This document shows, piece by piece, positions 1 through 64,000 of a stretch of 64,000 nt of DNA (position 1 is the first letter of the stretch; each line of letters opens with the position of its first letter). Location: the IMG/VR virus record IMGVR_UViG_3300042673_001351, positions 18,597 to 82,596 of that record. One strand, given 5' to 3'. Source of the stretch: a virus. A program made the translations under genes and the position numbers. The notes under the pieces are model-generated. The model searched no databases and was not told the DNA's origin. It saw nothing but the letters and a program-made list of their open reading frames with translations.

Positions 1-1085
1 GAGGAGTCTGTTGAAGAAACTACTATTTTTAAATGAAAAAATCTTTGTTGGTTAAAATCTGAATACTTGTACTGAGGTATTGAATATCCGTTTTCGCATT
101 GTTCATAAGACACTCCGTCTAGACTTGTATAAACAGAAATTCCAGAGCTACCGTCCCATTGAATTTTTGAAGAATCCATTGATATACCAGAAGGCATAGA
201 TATAATATCTTTTAAAATAACTTCTTTTGTTTCTAATAAATCTGTCTTAGATAATTGAATATATTCTTCTGACCTACCTAGCGTAAGATCCTCTGTTAAA
301 AAATATTGCCAAGATTTATCTTTTGGATAATTATAGGTAAATGATGTTCTCATTCCATTGTCATAAATATTAAAAATTTCTCCATTGTCTGGATACGCAA
401 TCTGTATTGGTAAAGTATTTTGATTACTTAGGTAATGATCTTTAATTTGTTTTTCTGATAAAGAGTATCTATACACTGCTGGATTATCTATTAAAAACTC
501 GTCTGCGCTATTTTGTGTAGGCCCAGACTTTAGTAAGACCTGTGTATTTTCAAAGGGAACGCCAGTTATTGTTTTGCTAATAGCCAAGTTGCCGTCTAAA
601 TATATTGATGCTGAATTTACTGAATATTTGCATACAACATAAATAGACTTATTAGTTTCTGGAACTGTGTACTCTAAAGTTTCGGTGCCAATAACAAATA
701 TAATATTGTTGTTTTGCCAAGCAATTCCAAGATCATTAGACAAATCGATAAAAATTGGAGTAAGGTTTGTAGAAGATATTTTTGGTAAAATCCAACACTC
801 TATAGTAAATTCGTTGTCCGCTGTGTCTAGCGTTCCAAATCCGCCTCCTGCTGCCTGTGCGTAATAATCATTAATGATTTCAAACTCTATATTTGATAAG
901 GAGGTAATTTTTGCTGAGTACTGGCCTCCAGAAACCATTGGCATTATTTTAGTTTGGCTTGGAAGGCTTCCTGTATAAACTCCATTATTACCGCATCCAG
1001 AAATGTCTATTGCTGTGGTAGTGGAATCATCTAGCTCCCAGAATCCAATTGGATGGTCTTTTAGTATTTTATAAGAGTATGACAT
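1..1085 (-). CDS. LamG-like tail-fibre/adhesin protein, C-terminus cut by window edge
   Basis: The reading frame is open from an ATG at 1085 down to base 1, giving at least 361 residues; the C-terminus lies outside the window. The N-terminus has the pattern of concanavalin-A/LamG-like domains (HPIGFWELDDS, then ISGCGNNGVYTG, later FTIECWILPK and SIYLDGNLAIS). Such domains bind carbohydrate in phage fibres. It is the last gene of the minus-strand fibre/modification operon and follows the SDR gene by 25 bases. A role in receptor binding is inferred; the domain call is by eye. Confidence 0.75.
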   Translation of the reverse strand, partial: MSYSYKILKDHPIGFWELDDSTTTAIDISGCGNNGVYTGSLPSQTKIMPMVSGGQYSAKITSLSNIEFEIINDYYAQAAGGGFGTLDTADNEFTIECWILPKISSTNLTPIFIDLSNDLGIAWQNNNIIFVIGTETLEYTVPETNKSIYVVCKYSVNSASIYLDGNLAISKTITGVPFENTQVLLKSGPTQNSADEFLIDNPAVYRYSLSEKQIKDHYLSNQNTLPIQIAYPDNGEIFNIYDNGMRTSFTYNYPKDKSWQYFLTEDLTLGRSEEYIQLSKTDLLETKEVILKDIISMPSGISMDSSKIQWDGSSGISVYTSLDGVSYEQCENGYSIPQYKYSDFNQQRFFHLKIVVSSTDS

Positions 1086-1110
1086 TTAAAAATTATACCA
1101 TTGATGTGGT

Positions 1111-1800
1111 TTAGTATCCACCAATGTGGAATGCCTGTCCAGTTAAACTACTTGATCTTGGGTCAAGCAAAAGCTCTACAACATTACATATATCATCAGA
1201 TGTAAAAACTGTGCGGTTAATAATTTGTGGGCCAGCAAATAGCTTAAAAGCCATGTCTGGTATGCCCTCTGTCATTGTTGATTTTATTGGGCCTGGTGAT
1301 ATACAATTTGGTCTAATAGATGTATTTTGTAATTTTTTTGCTAAAGATTTTGTAAATCCATATACTGCATGCTTACTTGCCCCATATATTGAAAAATCAG
1401 TTATTGCATGTGCTGATAGGCTTGCCATATTTATTATTGGAGTATGCTGTTTTTTGTCCATTAATGGCAAAAACGTTTGACAAGAATTCATTGTTCCTAT
1501 TACGTTTGTAGAAAATATTGATTCCATTTCGCTCTGTTCTATTGTTAGCCAGTCTACAAATGGGGTTTCTAGTATTCCAGCACAATTTATTAAAGCTTGT
1601 ACTGTAATATTTTTTTCTTTTAAATCTTCAAATATTGGAGTTAGGGTATTTTTTTGGCTTACGTCTGCTTGATAAGTTTTAAAGGATACATCGTTTTGAG
1701 GCATACCTCTTGATATGCCAATGACATCATATCCATTTTTAGAAAGCCTATTTGCTATTACATTCCCAATTCCCCTGCTTGATCCAGTTACTATAATCAT
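1111..1800 (-). CDS. Short-chain dehydrogenase/reductase (SDR)
   Basis: 229 residues, the usual size of a classical SDR. Visible motifs: nucleotide-binding TGSSRGIG at residues 5-12, NCAG near residue 92, the catalytic Ser (NMASLSAH) followed by YGASK (YxxxK), and SPGPI after it. The family reduces or oxidises carbonyl/alcohol groups with NAD(P)H; FabG-type 3-oxoacyl-ACP reductases and sugar reductases look alike, so the substrate is open. Its start overlaps the stop of the upstream dioxygenase by one base, so it is probably translationally coupled and part of the same modification cassette. Confidence 0.88.
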   Translation of the reverse strand: MIIVTGSSRGIGNVIANRLSKNGYDVIGISRGMPQNDVSFKTYQADVSQKNTLTPIFEDLKEKNITVQALINCAGILETPFVDWLTIEQSEMESIFSTNVIGTMNSCQTFLPLMDKKQHTPIINMASLSAHAITDFSIYGASKHAVYGFTKSLAKKLQNTSIRPNCISPGPIKSTMTEGIPDMAFKLFAGPQIINRTVFTSDDICNVVELLLDPRSSSLTGQAFHIGGY

Positions 1801-2453
1801 TATTCTGTCCCGTCTGAGTAGTATGCGTTTTTTCTATTGTGATACCAGTTTGGCAAGGAATATCTTGTTCCACTTGTTACCGCATCAACTTCGTGAACAT
1901 AAACAAAATTTGATGGGAAAAACAGTAGGCTTCCAGCTTCTGGCTTCATGTCTATTCCGCAATGCGGAAATCTTATGTTGCCACCTTCATAATCGTCATT
2001 TAAATAAAGAAGTGCCGATAAAACTCTGCTGCTTATTCCATGGTCTGAGTGTGCTGGCAGGAATCCGCTTTCTTTATATTTTAGTAGGTGCATTGTTTTT
2101 TCTCTAGATTTAATATTTTTTTCAGCGTATGGATATAATGAAAAATAATGTTTTAGCCCATATTCTAGCCCATTAAAAAGCTGTGAAGATATATCGTGCT
2201 GGTCTTTATAGAAATAATCATTAACATCTATATCTTCTGGCTTTGGTAAAAATTTTTGCCAACAGAATATTGTTTTTTCTTTATTGCCGTGATCATAATC
2301 CCATGCTTGCCAAGGCTTTATTGATTGTGACCTATAGTCTTTTTGTAAGCTTCTTTTTTCTTCTAAAGACTCTATTTTATTAATTAATTCATTAGGCTCT
2401 TTTATAATATTTTTATAATAAACAACCCCCAAAGCCAATTCTTCATATTGCAT
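1800..2453 (-). CDS. 2OG-Fe(II) dioxygenase, prolyl-4-hydroxylase-like
   Basis: 217 residues. The iron ligands are visible as HSD (PAHSDHG), a distal His (VYVHEV) and the 2-oxoglutarate-binding Arg (SGTRYS), with the family signature LNDDYEGGNIRF between them. These enzymes hydroxylate peptidyl proline or other substrates using O2 and 2-oxoglutarate. I chose ATG 2453 because AAGGAG lies eight bases upstream; an in-frame GTG at 2462 is less well placed. It sits directly after a second P4H-like gene and a GT60-like glycosyltransferase. Confidence 0.85.
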   Translation of the reverse strand: MQYEELALGVVYYKNIIKEPNELINKIESLEEKRSLQKDYRSQSIKPWQAWDYDHGNKEKTIFCWQKFLPKPEDIDVNDYFYKDQHDISSQLFNGLEYGLKHYFSLYPYAEKNIKSREKTMHLLKYKESGFLPAHSDHGISSRVLSALLYLNDDYEGGNIRFPHCGIDMKPEAGSLLFFPSNFVYVHEVDAVTSGTRYSLPNWYHNRKNAYYSDGTE

Positions 2454-2455
2454 TA

Positions 2456-2998
2456 TTAGCACTCCTTAAAATCTGGGTCTACGAACTCTTGCTTGGTTGA
2501 TTGCATATAGAGGGCTGTATACCTACTACCAGAAGTAATTTCTTTAACCCCATGAATATATTGATAATCATTTCCTGGGAAAAATATAGCAGAATACTTT
2601 TTGGCCTTTAAAGAAAATGCTTGTTTAGGGAAATATATCTCTCCGCCCTCGTACTCGTCATTTAAATAAATTACGGTGCTATATTCTATGAATGGTTCTT
2701 TTTCAATTGCGTCTATGTGAGGACTTCCACTTTGTCCTGGCTGCCACCACGAGCCAAAAGCCTTAGTAACAATTACTTTGTCTTTTAAGTTAAAAAATTC
2801 TTTCTGAATGTGGTTTGCTCTTACTGAATATTTTTTAAGTATATCCATCACCCTATTGTTATATGGGAAAGCAGTTCCGCCGTTTCTATCTTTATAGTAT
2901 TCTGGATATGGGTTTATTTTTGACGGCGATTGCATCTCTTCCATAAGAGAAAATGCATCTTGTTCTGATATAAAATCTTCTACTATTTTTATTAACAT
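2456..2998 (-). CDS. 2OG-Fe(II) dioxygenase, prolyl-4-hydroxylase-like
   Basis: 180 residues. Shows HID (SPHIDAIE), distal His (YIHGV), and Arg (GSRYT), plus LNDEYEGGEIYFP typical of P4H-type double-stranded beta-helix enzymes. ATG 2998 overlaps the stop of the glycosyltransferase gene (TAATG), so the two are coupled. The closest analogy I know is the Skp1 pathway, where a prolyl 4-hydroxylase makes the hydroxyproline that a GT60 enzyme then glycosylates; the substrate here is unknown. Confidence 0.86.
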   Translation of the reverse strand: MLIKIVEDFISEQDAFSLMEEMQSPSKINPYPEYYKDRNGGTAFPYNNRVMDILKKYSVRANHIQKEFFNLKDKVIVTKAFGSWWQPGQSGSPHIDAIEKEPFIEYSTVIYLNDEYEGGEIYFPKQAFSLKAKKYSAIFFPGNDYQYIHGVKEITSGSRYTALYMQSTKQEFVDPDFKEC

Positions 2999-3813
2999 TA
3001 CCTGATCTCCTTAATCCTATCAAGATATCTTAATCCGCCCATTCTATCTATTTGAGACTGGCCAGTGTCGTAAACAACATCGTTATCTTCAAACGGTAGC
3101 TGAATTAAATTTATATTAAAGTTTTTTTGAATTTCATTTGAATATTTTTCAATAAATTGATTATAGTTATGGGTTAAAGAAAATGGGGTATATTTATCCT
3201 CTACTGAATTTTTATTAATTGATATGTATTCGTCTGGGAAATTATAAATATCTACGCCACTATTAATTAAATCTATTGAAATACTTTCTTCTTCTCCGCA
3301 GTATTTTAAGTGAGTTGGTTGATTTATTATTGCAAAATCTTCAGACAATGCAAATATAAAATTTCTGTCTATATAATTTATTTTATTAAAATTTGCAGAT
3401 GGTACTCTTTCTGGCTCTAGCATGAACCAATTTTTATTTTTTAAGGTAACTGTAGAATTTCCAGATAAAATTGAGTTTTTGTTATTCTTTAAAAATTCAA
3501 CTGCATGGATGTCCCAATCTTTAGCTAATGAAACATCGTCTCCAATTTGCATATAATATTTTTTATTCAGTGACTTAAATGCATCCCGCTTATATTCAAT
3601 TGGGCTTTTAATAGAGTCCCACGTAACATATTTATAAACAATTGATGCATAAAAATCTGGTTGGTCTAGGGATCTAGTTCTGTCTACACTATTTTGATCA
3701 ATAATGTAAAAATATAACATATTTTTTTGACTAGATTTGTCTATAATTTCAGATACAGTTTTAAATAAATTTTTATTTTGATAGCTGTAAATGCATATAC
3801 CAATATTTTCCAT
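2998..3813 (-). CDS. GT-A fold glycosyltransferase, GT60/Skp1-GlcNAc-transferase-like
   Basis: 271 residues from ATG 3813 (TAATG overlap with the upstream stop; an ATG at 3831 would extend it by six residues). The order of motifs, IGICIYSYQN at the N-terminus, then IIDQNS, then KYYMQIGDDVSLAKDWD, resembles the GlcNAc-transferase family PF11397 (pattern Y-x-L-Q-I-D-S-H...WD), whose best-known member adds GlcNAc to hydroxyproline of Skp1. GDD would be the metal/nucleotide-sugar site. Placement between two pairs of dioxygenases supports a hydroxylation-then-glycosylation role. The family call is moderate. Confidence 0.62.
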   Translation of the reverse strand: MENIGICIYSYQNKNLFKTVSEIIDKSSQKNMLYFYIIDQNSVDRTRSLDQPDFYASIVYKYVTWDSIKSPIEYKRDAFKSLNKKYYMQIGDDVSLAKDWDIHAVEFLKNNKNSILSGNSTVTLKNKNWFMLEPERVPSANFNKINYIDRNFIFALSEDFAIINQPTHLKYCGEEESISIDLINSGVDIYNFPDEYISINKNSVEDKYTPFSLTHNYNQFIEKYSNEIQKNFNINLIQLPFEDNDVVYDTGQSQIDRMGGLRYLDRIKEIR

Positions 3814-4463
3814 TATTTGAATGGTATCCATTTCATAGATTTACTATTTCTAATCTCTCTAAACGGAATAATATCGTATGCAATTGTTACTCTTGCTTGG
3901 TCTTGTTGCCAATCTCCTCTAGCATGGGGGTAGCCAGTTTCGGAAATAATTGCTCTATTATTTTTATTAACATTTTCAAATAAATCATTATTATTTTTAT
4001 CTAGCTTATAGTATGTTATGGATGGCTCGGCATCTACACAATAGTACCCGTGAAAATGTGGTATGCCAGTTCCTCCAAAATGATCATGAAGTTGCTCTGG
4101 ATTTTTTACTGGATCAACCTTATTCCCGATAGACTTATAGTCAAAATTAAACCAGCCATGTATTACATAGTTTTCAAAATTAAAATCTATTTCATAATAT
4201 TCACATGCTTTTTTTGTAAGATTTTTTAATTCACAATATAGGTTATATATCTCATTGATTGGAAACATAAAAATATTATAATGATTTATTCCAATTTTTG
4301 TTGCTGCGCCTGGTAAATTTTTATATTTATCTAAAACCTCATTAGATAAATTTAAAGAATTTTCTTTAATAATTTCATCGTTTATTTTATATAAATATTT
4401 TGATAGTTCTTGCGTATCATTATTTAAATATGATTCAAAAAATTTTTGTGGTTTATTTAACAT
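3813..4463 (-). CDS. Phage 2OG-Fe(II) oxygenase-like protein (paralogue A)
   Basis: 216 residues from ATG 4463, which has GGA five bases upstream; a TTG at 4475 is in frame. Strongly similar to the next gene upstream (4457-5104): shared layout FFESYL, EACEYYEIDFNFENYVIHGWFNFDY, LHDHFGG, HFHGYYCVDAEPS, ISETGYPHARGDW, ARVTIAYDI. Putative ligands are HDH, the distal PHA histidine and the Arg of ARVTIAYD. The fold and chemistry follow 2OG oxygenases common in phages; substrate unknown. Confidence 0.75.
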   Translation of the reverse strand: MLNKPQKFFESYLNNDTQELSKYLYKINDEIIKENSLNLSNEVLDKYKNLPGAATKIGINHYNIFMFPINEIYNLYCELKNLTKKACEYYEIDFNFENYVIHGWFNFDYKSIGNKVDPVKNPEQLHDHFGGTGIPHFHGYYCVDAEPSITYYKLDKNNNDLFENVNKNNRAIISETGYPHARGDWQQDQARVTIAYDIIPFREIRNSKSMKWIPFK

Positions 4464-5104
4464 ATTGGCATCCAATGTTGTGGATGTGCATTGTTTGCTA
4501 TTAAACTTTTTAATGGAACTATATCGTATGCAATTGTTACTCTAGGGCCTTCCCAGTCCCAAGATCCCATTGCATGTGGATGTCCCATTTCTGATATGAT
4601 AAGCCTGTTGTCTTTATTGTGGTTATCAACTTCTTTACCAAAAACTTTATAATACGTTGTAGATGGCTCTGCTTTTACGCAATAGTATCCGTGAAAATAT
4701 GGAGCATACGGTCCACCGTGATCGTGCCAGTCCAGTTTTCCTTTGTCGTTATAATTAATATTAAACCAGCCTTGAATCATGTATTGTTGTTTTTCAAAAT
4801 CAACTTCATAATACTCACAAGCTTCTTTAACCATTTCTACAAGGTTTTTATATAGCTTATGTATTGATGGATGATAAAATTGAAAAACATTATACTCTCT
4901 CCATTTTATAGTAGATACGCTATCTGATGACAGCCAATGATCTTTTTCTGTAACCTCTGTTATTCCAGACAACTTTAAGTTTTCCATATTAGAATATTGA
5001 TTTTGTAAAAACTCTGCCAATTGACTAAGATCGTTATCTAAATATCTTTCAAAAAATTTATGCTCTTTGCCTGTTGGCTGGTTCATTTGCATATTATTAA
5101 TCAT
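4457..5104 (-). CDS. Phage 2OG-Fe(II) oxygenase-like protein (paralogue B)
   Basis: 215 residues. Putative HxD metal motif WHDHGGP, distal histidine in MGHPHAMGSW, and Arg in PRVTIAYDI. Start ATG 5104 directly follows the stop of the upstream gene with AGGGAAAATAA in front. It is the tandem duplicate of 3813-4463, and 7273-7836 is a third, degraded copy. Likely acts with the adjacent hydroxylase and glycosyltransferase genes, perhaps on virion proteins; this is inference. Confidence 0.77.
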   Translation of the reverse strand: MINNMQMNQPTGKEHKFFERYLDNDLSQLAEFLQNQYSNMENLKLSGITEVTEKDHWLSSDSVSTIKWREYNVFQFYHPSIHKLYKNLVEMVKEACEYYEVDFEKQQYMIQGWFNINYNDKGKLDWHDHGGPYAPYFHGYYCVKAEPSTTYYKVFGKEVDNHNKDNRLIISEMGHPHAMGSWDWEGPRVTIAYDIVPLKSLIANNAHPQHWMPIC

Positions 5105-5854
5105 TTATTTTCCCTTATACTGTTTACGTTGCCATACTATATTTTTATAATAGGCATAAATTGAAGACCTTCTTTTTTCATCTTTAATTTGATTCATTTC
5201 TTTCCCGTTAACCGAATAATCTATCTCCAAAGCCCAATCTTCTCTTTTAATTGGAATCATCTGAAATAGAGGTGTTCCTTTAGGTATTATACCAATAAAG
5301 TTCCTTTTTAGGAAGAAGGATGTAAATACTGGTGTGTGCCATAAATCGGAGTCTATTATTCCGCTAAGGGTGGTAAATGGCAAATCGTGTCTATTTAATG
5401 GGTGGGTTATTAATAAAGAATATCCTTTTGGTGTTTCCGAATACCAGTTTACTTTCCAACCAAAATGTAATGGGTGATGCTGTGTGGGGACTGGGACGTC
5501 TATCATTAATCTTTTGTCCACTATCATGTTGTGTCCTTCCCAGGAAAGTACTGGAAATCCGTTTTTATCTTGAGTTACATGTAAATCATATTCTAGGGTA
5601 TACATGTAACCAGAAGTTAATGCGTCAAAAAATGGCATGCATAATTTTGTTGAAGCAGCGCTTCCATCGGTTCCTCTATCATTAACTGGGTGCAGCTTGC
5701 TAATGTGATTAGATTTATAAAATCTAGAAAGCTTTTTATACCAATCTGGAAGATGAATTTTAGATTCTTCTGGCTCGACAATTAGTCCGTTGTTTAAGTC
5801 ATCGGGATTAATTGAAAATCCTGGTGTAAATTTAACTATTAATTCTTTTTTCAT
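5105..5854 (-). CDS. Conserved phage protein of unknown function (family X, copy 1)
   Basis: 249 residues, SD AAGGGA before ATG 5854. I do not recognise the family. It is clearly related to 6557-7276: both have LPDWYKK/IPEWWKH near residue 35, FFDALTSGY/IFDSMTFGY, HPLHFGWK/IHPMWLVK, a GYSLLITHPLNR/GHSCLFTSPMHA segment, then GIIDSDLW, FFLKRNFIGIIPKGTP and QMIPIKREDW. The mix of conserved His, Trp and Asp suggests an enzyme or sugar/metal-binding protein. Found inside the oxygenase cassette. Confidence 0.7.
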   Translation of the reverse strand: MKKELIVKFTPGFSINPDDLNNGLIVEPEESKIHLPDWYKKLSRFYKSNHISKLHPVNDRGTDGSAASTKLCMPFFDALTSGYMYTLEYDLHVTQDKNGFPVLSWEGHNMIVDKRLMIDVPVPTQHHPLHFGWKVNWYSETPKGYSLLITHPLNRHDLPFTTLSGIIDSDLWHTPVFTSFFLKRNFIGIIPKGTPLFQMIPIKREDWALEIDYSVNGKEMNQIKDEKRRSSIYAYYKNIVWQRKQYKGK

Positions 5855-6560
5855 ATTCCCTTATTATTTTTTTAATAGTTTTTTTATCTGCATATACTTC
5901 TATATCAAATAAATACGAACCTCTTTTTATTAACCCGCAAATATTGTCTTCCATATGATTTTTAGAGTTTGTAAAATAAAAATCAACAAAGTTTGCTTCT
6001 TTTATTATAACATTTTCATCTGTTTTTGTAAAAGAATCTTTTTTTTCAATTATTTTTAGTGAAGGATTTTCTATATTGCATTTAATTAAATACTGTATGT
6101 CCATGTCTAAAAACCAAGGAATATAAATTTTAAAAATTCTTTTAGAAATTGCATTTTCATCTACAATATTATATTGATTTTCTGATGGGTAAAATTGACG
6201 TAGCCAGCATTTATCGGTTGCATAAAAAAAACTATTAATTGGATTTGATTTGAATACCCCCCTATGCCCTAGCAACGGATCAGCTGTTTGAATTAATATA
6301 TCCCCGTAGCTATAATATCTAATTGTTAAACTATTTTTAGAATTCTTTATTATCTCTGGCGGGTTAGAAAAATGATGGGCATACATGTTTACTGGTTTTA
6401 GAATTGATTGTTTATAGGCAGGATCAGATTTAACATATTCCCATTCTTTCCACTTTGGAAACAAATTAGAGGTATGACATATTTGTTCAAAAGTCATTGT
6501 TGACATTAGAGACCAAGATTCCGCTTCATAGGGCACTCTATTAACTGTCTTATTGGTCAT
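5832..6560 (-). CDS. Unknown protein, possible divergent member of family X
   Basis: 242 residues, AT-rich, start overlaps the neighbour's stop. Not recognised. The C-terminal part (VDFYFTNSKN, ICGLIKRGSYLFDIEVY) weakly parallels the FFxKxxFxGIIxxGTPxxQxIP part of its two neighbours, which suggests a worn third copy. No catalytic motif was found. Confidence 0.6.
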   Translation of the reverse strand: MTNKTVNRVPYEAESWSLMSTMTFEQICHTSNLFPKWKEWEYVKSDPAYKQSILKPVNMYAHHFSNPPEIIKNSKNSLTIRYYSYGDILIQTADPLLGHRGVFKSNPINSFFYATDKCWLRQFYPSENQYNIVDENAISKRIFKIYIPWFLDMDIQYLIKCNIENPSLKIIEKKDSFTKTDENVIIKEANFVDFYFTNSKNHMEDNICGLIKRGSYLFDIEVYADKKTIKKIIREYEKRINS

Positions 6561-7276
6561 TTATATGTTTTCTTTTTCCAAAATTTCAGTCTATATCCAT
6601 TTTGAAATACTGATCTAACCTGTAAAGTTTTTTCTTTTATTTTAGTATCTGACTGCCTGTCATCGCTTATTGAGCTCTCCCAGTCTTCTCTTTTAAATGG
6701 TATTACTTGAATGATTGGAGTACCTTGTTTAATTATTCCCTTAAATCCTTTTTTAACAAAAAAAGATAGATATCCGTCTGACATATATGCGTCTGTGTCT
6801 ATCACTCCAGGGATAGATCTAATGGGAGAGTCCTCTGCATGCATTGGAGAAGTAAATAAACAACTGTGCCCTTCCTCTGTTTTAACTAACCACATTGGGT
6901 GAATTCTAATAATTTCTTCGTGAAAATAATCTGGGATGGGATATTTAGCCATCTGCTCTTTTAAATGATGTGAAAGAATGTATTCTTTCCGCATTCCCAT
7001 TATCTCAGATGTTACCTGTACTTTTATTTTATCTTCTGTTGCGTCTATAAATATATCCGTTGGGCATCTTAAATAGTATCCAAATGTCATTGAATCAAAT
7101 ATAGATTGACATTTTTTAATTGTTAGCATCATTGTTCCGTTATGAATATTTTGATCGTTATTTAAATAGCTTTCTTGATGCTTCCACCACTCTGGTATGC
7201 TGGACGCAACACTAACTGGCTCTGGGAATGCTTTTTTATATAACCTATACTTTGGAATAAATTCTATTTTAATCAT
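6557..7276 (-). CDS. Conserved phage protein of unknown function (family X, copy 2)
   Basis: 239 residues from ATG 7276, which overlaps the upstream stop as ATGA; an upstream in-frame ATG at 7291 is less likely. It shares with 5105-5854 the WW(K) motif, FDSMTFGYY, HPMW, DTDAYMSDG, FFVKKGFKGIIKQGTP and QVIPFKREDWE. Function unknown. The arrangement of three related genes in tandem between dioxygenase genes points to one pathway. Confidence 0.7.
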   Translation of the reverse strand: MIKIEFIPKYRLYKKAFPEPVSVASSIPEWWKHQESYLNNDQNIHNGTMMLTIKKCQSIFDSMTFGYYLRCPTDIFIDATEDKIKVQVTSEIMGMRKEYILSHHLKEQMAKYPIPDYFHEEIIRIHPMWLVKTEEGHSCLFTSPMHAEDSPIRSIPGVIDTDAYMSDGYLSFFVKKGFKGIIKQGTPIIQVIPFKREDWESSISDDRQSDTKIKEKTLQVRSVFQNGYRLKFWKKKTYK

Positions 7277-7836
7277 GCTAGTGGTATCCATTTTTGATAG
7301 TACTGCCTGTATAGATATTCTAGAGGAGAGATATTAAATGATAGTATTGTTAAACCATTACTTATTTTTTTAAACAATATCTTTGATGATGAATCTAAAA
7401 ATATTAATTGTCCAGGAATTAAATCAATTTTTTCATCATTTATAAAAATTTGATCTTTATTGCAATCTATAACATAAAATCCAACAAATGTAGTTTTATA
7501 ATTAGGGGCAAAATTTAGATATGTGTCTAATGTAATAGTTTCTTTTTTAACTATATTGCCAAGTAAATAAAAATAATTTCTTTCAAAATTAACTCCATTT
7601 TTAATGCAATATTCTTTTGTTAAATCAGATATTTCTTTATATAGAATATGAATGTTTTTGTTATACATTGCAAAAAAGTTAAATGTTTTATAATCAATTA
7701 AAGAAACTTTTTTAGGTTTAAACCCTAGCTTAATTCCTGGATTAAATTTATAAACATATTCGTGCATCTGAGAGATCATTTTATTATACTCGGAAAGCAT
7801 AGTTTTGTTATTAATTGAATTAATATTTTTTATCAT
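7273..7836 (-). CDS. Apparently inactive paralogue of the phage 2OG oxygenases
   Basis: 187 residues. The framework of 4457-5104 can be followed throughout: FNFFAMYNKNIHILYKEI against YNVFQFYHPSIHKLYKNL, then KEYCIKNGVNFE, TFVGFYVIDC against FHGYYCVKAE, and the ending KWIPLA against HWMPIC. The HDH metal motif is replaced by LDTYLN, the distal histidine region by FLDSSSKI, and the RVTIAYD arginine by GLTILSF. I infer loss of iron and 2OG binding, so a structural or regulatory role, or decay. Confidence 0.68.
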   Translation of the reverse strand: MIKNINSINNKTMLSEYNKMISQMHEYVYKFNPGIKLGFKPKKVSLIDYKTFNFFAMYNKNIHILYKEISDLTKEYCIKNGVNFERNYFYLLGNIVKKETITLDTYLNFAPNYKTTFVGFYVIDCNKDQIFINDEKIDLIPGQLIFLDSSSKILFKKISNGLTILSFNISPLEYLYRQYYQKWIPLA

Positions 7837-8467
7837 TTGGCTCCCAAATGCTCATAGAGTGAAATAATGCTGGAAATATCGGATCTTTGTATATGACTAA
7901 TTCTGCTGGCATATTTATTTCAGGAAGTTTCCCAGGTGTCATCCCAACCTTAACTATTTTTTCAATTTTATCTTTGTTTAAATTAAACCTTTTTTTAGTT
8001 GCTGATGCTATGAGGGAGGATCCGCTTAATGCTACGGCCTGTGTCCCTTGTGTATAGCCTGGGCCTAATCTTGGTAAAATGTTAAAAAATGTACACCATA
8101 TTGGATATCCAATTAAAGCTAATGATTCTATGTACTTTTTCTTTCGATGTATTGGGCTAGTATAGAACCTATCTGTTATTGCAGTATAGTGATCTTTATC
8201 ATATCCGTCTATAATTATTGTAGCCCAAGATGCTGGATAATCGTTGTTAATAAAATAAGACATAACAATTGTGCCAGACTCATTATCATCATTTTTATAA
8301 AGACATTCTATAGCTTGAGAATTCCATTTATCGGTAAGCACTGTATATTGTGCCCAAGTACCTTTTATGTATTGTGGATACCTTCTAAATTTAGGTACAG
8401 GTTTACCTTTAAAATACCTAACTCCAGAAATTCCCATTAAGCGTAATTTCTTTACTTTTTTAAACAA
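7820..8467 (-). CDS. Hypothetical protein
   Basis: 215 residues. I chose TTG 8467 because AGGA is well placed upstream; an in-frame ATG lies ten codons later. Basic N-terminus (KKVKKLRLMG), then mixed alpha/beta sequence with many aromatic residues and a glycine-rich GPGYTQGTQAVALSG stretch. Not recognised. First gene downstream of the FN3/Hint fibre protein, so probably part of the virion or of its modification. Confidence 0.6.
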   Translation of the reverse strand: MFKKVKKLRLMGISGVRYFKGKPVPKFRRYPQYIKGTWAQYTVLTDKWNSQAIECLYKNDDNESGTIVMSYFINNDYPASWATIIIDGYDKDHYTAITDRFYTSPIHRKKKYIESLALIGYPIWCTFFNILPRLGPGYTQGTQAVALSGSSLIASATKKRFNLNKDKIEKIVKVGMTPGKLPEINMPAELVIYKDPIFPALFHSMSIWEPNDKKY

Positions 8468-8482
8468 ATTAATTCCTGACTA

Positions 8483-9772
8483 CTAGGCTTGGTCTTGAGA
8501 ATCTCTCCATTGTTGATACATTGCATCTAGCTTATCGCTAAATGTTTCATCGCTAGAAGTTAATGCGTTTGCATCACTTTTTGCTCTATATGAATCGTGT
8601 ACTAGCGCATTGTCTGTAAAGAATAAGTCGTATGGCTCTACGTCAATTGATATTAGTAACTCTTTTTGTGTAGTTACTTTATAGTCTGTAATTTCTTTCC
8701 AGTCATTTTCGCTTGGTGAAAAAATTAAATCTGTTTCCAATACGCTTGATGATGGTTGGAATTGAATCTGTCCATCTCTTTTTATTAAAATAAAGTGTTG
8801 TAAAGAATATTTATTTCCATTAATAACAATAGCTCCTTCGTCAGAAATTCTTGCTGCCATTGCAACAATGGTAGTTTCGGCTGGGGATATGTTTGCGCTA
8901 TTAACAGACCAATTTTGTAAATATTCTAATATTGCTGTATTTGAAACATCTATTCCCTCGATATTAGCAGAGTATAAAACGTCGCCAACGCTTAGGTTGT
9001 GTGCAAGGATTAATCCTTCTGGCACCTTTGATTTAATAACTGTTTCTGCTCCAACCGATTTTGGAGTAAAGCCAAATGGAGTAAATCCAAACGGAGTAAA
9101 TCCAAACGGAGTAAATCCAAACGGTGTAAATCCAAATGGGGTAAATCCAAATGGGCTAAAACTAAATGGTGTTGTAGTAACTGAGTTTGAATTTCCGCTG
9201 TATGATGAAAAACCATTAGCGTTTTGAGCTCTTACCCTAACGGTTTGAGCTTCATTTCCGTTTTCTGATAGGTTAGCGCTAAATGTACTAGAGTTATATG
9301 ACGTAACATCATTTTCATGATCAATTAATCCATATCCAGTAATGTCTTTTCCACCATTATTTCCTGGGGCTGACCAAGAAACAGAGTTCGTTTCTGCTCC
9401 ATTATTTGAAAGACTTGGAGCGCTTGGTGTTTGTGGAACTGTTGTTGCTGTTATTGAATTACTTGCGTCTGACGGCACAGAATTACCAACTGCGTTTGTA
9501 GCTATAACTGTAAATGTATAACTAGTTCCAGATTGTAAACCTTCTACCGTAATAGGAGAAGAAGATCCAGAAGCAGTATAACTTCCTGGACTTGAGGTAA
9601 CTGTATATGAAGTAGCTGGTGGGGAATCTACGCTCATTGTAAATGGTACAGATGAGGCTCCATTATTAAATGCTCTATCTGTTCCTATATCTGTTGCTGT
9701 TCCGATAATTGGCTTAAATGGCTCTAAAAAGTCATTGGCCGATTGGCTCATTCTACCTGCTTGTTTTGACAT
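8483..9772 (-). CDS. Tail-fibre-type protein: two FN3 domains, PFGFT repeats, Hint-like C-terminal domain
   Basis: 429 residues with SD AGAGGAG. Residues about 45-110 and 113-200 look like fibronectin type III domains (SYTFTVIATNAVGNS; NSVSWSAPGNNGGKDITGY). Then come six tandem PFGFT units. Residues about 238-400 resemble a Hint (hedgehog/intein) fold: GAETVIKSK, LSVGDVLYS, KYSLQHFILI and the ending VEPYDLFFTDNALVHDSY, like intein blocks A, B and F. The Cys normally needed at the Hint N-terminus is absent. A paralogous C-terminus occurs in 14680-15681. Probably a virion protein. Confidence 0.75.
   Translation of the reverse strand: MSKQAGRMSQSANDFLEPFKPIIGTATDIGTDRAFNNGASSVPFTMSVDSPPATSYTVTSSPGSYTASGSSSPITVEGLQSGTSYTFTVIATNAVGNSVPSDASNSITATTVPQTPSAPSLSNNGAETNSVSWSAPGNNGGKDITGYGLIDHENDVTSYNSSTFSANLSENGNEAQTVRVRAQNANGFSSYSGNSNSVTTTPFSFSPFGFTPFGFTPFGFTPFGFTPFGFTPFGFTPKSVGAETVIKSKVPEGLILAHNLSVGDVLYSANIEGIDVSNTAILEYLQNWSVNSANISPAETTIVAMAARISDEGAIVINGNKYSLQHFILIKRDGQIQFQPSSSVLETDLIFSPSENDWKEITDYKVTTQKELLISIDVEPYDLFFTDNALVHDSYRAKSDANALTSSDETFSDKLDAMYQQWRDSQDQA
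9061..9168 (-). repeat. 15-bp tandem repeats encoding PFGFT units
   Basis: About seven near-identical 15-base units (plus-strand form GGAGTAAATCCAAAC with small variants) inside the fibre gene. They encode repeated Pro-Phe-Gly-Phe-Thr. Related single units occur in 15411-15450 in the paralogous gene. Confidence 0.9.
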
Positions 9773-9796
9773 ATATAATCTCCTCTATTATTTTCT

Positions 9797-11980
9797 TTAA
9801 GCTAAAAGATCTCCGAAAACTAACCAACCGCTTGGAGTTTTCATTGCTGTTACAACCGAATTTGTAGTTCTAAACTTTAATCCTGGTGTACCAACAACAC
9901 TGTTTGTTGAAGCAAATGATGCTCCAGTTCCTGATGCTTGGTAGAAATCAATTGATTGACCAGTTGAGTATCCAGATGAAGGAAGAGTAATTTGTACTGC
10001 TCCATTTATTGGGATAAACTTGTCTTGCTCACCAGATGCGAGTGTTTCTGATGATGTTCTCTCTGTTCCAAATGTTGTGATAGATGGAACGCCAACTTTT
10101 GTCTGTGTTCCGTCTGAGAATGCAATTCCAGATGCTGAAACAGTTACTGTGCCAGTAAATGTTGGAGCATCAATTGGTGACTTGGTGTCTATTTGAGTCT
10201 GAATTGCTGATGTGACTCCATTTAGATATTGAAGTTCTGTATTTGATACATCTCCAATAGTTGCTGACGCTGCTTCAAATCCAGCAACCTGTAGGTTATC
10301 AAGTGATCCTTGAGTAAAGTTGACTGTGGTAGCTGGTTCGTCTGTTACGTCCTTGAACAACTTCCACTTAGCGTCTGATACGTCTCTTACTATACCAGCA
10401 TGCTTTCCTGAACCATCGTTATAAGCAACTACAAGACCAAGGTCTACTGTGTTACTTGCATTTTGGTGGGCAAGCTGAAGCATGTTATCTTCAATTGTAA
10501 TAGATGTTGCTGATGCGTTAAATGTTGTACCGTTAATTGTTAGGTCTCCATCAACTACAAGGTTCTGATCAATTTCAACTGAGCCTGTAAATACTGCTCC
10601 AGACAATGAAGCCTTTCCATCAATTTGTCCTTGAATTCCTGAAGTTACTCCGTTAACATATCCAATCTCAGTTGATGAAACATCTCCGATTGATGTTGTT
10701 GAAGGAAGGACTACTGTTCCAGTAAATGTTGGGCCTTCTAAGTTAGCCTTTAGGTCAAGTGCTGCTTGTGTAGCAGTTGAAACTGGCTTATTAGCATCTG
10801 TCGTGTTATCAACATTTCCAAGGCCTACTGAAGACTTTGTAAGCGCTGCTACTGCAGTTGAGATCTTTGTATCTGCTGCTGTTCCTGCTGCTGTAATTGC
10901 ATCTGATTCTGCTGTGTCTGCGTACTCTTTTGTTGCTAGAAGTGAAGTATCTGCAATTCCGTGTACGTTGGTTGTGTCTGCTGTGAGAGTACTGATAGCA
11001 TCATCTACATATTTTTTAGTAGATGCTTGTAAATCAAATGTAGGAGCACCGTTTAAAGTTAAAGCTCCAGTCATAGATGAACCAGATTTTAACATTAAAT
11101 CTGCTGTGTTAACAATGCCATGAACATCTGTTGAGTCAGTACTATGATTAGTCATTGCGGTTCCTATTGCTGAATCTGCATAAGTATTTGCGTCTGCCTC
11201 TGCTTGATCTACATAAGATTCAGTAGCAAGTTCTGCTGTATCTGCAATTCCGTGTACGTTTGTTGTAGATGATCCGTGTGCTATTCCTGCTGCAGACAAA
11301 TTTCCAAGTGATGTTGTGACTCCTGCAGCATAGTTTGCGTCATCTCCAATTGCTGCAGCAAGCTCGTTAAGTGTATCTAGTGCTCCTGGTGCCGCATCTA
11401 CTAAATTGTTAACTGCTGATGTAATATCAGATGTCAACGCTACAGTTCCTGAAGAATTTGGGAAAGTAATTGTTCTGTTTGCTGTAGGGTCTACTACTGT
11501 AAGAATAGTTTCATAAGCATTTGCAGTTGCGCCTTCTAAAACAATACTTGACTTAGGAACTAACAGGTTACCGTCAACATCTAGCTTTGCTGGTCCGCCT
11601 GCATTTCCGACGTCTGCTAGTAATACATAATCTGCGGCTGTTGAGTTTTCTAATCCAGTTACTTGACTGTCAACATAAGATTTAAGTGCTACAACTGATG
11701 AGTCAATATTAAGAGAAATTGTATTTGTGGCATCGTTGTAAGATTTTGTAAGACCTGATCCCATTGAAAGGGCTGTGTCAATTGCATCTTGTGCAATTTC
11801 TGTAATTCCTGGTGCATCTGATGCGATGTATGAAAGGCTAGTCCATGCTGTGCTTCCAGTTCCAACTTTAATTTTTCTGGTGTCTGTTTCAACACCCATT
11901 TCACCTGCAGCTAGTGTAGGATTTGCTGAGGTCCATTCTGATGCTGTTCCTCGTCTTACTTGAATTCTTACTGTTGACAT
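9797..11980 (-). CDS. Long tail-fibre protein with Mtd-type N-terminal domain
   Basis: 727 residues. The first 50 residues (VRIQVRRGTASEW, NPTLAAGEMGVETDT, KIKVGTGSTAWTSLSY) match the major-tropism-determinant N-terminal domain found at the virion-attachment end of fibres. The middle is low-complexity and alanine/threonine-rich with repeated STTNVHGIADTAELAT-type units and STEIGYVNGVTSGIQ/NTELQYLNGVTSAIQ, suggesting a trimeric shaft. The C-terminus (TPGLKFRTTNSVV...WLVFGDLLA) is homologous to the end of 15678-17024. No reverse transcriptase or template repeat is in the window, so no diversity-generating element is indicated. Confidence 0.85.
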   Translation of the reverse strand: MSTVRIQVRRGTASEWTSANPTLAAGEMGVETDTRKIKVGTGSTAWTSLSYIASDAPGITEIAQDAIDTALSMGSGLTKSYNDATNTISLNIDSSVVALKSYVDSQVTGLENSTAADYVLLADVGNAGGPAKLDVDGNLLVPKSSIVLEGATANAYETILTVVDPTANRTITFPNSSGTVALTSDITSAVNNLVDAAPGALDTLNELAAAIGDDANYAAGVTTSLGNLSAAGIAHGSSTTNVHGIADTAELATESYVDQAEADANTYADSAIGTAMTNHSTDSTDVHGIVNTADLMLKSGSSMTGALTLNGAPTFDLQASTKKYVDDAISTLTADTTNVHGIADTSLLATKEYADTAESDAITAAGTAADTKISTAVAALTKSSVGLGNVDNTTDANKPVSTATQAALDLKANLEGPTFTGTVVLPSTTSIGDVSSTEIGYVNGVTSGIQGQIDGKASLSGAVFTGSVEIDQNLVVDGDLTINGTTFNASATSITIEDNMLQLAHQNASNTVDLGLVVAYNDGSGKHAGIVRDVSDAKWKLFKDVTDEPATTVNFTQGSLDNLQVAGFEAASATIGDVSNTELQYLNGVTSAIQTQIDTKSPIDAPTFTGTVTVSASGIAFSDGTQTKVGVPSITTFGTERTSSETLASGEQDKFIPINGAVQITLPSSGYSTGQSIDFYQASGTGASFASTNSVVGTPGLKFRTTNSVVTAMKTPSGWLVFGDLLA

Positions 11981-12021
11981 ATTTATTACCCCTTATTTGC
12001 TAATTATAGCATTTATTTTTG

Positions 12022-12378
12022 TTAAACTATAACTCCAGAATCAAATGTTATCCCATATAATGAAGTATCTGGGCCACCACCGTCTGCGAATTTAGTTGCT
12101 GTTGTACTTACTCCGTTTGCTTGAACTGTATAGACTGGAAGACCATTATAATCTATAGCTAGTCCAATGTCCATAAAGCCTATTTCTGTTTGACTATCTG
12201 GAATGTCCGACACAAATGCAATTGGGCTCCAGGTTCCATTTAACTGGATCTGTAGCTTATTTGTTGTTGTGTCAAATCTAAGGGGTGTATTGCCTAATAC
12301 AACGTTAGAGTCAAAGGTAGCGTTTCCTGCTACGTTTAACCCGTTTTTTACTCTAAAGTTTTTATCTGTTGTTGCCAT
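12022..12378 (-). CDS. Short tail-fibre-associated protein
   Basis: 118 residues. The N-terminal KNFRVKNGLNVAGNATF is shared with the alanine-rich stalk protein upstream (KNFRIKQGLVVEGSTG), which suggests a common attachment module. A glycine patch FADGGGPDTS near the end resembles DGGGPSDIVD in 17014-17478. Probably a structural protein of the tail tip; exact role unknown. Confidence 0.7.
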   Translation of the reverse strand: MATTDKNFRVKNGLNVAGNATFDSNVVLGNTPLRFDTTTNKLQIQLNGTWSPIAFVSDIPDSQTEIGFMDIGLAIDYNGLPVYTVQANGVSTTATKFADGGGPDTSLYGITFDSGVIV

Positions 12379-12410
12379 TTAAGTTCACATATCCCCTAAT
12401 TGTTTTTTGT

Positions 12411-12431
12411 GGGGAGATTCAGGCTCTCCCC
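12411..12431 (-). terminator. Hairpin between stalk gene and 12022 gene
   Basis: GGGGAGA and TCTCCCC form a perfect 7-bp stem with a 7-base loop. No uridine run follows on the minus strand; on the plus strand a T-run precedes it. May attenuate transcription between fibre genes. Confidence 0.5.
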
Positions 12432-12446
12432 TAGCCTTTTATTTAA

Positions 12447-14039
12447 TTATTTAATTAATGTTCCAACTACAACAACTTCAGTGTTATTGTTTGCTGGTGT
12501 TACTCGAATTCTTACATCTGAGCCAGAATAATCTGCAGTTATTGCAGCTAACTCTGTTCCGTTTGAATATGTAATTCCATATTCAGAAACTGCTACGTTG
12601 TTAGAAGTATCAAGTGTAACTACTAAGTCTGATACCTGGGTGTGGCTACCATTTTTTGCTTTAATTACAAGCTTAGCGCTTCGGTAATCTTCTGCTGCCC
12701 ATGAGATAGCAGTTGTTGCTGCAGCGGTTACAATATTTCCAGTTGTTGCTGCAACTTGCTTGGCAACAGAGTTGTAATTAATTGCTGTAAATGATGTAGT
12801 TCCGTTTTGCTGTGCTGTATTAGCTGCTGCTGCTGTGGCTTCTGCTGCTGCTTGAGCTGCGTTAGCCTTTGATGTTGCATCTGCTGATGCTGTTGAGATA
12901 GCGGCTGCTTGGGCTGCGTTGGCCTTTGATGTTGCATCTGCTGCTGCTGTTGCTTCTGCTGCAGATTGGGCTGCGTTGGCCTTTGATGTTGCGTCTGATG
13001 CTGCTGCTGATTGGGCTGCGTTGGCCTTTGATGTTGCATCTGCTGCTGCTGTGGCTTCTGCTGCTGCTTGAGCTGCGTTGGCCTTTGATGTTGCATCTGA
13101 TGCTGCTGCAGATTGGGCTGCGTCTGCTTCGCCCTTAGCAAATGCTGTGGTTGCAATCTGAGTTGTGTTAGTATCTGCTGCTGCTGTAGGAGCTGTTGGA
13201 ACTCCAGTAAGATCTGGAGAAGCAAGCGGTGCCTTTGTTCCCAAAGCTGTTGTAATAGTTGTTGTGTAATTAGCGTCATCATTAATTGCTGCTGCTAATT
13301 CATTTAATGTATTAAGAAGTGCTGGTGCACCATCTACTAATGAATCTACTGCAGTTGAAATTGCTGTATTACGGTTTGAAACCTCTGTTGAGATTGCAGT
13401 TGAAAGTGCTGATGCTGCAGTGGCTTCTGCTGCTGCTTGAGCTGCGTTGGCTTTAGTTGTAGCATCTGTTGCTGCTGCTGTAGTTGCTGCAGACTGTGCT
13501 GCGTTAGCCTTTGATGTTGCATCTGCTGATGCTGTTGCTTCTGCTGCTGCTTGAGCTGCGTTAGCCTTTGATGTTGCATCTGCTGATGCTGTTGAGATAG
13601 CGGCTGCTTGGGCGGCATCTGCCTTAGTGGTTGCATCTGCTGATGCGGTTGCTACTGAGGCTGCGTCGCCTGATACTCTAAGTGCTGCTTCTGCTGCTAC
13701 TTTTGTTGTAGCGTCTGTTCCTGCTGCTGTAATTGCTGCTGACTGTGCTGCGTTAGCCTTTGATGTTGCATCTGCTGATGCTGTTGCTTCTGCTGCTGAC
13801 TGTGCTGCGGCTGCTGCGCCTGATGTATCAAATACGCCAGATTTAATATTAAGCTCTCCAGCAATAACTTCCATCTGTGTTGATTCAACAGAGTTTATAA
13901 GATTGGTTCCACCAACAAGATTGAGAATGTAAGCATCTCCGCCTGTTTCTGTAAGTATGTTTTGGCCATTGATTGTTCCTGTTGATCCTTCAACTACAAG
14001 GCCTTGTTTGATTCTAAAGTTTTTTACTACCGTTGCCAT
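12447..14039 (-). CDS. Alanine-rich stalk-type tail protein
   Basis: 530 residues. N-terminal KNFRIKQGLVVEGS attachment-like segment, then a long region made of ADATSKANAAQSAAEATA-like units, interrupted by VDGAPALLNTLNELAAAINDDANY, a segment also found in the other fibres. The last 110 residues form a different domain (AISWAAEDYRSAKLVIKAKNG). The repeat predicts long alpha-helices or a coiled-coil stalk. Antisense frames here are leucine-rich artefacts of the repeat. Confidence 0.8.
   Translation of the reverse strand: MATVVKNFRIKQGLVVEGSTGTINGQNILTETGGDAYILNLVGGTNLINSVESTQMEVIAGELNIKSGVFDTSGAAAAAQSAAEATASADATSKANAAQSAAITAAGTDATTKVAAEAALRVSGDAASVATASADATTKADAAQAAAISTASADATSKANAAQAAAEATASADATSKANAAQSAATTAAATDATTKANAAQAAAEATAASALSTAISTEVSNRNTAISTAVDSLVDGAPALLNTLNELAAAINDDANYTTTITTALGTKAPLASPDLTGVPTAPTAAADTNTTQIATTAFAKGEADAAQSAAASDATSKANAAQAAAEATAAADATSKANAAQSAAASDATSKANAAQSAAEATAAADATSKANAAQAAAISTASADATSKANAAQAAAEATAAAANTAQQNGTTSFTAINYNSVAKQVAATTGNIVTAAATTAISWAAEDYRSAKLVIKAKNGSHTQVSDLVVTLDTSNNVAVSEYGITYSNGTELAAITADYSGSDVRIRVTPANNNTEVVVVGTLIK
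12800..13820 (-). repeat. Degenerate tandem repeats encoding ADATSKANAAQ units
   Basis: Units of roughly 45-54 bases containing GCCTTTGATGTTGCATCTG (plus strand) recur in two blocks, about 12840-13125 and 13425-13815. They lie in frame within one gene and so are coding repeats. Confidence 0.85.
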
Positions 14040-14055
14040 TTTATCTCCTGCCGTC

Positions 14056-14613
14056 TTAAGACTTTAAAGACGTTCTGTAATATCTAGCGGTTACAGATCC
14101 ACTTATTGGTGCTACGTTTAAACTTATTATACCTGAATTTTCTTCAAAAGTAACATTAGCAAGAGTACTGCTTGTGTTAGATATAATATTTGATTCTACT
14201 ACATTTAAATTTGTTCCATCGTTTAATAATAAAATATCTGATGTTGCGTATTCGCTTCCTTTTGAAATCTGAAGCTTGTATGAAACTGTCCTGTATGCTG
14301 TTTTTGAAAACTCATCTACTTTTGTTTTGTTTTCAATTCCCGCAATTGTAAGGTCATTGTTTCCTTCTAGGCCTAAAAGAACTTCTGCCACTGAGGTTGA
14401 GTTTTCAATGTCTTGCAATTGAGCAATTACATCTGCTACCTTATAGTCTAAAGAGTTTACATCTTGAGAGCCATTGACTCCAACTTTTGCTTGTAATGCC
14501 TCTATCGCATCATTAGCGTTAGTATGTTGTTGCGAGTGAGATGGACTAGATAACGCATCCGTTGAGTTTGGATTTGTTAATGAGTCTATCGAACTTGGAA
14601 AATTTGTTGCCAT
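14056..14613 (-). CDS. Tail-fibre-associated protein
   Basis: 185 residues. The start (FPSSIDSLTNPNSTDALSSP, HSQQHTNANDAIEALQAKVG) is a segment I know from many fibre and baseplate proteins of tailed phages. The C-terminal half is predicted beta-rich (GSEYATSDILLLNDGTNLNV). Lies within the fibre operon; structural role inferred. Confidence 0.7.
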   Translation of the reverse strand: MATNFPSSIDSLTNPNSTDALSSPSHSQQHTNANDAIEALQAKVGVNGSQDVNSLDYKVADVIAQLQDIENSTSVAEVLLGLEGNNDLTIAGIENKTKVDEFSKTAYRTVSYKLQISKGSEYATSDILLLNDGTNLNVVESNIISNTSSTLANVTFEENSGIISLNVAPISGSVTARYYRTSLKS

Positions 14614-14679
14614 TGTTTTATTGCTCCAAAATTATGACTTGTAGGTATATTATATCCTATTTATTGTTATAGGACACAC

Positions 14680-15681
14680 CTATTTTTTTATTAAATTTTG
14701 CCATTCTGTATACATTACTATAAGCTTTTCTGAAAAATCCTCTTCTGATGAATTGATTGCATTTGGGTCTAGTGCTGCGTTGTAGGAATCATGGACTAAG
14801 GCGTTATCTGTAAAAAATACATCATATGGCTCTACGTTTATAGAAACTACTAGCTCTGTAGAGTTTATTGGCATCCACTGAGTGACTGGGTTCCAGTCTT
14901 GTGTCATTGGAGAAAATATGAAATCTGCTAATGTAACATCAGTAACATTTTTAAATTTTATTCCTTCATTATTTTTAATCAGAACCCAGTGCGCTTTAGA
15001 ATATTTGTTTTCATTGATAACAATAGCCCCATCTGTAATTCTTGCAGCCATTGCAACTACGGTAGTTTCTATGTCTGTATCTATTAATGTGTCTTGTGTT
15101 GACCAATTTTGTATGTAATTTGCAATTTGATCATTAGATGTATCAATTCCTTCAATTGCAGCAGAATAAAGTACGTCTCCAACTTTTAAGTTATATGCCA
15201 ATATTAATCCTTGTGGATTTTTACTTTTAACTAAAGTAGCTGCTCCTAAAGATTTACCTCCCTCGCCTGGGGTGGGTGCAAATGAAAAACCTGTAAAATT
15301 ATATGTTGTAAAATCATATGGAGGCACTACAACTGGTGTAAATGAAAATGGATTCAATTCTTCCCAGGTAAAGCCATATGGCGGGGGATCAACTGGAGGA
15401 TCTGGTGGTGCGGTAAATGAAAATGGTGTAAAGCCAAATGGAGTAAAGCTAAAAGATCCATATGTGTATTCTATTTGAGTTCCTACGGGAACAACTGAAT
15501 TTTCTGCAATAGACTGATCAATTATTTTTCCACCCAAAGATTCATTTGAAGTTCCTGTGTTATTTTCTATAACAGATAATCCTAAACTATTTAATAATGA
15601 TAAGGCTTCTGACCTAACCATTCCAACAGTATTTGGAATAGATACCCTTTTTTTAATTTTTGAAGATCTAAAGCGTCTCAC
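14680..15681 (-). CDS. Virion-type protein: PASTA domain, FxFTP linker, Hint-like domain
   Basis: 333 residues from GTG 15681, which overlaps the upstream stop as GTGA; TTG 15708 is an alternative. After a basic start, about residues 14-75 read as a PASTA domain (IPNTVGMVRSEALSLLNSLG, GKIIDQSIAENSVVPVGTQI). A proline/aromatic linker with FTPFGFTPFSFT follows, then a Hint-like domain paralogous to that of 8483-9772 (GAATLVKSKNPQG, LKVGDVLYSAAIEG, KYSKAHWVLI, VEPYDVFFTDNALVHDSY). PASTA domains bind peptidoglycan or beta-lactams in cell-wall proteins. Confidence 0.77.
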   Translation of the reverse strand: MRRFRSSKIKKRVSIPNTVGMVRSEALSLLNSLGLSVIENNTGTSNESLGGKIIDQSIAENSVVPVGTQIEYTYGSFSFTPFGFTPFSFTAPPDPPVDPPPYGFTWEELNPFSFTPVVVPPYDFTTYNFTGFSFAPTPGEGGKSLGAATLVKSKNPQGLILAYNLKVGDVLYSAAIEGIDTSNDQIANYIQNWSTQDTLIDTDIETTVVAMAARITDGAIVINENKYSKAHWVLIKNNEGIKFKNVTDVTLADFIFSPMTQDWNPVTQWMPINSTELVVSINVEPYDVFFTDNALVHDSYNAALDPNAINSSEEDFSEKLIVMYTEWQNLIKK

Positions 15682-17024
15682 GCCTTTAGGTCTCCTAAAA
15701 CTACCCAAGAATTTGCTGATCTTTTAATTAAACTTGCGCTTGACCATTGAGATCTTAATTTTAAACCTGGTGTTGCATTTGGGGTAAATCCGTCTCCAGC
15801 AATAGTAACTTGATTTGATGTAGTTTGTAATACTTCAATATATGTTCCAATAGGGAAATTATAGGTAGAGTCGTTTGGTATTGTCAAAGTGCTAACTTCT
15901 GTCATCTCTATCATTTTGTTTGCATCTGAACCTTGTAGTGTGTATGAAGAAGATTGAGAATTTGTTACAATTAAAAACTTTTCTATATCTGAGGTGTTAT
16001 CCACGTTTCCAAGCCCAACCATTGTTTTTGTAATGCCTGATACGGTGCCTGTAAATGTTGGTGAGGCTAATGGAGCTTTAAGATTAAGAGCGTTTAATGT
16101 GTCTGTTGATATTGGTTTAAGAGCGTCTGTTGTATTATCAGCATTTCCTAAGCCTACCATATCTTTAGTAATACCCGAAACCGTTCCAGTAAATGTTGGT
16201 GAGGCTAATGGAGCTTTTGCTGTTAATTCTGTGGTTATTGTTGCTGCGTACGATGCGTCGTCATTAATTGCTGCGGCTATTTCATTTAAAGTATTTAAAG
16301 CACCTGGTGCTGCATCTATTAAGTTTGAAATTGCAGTTCCAACGTATGTTTCAGTTGCATATCCAGTTAAATTTGGAATGGTTGGTTTGCCAGAAAGATC
16401 ATCATATGCTCCGCTAAACAAAGAAGGCTTACCAGTTAAATCTACATAAGAGCCGCTAAACAAAGAGGGCTTGTTAGTTAAATCGTTATAAGATCCACCA
16501 AATAGTGTTGGCTTATCAGTTAGGTCAATATAAGATCCGCTAAACAGTGTTGGTTTATCGGTTAAATTATTATAAGACCCAGGAAATAAAACAGGCTTGT
16601 TGCTTAAATCATTATAGCTAGTAGGAACTTGTGATAGCAACGCTATTGTTCCTGATGCGCTGGGAAGATTTACTGTTATGTCTGAGGCTACGTCTGGGGA
16701 TTGTAGTGTTAATTCATAATCGTTTGCAGTAGAGCCTTCTATAATAATTTTGTCTTTTGGAATTAGTAGGTTTCCGTCAATATCTAATTTTGCTGGGCCT
16801 CCTGCATTTCCAACATCTCCAACTTCCACATATGAAGACAAGGTGTTTTCTAAATCTTGAGTGGTAAGAGAGCTGTAGTATGAAGTGCTACTCCAACTAG
16901 ATCCGTTTCCAATTTTAAATTTATTTAAATCTGAGGATATAGCAATTTCTCCAGCAAGCAATATTGGATTATCTCTAACCCAGTCAGACTCTATGTCTCT
17001 TCTTAATTGAATTCTAACTACCAC
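15678..17024 (-). CDS. Tail-fibre protein with Mtd-type N-terminal domain
   Basis: 448 residues from GTG 17024, preceded by GGAGGAAG; an ATG at 17039 would add five residues. N-terminus VRIQLRRDIESDW, NPILLAGEIAISSD, KFKIGNGSSW matches the Mtd N-terminal pattern. The middle has repeated SYNDLTNKPSLFSG units of about 15 residues and two FTGTVSGITKxMVGLGN units. The C-terminus (TPGLKLRSQW...SWVVLGDLKA) matches that of 9797-11980, so the two are paralogous fibres. Confidence 0.83.
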   Translation of the reverse strand: MVVRIQLRRDIESDWVRDNPILLAGEIAISSDLNKFKIGNGSSWSSTSYYSSLTTQDLENTLSSYVEVGDVGNAGGPAKLDIDGNLLIPKDKIIIEGSTANDYELTLQSPDVASDITVNLPSASGTIALLSQVPTSYNDLSNKPVLFPGSYNNLTDKPTLFSGSYIDLTDKPTLFGGSYNDLTNKPSLFSGSYVDLTGKPSLFSGAYDDLSGKPTIPNLTGYATETYVGTAISNLIDAAPGALNTLNEIAAAINDDASYAATITTELTAKAPLASPTFTGTVSGITKDMVGLGNADNTTDALKPISTDTLNALNLKAPLASPTFTGTVSGITKTMVGLGNVDNTSDIEKFLIVTNSQSSSYTLQGSDANKMIEMTEVSTLTIPNDSTYNFPIGTYIEVLQTTSNQVTIAGDGFTPNATPGLKLRSQWSSASLIKRSANSWVVLGDLKA

Positions 17025-17478
17025 TTGAGCTTCCTCCATTTATTATTAATGTATACTCATTAATAGAATCTCCACCGTTAAGAATTACACTATCTGATTC
17101 AGGGGAATACAGAGAATCTGAAAACCCTCCAGGAAGCAAAGACAGTCTTTCAAAACTAGGTGCGTCTACTATATCACTTGGGCCGCCACCATCAATACCT
17201 ACAACAACTGGAATACTTTCTGAAACACTTTGTGTAGTATTAACATCTTTAAATGTAATTGGATTTTCTACATCTATTGTGTGTACTGCTCCATCGTATG
17301 CGTGTGTATGCATATAAAATGGGGTTGGATCATCGCTTTGTGGGGTAATGTCTACCCAAAAATCTCCATTATATATTCTAATATTTTTTGTTAAAATATT
17401 AAAGTATACGTCACCCTCTAAAGCTGTAGATGGATTTTCTGCCAGCGTTAGAAGGTTTAATAAAGACTTAAGTTTCAT
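17014..17478 (-). CDS. Tail-associated protein
   Basis: 154 residues. It contains EGDVYFNILTKNIRIYNGDFW, a module also seen in 17486-18853 (EGQIYFNTVDKIVYFYDGTTW), followed by MHTHAYDGAVHTIDVENP and a DGGGPSDIVDAP patch. Likely a small virion protein of the fibre network. Overlaps the next gene by eleven bases. Confidence 0.68.
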   Translation of the reverse strand: MKLKSLLNLLTLAENPSTALEGDVYFNILTKNIRIYNGDFWVDITPQSDDPTPFYMHTHAYDGAVHTIDVENPITFKDVNTTQSVSESIPVVVGIDGGGPSDIVDAPSFERLSLLPGGFSDSLYSPESDSVILNGGDSINEYTLIINGGSSSGS

Positions 17479-17485
17479 TTTTTAT

Positions 17486-18853
17486 TTAGCCTATTACTAC
17501 TACTTTGTATTCTCCTGATGCAGGTGCTACTGCAAATTTAATAGTTACGGCAGATGCAGATGTTAATTCTACGTCTGTCTCAACTTTAGCATATGGAGAA
17601 GCTGCTTGCGAAACCTGTACTAAAACATCAGTTGAACCCAAGTTATGAGTAACTGTGTATGATGTTGCTACTGAGTTTAATGTCTCGACATACTTTCTAG
17701 TTATTGCATGATAGTTAGTTCCATCATTTGTAACTGTCCATTTATCTGAGGACTCGTTCCATAGAATTTCAACATCTGTTTCGCTGCCTCGCTCTACACG
17801 AATTCCAGCGTCTGCTACTGGTGCTCCAGTAAAGTCAGTATTAAGATTAATCTTATTATCAACAATGTTTACCTGGGTCGTATTTACAGAGTTAACTGTT
17901 CCTGTAACATTTAAGTTGCCACCCACAAGAAGATTGCCAGTAATTGTTACGTCATCTGGAAGCCCAATTGTTACTGCTGAATTTTCTGATCCTGAACCAG
18001 AAACTGTAATTTCATTTGCTGTTCCAGCAATTGTTGCAATATAGTTACCAGTTGTTTGTGTTGCAAGATTAACATTTTTAATACTTACTGCGCCATCTGT
18101 GACGGTAAAGTCTGCGTCTGCAAATGAAGCAACACCACGATTTGTAGTTGTTGCAATTTCTGCATCTACTGTTAGGGTTCCTGCTGTATCATCGTATGAT
18201 ACATCAATGCCTTCTCCAGCAACAATTTGTGAAGAAACAATATCTTGTACACGCTCAGCATTTAATGTTACTGCGCCTGCTGCTACGGTAAAGTCTATGG
18301 CATCAAAACTTGCAACACCTTTATTAGATGAAGTTGCGTCTTCTGCTGATACTGTAATTGTGTTGTTTGTTACGGCAACGTCAATTCCTTCTCCACCTGC
18401 AACGGTTAATGTATCGGTTAATAAATCAACTGTGTCTGTTCCAGTGTCTCCAGCAATTGAAAGATTAGTTGCTACGTTTACTGTTCCTGCTGCAGTCAAA
18501 CGACCTTGTGCGTCTACTGTAAATGTAGGAATTGCTGTTGTAGATCCGTATGATCCAGCTGTTACTGATGTGTCATCTAAATCAATTACTGTTGTTCCTG
18601 TTGAGTCTGTATACGTTGCGGTTAAGCCAGTGCCACCAGAAACGTATGCACCAATAGCATCTTGAATTACTTCTAGGGAGCCAGATGTTGGGATCCAGGT
18701 TGTTCCGTCATAAAAGTATACAATTTTATCTACTGTGTTAAAATATATTTGACCTTCTACTGGGCTTGAAGGCGCAGTACTAAGGTTTTGAATTCGAGCA
18801 TTTTGTAATTCATTTTTGTTAAGGTCTAAGCTAACTAAAAATTTTCTTGCCAT
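17486..18853 (-). CDS. Tail-fibre protein
   Basis: 455 residues, SD AAGGAG. N-terminal EGQIYFNTVDKIVYFYDGTTW module, then threonine/valine-rich beta repeats (GEGIDVAVTNNTITVSAEDA; GEGIDVSYDDTAGTLTVDAE) and a NIVDNKINLNTDFTG/GIRVERGSETDVEILWNE segment typical of phage long-tail-fibre shafts. The C-terminus (HNLGSTDVLVQVSQ) resembles fibre tip modules. Structural role well supported, receptor unknown. Confidence 0.8.
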   Translation of the reverse strand: MARKFLVSLDLNKNELQNARIQNLSTAPSSPVEGQIYFNTVDKIVYFYDGTTWIPTSGSLEVIQDAIGAYVSGGTGLTATYTDSTGTTVIDLDDTSVTAGSYGSTTAIPTFTVDAQGRLTAAGTVNVATNLSIAGDTGTDTVDLLTDTLTVAGGEGIDVAVTNNTITVSAEDATSSNKGVASFDAIDFTVAAGAVTLNAERVQDIVSSQIVAGEGIDVSYDDTAGTLTVDAEIATTTNRGVASFADADFTVTDGAVSIKNVNLATQTTGNYIATIAGTANEITVSGSGSENSAVTIGLPDDVTITGNLLVGGNLNVTGTVNSVNTTQVNIVDNKINLNTDFTGAPVADAGIRVERGSETDVEILWNESSDKWTVTNDGTNYHAITRKYVETLNSVATSYTVTHNLGSTDVLVQVSQAASPYAKVETDVELTSASAVTIKFAVAPASGEYKVVVIG

Positions 18854-18865
18854 TTTGTTTCTCCT

Positions 18866-19321
18866 TTATGACAGGTATGCTGTCCCTGAAAATGGTTGAG
18901 CCATTGTCAGCCTTATTCTATCTATATCTAAATAGTCCAGTCCAGTTTCAACTGTTTCTCCAGAGCTATCTTTTGTTGTTACATTTGGGAAAAATCCAAG
19001 ATTATGTGTTAGGGTTACTGAATATACACCATCGGTTGGTCCAACAACTTGAGCAATTTCCCATGAAGATGAGTATGAATACTCTGAGCCTTCTTGAATA
19101 AATTTAATAACAGTTGCTCCAGACCAACTTAAATCTGTAATCTTTGGTCCGTAGAAATCTGTTGTAACTGTGTTGTAATAAAAATCTCCAGTAACCCCTA
19201 GGTTATTTGATGGTGCAGAGACTCCATTTAATATAGTTCTTCCAGCAGGGCCTTGTGGTCCTGGTGATTTTATAATTACTTTATTTTTTACTTCTTTTAC
19301 TATTACTTTTTCTGCTGACAT
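18866..19321 (-). CDS. Small tail-fibre protein with a short collagen-like motif
   Basis: 151 residues. After a lysine/valine-rich start comes a single GPQGPAG collagen-like triplet run, then NGVSAPSNNLGVTGDFYYNT and a C-terminal HNLGFFPNVTTKDSSGETVE module similar to the end of 17486-18853. Overlaps the upstream stop (TAATG). Confidence 0.7.
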   Translation of the reverse strand: MSAEKVIVKEVKNKVIIKSPGPQGPAGRTILNGVSAPSNNLGVTGDFYYNTVTTDFYGPKITDLSWSGATVIKFIQEGSEYSYSSSWEIAQVVGPTDGVYSVTLTHNLGFFPNVTTKDSSGETVETGLDYLDIDRIRLTMAQPFSGTAYLS

Positions 19322-19671
19322 TATATAGTTACCGATCTGCTGAGAGTTAAAAACCCTTCGAGGAGTTTTATTTTATTCCCGTTAGAATCGACAACCATAA
19401 CGTCATAAGAAGATTTTGGATAAAAGAGTTTATTTGTCTGGGTAGGTGTCATTTTAATGGTTAGTGTTCCAGTTGCACCATTAATTGTTATACCACCAGA
19501 GGGTGATGTTAGTGTAAATGCTAGTTTGGATCCACCTTTAGTATCACGTACTTGCATCTTTGCAGTTGCATTTACTAAACTTATTGGTGTGACTTCGTCC
19601 TCTAAGGTGTATTGAACCTCAAAGGTAAAAGTAGCATTTTGATCTACTTCAAAATTCTTTTGTACTGCCAT
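19321..19671 (-). CDS. Baseplate/fibre Ig-like protein
   Basis: 116 residues from ATG 19671 with AGGAG nine bases upstream; TTG 19677 is in frame. The sequence (FTFEVQYTLEDEVTPISLVN, AKMQVRDTKGGSKLAF, SSYDVMVVDSNGNKIKLLEG) resembles the Ig-like N-terminal domain of baseplate upper proteins. First of the fibre gene block. Confidence 0.62.
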   Translation of the reverse strand: MAVQKNFEVDQNATFTFEVQYTLEDEVTPISLVNATAKMQVRDTKGGSKLAFTLTSPSGGITINGATGTLTIKMTPTQTNKLFYPKSSYDVMVVDSNGNKIKLLEGFLTLSRSVTI

Positions 19672-19693
19672 TTTCAAAATCTCCTAAAATAGG

Positions 19694-19723
19694 AAAACTC
19701 CTATGCTTATTTTAGCACAGGAG
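19694..19723 (-). terminator. Rho-independent-type terminator after the holin-like gene
   Basis: On the minus strand CTCCT-GT-GCT and AGC-AT-AGGAG form an interrupted stem around an A-rich loop, followed by TTTT. It separates the holin-like gene from the fibre genes. Confidence 0.6.
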
Positions 19724-19749
19724 CTATCCTAATCGACTACTATTTTATT

Positions 19750-19944
19750 TTACTTTTTAAAGCCAAACTCTGTATTGCTTGGGCTTAGCGCCTTGAGAAT
19801 AACTGGGGCAACTGCTGCAACTCCTGCTGCAATTAAATCCTTTGGATTTGTATTTCCAGTCATGTATAAAGCTGTAGCTGCTGCTAGGAATGCTCTTCCG
19901 TAAGTTCCTAGGGCTGCTAGTATTTGTTCTGTATAGCTATTCAT
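19750..19944 (-). CDS. Small membrane protein, holin-like
   Basis: 64 residues with two hydrophobic stretches (AFLAAATALYMTG and DLIAAGVAAVAPVILKAL). Size, topology and position next to the fibre genes fit a holin, but a second candidate lies at 59570-59977 beside the endolysin. Good SD (AAAGGAG). Confidence 0.55.
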   Translation of the reverse strand: MNSYTEQILAALGTYGRAFLAAATALYMTGNTNPKDLIAAGVAAVAPVILKALSPSNTEFGFKK

Positions 19945-19983
19945 ATTATCTCCTTTTGGCTTTCGCCACTATATATTCTACCA

Positions 19984-21918
19984 CTATGCGGTTATATCTA
20001 CAATCTCACAGTTTCCGTCAGATGTGCATGCAAGGGTTTGATTTCCAGATGTTCCATCTTCCGTCTCGTAAAAAGAAAGATCAGCCCATCTAATTTCTTT
20101 AGGCATTTTGCCCAAAAGATCTAAATATTCTTCTTTAGATATCTCTTGATATGGAGCCTGCTTGTATGTATGCTCTGACATCGGTAAAAATGAGATTCCA
20201 GAAACATCGTCAAAATTCTTGTATACCCAAGCTCCTACTTCCATCCATTCGTCTTCTTTAACTGAAACGGTAATTGATGGCTTGTGCTCACACCAGGCAC
20301 GTTGGTAAACTAACCAAATGTTTAAATGTTCAATAGCGGTTAGGTCATTTCTAACAATTGCACCTTCTGGTGCTTTTACTGGAAATGAAAATACGTAAGT
20401 TTCATTTGGCTTCATTACGTCATCCTCTACTGGAATACCTACTTCTTTTAAGAAAGTAGAAATTGGATCTCCCTTGGAGCCACGAACTGTTCGAATATAG
20501 TATGGAGAATGCCATGCATGCATTCCTGAAGACACCCCGACCAATTGAGATACTGTTCCTGATGGTTTTACGCATGTAATAGCGGCAGACTCTGGAATCC
20601 CAATTTTCCCAGCCTCATCTTTATTTTTTGCTCTTGCTGATTCTCTAAGTAAATTTAAAAATTCTTCCAAAGATTCCAAATTTTCTTTTCCAGACATAAA
20701 CTTATGCCCAAATTGTCCAGTAAGAGATACTCCTAATAGTCGCTCTTCTTCTGTGTTGTCCTTCCAAATTTTACGAAGGTATTTAAAGTCTGTAAGAGTT
20801 GACTGCCATGTTCCAAGAATGGTTGCCAACTCAACTTTGCGTTCAATATCTTTCTTTGTATCATTTTCACGTAATACGACTTCTGAAAGATTACAAAACT
20901 GATAAGGACGTAAAATAATCTCTGAGCAAGGGTTAGTTCCATAGTGTATATCTGGATCTCTTCTTCCATATTTGGCTGCTTGGGCTTGAGCTGCGGCCAC
21001 ATTGTATATACCTCGTTCTCCAGACTTTGAATCATATAAAGATTTCCATTCTGCTATAAATTGTTCCATTTGTGGTTTTCTAGAATACGCCACTGAGTTG
21101 TTAGAGAGTGCACGTTGTGAATTGTGCTCCCACCAATTTCCAGTTTTTGCTTGTGCCATTTCAATATCATTAATATTAGAAAGAGAAATCAATGCAGATC
21201 TGCGTACTCCGCCAACCACTACAATTTCACCTATTTTACACATAATGTCGTGTGCTTCAATTGGCTTGAATTGTCTACCTGCTGCATTTTTAAATTTAGC
21301 AATTGTAAAATCAAAAAGATTAACTAAAGGCTGTGGGCCAGAAGATCTTCCACCCATAGTTTTAAGCCTTGCGCCTGCGGGACGAAGTTTGCTTACATCA
21401 ATTGATGGAATCTGTCCAGTCCAAAGAAGTGCAAGTAATTCACGAAATGCTTTCGCCCAACCAGACTTAGAATCTTCAACAACAATTACCGTTGTAGATT
21501 TTTCAAAAGATTCTGGAATTATTGGAAGTTTATTTACGTATTTATATTCGACAGAAAACCCAACTCCAGTTCCACACATTAAAATGTACATTGTTTCGTC
21601 AAATGAACGGGGATTATCTACTGGTACAAATGAACAATTGTATCCCGCAACATGATCTCTCTCTAGCGCTGGGCCAGCGGTCATTACGGATCTCATTGAT
21701 GGCATAACGTTTCTATCTAGCACCGCTTGTTTTAATTCTGTTATTAGTTTTGATGAAGGCTCATATGAATGCTCTTTAAATAAATGATCTAGCATAAAAG
21801 AAAAATAACGATCTACTGTTTCGCTCCAAGTTTCTCTACGATTTTCTTCTGGCATCCAACGTGCATATCGAGACAATGCAATAAAGTTTTCGTACGGGTT
21901 TTCAATAGATGTTGACAT
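19984..21918 (-). CDS. nrdJ: Adenosylcobalamin-dependent ribonucleoside-triphosphate reductase (class II)
   Basis: 644 residues, somewhat shorter than the cellular monomeric RTPR. Converts ribonucleotides to deoxyribonucleotides with coenzyme B12, supplying DNA synthesis without oxygen dependence. Visible motifs: YNCSFVPVDNPRSFDETMYI with the first active-site Cys, MCGTGVGFS, NPCSEI with the thiyl-radical Cys and Glu, FCNLSEVVL with the second redox Cys, CVKPSGTVSQLVG (phosphate binding). The tail has a Cys pair, ACTSDGNC, spaced by five residues. The host must supply cobalamin. Confidence 0.93.
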   Translation of the reverse strand: MSTSIENPYENFIALSRYARWMPEENRRETWSETVDRYFSFMLDHLFKEHSYEPSSKLITELKQAVLDRNVMPSMRSVMTAGPALERDHVAGYNCSFVPVDNPRSFDETMYILMCGTGVGFSVEYKYVNKLPIIPESFEKSTTVIVVEDSKSGWAKAFRELLALLWTGQIPSIDVSKLRPAGARLKTMGGRSSGPQPLVNLFDFTIAKFKNAAGRQFKPIEAHDIMCKIGEIVVVGGVRRSALISLSNINDIEMAQAKTGNWWEHNSQRALSNNSVAYSRKPQMEQFIAEWKSLYDSKSGERGIYNVAAAQAQAAKYGRRDPDIHYGTNPCSEIILRPYQFCNLSEVVLRENDTKKDIERKVELATILGTWQSTLTDFKYLRKIWKDNTEEERLLGVSLTGQFGHKFMSGKENLESLEEFLNLLRESARAKNKDEAGKIGIPESAAITCVKPSGTVSQLVGVSSGMHAWHSPYYIRTVRGSKGDPISTFLKEVGIPVEDDVMKPNETYVFSFPVKAPEGAIVRNDLTAIEHLNIWLVYQRAWCEHKPSITVSVKEDEWMEVGAWVYKNFDDVSGISFLPMSEHTYKQAPYQEISKEEYLDLLGKMPKEIRWADLSFYETEDGTSGNQTLACTSDGNCEIVDITA

Positions 21919-22001
21919 ATAGACCTTTTCTTCCGCCTGCGGATTAATTAAATTTTTTGATGAAGTCTAAGTGTATCAAACTTTTATTAAGGGGTCTAGC
22001 C

Positions 22002-22991
22002 CTAGGAAAATTTTTTAAAAATATCTTTAAAAGCGTTTTCAGTCAACTGATCCCAATTGTAATCTTTATGTATTTTAGTTGACTGGGCAAAATAATAATT
22101 TGAATATGCTTTAAAATTAATAGACACGTCTCTCATAAGTTCAAGTAGATGTTGACGGTTTGGCTCAAAAACTTTTCCTTTGTGTGGAAATGGCCATGGT
22201 GAATCTATAATTTTTGATTTTAATTTTAGTGGACCAAGATATTTTTCGTAATGAGCCCATCCGCTAGTACAAATAGTTGGCATGCCAGTTGCTAAAGCTT
22301 GAAATGGAATAAAACCAAACCCTTCTCCATAGCTTGGGTAAATTAAAACATCATGTGAGTTGTATAGTTCGACTAATTTCTCGTTTGTTAGAACGCTTGT
22401 TATTAAATTAATATTTGAGTAAAGTTTTTCTGGTGTGCCGATTATGTTTTTGTCTATAAAATTATTGTAAACTCTTGTAGTGTTAATCTGGTCTGCTTTA
22501 ATTGTTAAAGAGTATTGTGGATTATTACCAAATAAACTTATAAATGAATCTACAACCATTTGACCAGCTTTTCTTGGTGCTGGCTCGCCTACGTGTAAAA
22601 ATTTTATTATTCCGTCATCTGGCCTTTTATAAGGTTTCCATATTGGGTCAATCCCATGTGGATAAACTTTGTCTACCTTGTATCCGTTATCTTCAAAAAC
22701 ATTTGCACACCAATCTGAAGTGGTCCAAATTTCATCGCAGGCATCCATGTATTCTTTCCAGTCTTCTGGTATTACTGTAGACTCCCACGGAGTATAACTA
22801 ATTTGATATTGATTTTTATGTAATTTAAAATGCGATGGTTGTGAAAAATTAAACTGTACCTTAGACTTTGGGTCTTGAAATGGAACAAAGTGTCCCAGGT
22901 TATTTAGTGATTTAACTATATTCTCTCCCGCATATCCATACCCATTTTTGTTTTTTAGGTTAGCAATTACTGTGGAAAACGATATATTCAT
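22002..22991 (-). CDS. GT-B fold glycosyltransferase (GT4-like)
   Basis: 329 residues. N-terminal NGYGYAGENIVKSLNNLGH, central VYPHGIDPIWKP and FLHVGEPAPRKA, then YPSYGEGFGFIPFQALATGMP, the EX7E-type donor-binding signature of GT4 enzymes. Transfers a sugar from an activated nucleotide donor; likely acts on virion proteins, DNA bases or host surface glycan. Divergent from the lysozyme operon, with which it shares the upstream region. Confidence 0.85.
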   Translation of the reverse strand: MNISFSTVIANLKNKNGYGYAGENIVKSLNNLGHFVPFQDPKSKVQFNFSQPSHFKLHKNQYQISYTPWESTVIPEDWKEYMDACDEIWTTSDWCANVFEDNGYKVDKVYPHGIDPIWKPYKRPDDGIIKFLHVGEPAPRKAGQMVVDSFISLFGNNPQYSLTIKADQINTTRVYNNFIDKNIIGTPEKLYSNINLITSVLTNEKLVELYNSHDVLIYPSYGEGFGFIPFQALATGMPTICTSGWAHYEKYLGPLKLKSKIIDSPWPFPHKGKVFEPNRQHLLELMRDVSINFKAYSNYYFAQSTKIHKDYNWDQLTENAFKDIFKKFS

Positions 22992-23013
22992 ACACTCTTT
23001 CTGGTCAACTGGC

Positions 23014-23043
23014 TTGACACTCTTTAAAGCACAATGGTACTAT
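23014..23043 (+). promoter_or_regulatory. Sigma-70-type promoter of the lysozyme operon
   Basis: TTGACA (23014-23019), 18-base spacer, TACTAT (23038-23043), 33 bases before ATG 23077. The palindromic TATTATAGTT just downstream also gives TATAAT on the minus strand, so the divergent glycosyltransferase gene may use the overlapping segment. Confidence 0.72.
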
Positions 23044-23076
23044 TATAGTTCGTTATCTCTAAAGGAGGAAATGCCA

Positions 23077-23628
23077 ATGGAGAAAGTAAAACAAAGACTT
23101 AGTGATGTTGTACATAACTGGGCCGCAATAGCAATAATAACATTATTCCTATTTTCCGTCCAGCCTGGACCAACTGCTACTCAGGCTTTAGAAGTAAAAG
23201 AAGAAAAAACCGAAATACAACTAAAAAGAGAAATACTAAGTAAGTTCAGCAATGATACTTATGAGCACTCCGAAATGCTTGCACCTGATGATCTAAAAGA
23301 TCTACTATGGGCTGTGGGTTTTGAAGGAACTGCTTTAAAAACAGCTTGGGCTGTTGCTAGGGTAGAGTCTAACGGGAGACCGCTTGCTCTAAACGACAAC
23401 AAATCAACTGGAGATAAATCTTACGGAATTTTCCAAATAAATATGCTAGGGCAACTTGGCATAGATAGGAAAGAAAAATTCGACTTAGTTTCAAATAAGG
23501 AATTATTTGATCCAGTAACAAACGCAGAGATAACGTATTATATGACTAAAGGCGGAAAAGATTGGTCATCGTGGCCTAACTCAATAGGAAAGGCCAAGGA
23601 GTTGATTCCTCAATTCCCTAAAGCTTAA
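23077..23628 (+). CDS. Secreted or membrane-anchored lysozyme/transglycosylase-like protein
   Basis: 183 residues from ATG 23077, eight bases after AAAGGAGG; ATG 23071 is too close to it. Residues about 17-40 are a signal peptide or membrane anchor (AAIAIITLFLFSVQ). The C-terminal half fits the SLT/lysozyme fold: VARVESNGRPLALNDNKSTG with the catalytic-type Glu, SYGIFQINMLGQLG, and FDPVTNAEITYYM. Cleaves peptidoglycan, either in lysis or in host wall remodelling. First gene of a plus-strand operon. Confidence 0.82.
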   Translation: MEKVKQRLSDVVHNWAAIAIITLFLFSVQPGPTATQALEVKEEKTEIQLKREILSKFSNDTYEHSEMLAPDDLKDLLWAVGFEGTALKTAWAVARVESNGRPLALNDNKSTGDKSYGIFQINMLGQLGIDRKEKFDLVSNKELFDPVTNAEITYYMTKGGKDWSSWPNSIGKAKELIPQFPKA

Positions 23629-23637
23629 GGAGCATTT

Positions 23638-23856
23638 TTGCGACAGATACAATATGTATCTCAGTATATAGCTTTATCAGAGGAGAGCCTTGTTCCAAAA
23701 TTGGAATGTCCAATGGATCAGGGCTCTCTTTTCTGCAATTTAGATTTAGATGATAACATATTCTTGTATTGTATTTCTTGTGATTATAAAAACTTCATAG
23801 GAAGCTCTTTTTATGATAAAATTGTATTATTAGTAGATGGAGTTAAAAATGTCTGA
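23638..23856 (+). CDS. Small zinc-ribbon-like protein
   Basis: 72 residues from TTG 23638, with AAGGAG five bases upstream. Four cysteines (ECPMDQG, LFCNL, YCISCDYK) could bind zinc. No catalytic motif. Overlaps the next gene by eight bases. Confidence 0.65.
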   Translation: MRQIQYVSQYIALSEESLVPKLECPMDQGSLFCNLDLDDNIFLYCISCDYKNFIGSSFYDKIVLLVDGVKNV

Positions 23857-24049
23857 AGCGCCAGTAAATCAAAATTTAGAAGATAACCTTCCAATGGTTG
23901 ATTATATTATGCTACATAGAATATATGATTTGTTAACCCTTATAGCAAATGAGGTTGCTGGTTCTGAGAAGACTTCTAAGATGATTGAATACCATGAGCA
24001 AGGATATTTATTAGGTCCAGCCCCTTCTTATACTCCTGAAGGAGAATAA
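23849..24049 (+). CDS. Hypothetical protein
   Basis: 66 residues from ATG 23849, six bases after GGAG; an ATG at 23837 is in frame. Acidic, helix-prone (DYIMLHRIYDLLTLIANEVAG). Not recognised. Coupled to both neighbours. Confidence 0.62.
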   Translation: MSEAPVNQNLEDNLPMVDYIMLHRIYDLLTLIANEVAGSEKTSKMIEYHEQGYLLGPAPSYTPEGE

Positions 24050-25036
24050 GTGGCAAATTTTGTTAACGACGTACAGTATAGCGATGATTTTTTATTTGAA
24101 ATATTAGAAACTGTAAACAATGATCCCGCTACAAGTGGACTTTATGATAAAAATCATATTGCATTGTTGCCATTTTATGAGTTAGAGCATGGAATGCGTT
24201 TAAAGGATAATACCCTTATAAAAAAAATCTCAACAGATAACAAAGTAAATAGTAAAAGTTTTTATTTTATGCATATTCCAAAAAATTCTGGGCTGTCTCT
24301 TCAACAAGAATTAAAACAAAATTTTAAAGGACATCAAACTTTTATAAATCAAATATCATATATTAATGATGAAGATATGTTGAGATCTAAATTGATTTCT
24401 GGACATTTTGCATCATATCCTTTTTCTTTATACAAAAAAAATAATTTAAATTTATCTGGAATTACAATGCTTAGGGATCCAGTAGATAGGTGCATTAGTT
24501 ATTTTATGCATACCTATAATATTTTTAATATTATGTTAAATAGAAAACCTGATTTCCCAACACAAAAAAGCTTTGATAGGTTTTTGTCTGAGCCCAGCAA
24601 TTTAGATTTTATAACCAACTTTCAATGTAGAAGTATGACATCATCAATAAATTTTGAAGATTCTAACAAGTGGAGCACAGATTATTTATCTAATAAAATA
24701 AATAAATTTTCTTTATTCGCTAAAGGTAGTACAACTTCTCATTTTATTGAAAATAATAATAATGGTTCTTTGTGGAAAGAAAAATTAAATAATTTTGCTA
24801 TAATAGGAACTACAGAAAATAGAACTTTGTTTTTAGACAGACTTTCTAAAATTTTACAAAAATCAAATTATAATGGTAATTTTTTAAATATCAAAAAAAA
24901 TAAATCTTTATATAGCACGGGAGATATAAAAAAAATGTTAAGCCAAAATCAAATTAAACAGATTATAGATTTAAATAACTATGATTTTGAAATGTATGAT
25001 TTTTTAATGACGAACAAAGGAGTCTGGGAATGTTAA
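24050..25036 (+). CDS. Sulfotransferase (Gal/HS-type, Sulfotransfer_2-like)
   Basis: 328 residues from GTG 24050 with GAAGGAG upstream. HIPKNSGLSLQQEL is the 5'-phosphosulfate loop (HIPKTGGTS pattern) and MLRDPVDRCISYF the 3'-phosphate motif of carbohydrate sulfotransferases, which move sulfate from PAPS to a sugar or other hydroxyl. The gene overlaps the P450 gene by seven bases, so the two products may act on one substrate. An APS kinase at 46499-47254 could help supply PAPS. Confidence 0.82.
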   Translation: MANFVNDVQYSDDFLFEILETVNNDPATSGLYDKNHIALLPFYELEHGMRLKDNTLIKKISTDNKVNSKSFYFMHIPKNSGLSLQQELKQNFKGHQTFINQISYINDEDMLRSKLISGHFASYPFSLYKKNNLNLSGITMLRDPVDRCISYFMHTYNIFNIMLNRKPDFPTQKSFDRFLSEPSNLDFITNFQCRSMTSSINFEDSNKWSTDYLSNKINKFSLFAKGSTTSHFIENNNNGSLWKEKLNNFAIIGTTENRTLFLDRLSKILQKSNYNGNFLNIKKNKSLYSTGDIKKMLSQNQIKQIIDLNNYDFEMYDFLMTNKGVWEC

Positions 25037-26460
25037 AAAAAAATTTATACCCATTTTTTAGATTAAGCGCTAGATGGGTCGACCCTAGACATATTCCTAT
25101 TACAAAAAGAGATGTTAAATCAAAAAATTTAGAAAATAAAATTCCAAAATTATATTTTCCATTAAATAGACATTATGGATTTTTTTTAAATACAGCAAAA
25201 GTATATGTAAAAGATATGTTGCGTTATGGAAAATCTTATTCTACCTACAGGGGAAGATATTTAGTAATTTATATTTTTTCTCCACAGGGGGCTTGGGAAA
25301 TTTTAGCTGCTAAGCAAAAATCTTTTATTAAAGGTCCTTTGTGGGGCAGGGCACGTAGACTTCTTGGCAATGGATTGCTGGTTAGTGAGAATCCAGATCA
25401 TTTTGTTTTTAGAAGAATGACAATGTCTAGCTTTGATCATAAAAAATTATTAAGCATGTCTAATATAATGTTTAACATAACTAAAAGTAAAATTGATGAA
25501 TTAAAAAATAACAAAAAAGAAATTGAAATTCGTTCTGAGATAAACTCTTTGGCTTTAGATATTGTTAGTAGGTGCGTCTTTGGAGTTGATGTTCAGCATA
25601 ACTCTGAGTTAATAAAAGACGAGTTAACTGTGTCGGTAAATGCTATGGATCGAACACAGAATCCATCCTTAACAAGGTTTGAAAATATGAATATCCCTTA
25701 CTTTAAAAACTTTGTAAACTCAACTGTATTTATGTATGAATTTGTAGAAAAAGTGTATGAAGATAAAATCAAAAGCAATTTAGATGGAGACGACCTGCTA
25801 TCTATATATATAAACAGCACAGATGAAGATGGTAATAAAATGTCTAAGCATCAAATTTTAGATGAAATGCTTACTGTAATCCTTGCTGGATTTGAATCTA
25901 CATCAAACACTCTGGTATGGGCTTTGGCTTATCTAAACAGGCATCCAGAAGAATATAATAAATTAATTGAAGAATCTAAGAGTATTTTTAACTCTGGTCT
26001 ATCCGAAGAAGAGGTGCTACAAAAAATTATTAGCGCCCCCGTTTGTTCTAGTATTTTAAAAGAAACATTAAGACTTTGCCCTCCTATTTGGAATTTGCCT
26101 AGAATGGCAAAAGAGGATGTTGAGGTAGATGGAAACTTTATTCCAAAGGGTTCGTTTGTAATTGTAAACCCATATGTTACTCATAGAATACCAGAAATAT
26201 ACCCAAACCCTGAAAAGTTTATACCTTCTAGGTGGGATGGGGATTTTGAAAAAAACTTGCCTTTAGGTGCATATTTCCCGTTTAGTGAAGGTAATAGAAA
26301 ATGCATTGGGGACCAATTTGCAATGATAGAAATGAAAATAATTCTTTTGGCAATGTCTAACTCATTTAAAATAAAAACTTATGGGAAATTCCCCAGAGGT
26401 ATAGATAGGGTGACTTATCGTGTTGCAAAACCATTAAGGGCTAAAATAAAAAATCATTGA
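25030..26460 (+). CDS. Cytochrome P450
   Basis: 476 residues, full length for the family. I-helix oxygen-binding motif AGFESTSNTL, K-helix ExxR (KETLRLCPP), PERF-like region YPNPEKFIPSRW, and heme-thiolate loop FPFSEGNRKCIG with the axial Cys near residue 424. Hydroxylates or epoxidises a small molecule or lipid using O2 and electrons from a ferredoxin/reductase pair; no redox partner is seen in the window, so host proteins would be needed. Base composition matches the AT-rich phage genes. Translationally coupled to the sulfotransferase. Confidence 0.95.
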   Translation: MLKKNLYPFFRLSARWVDPRHIPITKRDVKSKNLENKIPKLYFPLNRHYGFFLNTAKVYVKDMLRYGKSYSTYRGRYLVIYIFSPQGAWEILAAKQKSFIKGPLWGRARRLLGNGLLVSENPDHFVFRRMTMSSFDHKKLLSMSNIMFNITKSKIDELKNNKKEIEIRSEINSLALDIVSRCVFGVDVQHNSELIKDELTVSVNAMDRTQNPSLTRFENMNIPYFKNFVNSTVFMYEFVEKVYEDKIKSNLDGDDLLSIYINSTDEDGNKMSKHQILDEMLTVILAGFESTSNTLVWALAYLNRHPEEYNKLIEESKSIFNSGLSEEEVLQKIISAPVCSSILKETLRLCPPIWNLPRMAKEDVEVDGNFIPKGSFVIVNPYVTHRIPEIYPNPEKFIPSRWDGDFEKNLPLGAYFPFSEGNRKCIGDQFAMIEMKIILLAMSNSFKIKTYGKFPRGIDRVTYRVAKPLRAKIKNH

Positions 26461-26485
26461 CTTTGGAAAATAATAATTATACAAT
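26457..26485 (+). promoter_or_regulatory. Promoter of the small RNA
   Basis: TTGACT (26457-26462), 17-base spacer, TACAAT (26480-26485). The -35 overlaps the P450 stop codon, so it drives only what lies downstream. Confidence 0.68.
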
Positions 26486-26490
26486 TGTTT

Positions 26491-26568
26491 TGTAAGTCGA
26501 GCTTAGGCTCCTTACTTAGCTACAATAAGTAGCAAAACCCAATCGGATCCGCCTCTGATTGGGTTTTC
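26491..26568 (+). ncRNA. Candidate small RNA of about 76 nt made of three hairpins
   Basis: Downstream of its own promoter and without an open frame. Hairpin 1: GTAAG-GAGC pairs with GCTC-CTTAC (26492-26515). Hairpin 2: GCTAC/GTAGC with loop AATAA (26519-26533). Hairpin 3 is the terminator. The hairpins abut each other almost without linkers. I do not recognise the family; it is not tRNA, 6S or 6C RNA by structure. Confidence 0.55.
26534..26567 (+). terminator. Strong terminator ending the P450 operon and small RNA
   Basis: AAAACCCAATC and GATTGGGTTTT form a perfect 11-bp stem with a 12-base loop; the 3' arm ends in four T. Confidence 0.85.
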
Positions 26569-26594
26569 TATTTAAATAGGTGTATAATTAATTC

Positions 26595-26759
26595 ATGAGT
26601 CCAAGATACTTTGCTAAATTTAGTAACAACCCTGGTGCTGAAAGCAATTGGTATCATTTTGCTGGCGAACATTTTCAGCCAGGCGACCCTGAATATAAAA
26701 TGTATTTAAAATATAAAATATTCAAATATAGATTAAGAAAACTATTTCGACTTAAATAA
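26595..26759 (+). CDS. Small basic protein, leaderless start
   Basis: 54 residues (MSPRYFAKFSNNPG..., C-terminal KYRLRKLFRLK). TATAAT (26583-26588) lies only six bases before the ATG, so the transcript would begin at or near the start codon. TTGGGT 18 bases further up may be the -35. Function unknown. The following 212 bases (to 26971) hold no clear gene. Confidence 0.55.
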   Translation: MSPRYFAKFSNNPGAESNWYHFAGEHFQPGDPEYKMYLKYKIFKYRLRKLFRLK

Positions 26760-26971
26760 GTGCAATTGCAAAAATTGAAGTGCTCGGCGGCGGTAGAGAA
26801 GAACATATAATTTTACCCATATAGCCAATGTAAGAGATATACCTCTAAATTGCTCTATAGGGCTTCTGAGAAGGTTTTAGCTATATACCCATACCCATAC
26901 ATGCATAGGGCCTTAAAATGGCTTTAAATCAATTTCTGGAATATATCCTATTATTCTAGTTGACTAAGATA

Positions 26972-27253
26972 TTATATAGACTTATTAATTTTTCTCTGGT
27001 GAGTTCTGACCCTATGACAATTAGAACATACTATCTCACATTTAGCTATTTCTAGATCTATTCTTTTCTTAGATAGGGTCACAATGAGTTCTGATACGTT
27101 TGCTTGCTTCCGCCCACGCACATGATCAAAATCCATTACGTAATAGGGAAAACTTTCTTTACAATCCATACATGGAGTATTAGATTTTAGGTCCTGAATA
27201 TATCTGGCTAGATAAGCTTTTTGTTTAGCTATGCTAGTCTTTTCAGACTTCAT
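26972..27253 (-). CDS. HNH endonuclease-type protein
   Basis: 93 residues. CMDC, then VMDFDHVRG (the HNH His), then CSNCHRVRTHQR: the zinc-stabilised HNH nuclease layout. Such short forms occur as homing-like nucleases or packaging nucleases in phages. It stands alone, flanked by non-coding stretches, as mobile HNH genes often do. The 190 bases upstream (27254-27443) contain C-runs but no gene. Confidence 0.78.
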   Translation of the reverse strand: MKSEKTSIAKQKAYLARYIQDLKSNTPCMDCKESFPYYVMDFDHVRGRKQANVSELIVTLSKKRIDLEIAKCEIVCSNCHRVRTHQRKINKSI

Positions 27254-27443
27254 AGTCTTATTATATATTATGTTCTTTTAATGTATATCTGGGTATTTAG
27301 ATTTTTTAGCAAACCCCCCCTCCCCCCTAAGTTTAAAAAATCTTCTTAGAAAGACAGGGAGGGCGATTACATCTGGTATATCTGAGTTCCTTAGTGTAAC
27401 CCCCCAAAACCTTGCCTAGTATAACATTATAAAAATTTTTCTG

Positions 27444-28133
27444 TCAAATCTGGATCCCTAAGTCTTTTTGCCTATTTTTAATAATTTTAATAAGCGCCTC
27501 ATATTTGTCATTTACAATAGATAAATCAACCGCCTTTTCAAATTCACTTAATATAATATTATAATTTTTTTCTGTTTTAGAGCTTGGCAAAAATAATTCA
27601 ACTTTATCCATCCTGTAATTGAATACAATGTTTCTAGATGGAATTTGATTTAAAAAATTAAAATTTTCTACTAGACCCAAAGAATATATTTTATTTATGC
27701 TTTCAAAGACTTTTTTTGGATTATTTTCTAGTTGATCAAAAGTATATGTTGTTCTATTATCTATATCTAGCATTAGTGAATCAAGAAACATATTGTATTC
27801 ATTAGTTTGTCCAATAAAACCTCTTAAAATAGCATCGCTATCTTCGCCCCTTAATGGGGACATTACTATGTTAGAAACAATACAGTCTTTTGGGTTTCTT
27901 AAAACAGTAACTGGATTAGGCTGGTTAATATTTTTTTCAACGTTCCAATTTTTTTTAACAACCAAAAAATTGTTTATTGTTAAATTTTGCCTTAAATAAG
28001 TAGTTCCAGACCTAGGAAAATTTTTTATGCAAACTAAGGGTTTCGGCCAAAACCCATTTTCCATAAAGTCTACATCATCGTATAAACTTAACTTAGACTT
28101 TATCTCTTCTACTTGGCTATTTTTTCCCATCAT
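27444..28133 (-). CDS. Sulfotransferase
   Basis: 229 residues. CIKNFPRSGTTYLRQ is the 5'-phosphosulfate binding loop and VTVLRNPKDCIVSN the 3'-phosphate motif. It overlaps the methyltransferase gene by four bases. A related sulfotransferase/methyltransferase pair lies at 51536-52930. Acceptor unknown: glycan, lipid or small molecule. Confidence 0.8.
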   Translation of the reverse strand: MMGKNSQVEEIKSKLSLYDDVDFMENGFWPKPLVCIKNFPRSGTTYLRQNLTINNFLVVKKNWNVEKNINQPNPVTVLRNPKDCIVSNIVMSPLRGEDSDAILRGFIGQTNEYNMFLDSLMLDIDNRTTYTFDQLENNPKKVFESINKIYSLGLVENFNFLNQIPSRNIVFNYRMDKVELFLPSSKTEKNYNIILSEFEKAVDLSIVNDKYEALIKIIKNRQKDLGIQI

Positions 28134-28744
28134 ATCATTTTTATATAAATGTCTGAATGCATGACTTCACCAATGACAAATGCGCTGATAGCCCATTGAG
28201 GATTTTCTGATAAAAATTCATTCACAGCAGCAACGACCCCAGTATATTCATTAGTAAAATGATCATATACTATATAATCATTAAATCCTATAACTCCACC
28301 TTTATTTAAATGAGCTACGGCAAAACTTAAACAATATTTTACAAAATCAAAATCATGGTTTGCGTCTATGTAAATATAATCATATTTTTTTTTGCTTGCA
28401 ATTAAATTACTTTCTTTTATGTGAATTGTTTTTTGAATAATTTCAATATTTTTATTATTTTTATATTTATCTTTAATATAAGAATAATGCGTTTTTCTTG
28501 TAAATCTTTCCGAGTCTGGGTTGTCATAGTCGTCTGACATGAAATGATCAACTAGTGTGATTTTTTTGGGAAAAAGTGTTTTTATAACCATGTCAGTATA
28601 TCTCCCCGCCAATACGCCAATTTCTAAATAGGAATCTATTGGATTTTGATCTTTAAGATAGTCTATTTTGTCTGCATATATTTTTGCATTTTTTAGCATG
28701 TTGTTAGACAAAGGCACAAATTCTATATATTCTTTATTAGACAT
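28130..28744 (-). CDS. Class I SAM-dependent methyltransferase (Methyltransf_24-like)
   Basis: 204 residues. SYLEIGVLAGRYTDMV is motif I (SAM binding), YDYIYIDANHDFDFV a post-I region with Asp, and GGVIGFNDY a later strand. This family methylates sugars and small molecules. A homologue (YMELGVAWGYYSDIV) lies at 51536-52234, also beside a sulfotransferase. No clear promoter; the divergent dioxygenase gene begins 36 bases away. Confidence 0.82.
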   Translation of the reverse strand: MSNKEYIEFVPLSNNMLKNAKIYADKIDYLKDQNPIDSYLEIGVLAGRYTDMVIKTLFPKKITLVDHFMSDDYDNPDSERFTRKTHYSYIKDKYKNNKNIEIIQKTIHIKESNLIASKKKYDYIYIDANHDFDFVKYCLSFAVAHLNKGGVIGFNDYIVYDHFTNEYTGVVAAVNEFLSENPQWAISAFVIGEVMHSDIYIKMI

Positions 28745-28779
28745 TATTACATTATATCAAATAATGATACAATATAACA

Positions 28780-29445
28780 ATGCACCCACTAACACCAAAA
28801 GACTATATGCCCAGAAAAGATCTGTTAAAAATAGATAATATAACAGAAATTATAGGAACTGGGACTGATAATATTAAAATAATAGAAAATTTTTTATCCG
28901 AAAAAGAAATTTCTACTGCATTAACCTTTTTAAAAAAACACCCAGTTAATGAAAATGCTACCCACTCGTATTCTTTGCAGCAGATACAGGGACACTCATC
29001 ATCATTAGATGAATTATTTTTTGGAGAAATGATGGGAAGAAAAATGGTCGAGTTAGGACAAAACCTTTATGGGCAACCATTAATAAAAGATAGACCGTTT
29101 TTATATGTAACACATCCAACTGGAACATACATCGATCCACATACAGATATACTAGACGTAGACGATCCAGATTACGATACCCCCAGTTTTGATGAACAGG
29201 TAAAAGAATTTCCCTATTTATGGAGCGGACACCTATCAATACTTGGCTATCTTAATGACGATTTTGAAGGCGGAGAACTTTATTTTCCAGAACTAGATTA
29301 TGGTTTTAAGCCAAAAAGGGGTTCAGTTGTGCTATTCCCTGGAAACTTACATTACGTACACGGCGTAGCTCCAATAACAAGTGGAGTTAGATATACAATA
29401 TCTCAGTGGTGTATATTTAAAAACTTTATATCTAAACCATCCTAA
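28780..29445 (+). CDS. 2OG-Fe(II) dioxygenase, prolyl-4-hydroxylase-like
   Basis: 221 residues. HTD (DPHTDIL), distal His (HYVHGV) and Arg (GVRYTIS) with LNDDFEGGELYFPEL: P4H-type ligands. TACAAT lies six bases before the ATG, so translation is probably leaderless. The only plus-strand gene between two minus-strand modification groups. Confidence 0.86.
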   Translation: MHPLTPKDYMPRKDLLKIDNITEIIGTGTDNIKIIENFLSEKEISTALTFLKKHPVNENATHSYSLQQIQGHSSSLDELFFGEMMGRKMVELGQNLYGQPLIKDRPFLYVTHPTGTYIDPHTDILDVDDPDYDTPSFDEQVKEFPYLWSGHLSILGYLNDDFEGGELYFPELDYGFKPKRGSVVLFPGNLHYVHGVAPITSGVRYTISQWCIFKNFISKPS

Positions 29446-29452
29446 ATAAGTG

Positions 29453-30400
29453 CTAAAAAAGTGCGGCGGAAGTAGAAGACATGTTTGAATCATGTTCTTG
29501 CTTAATCTGTATAAATCTATTTGCAGATTTCCTTGTTTGATTTAAAAAGGCATATAAAGCATTTCTATAGTGATCCCCAGTGCCAGATAAAATTAAATTT
29601 TCAACATCCCAATATTTTAGTACTGGGTATATAACTTCATCTAAATGAATACTGGGGTCATATATTCCCGCAAAAGCTAAAGCGTTACCCATTTCTCTAT
29701 ATCCTGGAATTTGATGCTGAGGGTAGTCAAATCCTGTAATAACATTGGATATGGCTTCCATGCCAACATCTGGATTTATTTCAAGTGCAGCTTTTACAAG
29801 ATTTCTATATACCATAAAGTGCAAGTTTTCATCCATTGCAATTCTTGCCATTAAGGCTTCACCAATAGGCTCATTAGTAATTTTTGCGGTATGTTTATGA
29901 ATAACCCTGGTTCCAAGTTCCTGAATAGTGGTGTATACAATAGTGTGTATCATATCATTTTTATAAGATGGGATTTTAAACCTTTTCCTCATGTGCTCTA
30001 GTCTTAAATTTTCTAATTTCTTTGGGTCCAGAACACGAGTCGTAACTATATAATCTCTTAGTGCAATTGAGTGACGATTTTCGTCGGCAGACCACAGATC
30101 AACCCATGTTCTCCAAGGCCCATCTTTATCAAATGCATAAGTAAGCTCAGTATGATATGCAGGCAAATTATCTTCTCCCAATAAAGACATCAATAGAGAG
30201 TCTTGTACAACTTTACTTAATTTTGACTGAGATTCGTCAAAATCTTTCCCACCCATTCTGGAGAAATTGCTTCCGAGATCCCAAGGAATATACTCATGTG
30301 GATACCACATTTTAGAAACAGAGTTATGCCTATTCATTTCATTTTCAACAACTGGTTCTAGTTGCCTTGTAATATCAAGAATTAATTTAGCACTATTCAT
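29453..30400 (-). CDS. Acyl-[acyl-carrier-protein] desaturase (soluble diiron, DesA type)
   Basis: 315 residues, close to the usual 270-340. All six diiron ligands are present: Glu85 (HTELTYAF), Glu107/His110 (ADENRH), Glu161 (IQELGT), Glu191/His194 (DENLH). The family inserts a double bond into ACP-bound fatty acids with O2 and reduced ferredoxin and is common in plants and Actinobacteria. In a phage it could alter membrane fluidity or supply an unsaturated acyl intermediate for the P450 and sulfotransferase products. Overlaps the next gene by eight bases. Confidence 0.92.
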   Translation of the reverse strand: MNSAKLILDITRQLEPVVENEMNRHNSVSKMWYPHEYIPWDLGSNFSRMGGKDFDESQSKLSKVVQDSLLMSLLGEDNLPAYHTELTYAFDKDGPWRTWVDLWSADENRHSIALRDYIVTTRVLDPKKLENLRLEHMRKRFKIPSYKNDMIHTIVYTTIQELGTRVIHKHTAKITNEPIGEALMARIAMDENLHFMVYRNLVKAALEINPDVGMEAISNVITGFDYPQHQIPGYREMGNALAFAGIYDPSIHLDEVIYPVLKYWDVENLILSGTGDHYRNALYAFLNQTRKSANRFIQIKQEHDSNMSSTSAALF

Positions 30401-30935
30401 TAATTTCAGTCACCTTAAAATTATCCCAAACAACAAATGAAGTTAGAGGTCTTACCTTTTTGTCTTTACTAGGCTGATGATGGTTCCAATAAGAAATTTC
30501 TTGTTTATTGGCAGTTTCTATGGCTTCCTCTTCACTGTTTGCCATAACATCTATTTCAAAATATTCTTCTACCTTATGAAAGACTTTATACGCCTTGCTA
30601 CCTTTTCCAAATTTTTTATTAGGCTCCACTAAAAATGTATATTCCCAAAATTCTCCATTTAAAACCTTAAATCTAACGCCCCGTTTAAAAATTATAGACG
30701 CACCAGCGCATAAGTCATGAACTGGACCATACTCCTCTGGGAAATCCACCGTAAAAAAATTTTTTCTGGCAACCAAAGCTTTTACGTAAAAAGGATCTTT
30801 ACTATCACTCCCATACATAAACTTACTTAATACAGTTTGATGTATTTTTTTTTCAATATCTAAATAATTTTCCAAGTTTAATGCGCCAAATGTATTAATA
30901 TTTGTTACTATAACTGAGGGCTTTTTATCATCCAT
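30393..30935 (-). CDS. Hypothetical protein co-transcribed with the desaturase
   Basis: 180 residues; not recognised. Mixed alpha/beta with KVEEYFEIDVMANSEEEAIETA, a pattern seen in small substrate-binding or DpnD/PcfM-like folds, but this is weak. Upstream gene of the desaturase with overlapping ends, so a shared job is likely. Confidence 0.62.
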   Translation of the reverse strand: MDDKKPSVIVTNINTFGALNLENYLDIEKKIHQTVLSKFMYGSDSKDPFYVKALVARKNFFTVDFPEEYGPVHDLCAGASIIFKRGVRFKVLNGEFWEYTFLVEPNKKFGKGSKAYKVFHKVEEYFEIDVMANSEEEAIETANKQEISYWNHHQPSKDKKVRPLTSFVVWDNFKVTEINE

Positions 30936-31135
30936 TAATAAAGTATATCATTATATAATCCTAGTCGACTAATATATTCATATTTACCAAAATGTTAATA
31001 ATATTTTATTATGTATGATACACACATTTAAAATGTCCGATTTGTCCAGATAGAGCGACCATATGTGAGGAGTATCACACGATTATTGAAAATATCTTCA
31101 TGATTTTTGCGACACGCCGAGCCATAACCCCTAAA
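30936..31135. other. Non-coding strand-switch region
   Basis: AT-rich region between divergent operons, part of the 323-base gap before the first small gene. No convincing gene. A minus-strand GGCGTGTCG (near 31110) matches the motif repeated upstream of later promoters. Confidence 0.6.
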
Positions 31136-31158
31136 ATGTCAGTCCCCCATGTTAGGAT
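31136..31158 (+). promoter_or_regulatory. PafBC/RecA-NDp-like promoter 1
   Basis: ATGTCAGTC, 8 bases, TAGGAT; consensus TTGTCRGTG-N8-TAnnnT. Precedes the first small gene by about 100 bases. Confidence 0.6.
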
Positions 31159-31187
31159 TATAGTATAACAAAATAAAGAATTAGAGC

Positions 31188-31230
31188 GTGAGCCTAGCAA
31201 ATAATCCCGAAAGGGTGAGCCTAGCAAATA
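31188..31230 (+). repeat. Two 17-bp direct repeats in the leader
   Basis: GTGAGCCTAGCAAATAA occurs at 31188-31204 and 31214-31230 in the 5' leader of the first small gene. Function unknown; could be a regulator site. Confidence 0.85.
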
Positions 31231-31258
31231 ACCGCTCAACCTAACGAAAGGAAATAAA

Positions 31259-31363
31259 ATGAACGATTACCTAGATTACCTAGATGATATCTACGAGGAA
31301 TTAGTAGATGAGTTTGGACATGAGGCAGAAGCCGAGTGTGTCCATAATCACACCGCTAAATAA
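31259..31363 (+). CDS. Small acidic protein
   Basis: 34 residues (MNDYLDYLDDIYEE...), SD AACGAAAGGA. Strongly acidic, could be a nucleic-acid mimic, but function unknown. Confidence 0.55.
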   Translation: MNDYLDYLDDIYEELVDEFGHEAEAECVHNHTAK

Positions 31364-31380
31364 AGCGTGTCGTGTTGATA

Positions 31381-31403
31381 ATGTCAGTCAGTAATGATAG
31401 TCT
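31381..31403 (+). promoter_or_regulatory. PafBC/RecA-NDp-like promoter 2
   Basis: ATGTCAGTC, 8 bases, TAGTCT. An AGCGTGTC motif lies nine bases upstream. Confidence 0.55.
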
Positions 31404-31440
31404 TACCTTAATGAACAACCTAACGAAAGAAGGACAGAAA

Positions 31441-31533
31441 ATGGATAAACTAAACGAGGCACTAGAAGCCTTACAACAAGCAAACAAAGTGTTTGCTGAA
31501 ATGTTCGACATAGACGAGAGCGAGGCTAACTAA
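31441..31533 (+). CDS. Small acidic helical protein
   Basis: 30 residues (MDKLNEALEALQQANK...). Stop overlaps the next start (TAATG). First of a six-gene coupled string. Confidence 0.5.
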   Translation: MDKLNEALEALQQANKVFAEMFDIDESEAN

Positions 31534-31646
31534 TGTTATTTTTTGATTGGGTAGAGGATTATCCTCACATTGTTTTGCCTATCGTGTTAGGCACGATAAC
31601 TATAATTGCTATTGTCGGTGCTATTGTTAGTGGAGGTAATAACTAA
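31533..31646 (+). CDS. Single-span membrane micropeptide
   Basis: 37 residues; IVLPIVLGTITIIAIVGAIV spans a membrane. Coupled to both neighbours by TAATG overlaps. Confidence 0.55.
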   Translation: MLFFDWVEDYPHIVLPIVLGTITIIAIVGAIVSGGNN

Positions 31647-31807
31647 TGAAACTAACCTACTCAATTTGGCAAGGCTCTTTACAAAAGGGCACACTAACCG
31701 CTAAGAGCATTAAAGAAATTACTGCTCTAGTTAATGAATTAAACGAGGCAAACCCTCCGTTAAAATTCGAATACCTAATACACAAGATAGAGCAGGTGAA
31801 TAACTAA
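31646..31807 (+). CDS. Hypothetical small protein
   Basis: 53 residues (MKLTYSIWQGSLQKG...). Not recognised; TAATG overlap at both ends supports it as a real gene. Confidence 0.55.
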   Translation: MKLTYSIWQGSLQKGTLTAKSIKEITALVNELNEANPPLKFEYLIHKIEQVNN

Positions 31808-31980
31808 TGATGACTAAATGGGACACTATCCAAGCGGACATAGCAGACGCTTACACCTACTTAGACGAGGCGGAGGTATTGGATAAACACAATACAGAAG
31901 CCCTATTTGATGAGGACATGATTAGCATGGACGAGGTAATTGAAAATGAATTAACACTAGATTGGGAGGCATACGAATAA
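31807..31980 (+). CDS. Small acidic protein
   Basis: 57 residues with many Asp/Glu (TYLDEAEVLDKHN, FDEDMISMDEVIENE). A second ATG follows the first directly. Coupled in the string. Confidence 0.55.
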   Translation: MMTKWDTIQADIADAYTYLDEAEVLDKHNTEALFDEDMISMDEVIENELTLDWEAYE

Positions 31981-32132
31981 TGAACTTAGAATTATTTATA
32001 GATAGCGAATACTTTTCTCTATATATTAACGGGCTATGGCCTAATGGTGTCGGTATAGATATCCCGACATGGCTACTAGTTGGCTCTATTGCTTTTATTT
32101 ATTCTATCGTATTACTTAGGAGAGATAAATGA
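31980..32132 (+). CDS. Single-span membrane protein
   Basis: 50 residues; IPTWLLVGSIAFIYSIVLL followed by RRDK, a C-terminal membrane span with positive tail. Overlaps the next gene by four bases. Confidence 0.55.
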   Translation: MNLELFIDSEYFSLYINGLWPNGVGIDIPTWLLVGSIAFIYSIVLLRRDK

Positions 32133-32326
32133 AATCACAATTCGAAAAGGATTTAGAATTAAAGGAAAGCTTCTGCCAGATGTTAGATGAGATTTATCCT
32201 ACTTATAAAATCGGAGTATCAACATTCACCGCCAGCGAAATCTTAGAGTGTTGCGATCCGATTGCGTTCTCTATTGGTTTAATTGAGCATGAGGAATATA
32301 TGCGTGAGGAAGGTCACATAGACTAG
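32129..32326 (+). CDS. Hypothetical small protein
   Basis: 65 residues (SQFEKDLELKESFCQMLDEI, YPTYKIGVSTFTASEILE). Helical, acidic. Last gene of the coupled string started at 31441. Confidence 0.62.
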   Translation: MKSQFEKDLELKESFCQMLDEIYPTYKIGVSTFTASEILECCDPIAFSIGLIEHEEYMREEGHID

Positions 32327-32440
32327 ACGGCGTGTCGCCTTGACAAAAGGCGGAAGCGCCCACAAAAGCTGTGGGGGCAAAATGTGATTTAAGACACATT
32401 TTAAAAAAACCCTGAAATTTGCGGCGTGTCGATTTGACAC
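32327..32440 (+). repeat. Intergenic repeat element, copy 1
   Basis: Contains GGCGTGTCGCCTTGACAAA, the hairpin GCCCACA/TGTGGGGGC, TGTGATTTAAGACACAT, CCCTGAAATTTG and again GGCGTGTCGATTTGACAC. The same parts in the same order occur at 33469-33580 and, shortened, at 34669-34750. The hairpin probably terminates the preceding operon. Confidence 0.72.
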
Positions 32441-32510
32441 GATTTTTGTGATTAAGAACACATGACTTGAGCGTCTCAAAATGTGGAATTACTGGCTAGT
32501 AGGTAGAGAA

Positions 32511-32533
32511 TTGTCGGTGGCTTCCGCTATAAT
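32511..32533 (+). promoter_or_regulatory. PafBC/RecA-NDp-like promoter 3
   Basis: TTGTCGGTG, 8 bases, TATAAT: exact match to the consensus. Confidence 0.8.
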
Positions 32534-32562
32534 TGCGGTATAACGAAAGGAAGTGGCTAACA

Positions 32563-32754
32563 ATGGCTAACTTATACACAATACAAGATTTACTAATTGG
32601 TAAAATCTATAACTCAAAAACTCTGCGTGGAGAAATTATCTCAGCAGATAAATCAGATATTTTTTATGAAAATGCTGAAGGATATTTGGTTCAGGTTAAA
32701 TCTGATACTGGTAAATATACTTACCGAAATATAGCAGTTAAGGTTGGTGAGTAA
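32563..32754 (+). CDS. Hypothetical small protein
   Basis: 63 residues from ATG 32563, with AACGAAAGGA upstream. Predicted small beta barrel (SKTLRGEIISADKSDIFYENA, GYLVQVKSDTGKYTYRN). Function unknown. Confidence 0.62.
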   Translation: MANLYTIQDLLIGKIYNSKTLRGEIISADKSDIFYENAEGYLVQVKSDTGKYTYRNIAVKVGE

Positions 32755-32877
32755 ATGGGATACATAGAAATTTTTAGATTAGATGAGCAGGGTGCTGGCT
32801 GGGTAGATTTATCTCAAGCCACCCCGCAAGAATTACTAGATTTAGAAATCGGATTATTTCAGGAAGGTGCGCTCTAG
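32755..32877 (+). CDS. Hypothetical small protein
   Basis: 40 residues (MGYIEIFRLDEQGAGW...), starting directly after the upstream stop. Acidic. Confidence 0.5.
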   Translation: MGYIEIFRLDEQGAGWVDLSQATPQELLDLEIGLFQEGAL

Positions 32878-32895
32878 GGCGTGTCTATCCCGAAA

Positions 32896-32918
32896 TTGTC
32901 GGTGGCTTAGGCTATAAT
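32896..32918 (+). promoter_or_regulatory. PafBC/RecA-NDp-like promoter 4
   Basis: TTGTCGGTG, 8 bases, TATAAT: exact match. GGCGTGTC lies ten bases upstream. Confidence 0.8.
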
Positions 32919-32948
32919 TACATTAACAACAACGAAAGGAAAACTAAA

Positions 32949-33080
32949 GTGGGAAATATACTAGAAATACTTGCCGTATCTTGTGATGAGTGTGGCGGTG
33001 CTGGCTTCATATTTTGGGGCGATGAAAACAATTACGATGTAGAGAGTTGCGATTGCGCTCTAGAAATATGGGGTATCTAA
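32949..33080 (+). CDS. Zinc-finger micropeptide
   Basis: 43 residues from GTG 32949. CDECGGAGF resembles one DnaJ-type zinc motif, followed by SCDC. AACGAAAGGA upstream. Overlaps the next start (TAATG). Confidence 0.58.
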   Translation: MGNILEILAVSCDECGGAGFIFWGDENNYDVESCDCALEIWGI

Positions 33081-33280
33081 TGTATAGACTAGATACTTAC
33101 TATGATGGCGAATTAGAATATACATTTCAATTCGCTGACGCATTACAAGCCTTTGAGGCTTTCGCAAAATGTTATGATGTTGGATTTGCTAATGAATTCG
33201 CAACATATAATTTATCTATGCCAAATGGCAAAATGTATACTAAAAACTTTAATCGGATTGGATTGGTGTCGCAGAAATGA
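33080..33280 (+). CDS. Hypothetical small protein
   Basis: 66 residues from ATG 33080, coupled to the upstream stop. ELEYTFQFADALQAFEAFAKCYDVG suggests an alpha/beta mini-fold. Overlaps the next gene. Confidence 0.6.
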   Translation: MYRLDTYYDGELEYTFQFADALQAFEAFAKCYDVGFANEFATYNLSMPNGKMYTKNFNRIGLVSQK

Positions 33281-33468
33281 TGACCCGTAAAGATTATATT
33301 GCTACTGCTGAAATTATGAAATATGTTTCAGATAAAACTCACCCTGCTTTATTTTCTAAAGTAGTTGTGGATTTTGCTTTAATGTTTGCGAAAGATAATC
33401 CTAAGTTTGACGCTAACAAATTTTATAGCGCAAGCGGTTATCGTATTCCGCAATTTAATTCTAAATAA
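33277..33468 (+). CDS. Small conserved actinophage-type protein
   Basis: 63 residues. RKDYIATAEIMKYVSD, FALMFAKDNPKFDANKFYSA is a pattern I have seen in many small actinophage proteins without known function. A second ATG follows the first. Confidence 0.62.
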   Translation: MMTRKDYIATAEIMKYVSDKTHPALFSKVVVDFALMFAKDNPKFDANKFYSASGYRIPQFNSK

Positions 33469-33580
33469 ACGGCGTGGCGTCTTGACAAAGGCGCCAGCTG
33501 CGCCCACAAACCCTGTGGGGGCGTTTTGTGATTTAAGACACATGCACAAAATCCCCTGGATTTTGTGGCGTGTCGATTAG
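33469..33580 (+). repeat. Intergenic repeat element, copy 2
   Basis: GGCGTGGCGTCTTGACAAAGGCG, hairpin GCCCACA/TGTGGGGGC followed by GTTTTG, TTTGTGATTTAAGACACAT, CCCTGGATTTTGTGGCGTGTCG. Parallels copy 1. Confidence 0.72.
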
Positions 33581-33583
33581 GTA

Positions 33584-33606
33584 ATGTCGTAGGCCTCTGT
33601 TATAAT
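33584..33606 (+). promoter_or_regulatory. PafBC/RecA-NDp-like promoter 5
   Basis: ATGTCGTAG, 8 bases, TATAAT. Weaker upstream half. GGCGTGTC nine bases upstream. Confidence 0.6.
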
Positions 33607-33634
33607 TCTTATCCAACCAACGAAAGGTCAACTC

Positions 33635-33790
33635 ATGAACGATATTAACTCATGCTACTGTACTAACTATTCTATTTGCACAATTTGTGCCCGTGGCTAT
33701 TCTAGCGAAGGCATGGCCGTGTATGATCGTGATCTAGCGCAAGATTGGGCCATGTCAAGAATGGCTGATGCAGAAATGGGGGACCTATGA
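33635..33790 (+). CDS. Small cysteine-containing protein
   Basis: 51 residues with CYC and CTIC near the N-terminus, a possible zinc site. AACGAAAGGT upstream; overlaps the next gene by four bases. Confidence 0.55.
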   Translation: MNDINSCYCTNYSICTICARGYSSEGMAVYDRDLAQDWAMSRMADAEMGDL

Positions 33791-34539
33791 TGTCAGACGT
33801 AGCTGATACAATTCCACTTATGTTAAAAAGATCTAATGATCGCAAGGTTACTAACCTTGTATCTAAAAATGGCAAGACTTCTGCCATTGCTAATACTTTC
33901 GGCCTGCCTGCGGGTAAGGAATTCTCATGCCCTGGCGCTACTAGCATATGCGAAAGCGTATGCTATGCGGGTAAGTTAGAAAAAGTATATAAAGGCGTTA
34001 GAGACGTGCTCATTCACAATTGGAATTTACTTAAGGACGCCGACGAGCCTACTATGGTGGACCTAATAGAAAATATGATTAATGATTTTAGAAAAGATTG
34101 TGAAAAGAAAAATGCTAAGTTATTATTCCGTATTCATTGGGACGGAGATTTCTTTAATGATACCTATGCACGTGCATGGCAATATGTTATTTTAAACAAT
34201 ACCGATATTCAATTTTGGGTGTATACACGAGTTAAGTCTGCAGCGCTCATCCTAGACGGTATTGAAAACTTATCTCTTTATTATTCAACGGATGATGAGA
34301 ATAAAGATATAGCGCATGATCTACGCAAGACTGGTACTAAAATTAGATTGGCCTACTTAGGTAAAACCTTTGCCGTTACCGAAAATACTATGAAAGAATT
34401 AATTGGTAAGCCTGGCGCCAAATGTCCTGAAAATAATAAAAGCATTCCGTTAATTTCCACTAGTGGCAGCGCATGCGTGTCGTGTGGATTGTGTGTTTAT
34501 GGAAAAGCTGATATAAGATTTTCTGCAAGTAAAAAATAA
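33787..34539 (+). CDS. Gene-product-88-like phage protein (cysteine-rich)
   Basis: 250 residues. FSCPGATSICESVCYAGK, FRIHWDGDFFN, and the C-terminal CVSCGLCVYGK match the layout of the actinophage gp88-type family (PF17338 by memory). Two cysteine clusters could hold a metal or Fe-S centre. Function unknown. Codon use is slightly richer in GC than its neighbours. Confidence 0.68.
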   Translation: MMSDVADTIPLMLKRSNDRKVTNLVSKNGKTSAIANTFGLPAGKEFSCPGATSICESVCYAGKLEKVYKGVRDVLIHNWNLLKDADEPTMVDLIENMINDFRKDCEKKNAKLLFRIHWDGDFFNDTYARAWQYVILNNTDIQFWVYTRVKSAALILDGIENLSLYYSTDDENKDIAHDLRKTGTKIRLAYLGKTFAVTENTMKELIGKPGAKCPENNKSIPLISTSGSACVSCGLCVYGKADIRFSASKK

Positions 34540-34668
34540 ATGGCAGCAACTTTAGGACAAATTTTTGGGGCCCTAATAGGGTTGGTATTAGTGGCCCCAT
34601 TCATAATTTTTATGTATATATCTCTTAGAAGATTTGATGTTGATCGAGACGGGACTAATGATTACTAA
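34540..34668 (+). CDS. Membrane micropeptide with DxDxDG loop
   Basis: 42 residues. One span (LIGLVLVAPFIIFMYI) then RRFDVDRDGTNDY, which has the spacing of an EF-hand/dockerin calcium loop. The ATG overlaps the gp88-like stop region. Confidence 0.55.
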   Translation: MAATLGQIFGALIGLVLVAPFIIFMYISLRRFDVDRDGTNDY

Positions 34669-34753
34669 AAGGCGCCCACAAAGCTGCGGGGTCGGGCGTG
34701 TCGTTAAGGGTGTGATACAAATCACCCTGGAAAATACAGGCGTGTCTTAAAAA

Positions 34754-34776
34754 ATGTCAGTTAAGTCTGCTATAAT
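34754..34776 (+). promoter_or_regulatory. PafBC/RecA-NDp-like promoter 6
   Basis: ATGTCAGTT, 8 bases, TATAAT. A shortened intergenic repeat (GGCGCCCACAAAGCTGCGGGG, GGCGTGTC twice) occupies 34669-34750. Confidence 0.7.
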
Positions 34777-34799
34777 TCCAATCTAACGAAAGGAAAACA

Positions 34800-35069
34800 A
34801 TGGGATATAACACAGCGTCAGACTTAGCAGAGAGTTTTGACTTAGACCAAGCAATTCTACTTCATCTAAGAGGTAATCATTACCCACCCGTTCCATCATC
34901 TATGGTAGCACCATGTATTGATGCTATTGATGCTTATTATGCTGATGAACTTAATCAGTTAATTAAACTGCCTGAAGGAGTATTGTGGAAAGGCAAGCCT
35001 GAAGCCCCTGCCTATGCGATTATAGAGGCTCATCATCTACAAGCGTTTTTACCTGAAACCGACTTCTAA
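34800..35069 (+). CDS. Hypothetical protein
   Basis: 89 residues, SD AACGAAAGGA. Helical, acidic (DLDQAILLHLRGNHYPP). Function unknown. Confidence 0.62.
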   Translation: MGYNTASDLAESFDLDQAILLHLRGNHYPPVPSSMVAPCIDAIDAYYADELNQLIKLPEGVLWKGKPEAPAYAIIEAHHLQAFLPETDF

Positions 35070-35092
35070 TTGTCGGTGGCTGGTGCTATAAT
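35070..35092 (+). promoter_or_regulatory. PafBC/RecA-NDp-like promoter 7
   Basis: TTGTCGGTG, 8 bases, TATAAT: exact match, starting directly after the upstream stop codon. Confidence 0.8.
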
Positions 35093-35115
35093 AAACCCCT
35101 AACGAAAGGAAACAA

Positions 35116-35256
35116 ATGGAAATCGGAACAACATACACAACCACCACAAGTGGTATTACTGGAGTTATCAAAGCAATAGATAACCACCCAAGCGGAGTTA
35201 ATCGTATTCTGCTTGATGTAAATGGAACAGACCGCTGGACAAGCGTTAAAGCATAA
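35116..35256 (+). CDS. Small beta-rich protein
   Basis: 46 residues (MEIGTTYTTTTSGITG...), SD AACGAAAGGA. Function unknown. Confidence 0.55.
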   Translation: MEIGTTYTTTTSGITGVIKAIDNHPSGVNRILLDVNGTDRWTSVKA

Positions 35257-35288
35257 CAAACCAACCCACCTAACGAAAGGAAACACAA

Positions 35289-35711
35289 ATGGCAAGAGGC
35301 AAAGCAATACAGGTAAAAATCGCAACAACTAAGGTTATCAAAGCCTTAGAAGTAAGATTAGCCAAACTAGAGGCTGATTACACAAAGCAAGACGAAAACG
35401 AAGCCAAATACCAAAAGGCTTTAGAGAAGTGGCGTAAGGAAATTGGCAAGTGGGCTATTGCTAATTTTACTAAATCAGAAAACCTACGCACCAACTATCG
35501 TCAATGGAACAAAACTCTCAATGTTGATTTTGATATAATTATTGACGAGAAAGATTTTCCTGCTGAACCAACTAAGGACTACGAGCAACTACATCAGCAC
35601 TCTTATCGTGAGATGAAAGATGAGATGGAAAATGCTATTCGTATTCTTAAAATGACCGATGAGGAAACTGTAAATGCTTCCACATACAACGCTATTGCTC
35701 GTTATCTTTAA
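35289..35711 (+). CDS. Coiled-coil protein
   Basis: 140 residues, SD AACGAAAGGA. Long lysine/glutamate-rich helices (IKALEVRLAKLEADYTKQ, YQKALEKWRKEIGKW). Function unknown. Confidence 0.65.
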   Translation: MARGKAIQVKIATTKVIKALEVRLAKLEADYTKQDENEAKYQKALEKWRKEIGKWAIANFTKSENLRTNYRQWNKTLNVDFDIIIDEKDFPAEPTKDYEQLHQHSYREMKDEMENAIRILKMTDEETVNASTYNAIARYL

Positions 35712-35721
35712 TTAGATAATC

Positions 35722-35764
35722 ATAAGGGTGGGTGCGTGGGCGATAGACAACACCCACCCCTTAT
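35722..35764 (+). terminator. Terminator hairpin overlapping the next promoter
   Basis: ATAAGGGTGGGTG pairs with CACCCACCCCTTAT (one bulge). Its loop and 3' arm hold the -35 and spacer of the promoter at 35744-35772. Confidence 0.62.
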
Positions 35765-35772
35765 GGTATAAT
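35744..35772 (+). promoter_or_regulatory. Sigma-70-type promoter
   Basis: TAGACA (35744-35749), 17 bases, TATAAT (35767-35772). Unlike its neighbours it lacks the TTGTCRGTG element, so this gene may be expressed without the damage-type activator. Confidence 0.65.
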
Positions 35773-35799
35773 TTTTATCCCTACTAACAAAGGAACACA

Positions 35800-36012
35800 A
35801 TGCGGTATCGTGTAGAAATCTATGATGCTAATAAAGCTCATGATCTAACAATTTATTCTGCAAACAGTTACAACCGTGAATCATTAACTAAACTGGTTAA
35901 ACCTAATTTAAGCAAATTTGAAGGCAACGTTAAAGCATATGTTGTTGATACACAAGACAACAAAAAAGTATTTGCTGCATTCTTTCCAGAAGAGATACAA
36001 AACTCAATCTAA
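35800..36012 (+). CDS. Hypothetical small protein
   Basis: 70 residues, alpha/beta pattern (RYRVEIYDANKAHDLTIYSA, NVKAYVVDTQDNKKVFAAF). SD AAAGGA. Function unknown. Confidence 0.62.
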   Translation: MRYRVEIYDANKAHDLTIYSANSYNRESLTKLVKPNLSKFEGNVKAYVVDTQDNKKVFAAFFPEEIQNSI

Positions 36013-36018
36013 TAATCT

Positions 36019-36048
36019 TGGGCCAGGCTTTTATGTTCTCCTGGCCCA
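36019..36048 (+). terminator. Perfect 9-bp hairpin terminator
   Basis: TGGGCCAGG pairs with CCTGGCCCA around a 12-base loop, followed by TCTT. Confidence 0.68.
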
Positions 36049-36075
36049 TCTTCCCCTGCGCCCAAGCTTGAAGGC

Positions 36076-36107
36076 TTATCCACAACGTTACGGCAGCCTG
36101 TGGAAAA
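36076..36107 (+). promoter_or_regulatory. Two facing DnaA-box-like sites
   Basis: TTATCCACA (36076-36084) is a perfect DnaA box; TGTGGAAAA (36099-36107) is TTTTCCACA on the other strand. They also form an imperfect hairpin, so a terminator is an alternative. Confidence 0.45.
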
Positions 36108-36138
36108 CCCCCAAAATTTATGTCAAATAAGATAGACA

Positions 36139-36161
36139 ATGTCAGTGCCCCCTGTTATAAT
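36139..36161 (+). promoter_or_regulatory. PafBC/RecA-NDp-like promoter 8
   Basis: ATGTCAGTG, 8 bases, TATAAT: one mismatch to the consensus. Confidence 0.77.
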
Positions 36162-36189
36162 AAACCTAACAAACAAACGAAAGGATAAA

Positions 36190-37197
36190 ATGGCTCATAA
36201 TCTCGAAGAGCAAGATGGTCAAGTAGCATTTGCGCTGCGTGGCGCTCCTGCTTGGCATAATCTTGCAAATCGCATTTTCGCTCAAGATGAAAATGTAACT
36301 ACCGCAACAATGCTTGAAGAAGCAAAGTTAAATAACTGGAATGTCCGCTTGTCGGATGTTGCAGATCATATCCCAAGCACATGGAGAAATACATCAGATA
36401 ATTTCTATGTGATTCGTGATAACCCGTTTGATCAAGGCACTGATGTTTTATCAGTTGTTGGCAAGCGTTACAAAACCGTTCAGAATGAAGAGTTATTTGC
36501 ATTTGCTGATAACGTTCTGGACAATGATGCTGCAAAATGGGAATCTGCTGGCTCAATTAAAAAGGGCAAAGTTGTATTCGGCTCATTAGATATTCCACGT
36601 GAAATCGTATTAGACCCACAAGGTATTAACGATAAAACTAAGTTATATCTAATTGTATGGACATCTCACGACGGTTCAGTTGCAGTTCAAGCAGCAATCA
36701 CACCCGTTCGTGTTGTATGCCAAAACACTCTTAATCTTGCAATGAAGGGCGCTAAGCAATCATTCAAGATTCGTCATACACAAACTGCTGAAGGCAGAAT
36801 TGTGCAAGCCCGTCAAGCATTGGGATTAACATTTGCATATGCAGATGCATTCCAAAAGGAAGCGGAAGAATTATTCAAGCAATCAGTTACCGATAAGCAA
36901 TTTTCGGATTTGATTCGCAATCTATATCCAAAGCCTGAAGCAGATGTTAAGGGCGCTTTAAAGAAGTGGGAGAATAAGGTTGTTCTAATTGATGACCTTT
37001 ATCATAACTCACCTACCAATAACACAATTAAAGGTACTGCTTGGGGTGCGTTTAATGCATTGACTGAGCGTTTAGATTATTACCGTACCGCCCGTACTGG
37101 TAATACTGAATCGCTAAATGCTGGTGCAAGTGGATTCGATCCAATACTAACTGCAGAGAAGAATAAAATTCTTAAAGCAGTTAAAGCGTTAGCCTAA
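36190..37197 (+). CDS. DUF932 / phage-plasmid-like protein (TIGR03299 type)
   Basis: 335 residues from ATG 36190 after AACGAAAGGA; the open frame runs further upstream through the promoter but that part is not expected to be translated. APAWHNLANRIF, VVGKRYKTVQNEELFAFAD, WESAGSIKKGKVVFGSLDIP, TPVRVVCQNTLNLAM are hallmarks of the DUF932 family widespread in phages and plasmids. Molecular function not established to my knowledge. Own promoter and own terminator-like hairpin. Confidence 0.82.
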   Translation: MAHNLEEQDGQVAFALRGAPAWHNLANRIFAQDENVTTATMLEEAKLNNWNVRLSDVADHIPSTWRNTSDNFYVIRDNPFDQGTDVLSVVGKRYKTVQNEELFAFADNVLDNDAAKWESAGSIKKGKVVFGSLDIPREIVLDPQGINDKTKLYLIVWTSHDGSVAVQAAITPVRVVCQNTLNLAMKGAKQSFKIRHTQTAEGRIVQARQALGLTFAYADAFQKEAEELFKQSVTDKQFSDLIRNLYPKPEADVKGALKKWENKVVLIDDLYHNSPTNNTIKGTAWGAFNALTERLDYYRTARTGNTESLNAGASGFDPILTAEKNKILKAVKALA

Positions 37198-37202
37198 ATA
37201 AA

Positions 37203-37222
37203 TGGGGCCCGAAAGGGCCCCA
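37203..37222 (+). terminator. GAAA-tetraloop hairpin
   Basis: TGGGGCCC-GAAA-GGGCCCCA, perfect 8-bp stem just after the DUF932 stop and six bases before the tRNA. May terminate or set the tRNA 5' end. Confidence 0.65.
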
Positions 37223-37227
37223 CCATT

Positions 37228-37301
37228 GGCCCATTAGCTCAGTTGGTTAGAGCGCTACCCTGTCACGGTAGAGGTCGACGGTTCAAGTCCGTTATGGGTC
37301 G
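37228..37301 (+). tRNA. tRNA-Asp (anticodon GTC)
   Basis: 74 nt. Acceptor GGCCCAT/ATGGGTC, D-loop AGCTCAGTTGGTTAGAGC, anticodon loop CTGTCAC, T-loop GGTTCAAGTCC; discriminator G followed by CA. GAC/GAT codons are frequent in the acidic small proteins nearby. Confidence 0.95.
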
Positions 37302-37373
37302 CAACGCCCCCAAAGCTAAAGGCAGGATTTTTTTCTTACGACAGGCATAATATTTTCCCCGAAATCCTTGTAA

Positions 37374-37396
37374 TTGTCAGTTGGCACTGATACAAT
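37374..37396 (+). promoter_or_regulatory. PafBC/RecA-NDp-like promoter 9
   Basis: TTGTCAGTT, 8 bases, TACAAT: one mismatch to the consensus. Confidence 0.73.
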
Positions 37397-37421
37397 TGCG
37401 CTATTCAACGAAAGGAATAAT

Positions 37422-38180
37422 ATGCCTAACTGGGTGTATAACACATTAACAATACAAGGTCCAAAGTCTGAGATAGATTTTATCAAAGATAAACTTAACG
37501 AGCCATTTATGGTATGGCACGATAGTTGGAATTCTGAAACTATGCAAATGGAAGTAACTGAATCTACCTATTCTAATCCTGTCTTTGCATTTTGGAATAT
37601 ACATTCTCCATTACAAGACGGTATTACAATGCAAGAATATATTCAACAACCTACACGACTAGGAACAGACACGAGTGCACCTGACTGGTTTGCTAAAGAA
37701 GTAGCACATGCCATGACACAAAAAGATTGGTATTCATGGAATACAACTAACTGGGGAACTAAATGGGATGTTGCAATATCAGACGGAGAGAAGTATCCTG
37801 ATACTGAGTTGCTTGAATATAAATCAGAGGGTGATGATAACTGGTTGGTATATAAATATAATACTGCTTGGTCACCTGCTGTAACTATCTTAACTAAACT
37901 AAGTAATCTTATTCCTAACTCTCTACTAACCCTTGAATTTGAGGAGGAGACAGGTTGGGGTGGCGAATATGAGATTGTCCGTGGTGAAGTTAAAGAAAAT
38001 CTAGAATATACCAATATGTGCTATGCCTGCCAATCCCATGACACAATAGATTATTGTGAAGAGGGATGTGGGGAATTCTGTTCATCTTGCAAAGAAGGCT
38101 CTTGGATAGACGAAGAGGCTATGGCGCAATGTCAGACCCATAAGGTATACTTAACCACTACCAAAACGAAAGGAATATAA
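37422..38180 (+). CDS. Api92/YubB-like ferredoxin-fold protein with C-terminal zinc motif
   Basis: 252 residues from ATG 37422 (AACGAAAGGA upstream). MPNWVYNTLTIQGPKSEIDFI, WNTTNWGTKWD and YNTAWSPAVTILTKLS fit the Api92-like family of phage and plasmid proteins with a ferredoxin-like fold (not an Fe-S protein). The C-terminus adds CYACQSHDTIDYCEEGCGEFCSSC, a zinc-binding extension. Function unknown. Overlaps the next gene by one base. Confidence 0.75.
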   Translation: MPNWVYNTLTIQGPKSEIDFIKDKLNEPFMVWHDSWNSETMQMEVTESTYSNPVFAFWNIHSPLQDGITMQEYIQQPTRLGTDTSAPDWFAKEVAHAMTQKDWYSWNTTNWGTKWDVAISDGEKYPDTELLEYKSEGDDNWLVYKYNTAWSPAVTILTKLSNLIPNSLLTLEFEEETGWGGEYEIVRGEVKENLEYTNMCYACQSHDTIDYCEEGCGEFCSSCKEGSWIDEEAMAQCQTHKVYLTTTKTKGI

Positions 38181-38659
38181 TGTTAGACAACTTAGAAACA
38201 TCAATGTCAGTACCTCACGAGTATAACTCTAATCTACTTGTAACCTACAAGAAGATTGCAGGAACTTATGCAGCACCTGAAGCACCTGAATATATTACTC
38301 AGAAAGTAGTTGACTTAGAGTGGGCCCTTGAACAAGGTCGCCGTGCTGATGATTTATACAATGGCCTTAGACTTAAGGTTAATGAGTTAGAAGAACTTCT
38401 AGTTGAATTGTATAATCCTAATTATACAAAAGAGGAAGCGCTTCAACAAATAGCAGAACTGTTTGACTTTGAATTATCAAAGACAGTTACAGTAACTGGA
38501 ACTATTAACTTTGAAGTAACAGTTCAAGTACCACTTGATGAGATTGATAACTTTGATGCTCATTACAAACTCGGAGATGAACTTTCATTAACATCGTATG
38601 GCAGCGAAGTTGAAGTAAATGATTGGTCAATCGAAGATACAAATGTGGATTGGGACTAA
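38180..38659 (+). CDS. Coiled-coil plus beta-domain protein
   Basis: 159 residues. N-terminal helices (VVDLEWALEQGRRADDLYNG, VNELEELLVEL), C-terminal beta segment (VTVTGTINFEVTVQVPLDEI). This layout is familiar from small actinophage proteins; function unknown. Overlaps both neighbours by one base. Confidence 0.65.
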   Translation: MLDNLETSMSVPHEYNSNLLVTYKKIAGTYAAPEAPEYITQKVVDLEWALEQGRRADDLYNGLRLKVNELEELLVELYNPNYTKEEALQQIAELFDFELSKTVTVTGTINFEVTVQVPLDEIDNFDAHYKLGDELSLTSYGSEVEVNDWSIEDTNVDWD

Positions 38660-38874
38660 TGTACTTTGAACTTACTGCTCCGAACCAGGTAGCCTTTAAG
38701 CGGGCTATCTGGGAAGCGGACATAACTGGATTAGATCCACAAGAAATGGATTCATTGACTTTCAACATTGGAACTGGTAGTATTGAGAAGGTAAGTCGCA
38801 TTCGTGATAAATATAATTTAAAAGAAACTTATTTATCTCAATTCGAACCAACTGGATACTCAAGGAGAATATAA
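38659..38874 (+). CDS. Hypothetical small protein
   Basis: 71 residues from ATG 38659 (TAATG overlap). YFELTAPNQVAFKRAIWEADIT. Not recognised. Confidence 0.6.
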   Translation: MYFELTAPNQVAFKRAIWEADITGLDPQEMDSLTFNIGTGSIEKVSRIRDKYNLKETYLSQFEPTGYSRRI

Positions 38875-39020
38875 TGTCAGATTACAGAGATGGATTTCAA
38901 GACGGGTATAAATTTGCTCGTGAAGAGATCATTGATAAACTAAGAGAAATTGATATCTCTGACATTGACGGGTTCTTATTAGATAAACTATCTGACATGA
39001 TTGAAGGTAACAAGATATGA
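38874..39020 (+). CDS. Small acidic helical protein
   Basis: 48 residues (MSDYRDGFQDGYKFAREE...). SD AAGGAG; TAATG overlap upstream, ATGA overlap downstream. Confidence 0.57.
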   Translation: MSDYRDGFQDGYKFAREEIIDKLREIDISDIDGFLLDKLSDMIEGNKI

Positions 39021-39208
39021 GCGAATGGATTAAATGTGATGTTTGTCCAGCTCAGGCAATGCACCTTGTTAGAGGAACCACTGGCGAGCTGACATTTTGT
39101 GGCCACCATTACAATAAAGACAAAGAGGCCCTAGACAAATGGGGCTATGAGATGATAGAATTAAATAAAAAGGAAGAAACACCTCAACTAGAAAAGGCGG
39201 AAATATAA
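39017..39208 (+). CDS. DUF7455-like zinc-ribbon protein
   Basis: 63 residues. KCDVCPAQAMHLVRG, GELTFCGHHYNK: the Cys/His spacing of a small actinobacterial zinc-ribbon family (DUF7455). Found in Actinobacteria and their phages, so it supports the host guess. Function unknown. Confidence 0.75.
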   Translation: MSEWIKCDVCPAQAMHLVRGTTGELTFCGHHYNKDKEALDKWGYEMIELNKKEETPQLEKAEI

Positions 39209-39615
39209 TGGGAGACAGAGCAAACTTTGGATTCGTCCAACCTAACGGAAACACAATTGTGTTATACGGCCACTGGGCTGGACACAATATGCTTGGAAAA
39301 CTAGCAGACGCTGTCATTAAGGCACGTCCTCGCTGGAATGATGGTTCATATGCAACACGTATCGCAATCAGTCAAATGGTTGCAGATGAATGGAATATGG
39401 AAACTGGATGGGGACTATACGTAAATGAGATTGGCGATAATGAGCACAAGATTGCTATCGTTGATTTTAAGCAACAGACATTTAGTCTTCACGAGTGGGC
39501 CCCACACAATGACTTAGACAACAAAGTCCTAGGGATGAATAACAATCCAATATTTACAATGGATTTATCAGTCTTCTGCGAGAAGTATGCAATGGAAAAC
39601 ATCCTAGTCGTCTAG
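39208..39615 (+). CDS. Conserved phage protein
   Basis: 135 residues. GDRANFGFVQPNGNTIVLYGHWAG and GLYVNEIGDNEHKIAIVDF form a pattern I recognise from actinophage hypotheticals. Two conserved His/Trp-rich sites. Function unknown; last gene of the operon started at 37422. Confidence 0.66.
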   Translation: MGDRANFGFVQPNGNTIVLYGHWAGHNMLGKLADAVIKARPRWNDGSYATRIAISQMVADEWNMETGWGLYVNEIGDNEHKIAIVDFKQQTFSLHEWAPHNDLDNKVLGMNNNPIFTMDLSVFCEKYAMENILVV

Positions 39616-39628
39616 CATGATATAATAT

Positions 39629-39650
39629 TAATAGGCCATGGTGCCTATTA
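39629..39650 (+). terminator. Hairpin after the 39208 gene
   Basis: TAATAGGC pairs with GCCTATTA, loop CATGGT. Marks the operon end. The whole gap 39616-39918 holds two hairpins, a repeat fragment and a promoter, no gene. Confidence 0.6.
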
Positions 39651-39727
39651 TATGAAGGGTGCATCTACTCTAGGTGCTAAGTAAAGCAGGTTTTTCCTTT
39701 CGTTGAGGTCCTAGCAGCCCTTCTCTT

Positions 39728-39756
39728 AACCCCCGTGACTCTAAGCATGGGGGTTT
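39728..39756 (+). terminator. Second hairpin in the gap
   Basis: AACCCCC pairs with GGGGGTT around a 14-base loop, followed by T. Confidence 0.55.
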
Positions 39757-39871
39757 AGCTTTGCCCCCAAAAGCGGAGGGTAGCATATGTTGTTTACGGA
39801 AGTCAAATATATTTCCCTGAAATCTCAAGCTTTGGACATGTGGTGTGAAACACACCTATATTCTATATACA

Positions 39872-39894
39872 ATGTCGGTGGTCTGTTATATAAT
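39872..39894 (+). promoter_or_regulatory. PafBC/RecA-NDp-like promoter 10
   Basis: ATGTCGGTG, 8 bases, TATAAT: one mismatch to the consensus. Confidence 0.75.
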
Positions 39895-39918
39895 TAAGGT
39901 CCTAGCGAAAGGAATATA

Positions 39919-40137
39919 ATGCCTGAACTATTTATAGATACTGTAGCAGAGCACATTACAGGTGCAATGCAACAGGAAATAGCAGAACAATTGTTTGAAG
40001 ATTGGTCTAATAAGAATCTAGATGAAGGTGCTGAATATGCTGAATATGAATTCATGCAATATGCCTCACCTGAATTAAAGCAAGAATATAATAAGTTCTA
40101 TTCTTACATTGAGGGAAATGAGTATTATCTATGTTAG
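39919..40137 (+). CDS. Small acidic protein
   Basis: 72 residues, SD GCGAAAGGA. Helical, rich in Glu and Tyr (DEGAEYAEYEFMQYASPE). Unknown. Overlaps the next gene. Confidence 0.6.
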   Translation: MPELFIDTVAEHITGAMQQEIAEQLFEDWSNKNLDEGAEYAEYEFMQYASPELKQEYNKFYSYIEGNEYYLC

Positions 40138-40298
40138 GTTATACATATAAAGATATACAGAACTTTGGTAATAGTTTAACTGTTGCTATTGATTCCGCTT
40201 CCGACCCTGATGTTAAGCAAGGTCTATTAACCATATGGGATTTTTTCGAGGGCCTACTAGCAGAAGGGTATATAGATGAGAACACTTACTACGGATAA
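40131..40298 (+). CDS. Hypothetical small protein
   Basis: 55 residues (MLGYTYKDIQNFGNS...). Nested in a string of overlapping genes (39919-41063), which supports it. Confidence 0.55.
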   Translation: MLGYTYKDIQNFGNSLTVAIDSASDPDVKQGLLTIWDFFEGLLAEGYIDENTYYG

Positions 40299-40437
40299 GT
40301 TAATAGAATATATGAATATTCATTTAATTAGTCTTAACCAGGATATGGATAAAGATTTGAATGTTGAATCTAAGATCAATATCCAAGGACAAATTATGGC
40401 TATAGAACATCTACTGGAGTATGCTAATGAGTTATAA
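40276..40437 (+). CDS. Hypothetical small helical protein
   Basis: 53 residues (MRTLTTDKLIEYMNIH...). Overlaps both neighbours by about 20 and 11 bases. Confidence 0.53.
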   Translation: MRTLTTDKLIEYMNIHLISLNQDMDKDLNVESKINIQGQIMAIEHLLEYANEL

Positions 40438-40684
40438 GGATACTCTATTGGAACCCCACCTACAAAAATTAGTTGACCTGGGAGAATCAGGTACTGATAT
40501 CATGCATGGTCACATGAAGAATCTAATGTATGAATGTGAAACAAAACTATTAGACATATCTGAATTACAGGATATGCCTGAATATAAATATCTTTCAGGA
40601 CGTATGGACGCATTGACAGAAATATACATTATGACGTATAATTTAGCCTTCGCCATAAACGAAAGGACTGTATCTCGTGGATGA
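40427..40684 (+). CDS. Hypothetical helical protein
   Basis: 85 residues from ATG 40427 (GGAG seven bases upstream). Helical; many Met and Glu. Not recognised. Confidence 0.58.
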   Translation: MSYKDTLLEPHLQKLVDLGESGTDIMHGHMKNLMYECETKLLDISELQDMPEYKYLSGRMDALTEIYIMTYNLAFAINERTVSRG

Positions 40685-41063
40685 TTTGCAATATGACAGA
40701 GGCCAAAAAGTTAAAATGCAATTGGACCAAATTGTCAATACCTTAAATAGCGTTGATGTAGCCATGTCATTAATATGGGTATGGGCATGGGATTTAATTA
40801 GAGATAAGTATCAGTCTCATGAATTTATTACTGAGGGTTCTGAGTATGTAGTTAGTACTGGAGTTACCTTAGATGTTATATGGAATAAACTTTGGGAAAG
40901 CCCGCCCTCCGATTTTACCCTGGAGTACGGGGCAGACCAAATGGACGAGGCTGTAATGGATTGGATGATTGATAACAACTTCCTTACCCTCCTAGATGAT
41001 GATGATTGGTTAAACGAGAGTTCTGACGTGGAGTCAGATGATGTACAACTTAATATGGAATGA
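40677..41063 (+). CDS. Hypothetical acidic protein
   Basis: 128 residues from GTG 40677 with AACGAAAGGA upstream. Very acidic C-terminus (LDDDDWLNESSDVESDDVQ). Could mimic DNA, but this is only composition. Confidence 0.6.
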   Translation: MDDLQYDRGQKVKMQLDQIVNTLNSVDVAMSLIWVWAWDLIRDKYQSHEFITEGSEYVVSTGVTLDVIWNKLWESPPSDFTLEYGADQMDEAVMDWMIDNNFLTLLDDDDWLNESSDVESDDVQLNME

Positions 41064-41114
41064 AGGAACTAGGCTTCAAGGCGGAGCTCAGGGCAATTAG
41101 AAAGAGGATCTACA

Positions 41115-41255
41115 ATGGCAACAAAGCGTGAATATCTAAAGTCAAAAGGCATTACAGTGGGCGTCCGTGGACGTTTCTCAGGTGCCGCTAAGCAAGCTCT
41201 GTCAGAGGCAGAGAAGAACGGCGTAAAGTTTACAGCTGAGGTAAAGACTAAGTAA
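41115..41255 (+). CDS. Lsr2-C-terminal-like mini protein
   Basis: 46 residues. REYLKSKGITVGVRGRFSGAAKQALSEAE parallels the DNA-binding C-terminal domain of actinobacterial Lsr2 (E-W/Y-x(4-6)-G-x-x-V-x-x-RGR-I/F-x(4)-A). Lsr2 silences AT-rich foreign DNA; a lone DNA-binding domain could compete with host Lsr2. Family call is by eye. Confidence 0.5.
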   Translation: MATKREYLKSKGITVGVRGRFSGAAKQALSEAEKNGVKFTAEVKTK

Positions 41256-41266
41256 ACTAACTAACA

Positions 41267-41310
41267 TTGGGTAGGGTCTGTACTGTCCTAACGCTATTGA
41301 CCTTACCCAA
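41267..41310 (+). terminator. 12-bp hairpin
   Basis: TTGGGTAGGGTC pairs with GACCTTACCCAA (one G-T pair). The right arm overlaps the -35 of the next promoter. Confidence 0.6.
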
Positions 41311-41326
41311 CCTAGTATGATAAAAT
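41297..41326 (+). promoter_or_regulatory. Sigma-70-type promoter
   Basis: TTGACC (41297-41302), 18 bases, TAAAAT (41321-41326), before the gene at 41350. Confidence 0.52.
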
Positions 41327-41349
41327 GACGGAGATTAGAAAAGGCGGAT

Positions 41350-41625
41350 ATGGCAAAAAGAATACAAGAAGAAAAGATAGCAGAAGCATTAGCAGAGGCA
41401 GTAGATAACAATTGGTTTAATCCTACATTGTGCGCTGACCTAATTGTTAATCACATGCCGCTATATACTCAAGACCGACTAATGATTTTAATATCAGAGG
41501 TCATAAGGCAACAAGCCTTGAGGTTTGAAACTGAGTGGGAGCATGGCTATACATCTGACGGCTTAATGCTATCAAGTCATTTGGCTGAAGTAATAGAGGC
41601 TCATCAACGAGGTCTGGATATCTAA
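41350..41625 (+). CDS. Hypothetical helical protein
   Basis: 91 residues (KRIQEEKIAEALAEAVDNNW, DRLMILISEVIRQQALRF). Not recognised. Overlaps the next start by one base. Confidence 0.6.
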   Translation: MAKRIQEEKIAEALAEAVDNNWFNPTLCADLIVNHMPLYTQDRLMILISEVIRQQALRFETEWEHGYTSDGLMLSSHLAEVIEAHQRGLDI

Positions 41626-41813
41626 TGACCAAGCCTGTAGGAGCCAAGCAGCGCAAGCCTAGATCAGGTGGACGGGACAGGAATCATGCCCTTGCAGCTT
41701 TTAGAAAAGTAAAGCGGGCAGAGAAAAGAAAGAAGTCCCAATTCCAAGAGTACTATGAATCAATGTGTGGTCCAGTAACTATAACATATAAAGAAGTAAA
41801 TTTAAATAAGTAA
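41625..41813 (+). CDS. Small basic protein
   Basis: 62 residues, very basic N-terminal half (GAKQRKPRSGGRDRNHALAA, KVKRAEKRKKSQ). Possibly nucleic-acid-binding. Coupled to the upstream gene. Confidence 0.58.
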   Translation: MTKPVGAKQRKPRSGGRDRNHALAAFRKVKRAEKRKKSQFQEYYESMCGPVTITYKEVNLNK

Positions 41814-42318
41814 ACATCTGGGACATGTGATCGATTTGTACATGTATGTACATTTTGATATACATTGTCCCATTTGTTATATCTGAGTAAGGGCAGAATT
41901 TCTTCTTTACGACAAGCTATAAAAAATCCCTGAAAATCTAGGATAATCTAATATAAATGTATATTAATCTTATTAAACATATATAGAATCTATTAAAATA
42001 TATATAAAATGTGGGCAAATTTTCCTATTTACGAGACATGTTTCTATATCCTGGAATACATTATATGATCACATTTGGATAACATTTGGCTCAAAGCTCT
42101 TGACAATATGGCTATTATATGCCATGTGGGTCAAAGTGGAGCATTACGGGGAGTTGTGGGGGATCGCTCAATTACATGTATATCTATCTGAGTATATATC
42201 GATAACATTTACGTTATAATTAATAGTATTTACTTTGGTAGATATGATGTAGATATGGCTCTAAAAAGGCTTTAAAGGGGGTTTATAGAGATGTATATGA
42301 GAGGGGGGAAGCTAGGAT
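41814..42318. other. AT-rich non-coding region
   Basis: No gene seen in 505 bases. Two copies of a motif also found in other gaps occur here: TTTACGACAAGC...AATCCCTGAAAATC (41917-41940) and TTTACGAGAC...ATCCTGGAAT (42028-42056). Many TATATA stretches. May carry the convergent ends of the plus and minus operons or an origin. Confidence 0.5.
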
Positions 42319-42465
42319 ATGGAGCATATTTTAGCCATTAGTATGGAGTTTCTCCAGACTCTTTGGCTATGGCTATTTGCTCTCTTTGCCATGTATGTAG
42401 TATATCGATCTGATTCTGAGTATATAGACATTGAGTACATAGTGAATATACGAGATCACCTTTAG
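42319..42465 (+). CDS. Possible membrane micropeptide
   Basis: 48 residues (FLQTLWLWLFALFAMYVVYRSD): one clear span with an acidic tail. AGGA lies too close and GGGGGG eleven bases away, so the start signal is weak. Confidence 0.35.
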   Translation: MEHILAISMEFLQTLWLWLFALFAMYVVYRSDSEYIDIEYIVNIRDHL

Positions 42466-42507
42466 TATATAGATATAGATCCTTATTGAGATTACATACG
42501 TTACAGG

Positions 42508-42729
42508 TCACTTCAGCTTCCGCCTTTTATTTGATTTCTTCTTAGGATATATAAAGTCTATGTAATCATTTCCTTTGGCCCAAGCTTTCTTCCTACTTAC
42601 AAATATAGCTTGTGATCTAGCTCCCAAAGAATTTTCATAATACCATAATCCAGTATTCTCATCTTTACCTACCTTGACCCATTTTTTTATAGGCTCTTTA
42701 CTTATAAAGTCTGTTCCCACACTAGTCAT
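42508..42729 (-). CDS. Hypothetical small basic protein
   Basis: 73 residues, ending KKKSNKRRKLK. A central KVGKDENTGLWYYENSLGARSQ resembles a WW-like beta hairpin. Function unknown. ATGA overlap with the gene upstream. Confidence 0.6.
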   Translation of the reverse strand: MTSVGTDFISKEPIKKWVKVGKDENTGLWYYENSLGARSQAIFVSRKKAWAKGNDYIDFIYPKKKSNKRRKLK

Positions 42730-42854
42730 TTCAACTTTCCCGCCTCAAGCTCATCAATACGCTTTTTAATAGGCTTAAGCATGTGTATTACCAAAACAAA
42801 ATCTAATGCTAATCCCAATCCTAATCCAAAGAAAAACCAAAGTAGTGAATTCAT
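42726..42854 (-). CDS. Membrane micropeptide
   Basis: 42 residues: SLLWFFFGLGLGLALDFVLVIHML then a charged helix. ATGA overlap with both neighbours. Confidence 0.58.
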   Translation of the reverse strand: MNSLLWFFFGLGLGLALDFVLVIHMLKPIKKRIDELEAGKLK

Positions 42855-42970
42855 GGTTTACGCCTTTTATTGATCAAAAATACAGCTAAGGTTATAGCTG
42901 CAGAAACTGCAAGAATTAACAACATTCTGTTTGAGTGATCATATGGATCTGTATGTGTAAGTAGGTTCAT
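42851..42970 (-). CDS. Membrane micropeptide
   Basis: 39 residues with MLLILAVSAAITLAVFLI followed by NKRRKP. First gene after the promoter at 42977-43006. Confidence 0.58.
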   Translation of the reverse strand: MNLLTHTDPYDHSNRMLLILAVSAAITLAVFLINKRRKP

Positions 42971-42976
42971 ATATTA

Positions 42977-43006
42977 ATTATACTATATGAATGTAATCCT
43001 AGTCAA
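42977..43006 (-). promoter_or_regulatory. Sigma-70-type promoter
   Basis: On the minus strand TTGACT, 18 bases, TATAAT, ending seven bases before the start codon of 42970, so the transcript would be leaderless. Confidence 0.7.
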
Positions 43007-43138
43007 CTGCTTTATCTATGTGGATCTAATTGCATAATATGAGTAAATATTTCTGTGCCTGCAATAAGTATAGATATATGAATGTATAAACAGATTAACT
43101 TAGGTATTAATCCTATTGGTCTATTTATAGTAACTGTA

Positions 43139-43333
43139 TCAATCCTTGCCATCTATATCCTTAATTCGTATCCAGCATCCATATTTATTTGGCTCTGCCG
43201 ACCCTATATATTCTTGTCCAGTTTCCATATCAATTATCTTCCATTTTCCTGGAGCCTTGGTATGAATTATGAGGTCTATTGGAGCCTGTAGCTCCCAAGC
43301 TGACCCGCCATTAATTAATTTTCTATGTGCCAT
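43139..43333 (-). CDS. Hypothetical small protein, leaderless start
   Basis: 64 residues from ATG 43333. TTGCCA-N18-TATAAT lies upstream on the minus strand with only eight bases between the -10 and the ATG. Beta-rich (GKWKIIDMETGQEYIGSAEP). Function unknown. Confidence 0.6.
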   Translation of the reverse strand: MAHRKLINGGSAWELQAPIDLIIHTKAPGKWKIIDMETGQEYIGSAEPNKYGCWIRIKDIDGKD

Positions 43334-43431
43334 GTTGACCAATTATACTATATTAAGCCAGGTACTGGCAAGATGAGCTTCTATTTTCCGCTTCACTTTT
43401 TGCGCCCATATAATGTAATATATAAATATAT

Positions 43432-43713
43432 TTATATAATGCTATTAGTCTCTCTTAGTCTTTGATCTTCCCATAATCCCGTAATAGATTCATTACCTAT
43501 GTCATCAAAATAGTATCTATTCTGTTCTGGATTAAATGTCCACCCGTACCACATATCACCCTCAGACCATGTTAGATTGGTTGGGACTTCTTCTTTTTCA
43601 TATTCAGCCAATGCATCTAACAATTCTGCATTTCCCCACTCTACCGCCATTATTGCTTGTTTAAGTAGCCTCTGGCGCAACAATAACTTTAGTGCATACA
43701 TCAAATTTGACAT
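43432..43713 (-). CDS. Hypothetical protein
   Basis: 93 residues from ATG 43713, which overlaps the end of the upstream micropeptide gene; an upstream in-frame ATG at 43755 would lie inside that gene. NLTWSEGDMWYGWTFNPEQN is aromatic-rich. Function unknown. Confidence 0.58.
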   Translation of the reverse strand: MSNLMYALKLLLRQRLLKQAIMAVEWGNAELLDALAEYEKEEVPTNLTWSEGDMWYGWTFNPEQNRYYFDDIGNESITGLWEDQRLRETNSII

Positions 43714-43811
43714 CCTTTTTGTCTTTCTTTTTTTGTGGCCTGCTTGTATCCCCATCCGTATGATCCCAGCATTAATAAAGCAATTGCTGATGAGTGTAAT
43801 AAATCAAACAT
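43701..43811 (-). CDS. Membrane micropeptide
   Basis: 36 residues (FDLLHSSAIALLMLGSYGWG then KKERQKG). Lies directly after the SAM decarboxylase gene and overlaps the next. Confidence 0.52.
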   Translation of the reverse strand: MFDLLHSSAIALLMLGSYGWGYKQATKKERQKGCQI

Positions 43812-43813
43812 GT

Positions 43814-44230
43814 TTACTCTTTTCCCGTATCGATAGGTTTAGGATTGTACCCAGCCCTATTTCTTTCTAATACATTAAATCCAGTTGCTCTTTCAAGTAC
43901 CATATAATGATAATTTACAAGTCCTAGATCATCTTCAAGCTTTTTTAAAATTTTATCTATTGGTAAGTCTCCGCAAGTGTATAGATCAAACTGAATTTCT
44001 GCTGGATTTGGTTCATCCCATATATGTAATGCTATATGGCTGGTCTCTATCATTACTATGCATGTGAGGCCCATATTGCCTTCTTTGGTCACATATGATG
44101 AATATGGACCCTGTATGGTCTTCATGTCGATGGAGTCGACTAATGACTGCATCCACTCTATTGCTGACGATTCACTTTTTATTGCACTATTTGTGTACCC
44201 ATTTACCAGTAATTGATTATGTAGTGGCAT
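43814..44230 (-). CDS. speD: S-adenosylmethionine decarboxylase-like proenzyme (SpeD/SpeH)
   Basis: 138 residues. Ser64-His65 in ETSHIALHIWDE matches the self-processing ESH site of bacterial SpeH (Ser63), with His69 and Cys86 (YTCGD) at the places of catalytic His68 and Cys83. Cleavage at the Ser would form the pyruvoyl cofactor. The product, decarboxylated SAM, feeds spermidine synthesis; polyamines neutralise packaged DNA. No spermidine synthase is visible in the window. Confidence 0.83.
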   Translation of the reverse strand: MPLHNQLLVNGYTNSAIKSESSAIEWMQSLVDSIDMKTIQGPYSSYVTKEGNMGLTCIVMIETSHIALHIWDEPNPAEIQFDLYTCGDLPIDKILKKLEDDLGLVNYHYMVLERATGFNVLERNRAGYNPKPIDTGKE

Positions 44231-44246
44231 ATTATTATTTCCCCCT

Positions 44247-44420
44247 TTATTCCTTTTCTATAGTTATTTTAGCTTTAGTAACAATTCTTCTAATCTCGTA
44301 TAGGCACAATGAACACTCACCTATATATAAATAGTTGCCAGATTCTAATTCTGATACTGCGGTTATTTTACCTTTAGATACTTTGCTGCAATACCTACAA
44401 TATGCATCTATTTCTTTCAT
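44247..44420 (-). CDS. Small zinc-ribbon protein
   Basis: 57 residues with CRYC and CSLC separated by about 27 residues. Overlaps the upstream gene as ATGA. Confidence 0.6.
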   Translation of the reverse strand: MKEIDAYCRYCSKVSKGKITAVSELESGNYLYIGECSLCLYEIRRIVTKAKITIEKE

Positions 44421-44545
44421 CTAGATCTTCCTAAAAATGGTGTTATTCTGCTTCTTCTATTGTCTTTGTATCCCATATCAAAGTCCTTTAATTCATCGTA
44501 TCCGTATCCTGTTATCGGTTCTGTGTTCGGAATGTTGTTTTCCAT
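44417..44545 (-). CDS. Hypothetical small protein
   Basis: 42 residues (MENNIPNTEPITGYGYDE..., C-term RRSRITPFLGRSR). Not recognised; supported by tight overlaps. Confidence 0.52.
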   Translation of the reverse strand: MENNIPNTEPITGYGYDELKDFDMGYKDNRRSRITPFLGRSR

Positions 44546-44546
44546 G

Positions 44547-44642
44547 TTAATCTAAACTTTTAGTTATTATTGTATATACCCCGTGAGCAAAAATAGCCGA
44601 TAAGGTAATTATCATTAATATATTGATAATATTGTTTTTCAT
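44547..44642 (-). CDS. Membrane micropeptide
   Basis: 31 residues; IINILMIITLSAIFAHGVYTI is a single span. Overlaps 44639-44866. Confidence 0.5.
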   Translation of the reverse strand: MKNNIINILMIITLSAIFAHGVYTIITKSLD

Positions 44643-44866
44643 AGCAGAAAGTATAGCATAAACATGGGCGAAATGGCTAGTATGAATAAGGTAGTTTCTT
44701 TAAGTATTTTCCTTGGCTTCCTTTTTTTCTTTTTATTATTTATATCAAAACCAAGATTCTTTATTAAAAAGTTTAAATAAACAAAGAAAGATAAATATAG
44801 ATTAATTGACAAGTGCCTAATAAATACCCATAATGGATCAAATACCCATGCCCTAAGCAATAGCAT
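44639..44866 (-). CDS. Small membrane protein
   Basis: 75 residues from ATG 44866 (GTG 44878 is possible). Two hydrophobic segments flank a very basic NKKKKRKPRK loop. Function unknown. Confidence 0.55.
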   Translation of the reverse strand: MLLLRAWVFDPLWVFIRHLSINLYLSFFVYLNFLIKNLGFDINNKKKKRKPRKILKETTLFILAISPMFMLYFLL

Positions 44867-44964
44867 ATGTGTGTCCACACCTAATGCAGGAGCTGTAGGT
44901 AAGTCCAGTAAATGGGCACGATGACTGTAAAAAATTATGTTTAAATATTTTACATTTAATTGTA

Positions 44965-46233
44965 TTAAACATTTATTTTACCTAATTCTTTTAATACTCC
45001 TTTTCCATATCTTGGATCTATTCTCATTAATCTGTTAATAATTTTATCTATTGTAGACTTATCTGCTCTTGATAAAGCTTTTGCAATATTTTTATGTAAT
45101 CTTGATTTTTGATTTTTGTCAAATAAATTCCATAAAGCCCTTGGCTGACTATAGTAATATTCTTCGTCTTGCCTATTTTGACACTCTAGCCAGATTATAT
45201 TATTTTTATATAGGTCCATATCTTTTCTAATATGAGTGGGCAGCTCATTTACTTTTTTACCCAACCTTATTTGTTGAAGTTTTGGATATGAATCCACCCT
45301 AGCAGTTAAGCTAAAGTCTGGAGATAGTCCCATTCCTTTTGGTATATTACCAGGAGCAAGAGCCATTTTTTCAAACTCTTCCATTTGATCATTTGGTAAT
45401 TGATTTAATTCAAATTCCCCGATTTCTATTAAAGGGAAATCTGCATGTGGCCATATATTTGTAGATGAGAATACGTTATAATTTAAATCTTTATACTTAT
45501 CCTCTTCCATCATTTGAATATAAACTTTCCATTTTGGGAAGTTTTTAGAGTTAATTAAATTTATCATGTCTACTGTCATTTTATCTGGATAATCGAAAGA
45601 TATTTTGGCAGCTTCTTCTTCGGAATACCAATCGTGTCCCTGTTGTGTCTTAAAATGAAATTTAATCCAAGTTCTATTTCCATCTTTGTCTATTAAAGAT
45701 GTCGTATTACATCCATATCCATTCATATGTTGCCAACCTTTTGGTATACCACGATCTGAAAATATCATAGTCATAACGTGCAGCCCAGATAAAGTTTTAT
45801 TAATAAAATTCCATTTATCTGTGTGGTCCAATGAATTTTTATAAGGATTTTTTATCATTGCATCATGGAATAGCATAGTGTCATCAATCATGTCTATCCA
45901 TTGAATTGGAGTACTTAAACCAACTATATCCCAAATTTCCTCTTCACCATAAAATCTTACGCTAAACCCTCTATTATCACGTAATAGCTCTGAGGTTCCG
46001 TGTTCAGACAATGTATTAGAAAATCTTATTGCTATCTTAAACTTTTTATTTAATTGTGATAAAAATTGAGATGTTGTATATTTAGATAAATCTTTTGTTA
46101 AAGTAAAATCTCCGTAAAATCCACTACCATTGCCATGAAAAATTCTTTCTTTAGTTTTATTTTTGTTTACAAAATTTATGGCAAATGATGCAATTTCATA
46201 CATATTGCCAGCATGTCTTAATATTCTTTTCAA
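44965..46233 (-). CDS. Catalase-like heme protein lacking the distal Asn
   Basis: 422 residues, shorter than clade-3 catalases (about 480-500). Framework is clear: ERIFHGNGSGFYGDF with the distal His33, RDNRGFSVRFYGEEEIWDIVG, PKGWQHMNGYGCNT, WIKFHFKTQQG, and LTARVDSYPKLQQIRLG with the heme-ligand Tyr316. In true catalases VGNNTP supplies the distal Asn; here it is VGLSTP (Leu106, Ser107). Catalase activity is therefore doubtful; a peroxidase or fatty-acid-hydroperoxide role, as in allene-oxide-synthase-type relatives, is conceivable. Overlaps the DUF2061 gene by four bases. Confidence 0.88.
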   Translation of the reverse strand: MKRILRHAGNMYEIASFAINFVNKNKTKERIFHGNGSGFYGDFTLTKDLSKYTTSQFLSQLNKKFKIAIRFSNTLSEHGTSELLRDNRGFSVRFYGEEEIWDIVGLSTPIQWIDMIDDTMLFHDAMIKNPYKNSLDHTDKWNFINKTLSGLHVMTMIFSDRGIPKGWQHMNGYGCNTTSLIDKDGNRTWIKFHFKTQQGHDWYSEEEAAKISFDYPDKMTVDMINLINSKNFPKWKVYIQMMEEDKYKDLNYNVFSSTNIWPHADFPLIEIGEFELNQLPNDQMEEFEKMALAPGNIPKGMGLSPDFSLTARVDSYPKLQQIRLGKKVNELPTHIRKDMDLYKNNIIWLECQNRQDEEYYYSQPRALWNLFDKNQKSRLHKNIAKALSRADKSTIDKIINRLMRIDPRYGKGVLKELGKINV

Positions 46234-46436
46234 TTAACTCTTCCCCACTGTATATAGTTCCATCCACGCTCATGTGCGTAATAGATAAATACTTTAACAA
46301 CAGTTTCCCAAAACGCAATTGTCACAGAAAGAGTAGCGTTTCTTGTTATAGCATAAGCCACTGCAACAGAAGAAAGGGTTCCCCATATTCGATAACTTAA
46401 CGCTTTAACAAATGATCTAGACCTAGTTACTTTCAT
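46230..46436 (-). CDS. DUF2061 membrane protein (copy 1)
   Basis: 68 residues from ATG 46436 with AGGA five bases upstream; TTG 46451 is in frame. SFVKALSYRIWGTLSSVAVAYAITRNA and WETVVKVFIYYAHERGWNYIQWG match the two-span DUF2061 family. A second copy is at 48049-48249. Function unknown. Confidence 0.75.
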   Translation of the reverse strand: MKVTRSRSFVKALSYRIWGTLSSVAVAYAITRNATLSVTIAFWETVVKVFIYYAHERGWNYIQWGRVN

Positions 46437-46542
46437 TTTCGTCCTGTTCAAAATAAATCATTGCTTCTTTATCTGACCAACTACTGTCAAAAAATGAATC
46501 AGATACCCATCTGCCTACGCTTTTCAGTAGCTGATATAGCAT
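46423..46542 (-). CDS. Overlapping small protein
   Basis: 39 residues (MLYQLLKSVGRWVSDSFF...). Overlaps the end of the APS-kinase gene by 44 bases and the DUF2061 start by 14. It fills the gap between them exactly, which argues for translation, but no homologue is known to me. Confidence 0.42.
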   Translation of the reverse strand: MLYQLLKSVGRWVSDSFFDSSWSDKEAMIYFEQDENESN

Positions 46543-47254
46543 GAATGTCTGCCCCCAAATCTACCTGTTCGATATTATACCCTACATCACGACCATAAAC
46601 AATGTTGGTTATATTAGGAAGTCTTACAACCATTGATCCGTCCATAAATTCATCTTTAGCAATATATTCTTTTACCTGATCAAATGTGAGAGGATCTTTT
46701 TCGCTAGTCTTGTATGTATTTCTAACGCCAAGCATTACCTGGTCTGTTCTTTGTCCTGCTTCTTTATATAAAGCATGATGACCCTCGTGCCATGGCTGAT
46801 ACCTTCCCAACATTAATGTTGTAGGAAGTCTCCAGTCATGTATTTGAAAGTCTATGCAAGCAATTCTTGCGGCATCATTATATTCATATAAATCATCAAA
46901 CATTAAGTCTACATTATGTGGGGGTTCCCACATTGCTGTAGTATCAGAAAAATCTCTAATTGGCTTACGATTCATCCAAACAACTTTGTCTGGCTTGCCA
47001 AATTCTTTCCTAGTATCTTCTGTTGGGTTTACAAAATCTGCAACTACGTGATATCCCTGTTTAGATAGCAATCGTGATAGCGCACCCATCCTACGTGCTT
47101 GTTCAATTCTGTCTTCTGGTGTGAATCCCAGATCTTTATTTAATTCAGCTCTTACTTCATCAGCATTTAAATGTATGCCATTAATTCTGTCCGCTAATTC
47201 TTTTGAAAATGTAGACTTACCAGCTCCTGGTAATCCAATTACTTGAATAATCAT
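46499..47254 (-). CDS. APS-kinase-like / nucleotidyltransferase fusion
   Basis: 251 residues. N-terminal part: P-loop GLPGAGKST (residues 7-15), LNADEVRAELNKDLGFTPED, then ADFVNP and KVVWMN, following adenylylsulfate kinase (CysC), which phosphorylates APS to PAPS. C-terminal part (from about 145): LMLGRYQPWHEGHHAL with HxGH, NIVYGRDVGY and ISATEKRR, the signature of NMNAT/cytidylyltransferase-like enzymes. It is not the ATP-sulfurylase motif, so APS would come from the host. The kinase could feed the three sulfotransferases here. Confidence 0.8.
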   Translation of the reverse strand: MIIQVIGLPGAGKSTFSKELADRINGIHLNADEVRAELNKDLGFTPEDRIEQARRMGALSRLLSKQGYHVVADFVNPTEDTRKEFGKPDKVVWMNRKPIRDFSDTTAMWEPPHNVDLMFDDLYEYNDAARIACIDFQIHDWRLPTTLMLGRYQPWHEGHHALYKEAGQRTDQVMLGVRNTYKTSEKDPLTFDQVKEYIAKDEFMDGSMVVRLPNITNIVYGRDVGYNIEQVDLGADIHAISATEKRRQMGI

Positions 47255-47268
47255 TAAAACTCTTTCTG

Positions 47269-47370
47269 CTAAATAATTCCTGTTTCTTCTGCATCATCTA
47301 TTTGATCATCTATTGTTCTTAAAATATCAATATCTAGCTCCGAAGAACTAGATACTGATCTTATGCACAT
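47269..47370 (-). CDS. Small acidic peptide
   Basis: 33 residues (MCIRSVSSSSELDIDILR...). Fills the gap between two genes in frame order. Modest support. Confidence 0.4.
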   Translation of the reverse strand: MCIRSVSSSSELDIDILRTIDDQIDDAEETGII

Positions 47371-47372
47371 TA

Positions 47373-47591
47373 TTAAACCTTCTTTGGTCTACCAGTTTTT
47401 TTAGGGCCAAGATTTGTTTCTCTGCGGATACCGTGTTTATTAGTATCTACTTTTGTTGCTGGCCTTGGACCATTAATTCCCGATCTAAACTTTCCTTGAT
47501 TTGGTTTTTTACGACCAACTTCTTGGGAAGTTACCGCACCTGATGGTTCATTGTTTGGTGGGGTTACCATACCAGTTCCGTTATCACTCAT
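47373..47591 (-). CDS. Small basic, probably disordered protein
   Basis: 72 residues rich in Gly, Pro, Lys (GRKKPNQGKFRSGINGPRPA, KKTGRPKK). GRPKK resembles an AT-hook. Function unknown. Confidence 0.58.
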   Translation of the reverse strand: MSDNGTGMVTPPNNEPSGAVTSQEVGRKKPNQGKFRSGINGPRPATKVDTNKHGIRRETNLGPKKTGRPKKV

Positions 47592-47692
47592 TGTGTTAAG
47601 CCTGAGTCACCATCTCTTGAAGTGTCTGTAATTGTAACTGGAACAATTCCAGTTGTACTTCCTACTGATTCACATCCGCATTCAAAACACAT
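47588..47692 (-). CDS. Small CxxCxC protein
   Basis: 34 residues beginning MCFECGCESVG. I have met similar short proteins in other aquatic actinophage-like genomes. ATGA overlap with the next gene. Confidence 0.55.
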   Translation of the reverse strand: MCFECGCESVGSTTGIVPVTITDTSRDGDSGLTQ

Positions 47693-47694
47693 TA

Positions 47695-47853
47695 TTACTT
47701 ACCGCCGTTGTTTACGCCTGCGCCATCTTGTGATGACTTATCAGTTGATGGGAATGCAGCTTTTGGTGCCTCTGTGTATGATTCTGTTGGCCATGGTGAT
47801 GATCCTACTGGCTTTGTTTCGTTAAATCCTTTTAAATCTTTTCCGTCTGACAT
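47695..47853 (-). CDS. Small disordered protein
   Basis: 52 residues, rich in Ser/Pro/Gly (ETKPVGSSPWPTESYTEAPK). SD AGGAG. First gene of the string down to the APS kinase. Confidence 0.57.
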   Translation of the reverse strand: MSDGKDLKGFNETKPVGSSPWPTESYTEAPKAAFPSTDKSSQDGAGVNNGGK

Positions 47854-47911
47854 TTTATTTCTCCTATAGGTTGTTGTATTTAGATGGGTCTAGAAATCCA
47901 TCTATGGTTAT

Positions 47912-47920
47912 ATTATAGCA
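47912..47920 (-). promoter_or_regulatory. Extended -10 promoter
   Basis: TGCTATAAT on the minus strand, about 60 bases before ATG 47853; an AGATGG/CCATCT hairpin lies in the leader. No good -35. Confidence 0.5.
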
Positions 47921-47929
47921 TTTAGTTGA

Positions 47930-48037
47930 TTAAGATTTATACTGTATATTGTAGCAATCTACGCATACAGAGATTATTTTTGAGGGAGAATTGGCTATTC
48001 TGGTTGCTTTATTTAAGCAGCCTTCTATTTCACACAT
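47930..48037 (-). CDS. Small zinc-finger-like protein
   Basis: 35 residues: CEIEGC and CVDC. Similar in size to other cysteine micropeptides here. Confidence 0.5.
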   Translation of the reverse strand: MCEIEGCLNKATRIANSPSKIISVCVDCYNIQYKS

Positions 48038-48048
48038 ATTTGAAAGCA

Positions 48049-48249
48049 CTATTTTATTTTATTTCCAAACCTAGACCACACTCTTTCATGTAAATAGTAT
48101 CCAAGGGCTTCCCATCCTATATATATAAGGGCCCCAAGACTTGCATATTCCCATTCGCCAGTAAACAAATATATCACGCCAGCCACGCCTACAAGATGAA
48201 ATGTTTCCCAACTTGCTGTCTTTAATAATGTTCTTTTATTGCTATCCAT
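48049..48249 (-). CDS. DUF2061 membrane protein (copy 2)
   Basis: 66 residues: RTLLKTASWETFHLVGVAGVIYLFTG and GWEALGYYLHERVWSRFG. Two predicted spans, same family as 46230-46436, yet divergent in sequence. Confidence 0.68.
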   Translation of the reverse strand: MDSNKRTLLKTASWETFHLVGVAGVIYLFTGEWEYASLGALIYIGWEALGYYLHERVWSRFGNKIK

Positions 48250-48274
48250 TACCTAATTCTATCATTTATATGAT

Positions 48275-48305
48275 AAAGGGGCAAGGCCTGAGCCCTGCCC
48301 CTTTT
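48275..48305 (-). terminator. Bidirectional terminator
   Basis: AAAGGGGCAAGGC pairs with GCCCTGCCCCTTT, loop CTGA, T-run on each strand. Ends the 48317 gene. Confidence 0.8.
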
Positions 48306-48316
48306 AATTAAATTAA

Positions 48317-49327
48317 TTACTTAATCCAATTTATCTTTAATTTAGGAAACTTTGCGTTCCACTTTTTAGCCAAAGCATTAAACTTTGTCTTTAGATCTGC
48401 AATAGTCTTCTTTAGGGCTTCGTTCTCTGCCTTTAAAGTTGCTGTTGCTGAATCTACTGCTGCTTTATCTGCTGCACGACCAGCTTTTTCTGCTGCAAGT
48501 GCTGAGTTGGCTGCTGCTAACTCTGCATTCTTTGCTGCTAGTTCTGATAGAACATCACGTACTACAATTGTAGCGCTTACAGACCCTACTGGTGCTGCTA
48601 AGCCTGTTACGGCTGTTGCTACTGTTGCGTATGCAACTACTGTTACTGAACCAGTGGCAGGCATTGTTACTGTCTGCTCTTTTGTTCCAAGTGTTGCTGT
48701 TGCTGAGTCAGTTGTTAGCGCTGTTGACAGTGCTGTTCCAGAGCTTGAAACCAAAGTATTAATTGTGGCTCCACTCTTTAGATTTCCAAATACATCGTAT
48801 CCAGATACCTTAAGAACTTGTGACGTACCTGCTGCTGCTGATGCTGGGGCAGACAAAGTAATTGAGTTCAAAGCACCTGCGGTACCTTGTACATAATAAA
48901 CTGTTGTTGTTCCTGCACGAGTAATAGATACTGATCCTACTGCTGTACTTTTAGTATATACATAAAAGTCTGCCGATGTTCCAGTTCCCGTTGCAATTGA
49001 TAGCGTTGATGTTCCAGATGATGCTGTTACTGCTGAACCAGTTGCTGCAAGAGCAGGTACAAGAGTTGCATTTACTGCAACTGCCGTTACTACTGTTCCT
49101 GTGTCTACTGATGTTACAGCAATCTTTAATGCATCTGCTGCATCTACACTGTTATCTGCTGGCACTGGTAGTGATACAGGAGTTGTTACTGCTGTTCCAC
49201 CCGTTGCTGCAGATCCCGCCACTGTTAATGTGACAGTTCCAGCGTTAGCGTTAGCTGCTGGCGTTACAAGCATTGTGCTAGTCAGGGCTGCAGCGATGAT
49301 TAGCGATACTTTCTTGAATGAGTTCAT
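48317..49327 (-). CDS. Secreted Ig-like/coiled-coil surface protein
   Basis: 336 residues. Signal peptide (KKVSLIIAAALTSTMLVTPAANA). Middle region is Ala/Thr/Val-rich with beta-sandwich character (LSAPASAAAGTSQVLKVSGY, a bacterial Ig-like pattern). A coiled coil (ELAAKNAELAAANSALAAEK) and a basic end (KKWNAKFPKLKINWIK) follow. The layout resembles surface-layer-like proteins of small aquatic Actinobacteria. Its GC content is higher than its neighbours, which suggests capture from a host. Confidence 0.7.
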   Translation of the reverse strand: MNSFKKVSLIIAAALTSTMLVTPAANANAGTVTLTVAGSAATGGTAVTTPVSLPVPADNSVDAADALKIAVTSVDTGTVVTAVAVNATLVPALAATGSAVTASSGTSTLSIATGTGTSADFYVYTKSTAVGSVSITRAGTTTVYYVQGTAGALNSITLSAPASAAAGTSQVLKVSGYDVFGNLKSGATINTLVSSSGTALSTALTTDSATATLGTKEQTVTMPATGSVTVVAYATVATAVTGLAAPVGSVSATIVVRDVLSELAAKNAELAAANSALAAEKAGRAADKAAVDSATATLKAENEALKKTIADLKTKFNALAKKWNAKFPKLKINWIK

Positions 49328-49425
49328 TCTATTTATTTCTCCTTATGTTAATCTGCCTCTTAACGAGACAGAAATCTGTGACATGCTCACACTATGTTAA
49401 ACGTTTAAGTCGGTAAAATGTCGCT

Positions 49426-49596
49426 TTAATACAACTCGTTTACCTTAACATGAAATGAGCATGGGTCTCCGCCGTCTTCCCATTCTTGCATTTCTTCATC
49501 ATCCATTGGTGGGGCATCGTGTGTGCCGCAAAAAACTTCAGAAATCCAACCACGATCAACTCCATTTTTAAACCAAATTTCAAATTCTAAATCCAT
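49426..49596 (-). CDS. Small acidic protein
   Basis: 56 residues (MDLEFEIWFKNGVDRGW..., DDEEMQEWEDGGD). Overlaps the thioredoxin gene by ten bases. Unknown. Confidence 0.55.
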   Translation of the reverse strand: MDLEFEIWFKNGVDRGWISEVFCGTHDAPPMDDEEMQEWEDGGDPCSFHVKVNELY

Positions 49597-49889
49597 TGAT
49601 CTAATTCCTTTAACATCATATGTTTAGATTTTGCACCCAAAATTCTTTTAACTTCTTTTCCATTTTCAAAAACAATTGTAGTTGGCAAAGATACAATATT
49701 ATATTCTAAAGACTTTTCTTTATTTTCATCTACATTAATTTTGCCTATCCATATAGAATATTCTTTTGATATTTCATCTAAAATTGGTGAAAACATTTTG
49801 CATGGCCTACACCATTCTGCCCAGAAATCAACTAAGATAACCTTATGAGCCGTTATGGATTCTTCAAAATTATTATTATCTATGATCAC
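49587..49889 (-). CDS. Thioredoxin
   Basis: 100 residues from GTG 49889. Active site WAEWCRPCKM (Arg in place of the usual Gly), cis-proline SLPTT. Reduces disulfides; may serve the ribonucleotide reductase. The -10 ends seven bases before the GTG, so the mRNA is probably leaderless. Confidence 0.9.
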   Translation of the reverse strand: MIIDNNNFEESITAHKVILVDFWAEWCRPCKMFSPILDEISKEYSIWIGKINVDENKEKSLEYNIVSLPTTIVFENGKEVKRILGAKSKHMMLKELDQWI

Positions 49890-49895
49890 TGGTTA

Positions 49896-49924
49896 AGTAT
49901 ATATAATGATTCCAGTATTGTCAA
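49896..49924 (-). promoter_or_regulatory. Sigma-70-type promoter of the thioredoxin gene
   Basis: Minus strand TTGACA, 17 bases, TATACT. It sits across the stop of the upstream dioxygenase gene. Confidence 0.7.
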
Positions 49925-50508
49925 TATAGATTAACATCGTTTGGGGTCATTTTTAACCTCATGGATTGCTGAACATCTTTTGGCAAACTTTTAAATCTTT
50001 TGCTTTTTTTAATAATCTCACTGTCTTCTGGGGCAAAATTAACAAAAATAGCTATAACGTAATCATTTTCATTTAAGGATGGATACTTGGGCCTATTATG
50101 AAAGTCTTCATCTCCTTTTAAAAAGACTGCCGAGTTTGTTAAGCTTGGAAAATCTATGCCCTCAACTGTCAATGGCCAGTCTAGAGTTGAATCTATAATT
50201 ATGTTAAGTGTATGTGTAGCATAGAAGTCATCGATATGGTTTCCTAAAGAAGGAATAACCCCATCTTTTATCTGATATTTTACGCATTGGGTATAAACTA
50301 TTTCTAAATTATCAACATCAAATCCAGATCTAGCGGTTTTAATTAATAGGCTATTAATATCCTCATTGAATTCTATTGTGTTCCAATATCTTCCATAAAT
50401 TTTTGTATAATTAAAATCATCAGATGACTGTATGTGGTTTAAAACATAGTTTTTAATATTAACAAAATCTGTACTATCAAATATATTTTCTTTATAAAAT
50501 GATTTCAT
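49921..50508 (-). CDS. Putative 2OG-Fe(II) oxygenase
   Basis: 195 residues. GNHIDDFYATHTLNIIIDS gives HxD, followed by DWPLTVEGIDFP and FHNRPKYPS with a candidate distal His. The same order (FHIDSVFKK, DWPIIVNGKEY, TFSGTHQVHSRK) is seen in 56880-57461, so both belong to one family. Substrate unknown. Confidence 0.65.
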   Translation of the reverse strand: MKSFYKENIFDSTDFVNIKNYVLNHIQSSDDFNYTKIYGRYWNTIEFNEDINSLLIKTARSGFDVDNLEIVYTQCVKYQIKDGVIPSLGNHIDDFYATHTLNIIIDSTLDWPLTVEGIDFPSLTNSAVFLKGDEDFHNRPKYPSLNENDYVIAIFVNFAPEDSEIIKKSKRFKSLPKDVQQSMRLKMTPNDVNLY

Positions 50509-50589
50509 TTTGCTCCCTAATAAATAAATCTTTGTTTTTTACTTAGCTGTTTTTTAATTTTTCTTTTTCTGTATATCAATATTATTTTT

Positions 50590-51543
50590 TTAATCATTAA
50601 ATAGTCCCCTTAGCTCTATTTCTTTCATAAAAGCTGATTTCCAATATTCATGAATAATGCTACCAGAATGACCATCTCTTTTATTTAACATTTTTTTAGA
50701 GACATTCATATCTGGGTATACATTATATATATATTCAAAGGCATCTTTTTTGCTTAAAGGGATAAACACATTGCTTTGATGATCAAGTCTAGATAAGTTA
50801 TTATTTTCATCGTACCACCAAGTAGAATATAAAAATCTAATATTATTTGATTTACAATAAGCAGTAAGCATTTTCCAGCCAACTGCAAACTCAATGTATT
50901 GCCTTTTGTGCTCATCTAAATCAAAAAGATTTTCATCTGGAATCGGATTGTGGATCTTGTTGGGATCCTTACCTTGACTGAATAAACGTGGATAGATTCT
51001 TTTTACATATTTTTGTGTATACTCCCACCTTTTATTTTTTTTATCCCAATAAAAATTTCTTCCAATATTTGGAAGCATTACAAAAAAATGAGTAGGTTTA
51101 CCGTATTTTTCTACATAAGTCATTAAGCTTAAAGCCACCTTGTGCCACCCATTACCAGATCTGGCTAATGAGTAATAGCCGCCTATATCATATTTTTCTT
51201 TTAATTCCGAATACAGATTGTACGCCCATAACTCATTTAAATTCCCGCCAACACCTTCAGTTTCAGAACATCCTCCAAACACTACGTGATATTTTTCTTC
51301 ATGCATAGTAGTAAAATCATCGCATCTAAAAAAATCTGAGTTGTATTCGTAGGATACAAGACCGTCGTCTTCGCCACGTTCCGTATTGAATGGGAGTTGA
51401 GTAAACTTTCTTGGCCGCTCTTCACCTGGAGGGAATTCATTAAAAAATGTTATGTCAAAGCTATTAGAAAAAACATCAATAACTCCTGAGCTATTTAAAA
51501 TATTTTCTTTGGTTATTTCAAAACCATCTCCATTGTCAGTCAA
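50590..51543 (-). CDS. SGNH/GDSL hydrolase-like protein
   Basis: 317 residues. VVFGGCSETEG (Ser93) is block I; DGHSGSIIHEYW near the C-terminus gives the Asp/His of block V. Such enzymes remove or transfer acyl groups on glycans and lipids. Paralogue of 58159-58896, which has lost the Ser. Overlaps the methyltransferase gene by eight bases. Confidence 0.65.
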   Translation of the reverse strand: MTDNGDGFEITKENILNSSGVIDVFSNSFDITFFNEFPPGEERPRKFTQLPFNTERGEDDGLVSYEYNSDFFRCDDFTTMHEEKYHVVFGGCSETEGVGGNLNELWAYNLYSELKEKYDIGGYYSLARSGNGWHKVALSLMTYVEKYGKPTHFFVMLPNIGRNFYWDKKNKRWEYTQKYVKRIYPRLFSQGKDPNKIHNPIPDENLFDLDEHKRQYIEFAVGWKMLTAYCKSNNIRFLYSTWWYDENNNLSRLDHQSNVFIPLSKKDAFEYIYNVYPDMNVSKKMLNKRDGHSGSIIHEYWKSAFMKEIELRGLFND

Positions 51544-52234
51544 TTGCGCTCCTTAAATATATATCATAAAAGCCTAGCGGATGTAATGCTATTGCATCTA
51601 CGCTCCAATTTTTATTAAAAAACAAAAATTCATTTACCGATTGATAGGTACCATAAGGCACATCTTCAATTATACCATCATATATTAGGTAATCGTTTAA
51701 GCCTATAATTCCACCTGGCTTAACCATATTTTTTAGTTTATTTAAAGTCTCTCTAATAATTTTTCTTTCATTTGTAATGTCTACATATATATAGTCGTAT
51801 TTTTTACTTATATTTTCAAGTATTTGAGGAACATTTCCTTTTATTACATTGACATTGTTATATACACTAAATTTATTAATGATGTATTCTTGATGTGTTT
51901 CGGGAGTATATAATAGTTCATGTTTTGGTTCACATTGACATGATCCGAATTTTCTCCAAGACCAGCATTTTAAATCTTGGTTATACCAGTCTACTAAATC
52001 TATTGATGATGGGTTCTTTAAATTAGCAACAATATCTGAATAGTATCCCCAGGCAACACCAAGCTCCATATAATCACAATTTAATGGTAGTGTTTTTATA
52101 TATTCTTCTCTATTTGTGTATACCTTAGTTTTAGACAACTGCGACTGATCTATGTTATAAGAGCTTTCAATTTCATCATTTGCTAAATGTGTTATTTTAT
52201 CGAAATCAAATTGTCTAACTGGCTTTTTTGACAC
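51536..52234 (-). CDS. Class I SAM-dependent methyltransferase (Methyltransf_24-like)
   Basis: 232 residues. Motif I YMELGVAWGYYSDIV, then YDYIYVDITNER and GGIIGLNDYLIYDG. Homologous to 28130-28744. A CQCEPKH insertion is specific to this copy. It lies directly after a sulfotransferase. Confidence 0.82.
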   Translation of the reverse strand: MSKKPVRQFDFDKITHLANDEIESSYNIDQSQLSKTKVYTNREEYIKTLPLNCDYMELGVAWGYYSDIVANLKNPSSIDLVDWYNQDLKCWSWRKFGSCQCEPKHELLYTPETHQEYIINKFSVYNNVNVIKGNVPQILENISKKYDYIYVDITNERKIIRETLNKLKNMVKPGGIIGLNDYLIYDGIIEDVPYGTYQSVNEFLFFNKNWSVDAIALHPLGFYDIYLRSAID

Positions 52235-52240
52235 TGCTTA

Positions 52241-52930
52241 TTACCACTTGGTTTGTTCATCAAGAATTAAGCTTTTAGAATCCTCATATATTTTTTGTAT
52301 TTCATCAAACTCTGTATTATTTAAAATCATATCTTTTACTTTGTAGTATACATCTGGTTTTTTATCAATTGGTACTGCGTTATTAAATGACTCTTCCTCT
52401 TTTTTATGTGTCCAAATTCTTTCTTTAGCAGACTCTTTTAAACGGTCAATATCTTTATTATCTGCTTTAGTATTTAGTAAATGTTTAATTACATACTCTA
52501 TATCTGTAGTTACCTGTTCAAAAGTAAATGGCTTTAAATTTTTAATATTTTTTTCTATGCCATATGAATAATTTTTATAAACGTTAAACTGCTCAATAAT
52601 CAAACGCTCTAAGCTTACATAATTATATTCATGGGGCTGGGGGACTCCGCCTATTATGCTATTCCCTAGCCCAGACATAGATTTAGTAATTATCGATGGC
52701 ATTAAGTCTAATGGATCTCTTAGTATTGTTGTTTGGGTGACATTATCAAATTTTGCCAATAAAGTTACTGGGATATGCGACCTTATAATGAATGATGGAG
52801 AGTATATATTTGGGCCATACTTTATTTTATTAGTATGAAGATAATCTACATTATAGATATATAAAATAAATTGCAGCCAAGCAGTCCCACTTCTCGGAGC
52901 AGAATTTATTAATATTTTATCCTTTATCAA
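52241..52930 (-). CDS. Sulfotransferase
   Basis: 229 residues. INSAPRSGTAWLQ is the PAPS 5'-phosphosulfate loop and TTILRDPLDLMPSI the 3'-phosphate motif. Third sulfotransferase of the window. Followed by the methyltransferase and SGNH genes, suggesting a glycan- or lipid-tailoring set. Confidence 0.78.
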   Translation of the reverse strand: MIKDKILINSAPRSGTAWLQFILYIYNVDYLHTNKIKYGPNIYSPSFIIRSHIPVTLLAKFDNVTQTTILRDPLDLMPSIITKSMSGLGNSIIGGVPQPHEYNYVSLERLIIEQFNVYKNYSYGIEKNIKNLKPFTFEQVTTDIEYVIKHLLNTKADNKDIDRLKESAKERIWTHKKEEESFNNAVPIDKKPDVYYKVKDMILNNTEFDEIQKIYEDSKSLILDEQTKW

Positions 52931-52933
52931 TGT

Positions 52934-53140
52934 TTACCTATCCTTTAATTCTTCTGCTGCCTCGTTAAATTTAGTCATAAATGTTTGAATTACCCAAAAA
53001 GTAGTCTCTCCCGCATTTTGTGCCATTGCTTTAGAGGACTCTTCTGTTCTATCTTCAATAGCAAGGGCGTTGTACCATTTCTGGTACAACTCCTCACCGA
53101 TTTCTTTAATTATTTCTTCTAGCACTGTCATGTTAGCCAT
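52934..53140 (-). CDS. Hypothetical helical protein
   Basis: 68 residues (MTVLEEIIKEIGEELYQKW, FMTKFNEAAEELKDR). Start overlaps the protease gene by eight bases; a second ATG at 53131 is possible. Unknown. Confidence 0.6.
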   Translation of the reverse strand: MANMTVLEEIIKEIGEELYQKWYNALAIEDRTEESSKAMAQNAGETTFWVIQTFMTKFNEAAEELKDR

Positions 53141-54266
53141 TTATTTTTTTAGCCCACTCCAATTTAATTGCAGCCAGTTTATCTGCAGCCAGTTTAACTT
53201 CAGCTTGGTATCTTGCTTCCGCCTCTGAAATTGCTTTGTTAGCCTCAATTGTAAGAGCAGCCTTTGCTTCGGCAGCCAATTGCTCTGCAGTTTTAGTTAC
53301 TGGAGTAACTGGCTTTGCTACTGCTGGTGTACTTGGCTGAATTACGCTTGGATTGCTAGAAATAAGTTTACCATATTGCCCTCTAGCACCACGTATTGGC
53401 TTTGAATTATTATTAAATATATCTAAAACCTGTTGATAGGTTAAAGAAGGATTTGAATATTTAATGCCAGCCCATGTAGCAGCAGCAACTTGTGTTGAAA
53501 TTGATGAGCCTGTTGCATTTTTTACTGATCCGCCTGGAACTGCAACCTTCATGTTGCCGAGAGCATAGAAGTCTAATCTATCTTTATCAAAATTAGAATA
53601 GTTATCTATTTGCTCATATTGATCAGCCATGCCAATTGACATTGAATCATTAATGCAGGCTGGCCAAGATAACCTTGAAAGGTCTCTCATGTTTCCTGCT
53701 GCAAAAAATACTGGAGTTCCAGAAGAAACTAATGATGATATCGCTCCACGAAGCATTGGTGTTGCTGGGCAATAGTCCGTAAGACTTGTTAGTATAGAGT
53801 GGTTTGCTTGAGACATTGCAACGCTTTGAATGTTAAAACGAGATTTATTATCTAATACCCATTTTAATGCTAAAGATACACCAGTCTCACCAGTAACTTG
53901 ACGAGTACCAGAGGGGGTATTTCCAATTATTCTTATAAAAACAATTTTAACATTTGGATTAGTTGCTACTGCAACTGATGCCATTTGTGTTCCGTGATCA
54001 AAACCACTTGAAGAAATAATGTTTGATGGCAGTACAGAAGATCCTGGACCCTCCATAAACTTTTGACCATTTGGACATGAGGCCCATTCCAAAATACATA
54101 CTTCGTAAACAATTTTATCTTTAAAAATTGGCAAAGAAGTATCTAGTGCTGTATCTAAAACAGCTACTGTAGGTGCTTGTGTTTCCGCCTTAGCTTCTAC
54201 AGTAATTAACATGGTGGATAGCATTATCGCTACCGCTGTACTTGCAGTTATTAGTTTTTTATTCAT
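53133..54266 (-). CDS. Secreted subtilisin-like serine protease (S8)
   Basis: 377 residues from ATG 54266. Signal peptide (KKLITASTAVAIMLSTMLITVEAKA). Catalytic Asp in VAVLDTALD, His in FDHGTQMAS, oxyanion Asn in FFAAGN, Ser in ATGSSISTQVAAA. A proline-rich linker and a helical, charged tail ending KLEWAKKING follow. It would act outside the host membrane, perhaps on surface-layer or competing-phage receptor proteins. The promoter places the transcript start at the ATG. Confidence 0.87.
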   Translation of the reverse strand: MNKKLITASTAVAIMLSTMLITVEAKAETQAPTVAVLDTALDTSLPIFKDKIVYEVCILEWASCPNGQKFMEGPGSSVLPSNIISSSGFDHGTQMASVAVATNPNVKIVFIRIIGNTPSGTRQVTGETGVSLALKWVLDNKSRFNIQSVAMSQANHSILTSLTDYCPATPMLRGAISSLVSSGTPVFFAAGNMRDLSRLSWPACINDSMSIGMADQYEQIDNYSNFDKDRLDFYALGNMKVAVPGGSVKNATGSSISTQVAAATWAGIKYSNPSLTYQQVLDIFNNNSKPIRGARGQYGKLISSNPSVIQPSTPAVAKPVTPVTKTAEQLAAEAKAALTIEANKAISEAEARYQAEVKLAADKLAAIKLEWAKKING

Positions 54267-54272
54267 ATGCAT

Positions 54273-54302
54273 ATTCTACTAAATTAGTAGCATATATGTC
54301 AA
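54273..54302 (-). promoter_or_regulatory. Sigma-70-type promoter of the protease gene
   Basis: Minus strand TTGACA, 18 bases, TAGAAT, then six bases to ATG 54266: a leaderless arrangement. Confidence 0.75.
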
Positions 54303-54469
54303 GAGTTCTTGTCTAACCTTCTTTGATACCATTTGCCAGCGTCTAATTGTGGTTGAGCTAAGCTGTTTGCTTCCAAAAGAGTTGCAAGCATGTTATTTAA
54401 CAAATCTATCTCAAACTCTAGTTTGATTATTTGCATTTCTAATAGCCTTAATCTTTCTGACTTTCTCAT
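54299..54469 (-). CDS. Small coiled-coil protein
   Basis: 56 residues (RLRLLEMQIIKLEFEIDLLN, MLATLLEANS). ATGA overlap with the gene upstream. Unknown. Confidence 0.57.
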   Translation of the reverse strand: MRKSERLRLLEMQIIKLEFEIDLLNNMLATLLEANSLAQPQLDAGKWYQRRLDKNS

Positions 54470-54675
54470 TCTGGTCTATCCTTTGGTGTAGGGGCGGTTG
54501 CTAAGCTTCCGCAGTTGGCGCATTCCATGTCTAAAAAGTATGTTGAGATATCAAAATCTTCAAACACCACTTTAAGATTCCAAACAAAGCATCCGCATGG
54601 GCATACGTGAGTTGGAGTTCCTCTAAGATCCATTGACATATTGTTGTTTTCTGGTCTTAGATCATTAATGTCCAT
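54466..54675 (-). CDS. Zinc-ribbon protein, leaderless start
   Basis: 69 residues: CPCGCF and CANCGS. TATAAT lies seven bases before the ATG. Zinc binding is likely; role unknown. Confidence 0.65.
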   Translation of the reverse strand: MDINDLRPENNNMSMDLRGTPTHVCPCGCFVWNLKVVFEDFDISTYFLDMECANCGSLATAPTPKDRPE

Positions 54676-54682
54676 ATAGTTT

Positions 54683-54711
54683 ATTATACTCTAAACTTCA
54701 ATTATTGTAAA
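54683..54711 (-). promoter_or_regulatory. Sigma-70-type promoter
   Basis: Minus strand TTTACA, 17 bases, TATAAT, inside the 3' end of the proteasome-like gene. Confidence 0.55.
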
Positions 54712-55260
54712 TGGTGGTCTAACAGACATGTTAAACTTAGAGGCAGCCTCTAGGGCCATCCTAACACGTTTACGAGGTGTTTTAATAGCAGTTGTAGAAA
54801 ACAGTGACCCTAAAGCCAACTCTTGTCCAGCACCCTCTGCCATATAAGCAACATCTGCTTCACCAATATGAAAATCGGTATCCATTACAAATATTCTACC
54901 TGAGCCTTGAACTGTGATGATAAAAACTCCACCTTCATCTCCGTCTTCCGTAGATCCTGCAGTTTGATTACCATAGCCTTGTTCTTTAAATGCCTCTTTA
55001 ATTGATTCTATAAACTTAGTACGCAAAAACTTATCTAAATTTTTGTAGCCAGCCGTAGGCTTATAAATTGGAGGTGTCCAGTTATATTGTAATATTTGAC
55101 CCATTCTAAAACTATCTACAAATCCTATACCGTATTGACCAACTTTAAAAACTTTTGGATCCACTCTGGAAAAAATTAAACCGCTCTTGTCGTCAGATGC
55201 GGCTGCATCGCCCCCTAATAGGACTTTGTTTTCATGGATTAAGGCTACTACGGCTGTCAT
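54691..55260 (-). CDS. Proteasome-beta/HslV-like Ntn hydrolase
   Basis: 189 residues. After Met removal the chain begins TAVVALIHENKVLLGGDAAA, matching the N-terminal nucleophile Thr and Asp17 of proteasome beta subunits; FKVGQYGIGFVDS gives the Lys33-like position. No propeptide is present. Actinobacteria have a 20S proteasome; a lone phage beta-like subunit might form its own ring or interfere. TATACT six bases before the ATG suggests a leaderless mRNA. Confidence 0.75.
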   Translation of the reverse strand: MTAVVALIHENKVLLGGDAAASDDKSGLIFSRVDPKVFKVGQYGIGFVDSFRMGQILQYNWTPPIYKPTAGYKNLDKFLRTKFIESIKEAFKEQGYGNQTAGSTEDGDEGGVFIITVQGSGRIFVMDTDFHIGEADVAYMAEGAGQELALGSLFSTTAIKTPRKRVRMALEAASKFNMSVRPPFTIIEV

Positions 55261-55292
55261 GCTACTAGTATACTATTTATAAATTCGAAGGG

Positions 55293-55601
55293 CTAGCTCT
55301 CTTTTTCTGGAAAATCTAGGTCTGTGAGCTCTCTCAAGGCATTTTCAAGCTCGGATTTGACCATAATAAGGTCTTGAAGGGTGCTATAGTATTTATCTTT
55401 CCACTCAGTCAATTCTTTTTCTAACTGGTAGAGCTCTATTTTAAGATCTTTTAATTCTATTTTTAAATGGTCTTGCTCACGCTCTATTTGTCTATTTTTT
55501 TCTTTTTTATTATCGCTAACTCCAGCAATAATTGCCGTGCCCATGCCAGACAATATCGCTGCAGATATTGCAATAATTATAGTTGTCAGATCCAGATTCA
55601 T
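55293..55601 (-). CDS. Membrane-anchored coiled-coil protein
   Basis: 102 residues. One N-terminal span (LTTIIIAISAAILSGMGTAIIAG) then a long charged helix. TATAAT ten bases upstream of the ATG. Could be an inner-membrane spanin-like or Rz-like factor; unproven. Confidence 0.6.
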   Translation of the reverse strand: MNLDLTTIIIAISAAILSGMGTAIIAGVSDNKKEKNRQIEREQDHLKIELKDLKIELYQLEKELTEWKDKYYSTLQDLIMVKSELENALRELTDLDFPEKES

Positions 55602-55631
55602 TATATATCATATTATACCGTATAATGTATA

Positions 55632-55868
55632 TTAAATTAATAACTCAGAAGCTGTAATTTCTTGTCCAACATACTTCCTTTTTAAAACAAATTCTCTAAC
55701 TACTTCTGCGCCTTGCTGGCGACCAGTTAATATAATTAGCCATCTTGGTTCAAATTTAGAAAGTATGCAAGACTCGCACATAAGTAAATTAATTGAAACA
55801 AGTGTTGACTTTTTCATAGTTAACTTGTTTTTTGTTTTATTGCATGAATAGCAAAGAACTTTATCCAT
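55632..55868 (-). CDS. Small zinc-ribbon protein
   Basis: 78 residues from ATG 55868 (GTG 55874 possible; GAGG upstream). CYSCNK and CESCIL. KFEPRWLIILTGRQQGAEVVREFVL is familiar from phage hypotheticals. Function unknown. Confidence 0.62.
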   Translation of the reverse strand: MDKVLCYSCNKTKNKLTMKKSTLVSINLLMCESCILSKFEPRWLIILTGRQQGAEVVREFVLKRKYVGQEITASELLI

Positions 55869-56064
55869 TTTCACCCTCTTCTATGTGTGTAAACACTATC
55901 TCATCCATTATAATAAACTCCTCATTCCCTAGTAGCTCTTCATGCTCTATTTCATCTTTTGTATATTTAACATTAGACGCAAAAGCACCTAATTTTTCAA
56001 CGGTTCCATGCATATCATCTTCTGGGATATAAACGATTAATATCCTATCGTAATATTCTTTCAC
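55861..56064 (-). CDS. Hypothetical acidic protein
   Basis: 67 residues, acidic (KDEIEHEELLGNEEF). Overlaps both neighbours. Unknown. Confidence 0.58.
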   Translation of the reverse strand: MKEYYDRILIVYIPEDDMHGTVEKLGAFASNVKYTKDEIEHEELLGNEEFIIMDEIVFTHIEEGENG

Positions 56065-56365
56065 TAGGAACCCCTTCCAGTTCGCATCTTACCCCATATG
56101 ACTCTATCAATTTTTTTACTTTTGATACGTAGTCTATGACCATTTCTTTTTTAGTACCCTCAAATTGTATAAAGTTGTCTTCATACAATCTTAATGCTAA
56201 AAATTCTGGATATTTTACAACATCCATTTGTAAGTTGTTTGCTGGTTTAGATATTCCTCTTAAAGCTTTAGCCATTTCTGGTGTGTAAAATACTGGCTTG
56301 TTAGGCTCGCCAGTCCATTGATTTATTCCATGCTTAAAATGATTTTTGTTTTTATCAATGTACAT
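56045..56365 (-). CDS. Hypothetical protein
   Basis: 106 residues. NHFKHGINQWTGEPNKPVFYTPEMAKALRG and FLALRLYEDNFIQFEG. Not recognised. Overlaps the WhiB gene by eleven bases. Confidence 0.62.
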   Translation of the reverse strand: MYIDKNKNHFKHGINQWTGEPNKPVFYTPEMAKALRGISKPANNLQMDVVKYPEFLALRLYEDNFIQFEGTKKEMVIDYVSKVKKLIESYGVRCELEGVPSERILR

Positions 56366-56666
56366 TTTTTGCCTTCAATCTTTTCCATACTTCTGGTGAT
56401 TTATGAATATTCCTTGGCTTATCTATAGAACCAGAATTTAAATAAACTCCGCCCCAAACGCCATGCTCATTATTTTCAACACCAGTTTTGTAACACATTT
56501 TTATAACAGGGCAAGCCAAGCATGCCTCATCAATATTTTTTGCAATTTTATCATCTACTTCATATTTTTCATAAAATAGATTAGTGTCCATTCCCCTGCA
56601 TATAGAAAGATGCCACCAGTCTAAATCTTCTTCATCAATACCAATACTATTTAAAATATTTGACAT
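56355..56666 (-). CDS. WhiB-family Fe-S regulator
   Basis: 103 residues from ATG 56666 (an ATG at 56693 is possible). CRGMDTNLFY, then CLACPVIKMCYKTG, then HGVWGGVYL: four cysteines that hold a [4Fe-4S] cluster and the GxWGG turn that contacts the sigma factor. WhiB proteins are confined to Actinobacteria and their phages; phage forms can shut off host whiB genes. A basic C-terminus (PEVWKRLKAK) could touch DNA. Confidence 0.9.
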   Translation of the reverse strand: MSNILNSIGIDEEDLDWWHLSICRGMDTNLFYEKYEVDDKIAKNIDEACLACPVIKMCYKTGVENNEHGVWGGVYLNSGSIDKPRNIHKSPEVWKRLKAKNVH

Positions 56667-56880
56667 ATTGTTTTGGCAACCCCCATGATCCATTTTTGCT
56701 TACAATAAATTTTTTATGTGTACCCCAATTATTTTTATGATACATTCCATTAGCATTGTAGTATCCAGAACTATCCTGTTCCCACAAAACTAAATCATAA
56801 TTGTTCCAAAATGAATCTTGTAATTTATGATTGTATCTTTTAATAAACACATTAACCCCAAGCTCATTTAAATATAACAT
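56647..56880 (-). CDS. Hypothetical protein
   Basis: 77 residues, aromatic-rich (DSFWNNYDLVLWEQDSSGYY). Similar in style to 42508-42729. Unknown. Overlaps the next gene by one base. Confidence 0.57.
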   Translation of the reverse strand: MLYLNELGVNVFIKRYNHKLQDSFWNNYDLVLWEQDSSGYYNANGMYHKNNWGTHKKFIVSKNGSWGLPKQYVKYFK

Positions 56881-57461
56881 TATTTTCTACTTGCCTTTTT
56901 TACTAAATCCATAATATTTTTTCTAAATTCTCTATCAATATCTTCCATATCTGCGTGTTCTAAGTGGCAAAATATCATATCGCATACATCATTAGAAGAA
57001 AATTCTACTTTTTTTCTAGAGTGAACCTGGTGGGTTCCAGAGAATGTTAATGCCTGATTATCTTTAAGGCTGTACTCTTTTCCATTTACAATAATTGGCC
57101 AATCTATTGTTGATTTAACCTGTATATCAAATGTTAACATTGGCTTTTTAAATACTGAATCTATATGAAAGTCTAAGTTTGGCATTATGTGTGAGGTTGT
57201 ATCATACCTAGCAAATTGTATTCCCAATATAGACATTCTTTTTCCATATGCCTGCTCAACCCTGTCTTCAATAGCATTAAATATATCTTCCGCACCATCA
57301 AATCTTGAATCAAATTCTTTTATATAAAAAACTGTTTGTCCCCATGGGTTATCGTTTTTAATTTTATCTTTTGGACAAACTTCCACAGCCTTATATATTC
57401 TATCAATTTGATCTTGAGTCAAAATGTTGTCTAAAATTTTATTTTCTATATCTGGATTCAT
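56880..57461 (-). CDS. Putative 2OG-Fe(II) oxygenase
   Basis: 193 residues from ATG 57461 (TAATG overlap with the upstream gene; an ATG at 57506 is possible). FHIDSVFKK gives HxD; distal His in HQVHSRKK. DWPIIVNGKEYSLKDNQALTFSG is shared with 49921-50508. Likely hydroxylase of unknown substrate. Confidence 0.68.
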   Translation of the reverse strand: MNPDIENKILDNILTQDQIDRIYKAVEVCPKDKIKNDNPWGQTVFYIKEFDSRFDGAEDIFNAIEDRVEQAYGKRMSILGIQFARYDTTSHIMPNLDFHIDSVFKKPMLTFDIQVKSTIDWPIIVNGKEYSLKDNQALTFSGTHQVHSRKKVEFSSNDVCDMIFCHLEHADMEDIDREFRKNIMDLVKKASRK

Positions 57462-58162
57462 TAGTATTGACTCAAATGTGAAGAGTCTTCTCCTTCGTTT
57501 ACCCATAAGTTTTTAGAAGCTTCGGGTATATACTCTTCAATTGGAATTTCCACCCCAACATCAAATGTATACCAAGTAGGCATTGTAAATCTCAATCCAG
57601 ACTCTACGTTTTTAACATAATGTAAATAATAATTATTGGCTGGAAATATGACGAGATCCCCTGCTTTTGGCTTTATTTCTAAATCGTAATCTGGCCATCC
57701 GATTTCTCCTCCAGTATAGTTATCATTTGGATATATTAATGCAGTAATGTTTAATTTATAATAATTAGACTTCATTAGTGGACTTCCGTCTGGGTACTGG
57801 CAATCAGAATGTAGCCCACTAGACATTTCAGGTTTCCATTTTACTATATGAAAAGGATTCCATGGCATATATTTTAGTTTTATGTCATATTTGTCACAGT
57901 ATTCTTTTTTCATTATTGAAAAAACTTTACTTCCGTATTCCATAATTAGTTCAAATAGCTCTTTATTTTCGTTTTTTATTTTATCTAAAGTCAATGTCTT
58001 GCCACCAGAAAACTCTGGGTCATCTTTGTATTTATCTATATAATTCATTACTAAATCTATTTCATCGTTTGTCATAAAGCCAGGTACGTGAATTATATTT
58101 TCTTTTGATTTACCAATCTTATCAAAATATTCTTGATAGTAGTCCCAAATATGCTTTGTCAT
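57461..58162 (-). CDS. 2OG-Fe(II) dioxygenase, prolyl-4-hydroxylase-like
   Basis: 233 residues. HSD (SGLHSDCQYPDG), distal His (YYLHYV), Arg (GLRFTMP), with YPNDNYTGGEIGWPDYD between. Start overlaps the upstream SGNH-like gene by four bases. Confidence 0.84.
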   Translation of the reverse strand: MTKHIWDYYQEYFDKIGKSKENIIHVPGFMTNDEIDLVMNYIDKYKDDPEFSGGKTLTLDKIKNENKELFELIMEYGSKVFSIMKKEYCDKYDIKLKYMPWNPFHIVKWKPEMSSGLHSDCQYPDGSPLMKSNYYKLNITALIYPNDNYTGGEIGWPDYDLEIKPKAGDLVIFPANNYYLHYVKNVESGLRFTMPTWYTFDVGVEIPIEEYIPEASKNLWVNEGEDSSHLSQY

Positions 58163-58896
58163 ATCTTTTCCTCTATTTTTTTCTTAAATGATTCATATAC
58201 GTAATTTTGATCAAAGTCTTTGTGTGAGTCTATCTTAAAAAAACCGTTAAAATTATATTGTTCTAAAAATTCATTTGTTTGAGAGTCCCATGAGGTCCAT
58301 ATTAGATCTATCCCCGTATCTTTACAGTATTGATTTAAAAATGTAATTGATTGAATATACTTTAATGCAAGTAGTTGAAGTGGTAGATTATGAGGTTCTG
58401 CCATTAGGTTGTGCTCTTCGCCACCTGAATGCTGCCTATACATTTTGGGCTTGAATCCTTTTGCTTCTGGCCACCAACCGTATGCTCTTATTAGCTCTGG
58501 CATTAAAATAAAAAGTTTAGAGGGCTTTCCGTATAAATTAATATATTTTAAAATATTATAAATAAGTCTATCTGAATCTACACCAGGGTATGATATATTA
58601 ATAAAATTACATTTATCTTTAAAAAATTCATTATGTATTTTATAAGCCCAACCATCTTCATATTTAACGTCCATTGGTATTGTAAATTCACAACCAGCAA
58701 AAACTACGTGTGATTCTGAATCTTCAATTTTATTAAAATTATCACACCTTAATCCAACATTATTAAGCTTATAGTTTATGTCTTCTGTTTCTTCCCATGG
58801 ATTATGGTAATCAAATAGGGGCTCAACACGATATGAAAACCATGGGTAATAAGAGGGGCTAATCTCTTTAAGTATATCTAAATATTTTATTTGCAT
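58159..58896 (-). CDS. SGNH-like protein without the nucleophile
   Basis: 245 residues. VVFAGCEFTIP aligns with VVFGGCSETEG of 50590-51543, but Glu70 replaces the Ser, and the C-terminal DxxH block is missing. LYGKPSKLFILMPEL and LIWTSWDS match the paralogue. Probably a non-hydrolytic relative. Confidence 0.58.
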   Translation of the reverse strand: MQIKYLDILKEISPSYYPWFSYRVEPLFDYHNPWEETEDINYKLNNVGLRCDNFNKIEDSESHVVFAGCEFTIPMDVKYEDGWAYKIHNEFFKDKCNFINISYPGVDSDRLIYNILKYINLYGKPSKLFILMPELIRAYGWWPEAKGFKPKMYRQHSGGEEHNLMAEPHNLPLQLLALKYIQSITFLNQYCKDTGIDLIWTSWDSQTNEFLEQYNFNGFFKIDSHKDFDQNYVYESFKKKIEEKI

Positions 58897-58933
58897 TTTA
58901 CCTAATCTATGAAAGGATTGATCCTAGTACATA

Positions 58934-58963
58934 ATTATACAGCAGTTTAAAATAGATTGTCAA
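58934..58963 (-). promoter_or_regulatory. Strong sigma-70 promoter
   Basis: Minus strand TTGACA, 18 bases, TATAAT; consensus hexamers. Drives the 58896 gene and those after it. Confidence 0.85.
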
Positions 58964-58982
58964 CTGATTTTATTATTTATTT

Positions 58983-59567
58983 TTAACCTTTAATTTCTTG
59001 TCCACATGATGAACATTTTTTTGAATTTTTTGCTTTAGAAGGAGATGCTACTTTTGTATTTGAAGCTGCACCAAACTTAGGTCTTCCAAAACCTACTATA
59101 GAAATTAGGACTCCTGCTTTATTCTTTTTGTAAGCACGAAGCTGTTTGCAAACTTCTCCGCCATTTCTTTGGCTTCCCTTTTTCTTTGAAGTAGTATTCC
59201 CTTCAATACACCAAACAGTTCCGTCTTCATTGTCTTCTACAACAATTCCTACGTGACTAATCCTATCTACACCATCTGATGGGAAATCAAAATAAACTAT
59301 ATCTCCTGGCTCTGGATCTGCAATGTCTCCATCGATCCATGATCCAGCTTTTTTAAATGCTTGTGCTCCACCTGGAGTGTAAACAGTATTAGGAATTTTT
59401 ACTCCAGCCTCGTTTGCACACCAGTTAACAAAACTTCCACACCATGGTTGAAAATCTGCTTTAGTAAATTTACCATATTTTGTTTCATTATCTTTTGGAC
59501 CTTCAATGGTTCCAACTTCTGCTGTAGCAACTTCAATAAGACGTGCTGCTGTGCCCTGATCTGCCAC
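58983..59567 (-). CDS. CHAP-domain endolysin
   Basis: 194 residues. WCGSFVNWC with the catalytic Cys, PGDIVYFDF, and ISHVGIVVE with the catalytic His. Amidase/endopeptidase that cuts peptidoglycan at lysis. The C-terminal linker ends with CSSCGQEIKG, half a zinc ribbon. Holin-like and lipoprotein genes precede it in the same operon. Confidence 0.9.
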   Translation of the reverse strand: MADQGTAARLIEVATAEVGTIEGPKDNETKYGKFTKADFQPWCGSFVNWCANEAGVKIPNTVYTPGGAQAFKKAGSWIDGDIADPEPGDIVYFDFPSDGVDRISHVGIVVEDNEDGTVWCIEGNTTSKKKGSQRNGGEVCKQLRAYKKNKAGVLISIVGFGRPKFGAASNTKVASPSKAKNSKKCSSCGQEIKG

Positions 59568-59569
59568 TT

Positions 59570-59977
59570 TTATTTATTCCAATCAGTATCTACTGGTTGT
59601 TCTGCTGGCATAGCTCCGTCTGGCTTTGCTGCTAAACGTGCAGCGGTTGCATCAATTTCTGCTTCAAGTGTTTTATCTGCTGCAGTATTTTTAGCATCCA
59701 TCTCTTTATTAGCCAACTGTGCTGCCATCACATCTTTAGCTCCAGATGATCCAATTAGTAAGCCAGCAAGTGTTCCTGTAATAAATGTTGCAACGCTACC
59801 TAGAACGTTGAAGAACATCTTGTCGTTTTCTGATTGACCAGTAACTGGCTGTGTAACAAATATTAACGCATACATGATTCCTGTTGCTGTAATAAATAGA
59901 ATTGATCCTAGAGTTATACCTAAAATAAATTTAAGTCTTGCGTCTAAGTCTTGTGGGGATAATCTTTCTTTAGCCAT
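59570..59977 (-). CDS. Holin-like membrane protein
   Basis: 135 residues, two spans (FILGITLGSILFITATGIMYALIF; FFNVLGSVATFITGTLAGLLIG) and a charged C-terminal tail. Directly upstream of the endolysin, the classical place for a holin. Confidence 0.72.
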   Translation of the reverse strand: MAKERLSPQDLDARLKFILGITLGSILFITATGIMYALIFVTQPVTGQSENDKMFFNVLGSVATFITGTLAGLLIGSSGAKDVMAAQLANKEMDAKNTAADKTLEAEIDATAARLAAKPDGAMPAEQPVDTDWNK

Positions 59978-60167
59978 TTGTTGGCTCCTTCATCTCTACT
60001 AAGTCTTCTGGACAAGCCCCGTTAGCTGTACAGATTGGTGGTTTGCACTCTGCTGATTCCCAATTTGTTGGATCTTGGCATGGATAACGATAATGACCGT
60101 CATAGCCGCATCCACTTAAGGATAGCATTAGTATGCCTGATAAAGCAATAGGGATTAATTTCTTCAT
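59970..60167 (-). CDS. Small lipoprotein
   Basis: 65 residues. KKLIPIALSGILMLSLSGC has a lipobox (LSGC). Five further cysteines in the mature part. May be an outer-leaflet spanin-like or exclusion factor. Overlaps the holin-like gene. Confidence 0.72.
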   Translation of the reverse strand: MKKLIPIALSGILMLSLSGCGYDGHYRYPCQDPTNWESAECKPPICTANGACPEDLVEMKEPTNG

Positions 60168-60173
60168 AACCCT

Positions 60174-60182
60174 ATTATAGCA
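60174..60182 (-). promoter_or_regulatory. Extended -10 promoter of the lysis operon
   Basis: TGCTATAAT on the minus strand, just upstream of ATG 60167. Confidence 0.6.
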
Positions 60183-60186
60183 TTTA

Positions 60187-60378
60187 TTACTCTTTGTCGG
60201 ATCTCTCTCTTATTCCGATAGTTAAAAACCATAGGGCTACTGAGGCTAAAGTTACATAGCCTACTACTGTCTTTGCGCTGCCCTCAAGTACCACCCAGGC
60301 TACGAAAAATCCTAGGAATGTAAAGTTTTCATTTAGGGCCGCAAAGCCCCATTTTTTTAACCAGTTCATATTCATATT
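60187..60378 (-). CDS. Small membrane protein
   Basis: 63 residues from ATG 60378 (GGAAGG before it). Two spans (FTFLGFFVAWVVLEG; VVGYVTLASVALWFLTIG). Could be a second holin or an exclusion protein. Confidence 0.6.
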   Translation of the reverse strand, partial: NMNMNWLKKWGFAALNENFTFLGFFVAWVVLEGSAKTVVGYVTLASVALWFLTIGIRERSDKE

Positions 60379-63034
60379 ATACCTTCCTTCTATATGCTGT
60401 GCCAAGAACTATCTGGCCAGCTATTATTGTTACAACTACTATATCTTCTGCTTTTTCACGTTCTGGGATAGACATGTCGGCACCTATGTTAATCAGTGCC
60501 TTGCCTAATTCACATTTTTGCTCTTCCGTCAAACCTTCAATTGCTTCATCTGGATTGAAACAGCTGGCTATTGCATTTGCTAAAGCTGCTGGGCTTTCTA
60601 GAACAAGCAACGCTGAGGCTACCTCTGCTTGAATTACTACTGGGTTACCATTATCATCTTCTCTTACCTCTACTGGAATTGTAGGAGGAAGATCACGATA
60701 TTCTAGCCCCGCTGATTCTATGTTTGCTGCAGTTACTGGGGCTCCCTCTGCTGATGAAACTAATACATCTGCAACTAAATCTTTTTCTGCTAAAGTAAAT
60801 TTGCCGTCTTCAGATAAGGCTTCAGATAAATTAACAACTTCTGCAGTTGTTATTTCTCCATCTGCAGAAAGCATTTCTGTAATAAATTCTGCTTCTGCTT
60901 CTGTAAGTCCGCCTTCTGATAAAGATTCAGACACTTCAGCAGCAATCTCTGCAGAAACCTCTCCACCTTCAGCAATTGCTTCTAGTACTGCAGAAACCTC
61001 AGATGCATCTAAACTACTATCGCTAATTAAATCAGTAACAACTTCTTGAATATCTTCTACAGAAAGGTTTGCACCACTTTCTGATATTTCTTCAATAGAA
61101 ACTTCACTTTCTTCAAATACAACCTCTGCTTCTTCTGCAGGAGTATCAACAGGCTCTGTGTCTATTGGTTCTGTATCTACAGGTTCTGTATCAACTGGTT
61201 CTGTATCTACAGGTTCTGTATCAACTGGTTCTGTATCTACAGGCTCTGTGTCTATTGGCTCTGTATCTACAGGTTCTGTGTCTATTGGCTCTGTATCTAC
61301 AGGTTCTGTGTCTACAGGAGTTGTGTCAACTGGAGTTGTGTCTACAGGGGTTGTATTAACTGGAGTTGTATCTACAGGACCACCACCATTTAAATTTGCA
61401 CCTTGTGGTGCTGGTACAGAAATAACAGTATCAGTATATTGACTTACAGGTCCAGACCAGTTAGCAACTCTAACAGTATAGGTAGCGCCTTCTGTCAAAC
61501 CACTTAACTGAATAGATGCAGGAGCACCATCTGTATTATATGTTCCACCTTCGTATGGATTTTCTGCATCTGGATCATCTGTTATTACTTGATAGAACCA
61601 AGTGTTTGCTGTATATCCTTCAGGTAGAGATGGTGTAATAGTTGCGGTAGTTCCTGCAACAATTGGAGTTGAAATTATTGGGGCAGGGGTTGGAATGTTG
61701 TTACTAATTGCAGTAACTAGTTGACTTGATTTAGTGTTTAATGATGACTCAAGAGATGTCTTTGTTGATACCGCTGAGTTTACCGTATTGGTTAAAGATG
61801 TAGTATTAATAGCATTTATATTAGATGTGTTTGTAGTATTTTGAGCAACTACTGGGGTAAGGCTTGAGTTTAATTGTGCAATCGTTGCATTTGCTGCGTC
61901 AACCGATGCCTGAACTGTTTCTGTGTTTGAATCTACATATGGAGTGAATGCTGCACCTTGACTTATTTGTCCAGCAAAACCTGCTCCAACATTAGTATCT
62001 GTAATTGGAATGAGTGCACCGTTAGTTGTTTCTCTATAATTAAACCTTGCTTGATTTGGTATTGGTCCATTAGCAGTTACACTTGCCATCCATGCACCAT
62101 TATTTGGATTTACATCAGCATTAAATCTTACTTGAACCATTTGCGTAGAGGCATCTTGTTGTGGGTATGGACGAAGGTCCCAAGCAATATCTAAACTTGT
62201 ACCAGTTGTTGCATAGGTAATACCTGTTCCTGTGCTCCAAGTAGTCCAGTCCCATCCCGCTATAGATACGGATGGGGCACTTGGAGTTGTATGGTATACG
62301 CCACCCTCATTTACACCAAATGTTATTGTTGCATTAGACCCAACATAAACGTTATTATAAACAGTTCCACCCATTTGCATTCCGAACGGAAGATTCATTT
62401 GAACCCCAGCATCATCTACTCCAGCCAAAACATTTGTGCTAGTTCCAATAGTGGCTTGTAAATTGTTGACTGCTGTTTGGGCAGCATCAATAGCAAGGTT
62501 TGCTTGAGTTAATTCGGTTTGAGCAGTTGCCTGTGCTGTAGAGGCTTCTGTTTTTGCAGCGACTACTTCAGATATTGCTGTCTGAGCCTCTGTTATTTGT
62601 GTTGTTATATTATTTATAGCGGTAGTTGCAACAGTTACTGTAGCCTTTGCATCTTGAACTACCTGAGAACCTTGATCTATTGGGGTAACAGATAAATCAA
62701 CACTACTAATAGTATTAATAGCGGTTTGAACATTACTTATTTCTGTATTAGCTAAAGATATTTTTGATGCTACCTCTGCCACGATAGGTTGAGCTTGAGA
62801 ATATTCGGTTTGTGCTTCTGTTACCTCCACTAAGGCTGTTTCAGTGGCTGTAATGGCTTGCTGAACCTCTGTAGTGGCGGTTGCAAGTGCTTCATTAACT
62901 GCCTGTTGTGCAGGACTTACAACAACTTGTTCTTGTCCGCCTTGATCTGTAGCCCAAGCATAACTTGGTCCAATAAAAAATAGCCAACCTGTAACAAAAA
63001 GGCTAGCTAAAAAGTATTTTAACTTTCTACTCAA
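60377..63034 (-). CDS. Large surface adhesin-like protein with PVDTEP repeats
   Basis: 885 residues from TTG 63034, with GGAG six bases upstream (TTG 63046 is in frame). Signal-type N-terminus (YFLASLFVTGWLFFIGPSYAWA), long helical region, a beta-sandwich domain (MQMGGTVYNNVYVGSNATIT), an FN3-like domain, about 19 repeats of PVDTEP/PIDTEP, an acidic Ser/Glu-rich helical region and a C-terminal span followed by YRRKV. The layout resembles a membrane-anchored surface protein more than a virion fibre. Confidence 0.75.
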   Translation of the reverse strand: MSRKLKYFLASLFVTGWLFFIGPSYAWATDQGGQEQVVVSPAQQAVNEALATATTEVQQAITATETALVEVTEAQTEYSQAQPIVAEVASKISLANTEISNVQTAINTISSVDLSVTPIDQGSQVVQDAKATVTVATTAINNITTQITEAQTAISEVVAAKTEASTAQATAQTELTQANLAIDAAQTAVNNLQATIGTSTNVLAGVDDAGVQMNLPFGMQMGGTVYNNVYVGSNATITFGVNEGGVYHTTPSAPSVSIAGWDWTTWSTGTGITYATTGTSLDIAWDLRPYPQQDASTQMVQVRFNADVNPNNGAWMASVTANGPIPNQARFNYRETTNGALIPITDTNVGAGFAGQISQGAAFTPYVDSNTETVQASVDAANATIAQLNSSLTPVVAQNTTNTSNINAINTTSLTNTVNSAVSTKTSLESSLNTKSSQLVTAISNNIPTPAPIISTPIVAGTTATITPSLPEGYTANTWFYQVITDDPDAENPYEGGTYNTDGAPASIQLSGLTEGATYTVRVANWSGPVSQYTDTVISVPAPQGANLNGGGPVDTTPVNTTPVDTTPVDTTPVDTEPVDTEPIDTEPVDTEPIDTEPVDTEPVDTEPVDTEPVDTEPVDTEPIDTEPVDTPAEEAEVVFEESEVSIEEISESGANLSVEDIQEVVTDLISDSSLDASEVSAVLEAIAEGGEVSAEIAAEVSESLSEGGLTEAEAEFITEMLSADGEITTAEVVNLSEALSEDGKFTLAEKDLVADVLVSSAEGAPVTAANIESAGLEYRDLPPTIPVEVREDDNGNPVVIQAEVASALLVLESPAALANAIASCFNPDEAIEGLTEEQKCELGKALINIGADMSIPEREKAEDIVVVTIIAGQIVLGTAYRRKV
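61150..61380 (-). repeat. 18-bp tandem repeats encoding PVDTEP
   Basis: Plus-strand unit GGTTCTGTATCTACA with small variants and 12-18 base period, in frame within the adhesin-like gene. Confidence 0.88.
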
Positions 63035-63105
63035 TTGGATCTCCAAGTAACAAAATTTTTGTTACATGAAGATTATATCATGTATACCTATTTAAATAGT
63101 CTTAG

Positions 63106-63288
63106 TTACTTGGGATTATCTGTTTTATAAAAACCAGTTCCTTTAAACTGTATACCAAAAGATCCGTACACCTTAGTCATTGGACACCCGCACTTTTCAC
63201 AGATTTCCGTAGAATCTGCTTCAGAAAAAGACTTTACTACTTCTTTATCTAAGTCGCACCTTACACATGCATACTCATACGTTGGCAT
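63106..63288 (-). CDS. FmdB-type zinc-ribbon protein
   Basis: 60 residues: MPTYEYACVRCD, CEKCGCPMTKVYGSFGIQFKG. This is the FmdB regulatory-protein zinc ribbon, common in bacteria and phages. Confidence 0.85.
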   Translation of the reverse strand: MPTYEYACVRCDLDKEVVKSFSEADSTEICEKCGCPMTKVYGSFGIQFKGTGFYKTDNPK

Positions 63289-63693
63289 CTACTTATTCCT
63301 TGCTCTTTGTTTTGCTAAAGCATCAAAATCTTTTACTTTAGTCTCCCCCATGTATCCCCAAGCGTATCCATCTTCAATCATCTGTTCGTTAACAGACTTT
63401 GTGTTGCCGTCAATGTAAATCCATCCAAGTATGCGACCATACTTTTCTGTGCTGTCTGGTTTTTCTGTTTTTACAACTATAACCTTTGCGTCTTTAAACT
63501 TAGACTTAAGATATTCTTTTGATTCGAGGCCTAATGCTTTTTCAAGCTTATCGGTAGTTCTAGACTCTGGCGTATCGATACCTGCCAGTCTAAGTCTTTG
63601 AGCATATGAAATGCTAAATCCTAGATCTATGTCGACATCTACTGTGTCTCCATCTACAATTTTTGTTACTTGCTTAATTCTGTACTCAAACAT
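63289..63693 (-). CDS. Thermonuclease (SNase) family nuclease
   Basis: 134 residues. KIVDGDTVDVDID, RLRLAGIDTPES (catalytic Arg and Glu), EKYGRILGWIYIDG (second Arg). Cuts DNA/RNA with Ca2+; could degrade host nucleic acid. SD TAGGAG. Confidence 0.9.
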   Translation of the reverse strand: MFEYRIKQVTKIVDGDTVDVDIDLGFSISYAQRLRLAGIDTPESRTTDKLEKALGLESKEYLKSKFKDAKVIVVKTEKPDSTEKYGRILGWIYIDGNTKSVNEQMIEDGYAWGYMGETKVKDFDALAKQRARNK

Positions 63694-63724
63694 TATTCTC
63701 CTAAAATATTAAAGAGCAGTTTGC

Positions 63725-63796
63725 GGACGTGCTCAGGTCCATCCTTCGGGTAGCGACCCGAATAACCTGCGACTCCCCGATGAAGGGGTGCAGGTT
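63725..63796 (-). ncRNA. Candidate structured RNA leader of the nuclease gene
   Basis: Three hairpins in 72 bases: AACCTGC/GCAGGTT enclosing CCCC/GGGG (63764-63796), TTCGGGT/ACCCGAA (63745-63762) and GGAC/GTCC (63725-63740). On the minus strand CATC in the first loop can pair with GATG after the second hairpin. GC-rich in an AT-rich genome. A terminator for Hsp20 is an alternative. Confidence 0.45.
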
Positions 63797-63809
63797 CTTA
63801 TTATACTAT

Positions 63810-64000
63810 TTATTTGATCTTGATGACTTTTGGTTTTTTCTCTTCAGGGACATTTTTACTAATGTGTATATGGAGCATGCCATCTTTCATTTCGGCAAGA
63901 TCAACTTCCATATATTCTCCTAATGAAAATGACCTTTCAAAATTTCTTTTGGCAATTCCTTCGTGGATATATTCTCCATCCCAGTGTTCTCCGTGTAATT
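63810..64000 (-). CDS. Small heat-shock protein (Hsp20), N-terminus beyond the window
   Basis: The open frame enters from base 64000 and stops at 63810. GIAKRNFERSFSLGEYMEVD and LAEMKDGMLHIHISKNVPEE match the C-terminal half of the alpha-crystallin domain and the end KPKVIKIK carries an IxI-like motif. Phage Hsp20s are common in aquatic myoviruses. Confidence 0.88.
   Translation of the reverse strand, partial: LHGEHWDGEYIHEGIAKRNFERSFSLGEYMEVDLAEMKDGMLHIHISKNVPEEKKPKVIKIK

Follow-up and report, generated by a model that had tools for sequence, protein, structure and literature searches.

A proteasome-like protein that most likely belongs to the AAH group, encoded by a probable actinobacterial phage

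Introduction

The window analysed here is a stretch of 64,000 nucleotides within an 82.6-kb viral record from IMG/VR. It contains a gene (54691..55260, minus strand, as are all features of the gene itself and of its conserved block given below) whose product of 189 amino acids, with the N-terminus MTAVVALIHENKVLLGGDAAAS, resembles a proteasome beta subunit. Such a gene in a phage raises the question of whether its product works by itself or acts on the proteasome of the host. The original prediction, made from the sequence, allowed for both: the protein might form its own HslV-like protease, or it might poison the host's PrcA/PrcB particle.

Gene start and catalytic residues

Thr is residue 2 of the protein (codon 55255..55257), right behind the initiator Met. 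The motif GGDAAA occupies residues 16-21 and includes Asp18 (codon 55207..55209), which stands at the position of proteasome Asp17. Lys36 (codon 55153..55155) is the Lys33-like residue, which a short insertion shifts two residues beyond the position that exact proteasome spacing would give. The protein has the Thr1/Asp17/Lys33 triad by which the proteasome-like family is recognized. A Thr at position 2 normally permits removal of the initiator Met, and such removal would expose this Thr as the N-terminal nucleophile. An in-frame TAG (55273-55275) lies just upstream of the ATG and, reading the sequence directly, none of the four codons 5' of the ATG (TAT ACT AGT AGC) is a start codon, so a propeptide is impossible from this frame. 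In all of these features, i.e., the placement of the Thr, the GGDAAA motif, the Lys33-like position and the missing propeptide, the original prediction was correct. It had also stated that no alpha subunit is nearby, and PF00227 indeed has no match in the 82.6-kb record. This negative result is an imperfect one, because the 189-aa protein, too, escapes PF00227, and because the record is possibly incomplete.

We compared 138 distinct proteins, 48 from the clade of the window protein and 90 others. Asp18 and Lys36 are present in all 138, while Thr2 is present in 48/48 of the clade and 89/90 of the others, the exception being a Ser. Because the clade is only ~24-41% identical to the 90 other proteins, this conservation is far beyond what chance would produce. 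Other positions are more variable. Gly46, at the apparent oxyanion position (Gly47), is Gly in 30 and Ala in 18 clade members. The position of proteasome Ser129 is occupied by Ala144 (codon 54829..54831; GSG becomes GAG); 46/48 clade members have Ala here, and most other relatives Cys or Ser. In profile alignments to PDB sequences, the apparent Asp166 position is Met178. Judging from these alignments, the second catalytic set of the proteasome (Ser129/Asp166) is not kept. In the yeast proteasome, these two residues have been suggested as proton donors to the Thr1 amine, and a D166N mutant loses much activity (PMC4792962). Given their loss here, the protein may be a weak protease or use a different chemistry, and catalysis may thus be altered relative to the proteasome.

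Family assignment and predicted fold

The whole protein is matched by PHROG 1040, the 'peptidase HslV family' (6.5e-11). A Pfam search of the protein returned no match, and Pfam Proteasome matches 11 of the 43 members of our family alignment. The NCBIfam model of the 20S beta subunit, TIGR03690, gives a sub-threshold score of 12.7 bits (cut-off 191.9). We rejected an identity as 20S proteasome beta (PrcB) on the basis of this score, the lack of a propeptide and the absence of PF00227 matches from the record. When the family profile was compared with PDB sequences, BPH (5ovs) was matched over its full length at 6.2e-9 and HslV at 1.3e-8, with a weaker match to actinobacterial proteasome beta (PrcB, 2fhg, 4e-4).

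AlphaFold2 run on the single sequence reached a pLDDT of 33, and we used the run on the 43-sequence alignment instead (pLDDT 90.6, pTM 0.87). In a Foldseek search of the PDB, the resulting model matched BPH best (1.3e-10, TM ~0.7), followed by HslV and then by proteasome beta subunits. The model places the protein inside the Ntn fold, as the original prediction would have it: the predicted fold is the alpha-beta-beta-alpha arrangement of proteasome beta, with BPH and HslV closest. By profile and by model alike, these two are nearer to the 189-aa protein than PrcB is. Helices are predicted at residues 51-60, 75-93, 146-155 and 162-176, so that both helix pairs, including helix 2, are present. 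Model and sequence together show an AAH-type architecture, in which H1-H4 are present, the chain stops after the last core strand, and there is neither a C-terminal S12/H5 nor a propeptide. The loop after helix 2 (residues 94-111, 54928..54981) is located where BPH and HslV have their pore loop. Residues 100-107 of this loop are of low confidence in the model, and an acidic EDGDE occupies residues 105-109, with similar sequences in the clade members listed. By analogy, the loop would line a pore.

Relatives of the protein are numerous. At least 489 IMG/VR contigs encode one, and a large set of near relatives in IMG/VR has 81-98% identity. Searches by tblastn found relatives in 72 phage records at ~25-38% identity, several of them annotated as HslV family, proteasome subunit or Ntn hydrolase; at the DNA level, no match to sequenced phages was found. 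Phages of E. coli, Vibrio and Geobacillus carry relatives, as do T5-like phages of E. coli K-12, such as TrudiRoth and SuperGirl. Remote family members are annotated as 'protease' in the cultured actinophages Pumpernickel (Microbacterium) and Pitbull and Hum25 (Arthrobacter), and Gordonia phage Daredevil has a fold match. Given these four phages, proteasome-like proteins in actinophages are not new in databases. Bacterial genomes encode relatives with 34-40% identity, e.g., in Frankia, Streptomyces, Actinomadura, Azospirillum, Rhizobiales and Paenibacillus, so that alphaproteobacteria and Firmicutes are included.

This bacterial distribution is that of the AAH group described by Fuchs, Alva and Lupas in 2021 (PMC8665760), and the protein therefore most likely belongs to this group, which falls within group I of their survey and is related to BPH and HslV. 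The assignment is based on host distribution, size and helices. The protein is an ordinary member of a phage and bacterial family that has already been described (PHROG 1040, and most likely AAH in PMC8665760), a point that the original prediction had missed.

Evolutionary position and selection

In a maximum-likelihood tree, the window clade forms one branch (support 100/99) with a long stem. It belongs to a set, supported at 99/95, that contains phage and bacterial AAH-type proteins and excludes the clade of Actinomycetia phage DSL-LC01. Within this tree, the window clade is placed outside the bacterial set, which means that the gene was not acquired recently from any of the sampled actinobacteria. 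The outgroup consisted of three HslV and one Prc; of two further outgroup loci, which had been read on the wrong strand, L271 was left out and L272 filled only 13% of columns, so that its placement is meaningless.

A second lineage includes the protein of DSL-LC01 and a paralogue in four related contigs. This paralogue (L075:16545-17075, L076:15833-16363, L050:16085-16615 and L051:9786-10316) is 177 aa long, has ~26% identity to the first proteasome-like protein and is encoded ~6 kb downstream of it. It was not found in the window.

The gene for the 189-aa protein is under strong purifying selection. Of eight genes of the region that were tested, it has the lowest median dN/dS versus relatives (0.065); these values, calculated by NG86, are approximate, as dS is near saturation.

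Genomic context and probable host

The gene is part of a conserved block that extends from a subtilase to a WhiB-like gene and the next small gene. The order of this block is kept in nearly all of the ~75 relatives with enough sequence, while the flanking genes vary. The subtilase (Peptidase_S8; 53133..54272; PF00082, 1.8e-17) has a signal-peptide-like N-terminus and occurs in 74/76 relatives. Next to it lie a gene for a small protein (54299..54469; 76/77) and, directly downstream of the proteasome-like gene, one for a small Cys-rich protein that looks zinc-ribbon-like by eye (54466..54675; same place in 78/78). Directly upstream is a gene for a 102-aa protein with an apparent N-terminal membrane segment and a coiled coil (55293..55601; 72/79; PHROG 10127, which has no annotated function). 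Further members are a small Cys-containing protein (55632..55874; 78/78; PHROG 11425, likewise with no annotated function), a 106-aa protein (56045..56365; 75/75) and the WhiB-like protein (56355..56693; PF02467, 8.3e-12; 74/74). The family members of other phages have completely different neighbours, so the family as a whole has no obligatory partner.

Freshwater studies take WhiB as a marker of actinophages (PMC10202952, PMC6802176), and the gene is present in 6/6 long related contigs tested and in DSL-LC01. From this gene, we conclude that the host is probably an actinobacterium, which agrees with the context assumed in the original prediction. The virus probably infects freshwater actinobacteria.

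Several other genes of the window deserve mention. The variable stretch beside the conserved block has a 2OG-Fe(II) oxygenase-like gene (57461-58162); two more are found at 1800-2998 and 28780-29445. One of the three was confirmed by PF13640 (1.7e-9) and the others were recognized by eye, and methyltransferase- and sulfotransferase-like genes are mixed with them. A full-length catalase (44965-46233, minus strand; PF00199, 3.2e-93) has homologues in related viral contigs (e.g., L009 97%, L064 66% and L044 40% identity), and the catalase matches listed in sequenced phage records have only ~26-37% identity. The window also encodes a cytochrome P450 (25030-26460, plus strand; PF00067, 4.8e-68), with a 30% relative in related contigs L052 and L053, a fatty acid desaturase of the FA_desaturase_2 family (29453-30400, minus strand; PF03405, 8.9e-58) and an S-adenosylmethionine decarboxylase (43814-44230, minus strand; PF02675, 5.2e-13) with 12 matches in related loci. 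Two large proteins contain tandem peptide repeats (8483-9772 and 60377-63046, minus strand; units FGFTP and VDTEP/IDTEP), and are perhaps structural or surface proteins.

Function and alternative explanations

The reading that we prefer, with a probability of roughly 0.55, is that the protein is a catalytically competent, stand-alone threonine hydrolase of the proteasome-like type, most likely AAH, that acts as a self-compartmentalising peptidase and is not accompanied by a phage-encoded unfoldase. Host methionine aminopeptidase would remove Met1, and the exposed Thr2 would act as the nucleophile together with Asp18 and Lys36. Identical subunits would assemble into a double ring like those of BPH or HslV, with acidic pore loops, and this ring could degrade a limited range of unfolded polypeptides, from the host or from the phage. 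It would do so independently of ATP, or else be fed by a chaperone or ATPase of the host. We searched the 82.6-kb phage record for an HslU-type AAA_2 or a generic AAA partner without a match, which does not prove the absence of an unfoldase, as the record may be a fragment. By analogy with BPH, a ring peptidase with restricted substrates that works independently of an unfoldase seems the best reading. The part of the original prediction that proposed an HslV-like protease of the phage's own is in line with the predicted fold, the intact triad and the stand-alone gene.

The other part of that prediction held that the protein enters or blocks the host 20S proteasome. This idea fits a probable actinobacterial host, as 20S beta was over the cut-off in 121 of 296 sampled actinobacterial genomes, and it fits the detectable, if weaker, profile match to PrcB. 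However, the triad is invariant and the gene is under purifying selection, and the best matches by fold and sequence are the homo-oligomeric BPH and HslV. Moreover, E. coli, Vibrio and Geobacillus, whose phages also carry relatives, are groups that have HslV and no 20S proteasome. Small genomes are typical of freshwater actinobacteria; among the matches listed for the 296 genomes, no genome with 20S beta is of 1.6 Mb or less, and a 20S proteasome seems to be absent from the smallest actinobacteria sampled. We therefore consider poisoning of PrcA/PrcB to be unsupported and highly improbable. Searching the literature on proteasomes in Nanopelagicales yielded no result. A protease-like gene in a tailed-phage genome might instead suggest capsid (prohead) maturation. 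We judge this role very unlikely, and the least probable of those considered, because the same record has a separate Peptidase_S78 prohead-protease domain (G000:15407-15595), as do 9/10 related IMG/VR contigs searched, and the 189-aa protein has the Ntn fold rather than an S78-type one. In addition, no capsid gene was recognized beside its gene, and coliphage vB_EcoM_E9.1 has a family member in addition to an annotated head maturation protease.

The protein could also be an Ntn enzyme other than a protease, i.e., a monomeric ligase or an amidase. The proteasome-like family does include a ligase, connectase (PMC8665760), and the missing Ser129 and Asp166 equivalents would suit such a role. Nevertheless, we find it unlikely, given that the model has both ring-contact helix pairs while connectase is without the first, that the two-helix insertion of connectase is not seen, and that the closest relatives by fold are ring peptidases. 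It is conceivable, though doubtful, that the protein acts by removing or inactivating one particular host protein of defence or regulation, possibly with its neighbours (the subtilase, the Cys-rich proteins and the membrane coiled-coil protein). The conserved order of a block of ~10 genes in ~75 contigs with variable flanks speaks for this idea, while the completely different neighbours in other phages, and the lack of any link to defence in our analysis, speak against it. An extension of our preferred ring-peptidase reading can be offered only tentatively: the deep viral AAH branch might have become one of the core genes in a lineage of freshwater actinophages, encoding an unfoldase-free ring protease of altered chemistry (no Ser129/Asp166 proton relay) that removes specific host proteins in the course of infection.

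AAH proteins and their phage relatives are widespread, and none is, to our knowledge, documented as an active enzyme or as an assembled particle. The window clade indicates that an AAH gene can be a near-universal and strongly constrained part of a phage lineage, and therefore that it matters to the phage. Because T5-like phages of E. coli K-12 carry relatives, the question of function is directly testable in a laboratory system.

Comparison with known systems

The protein shares its fold and triad with HslV, and phage relatives are annotated as 'HslV'. It differs from HslV in that no HslU-type ATPase was found in the (possibly incomplete) phage record, and in that its loop after helix 2 is longer and acidic, where HslV has a short linker. 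BPH (5ovs, 5ovu) is the best match by fold and by profile, and has also been reported to have an acidic pore loop and no partner unfoldase (PMC5777263). However, identity to BPH is ~15-19%, and the BPH gene is bacterial rather than phage-borne. The model substrates assayed in that study revealed no clear activity of BPH itself (PMC5777263). In PHROG 1040, the protein is a divergent member with a significant match and no difference at the family level. PPH proteins are likewise phage-borne and proteasome-like, but they have ~140 aa and lack helix 2; membership in this group was ruled out by the length of 189 aa and the helix at residues 75-93.

With AAH, the protein has in common the Thr-Asp-Lys triad, the missing propeptide, both helix pairs and the occurrence in phages, and its relatives turn up in the same host groups (Frankia, Streptomyces, Azospirillum, Rhizobiales and Bacilli). 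For AAH, the 2021 survey reported neither activity nor assembly and found no function, and it listed no AAH from actinophages (PMC8665760). The window clade differs from the published group in being a deep branch of its own, outside the bacterial set to which it has 34-41% identity, in having Ala at the Ser129 position, and in being borne by phages that encode WhiB. An AAH-type lineage in actinophages fills a gap in hosts noted in that survey. What is new here is modest, namely a deep, strongly purified AAH-type branch in WhiB-encoding, probably actinobacterial phages, located in a conserved block near a subtilase.
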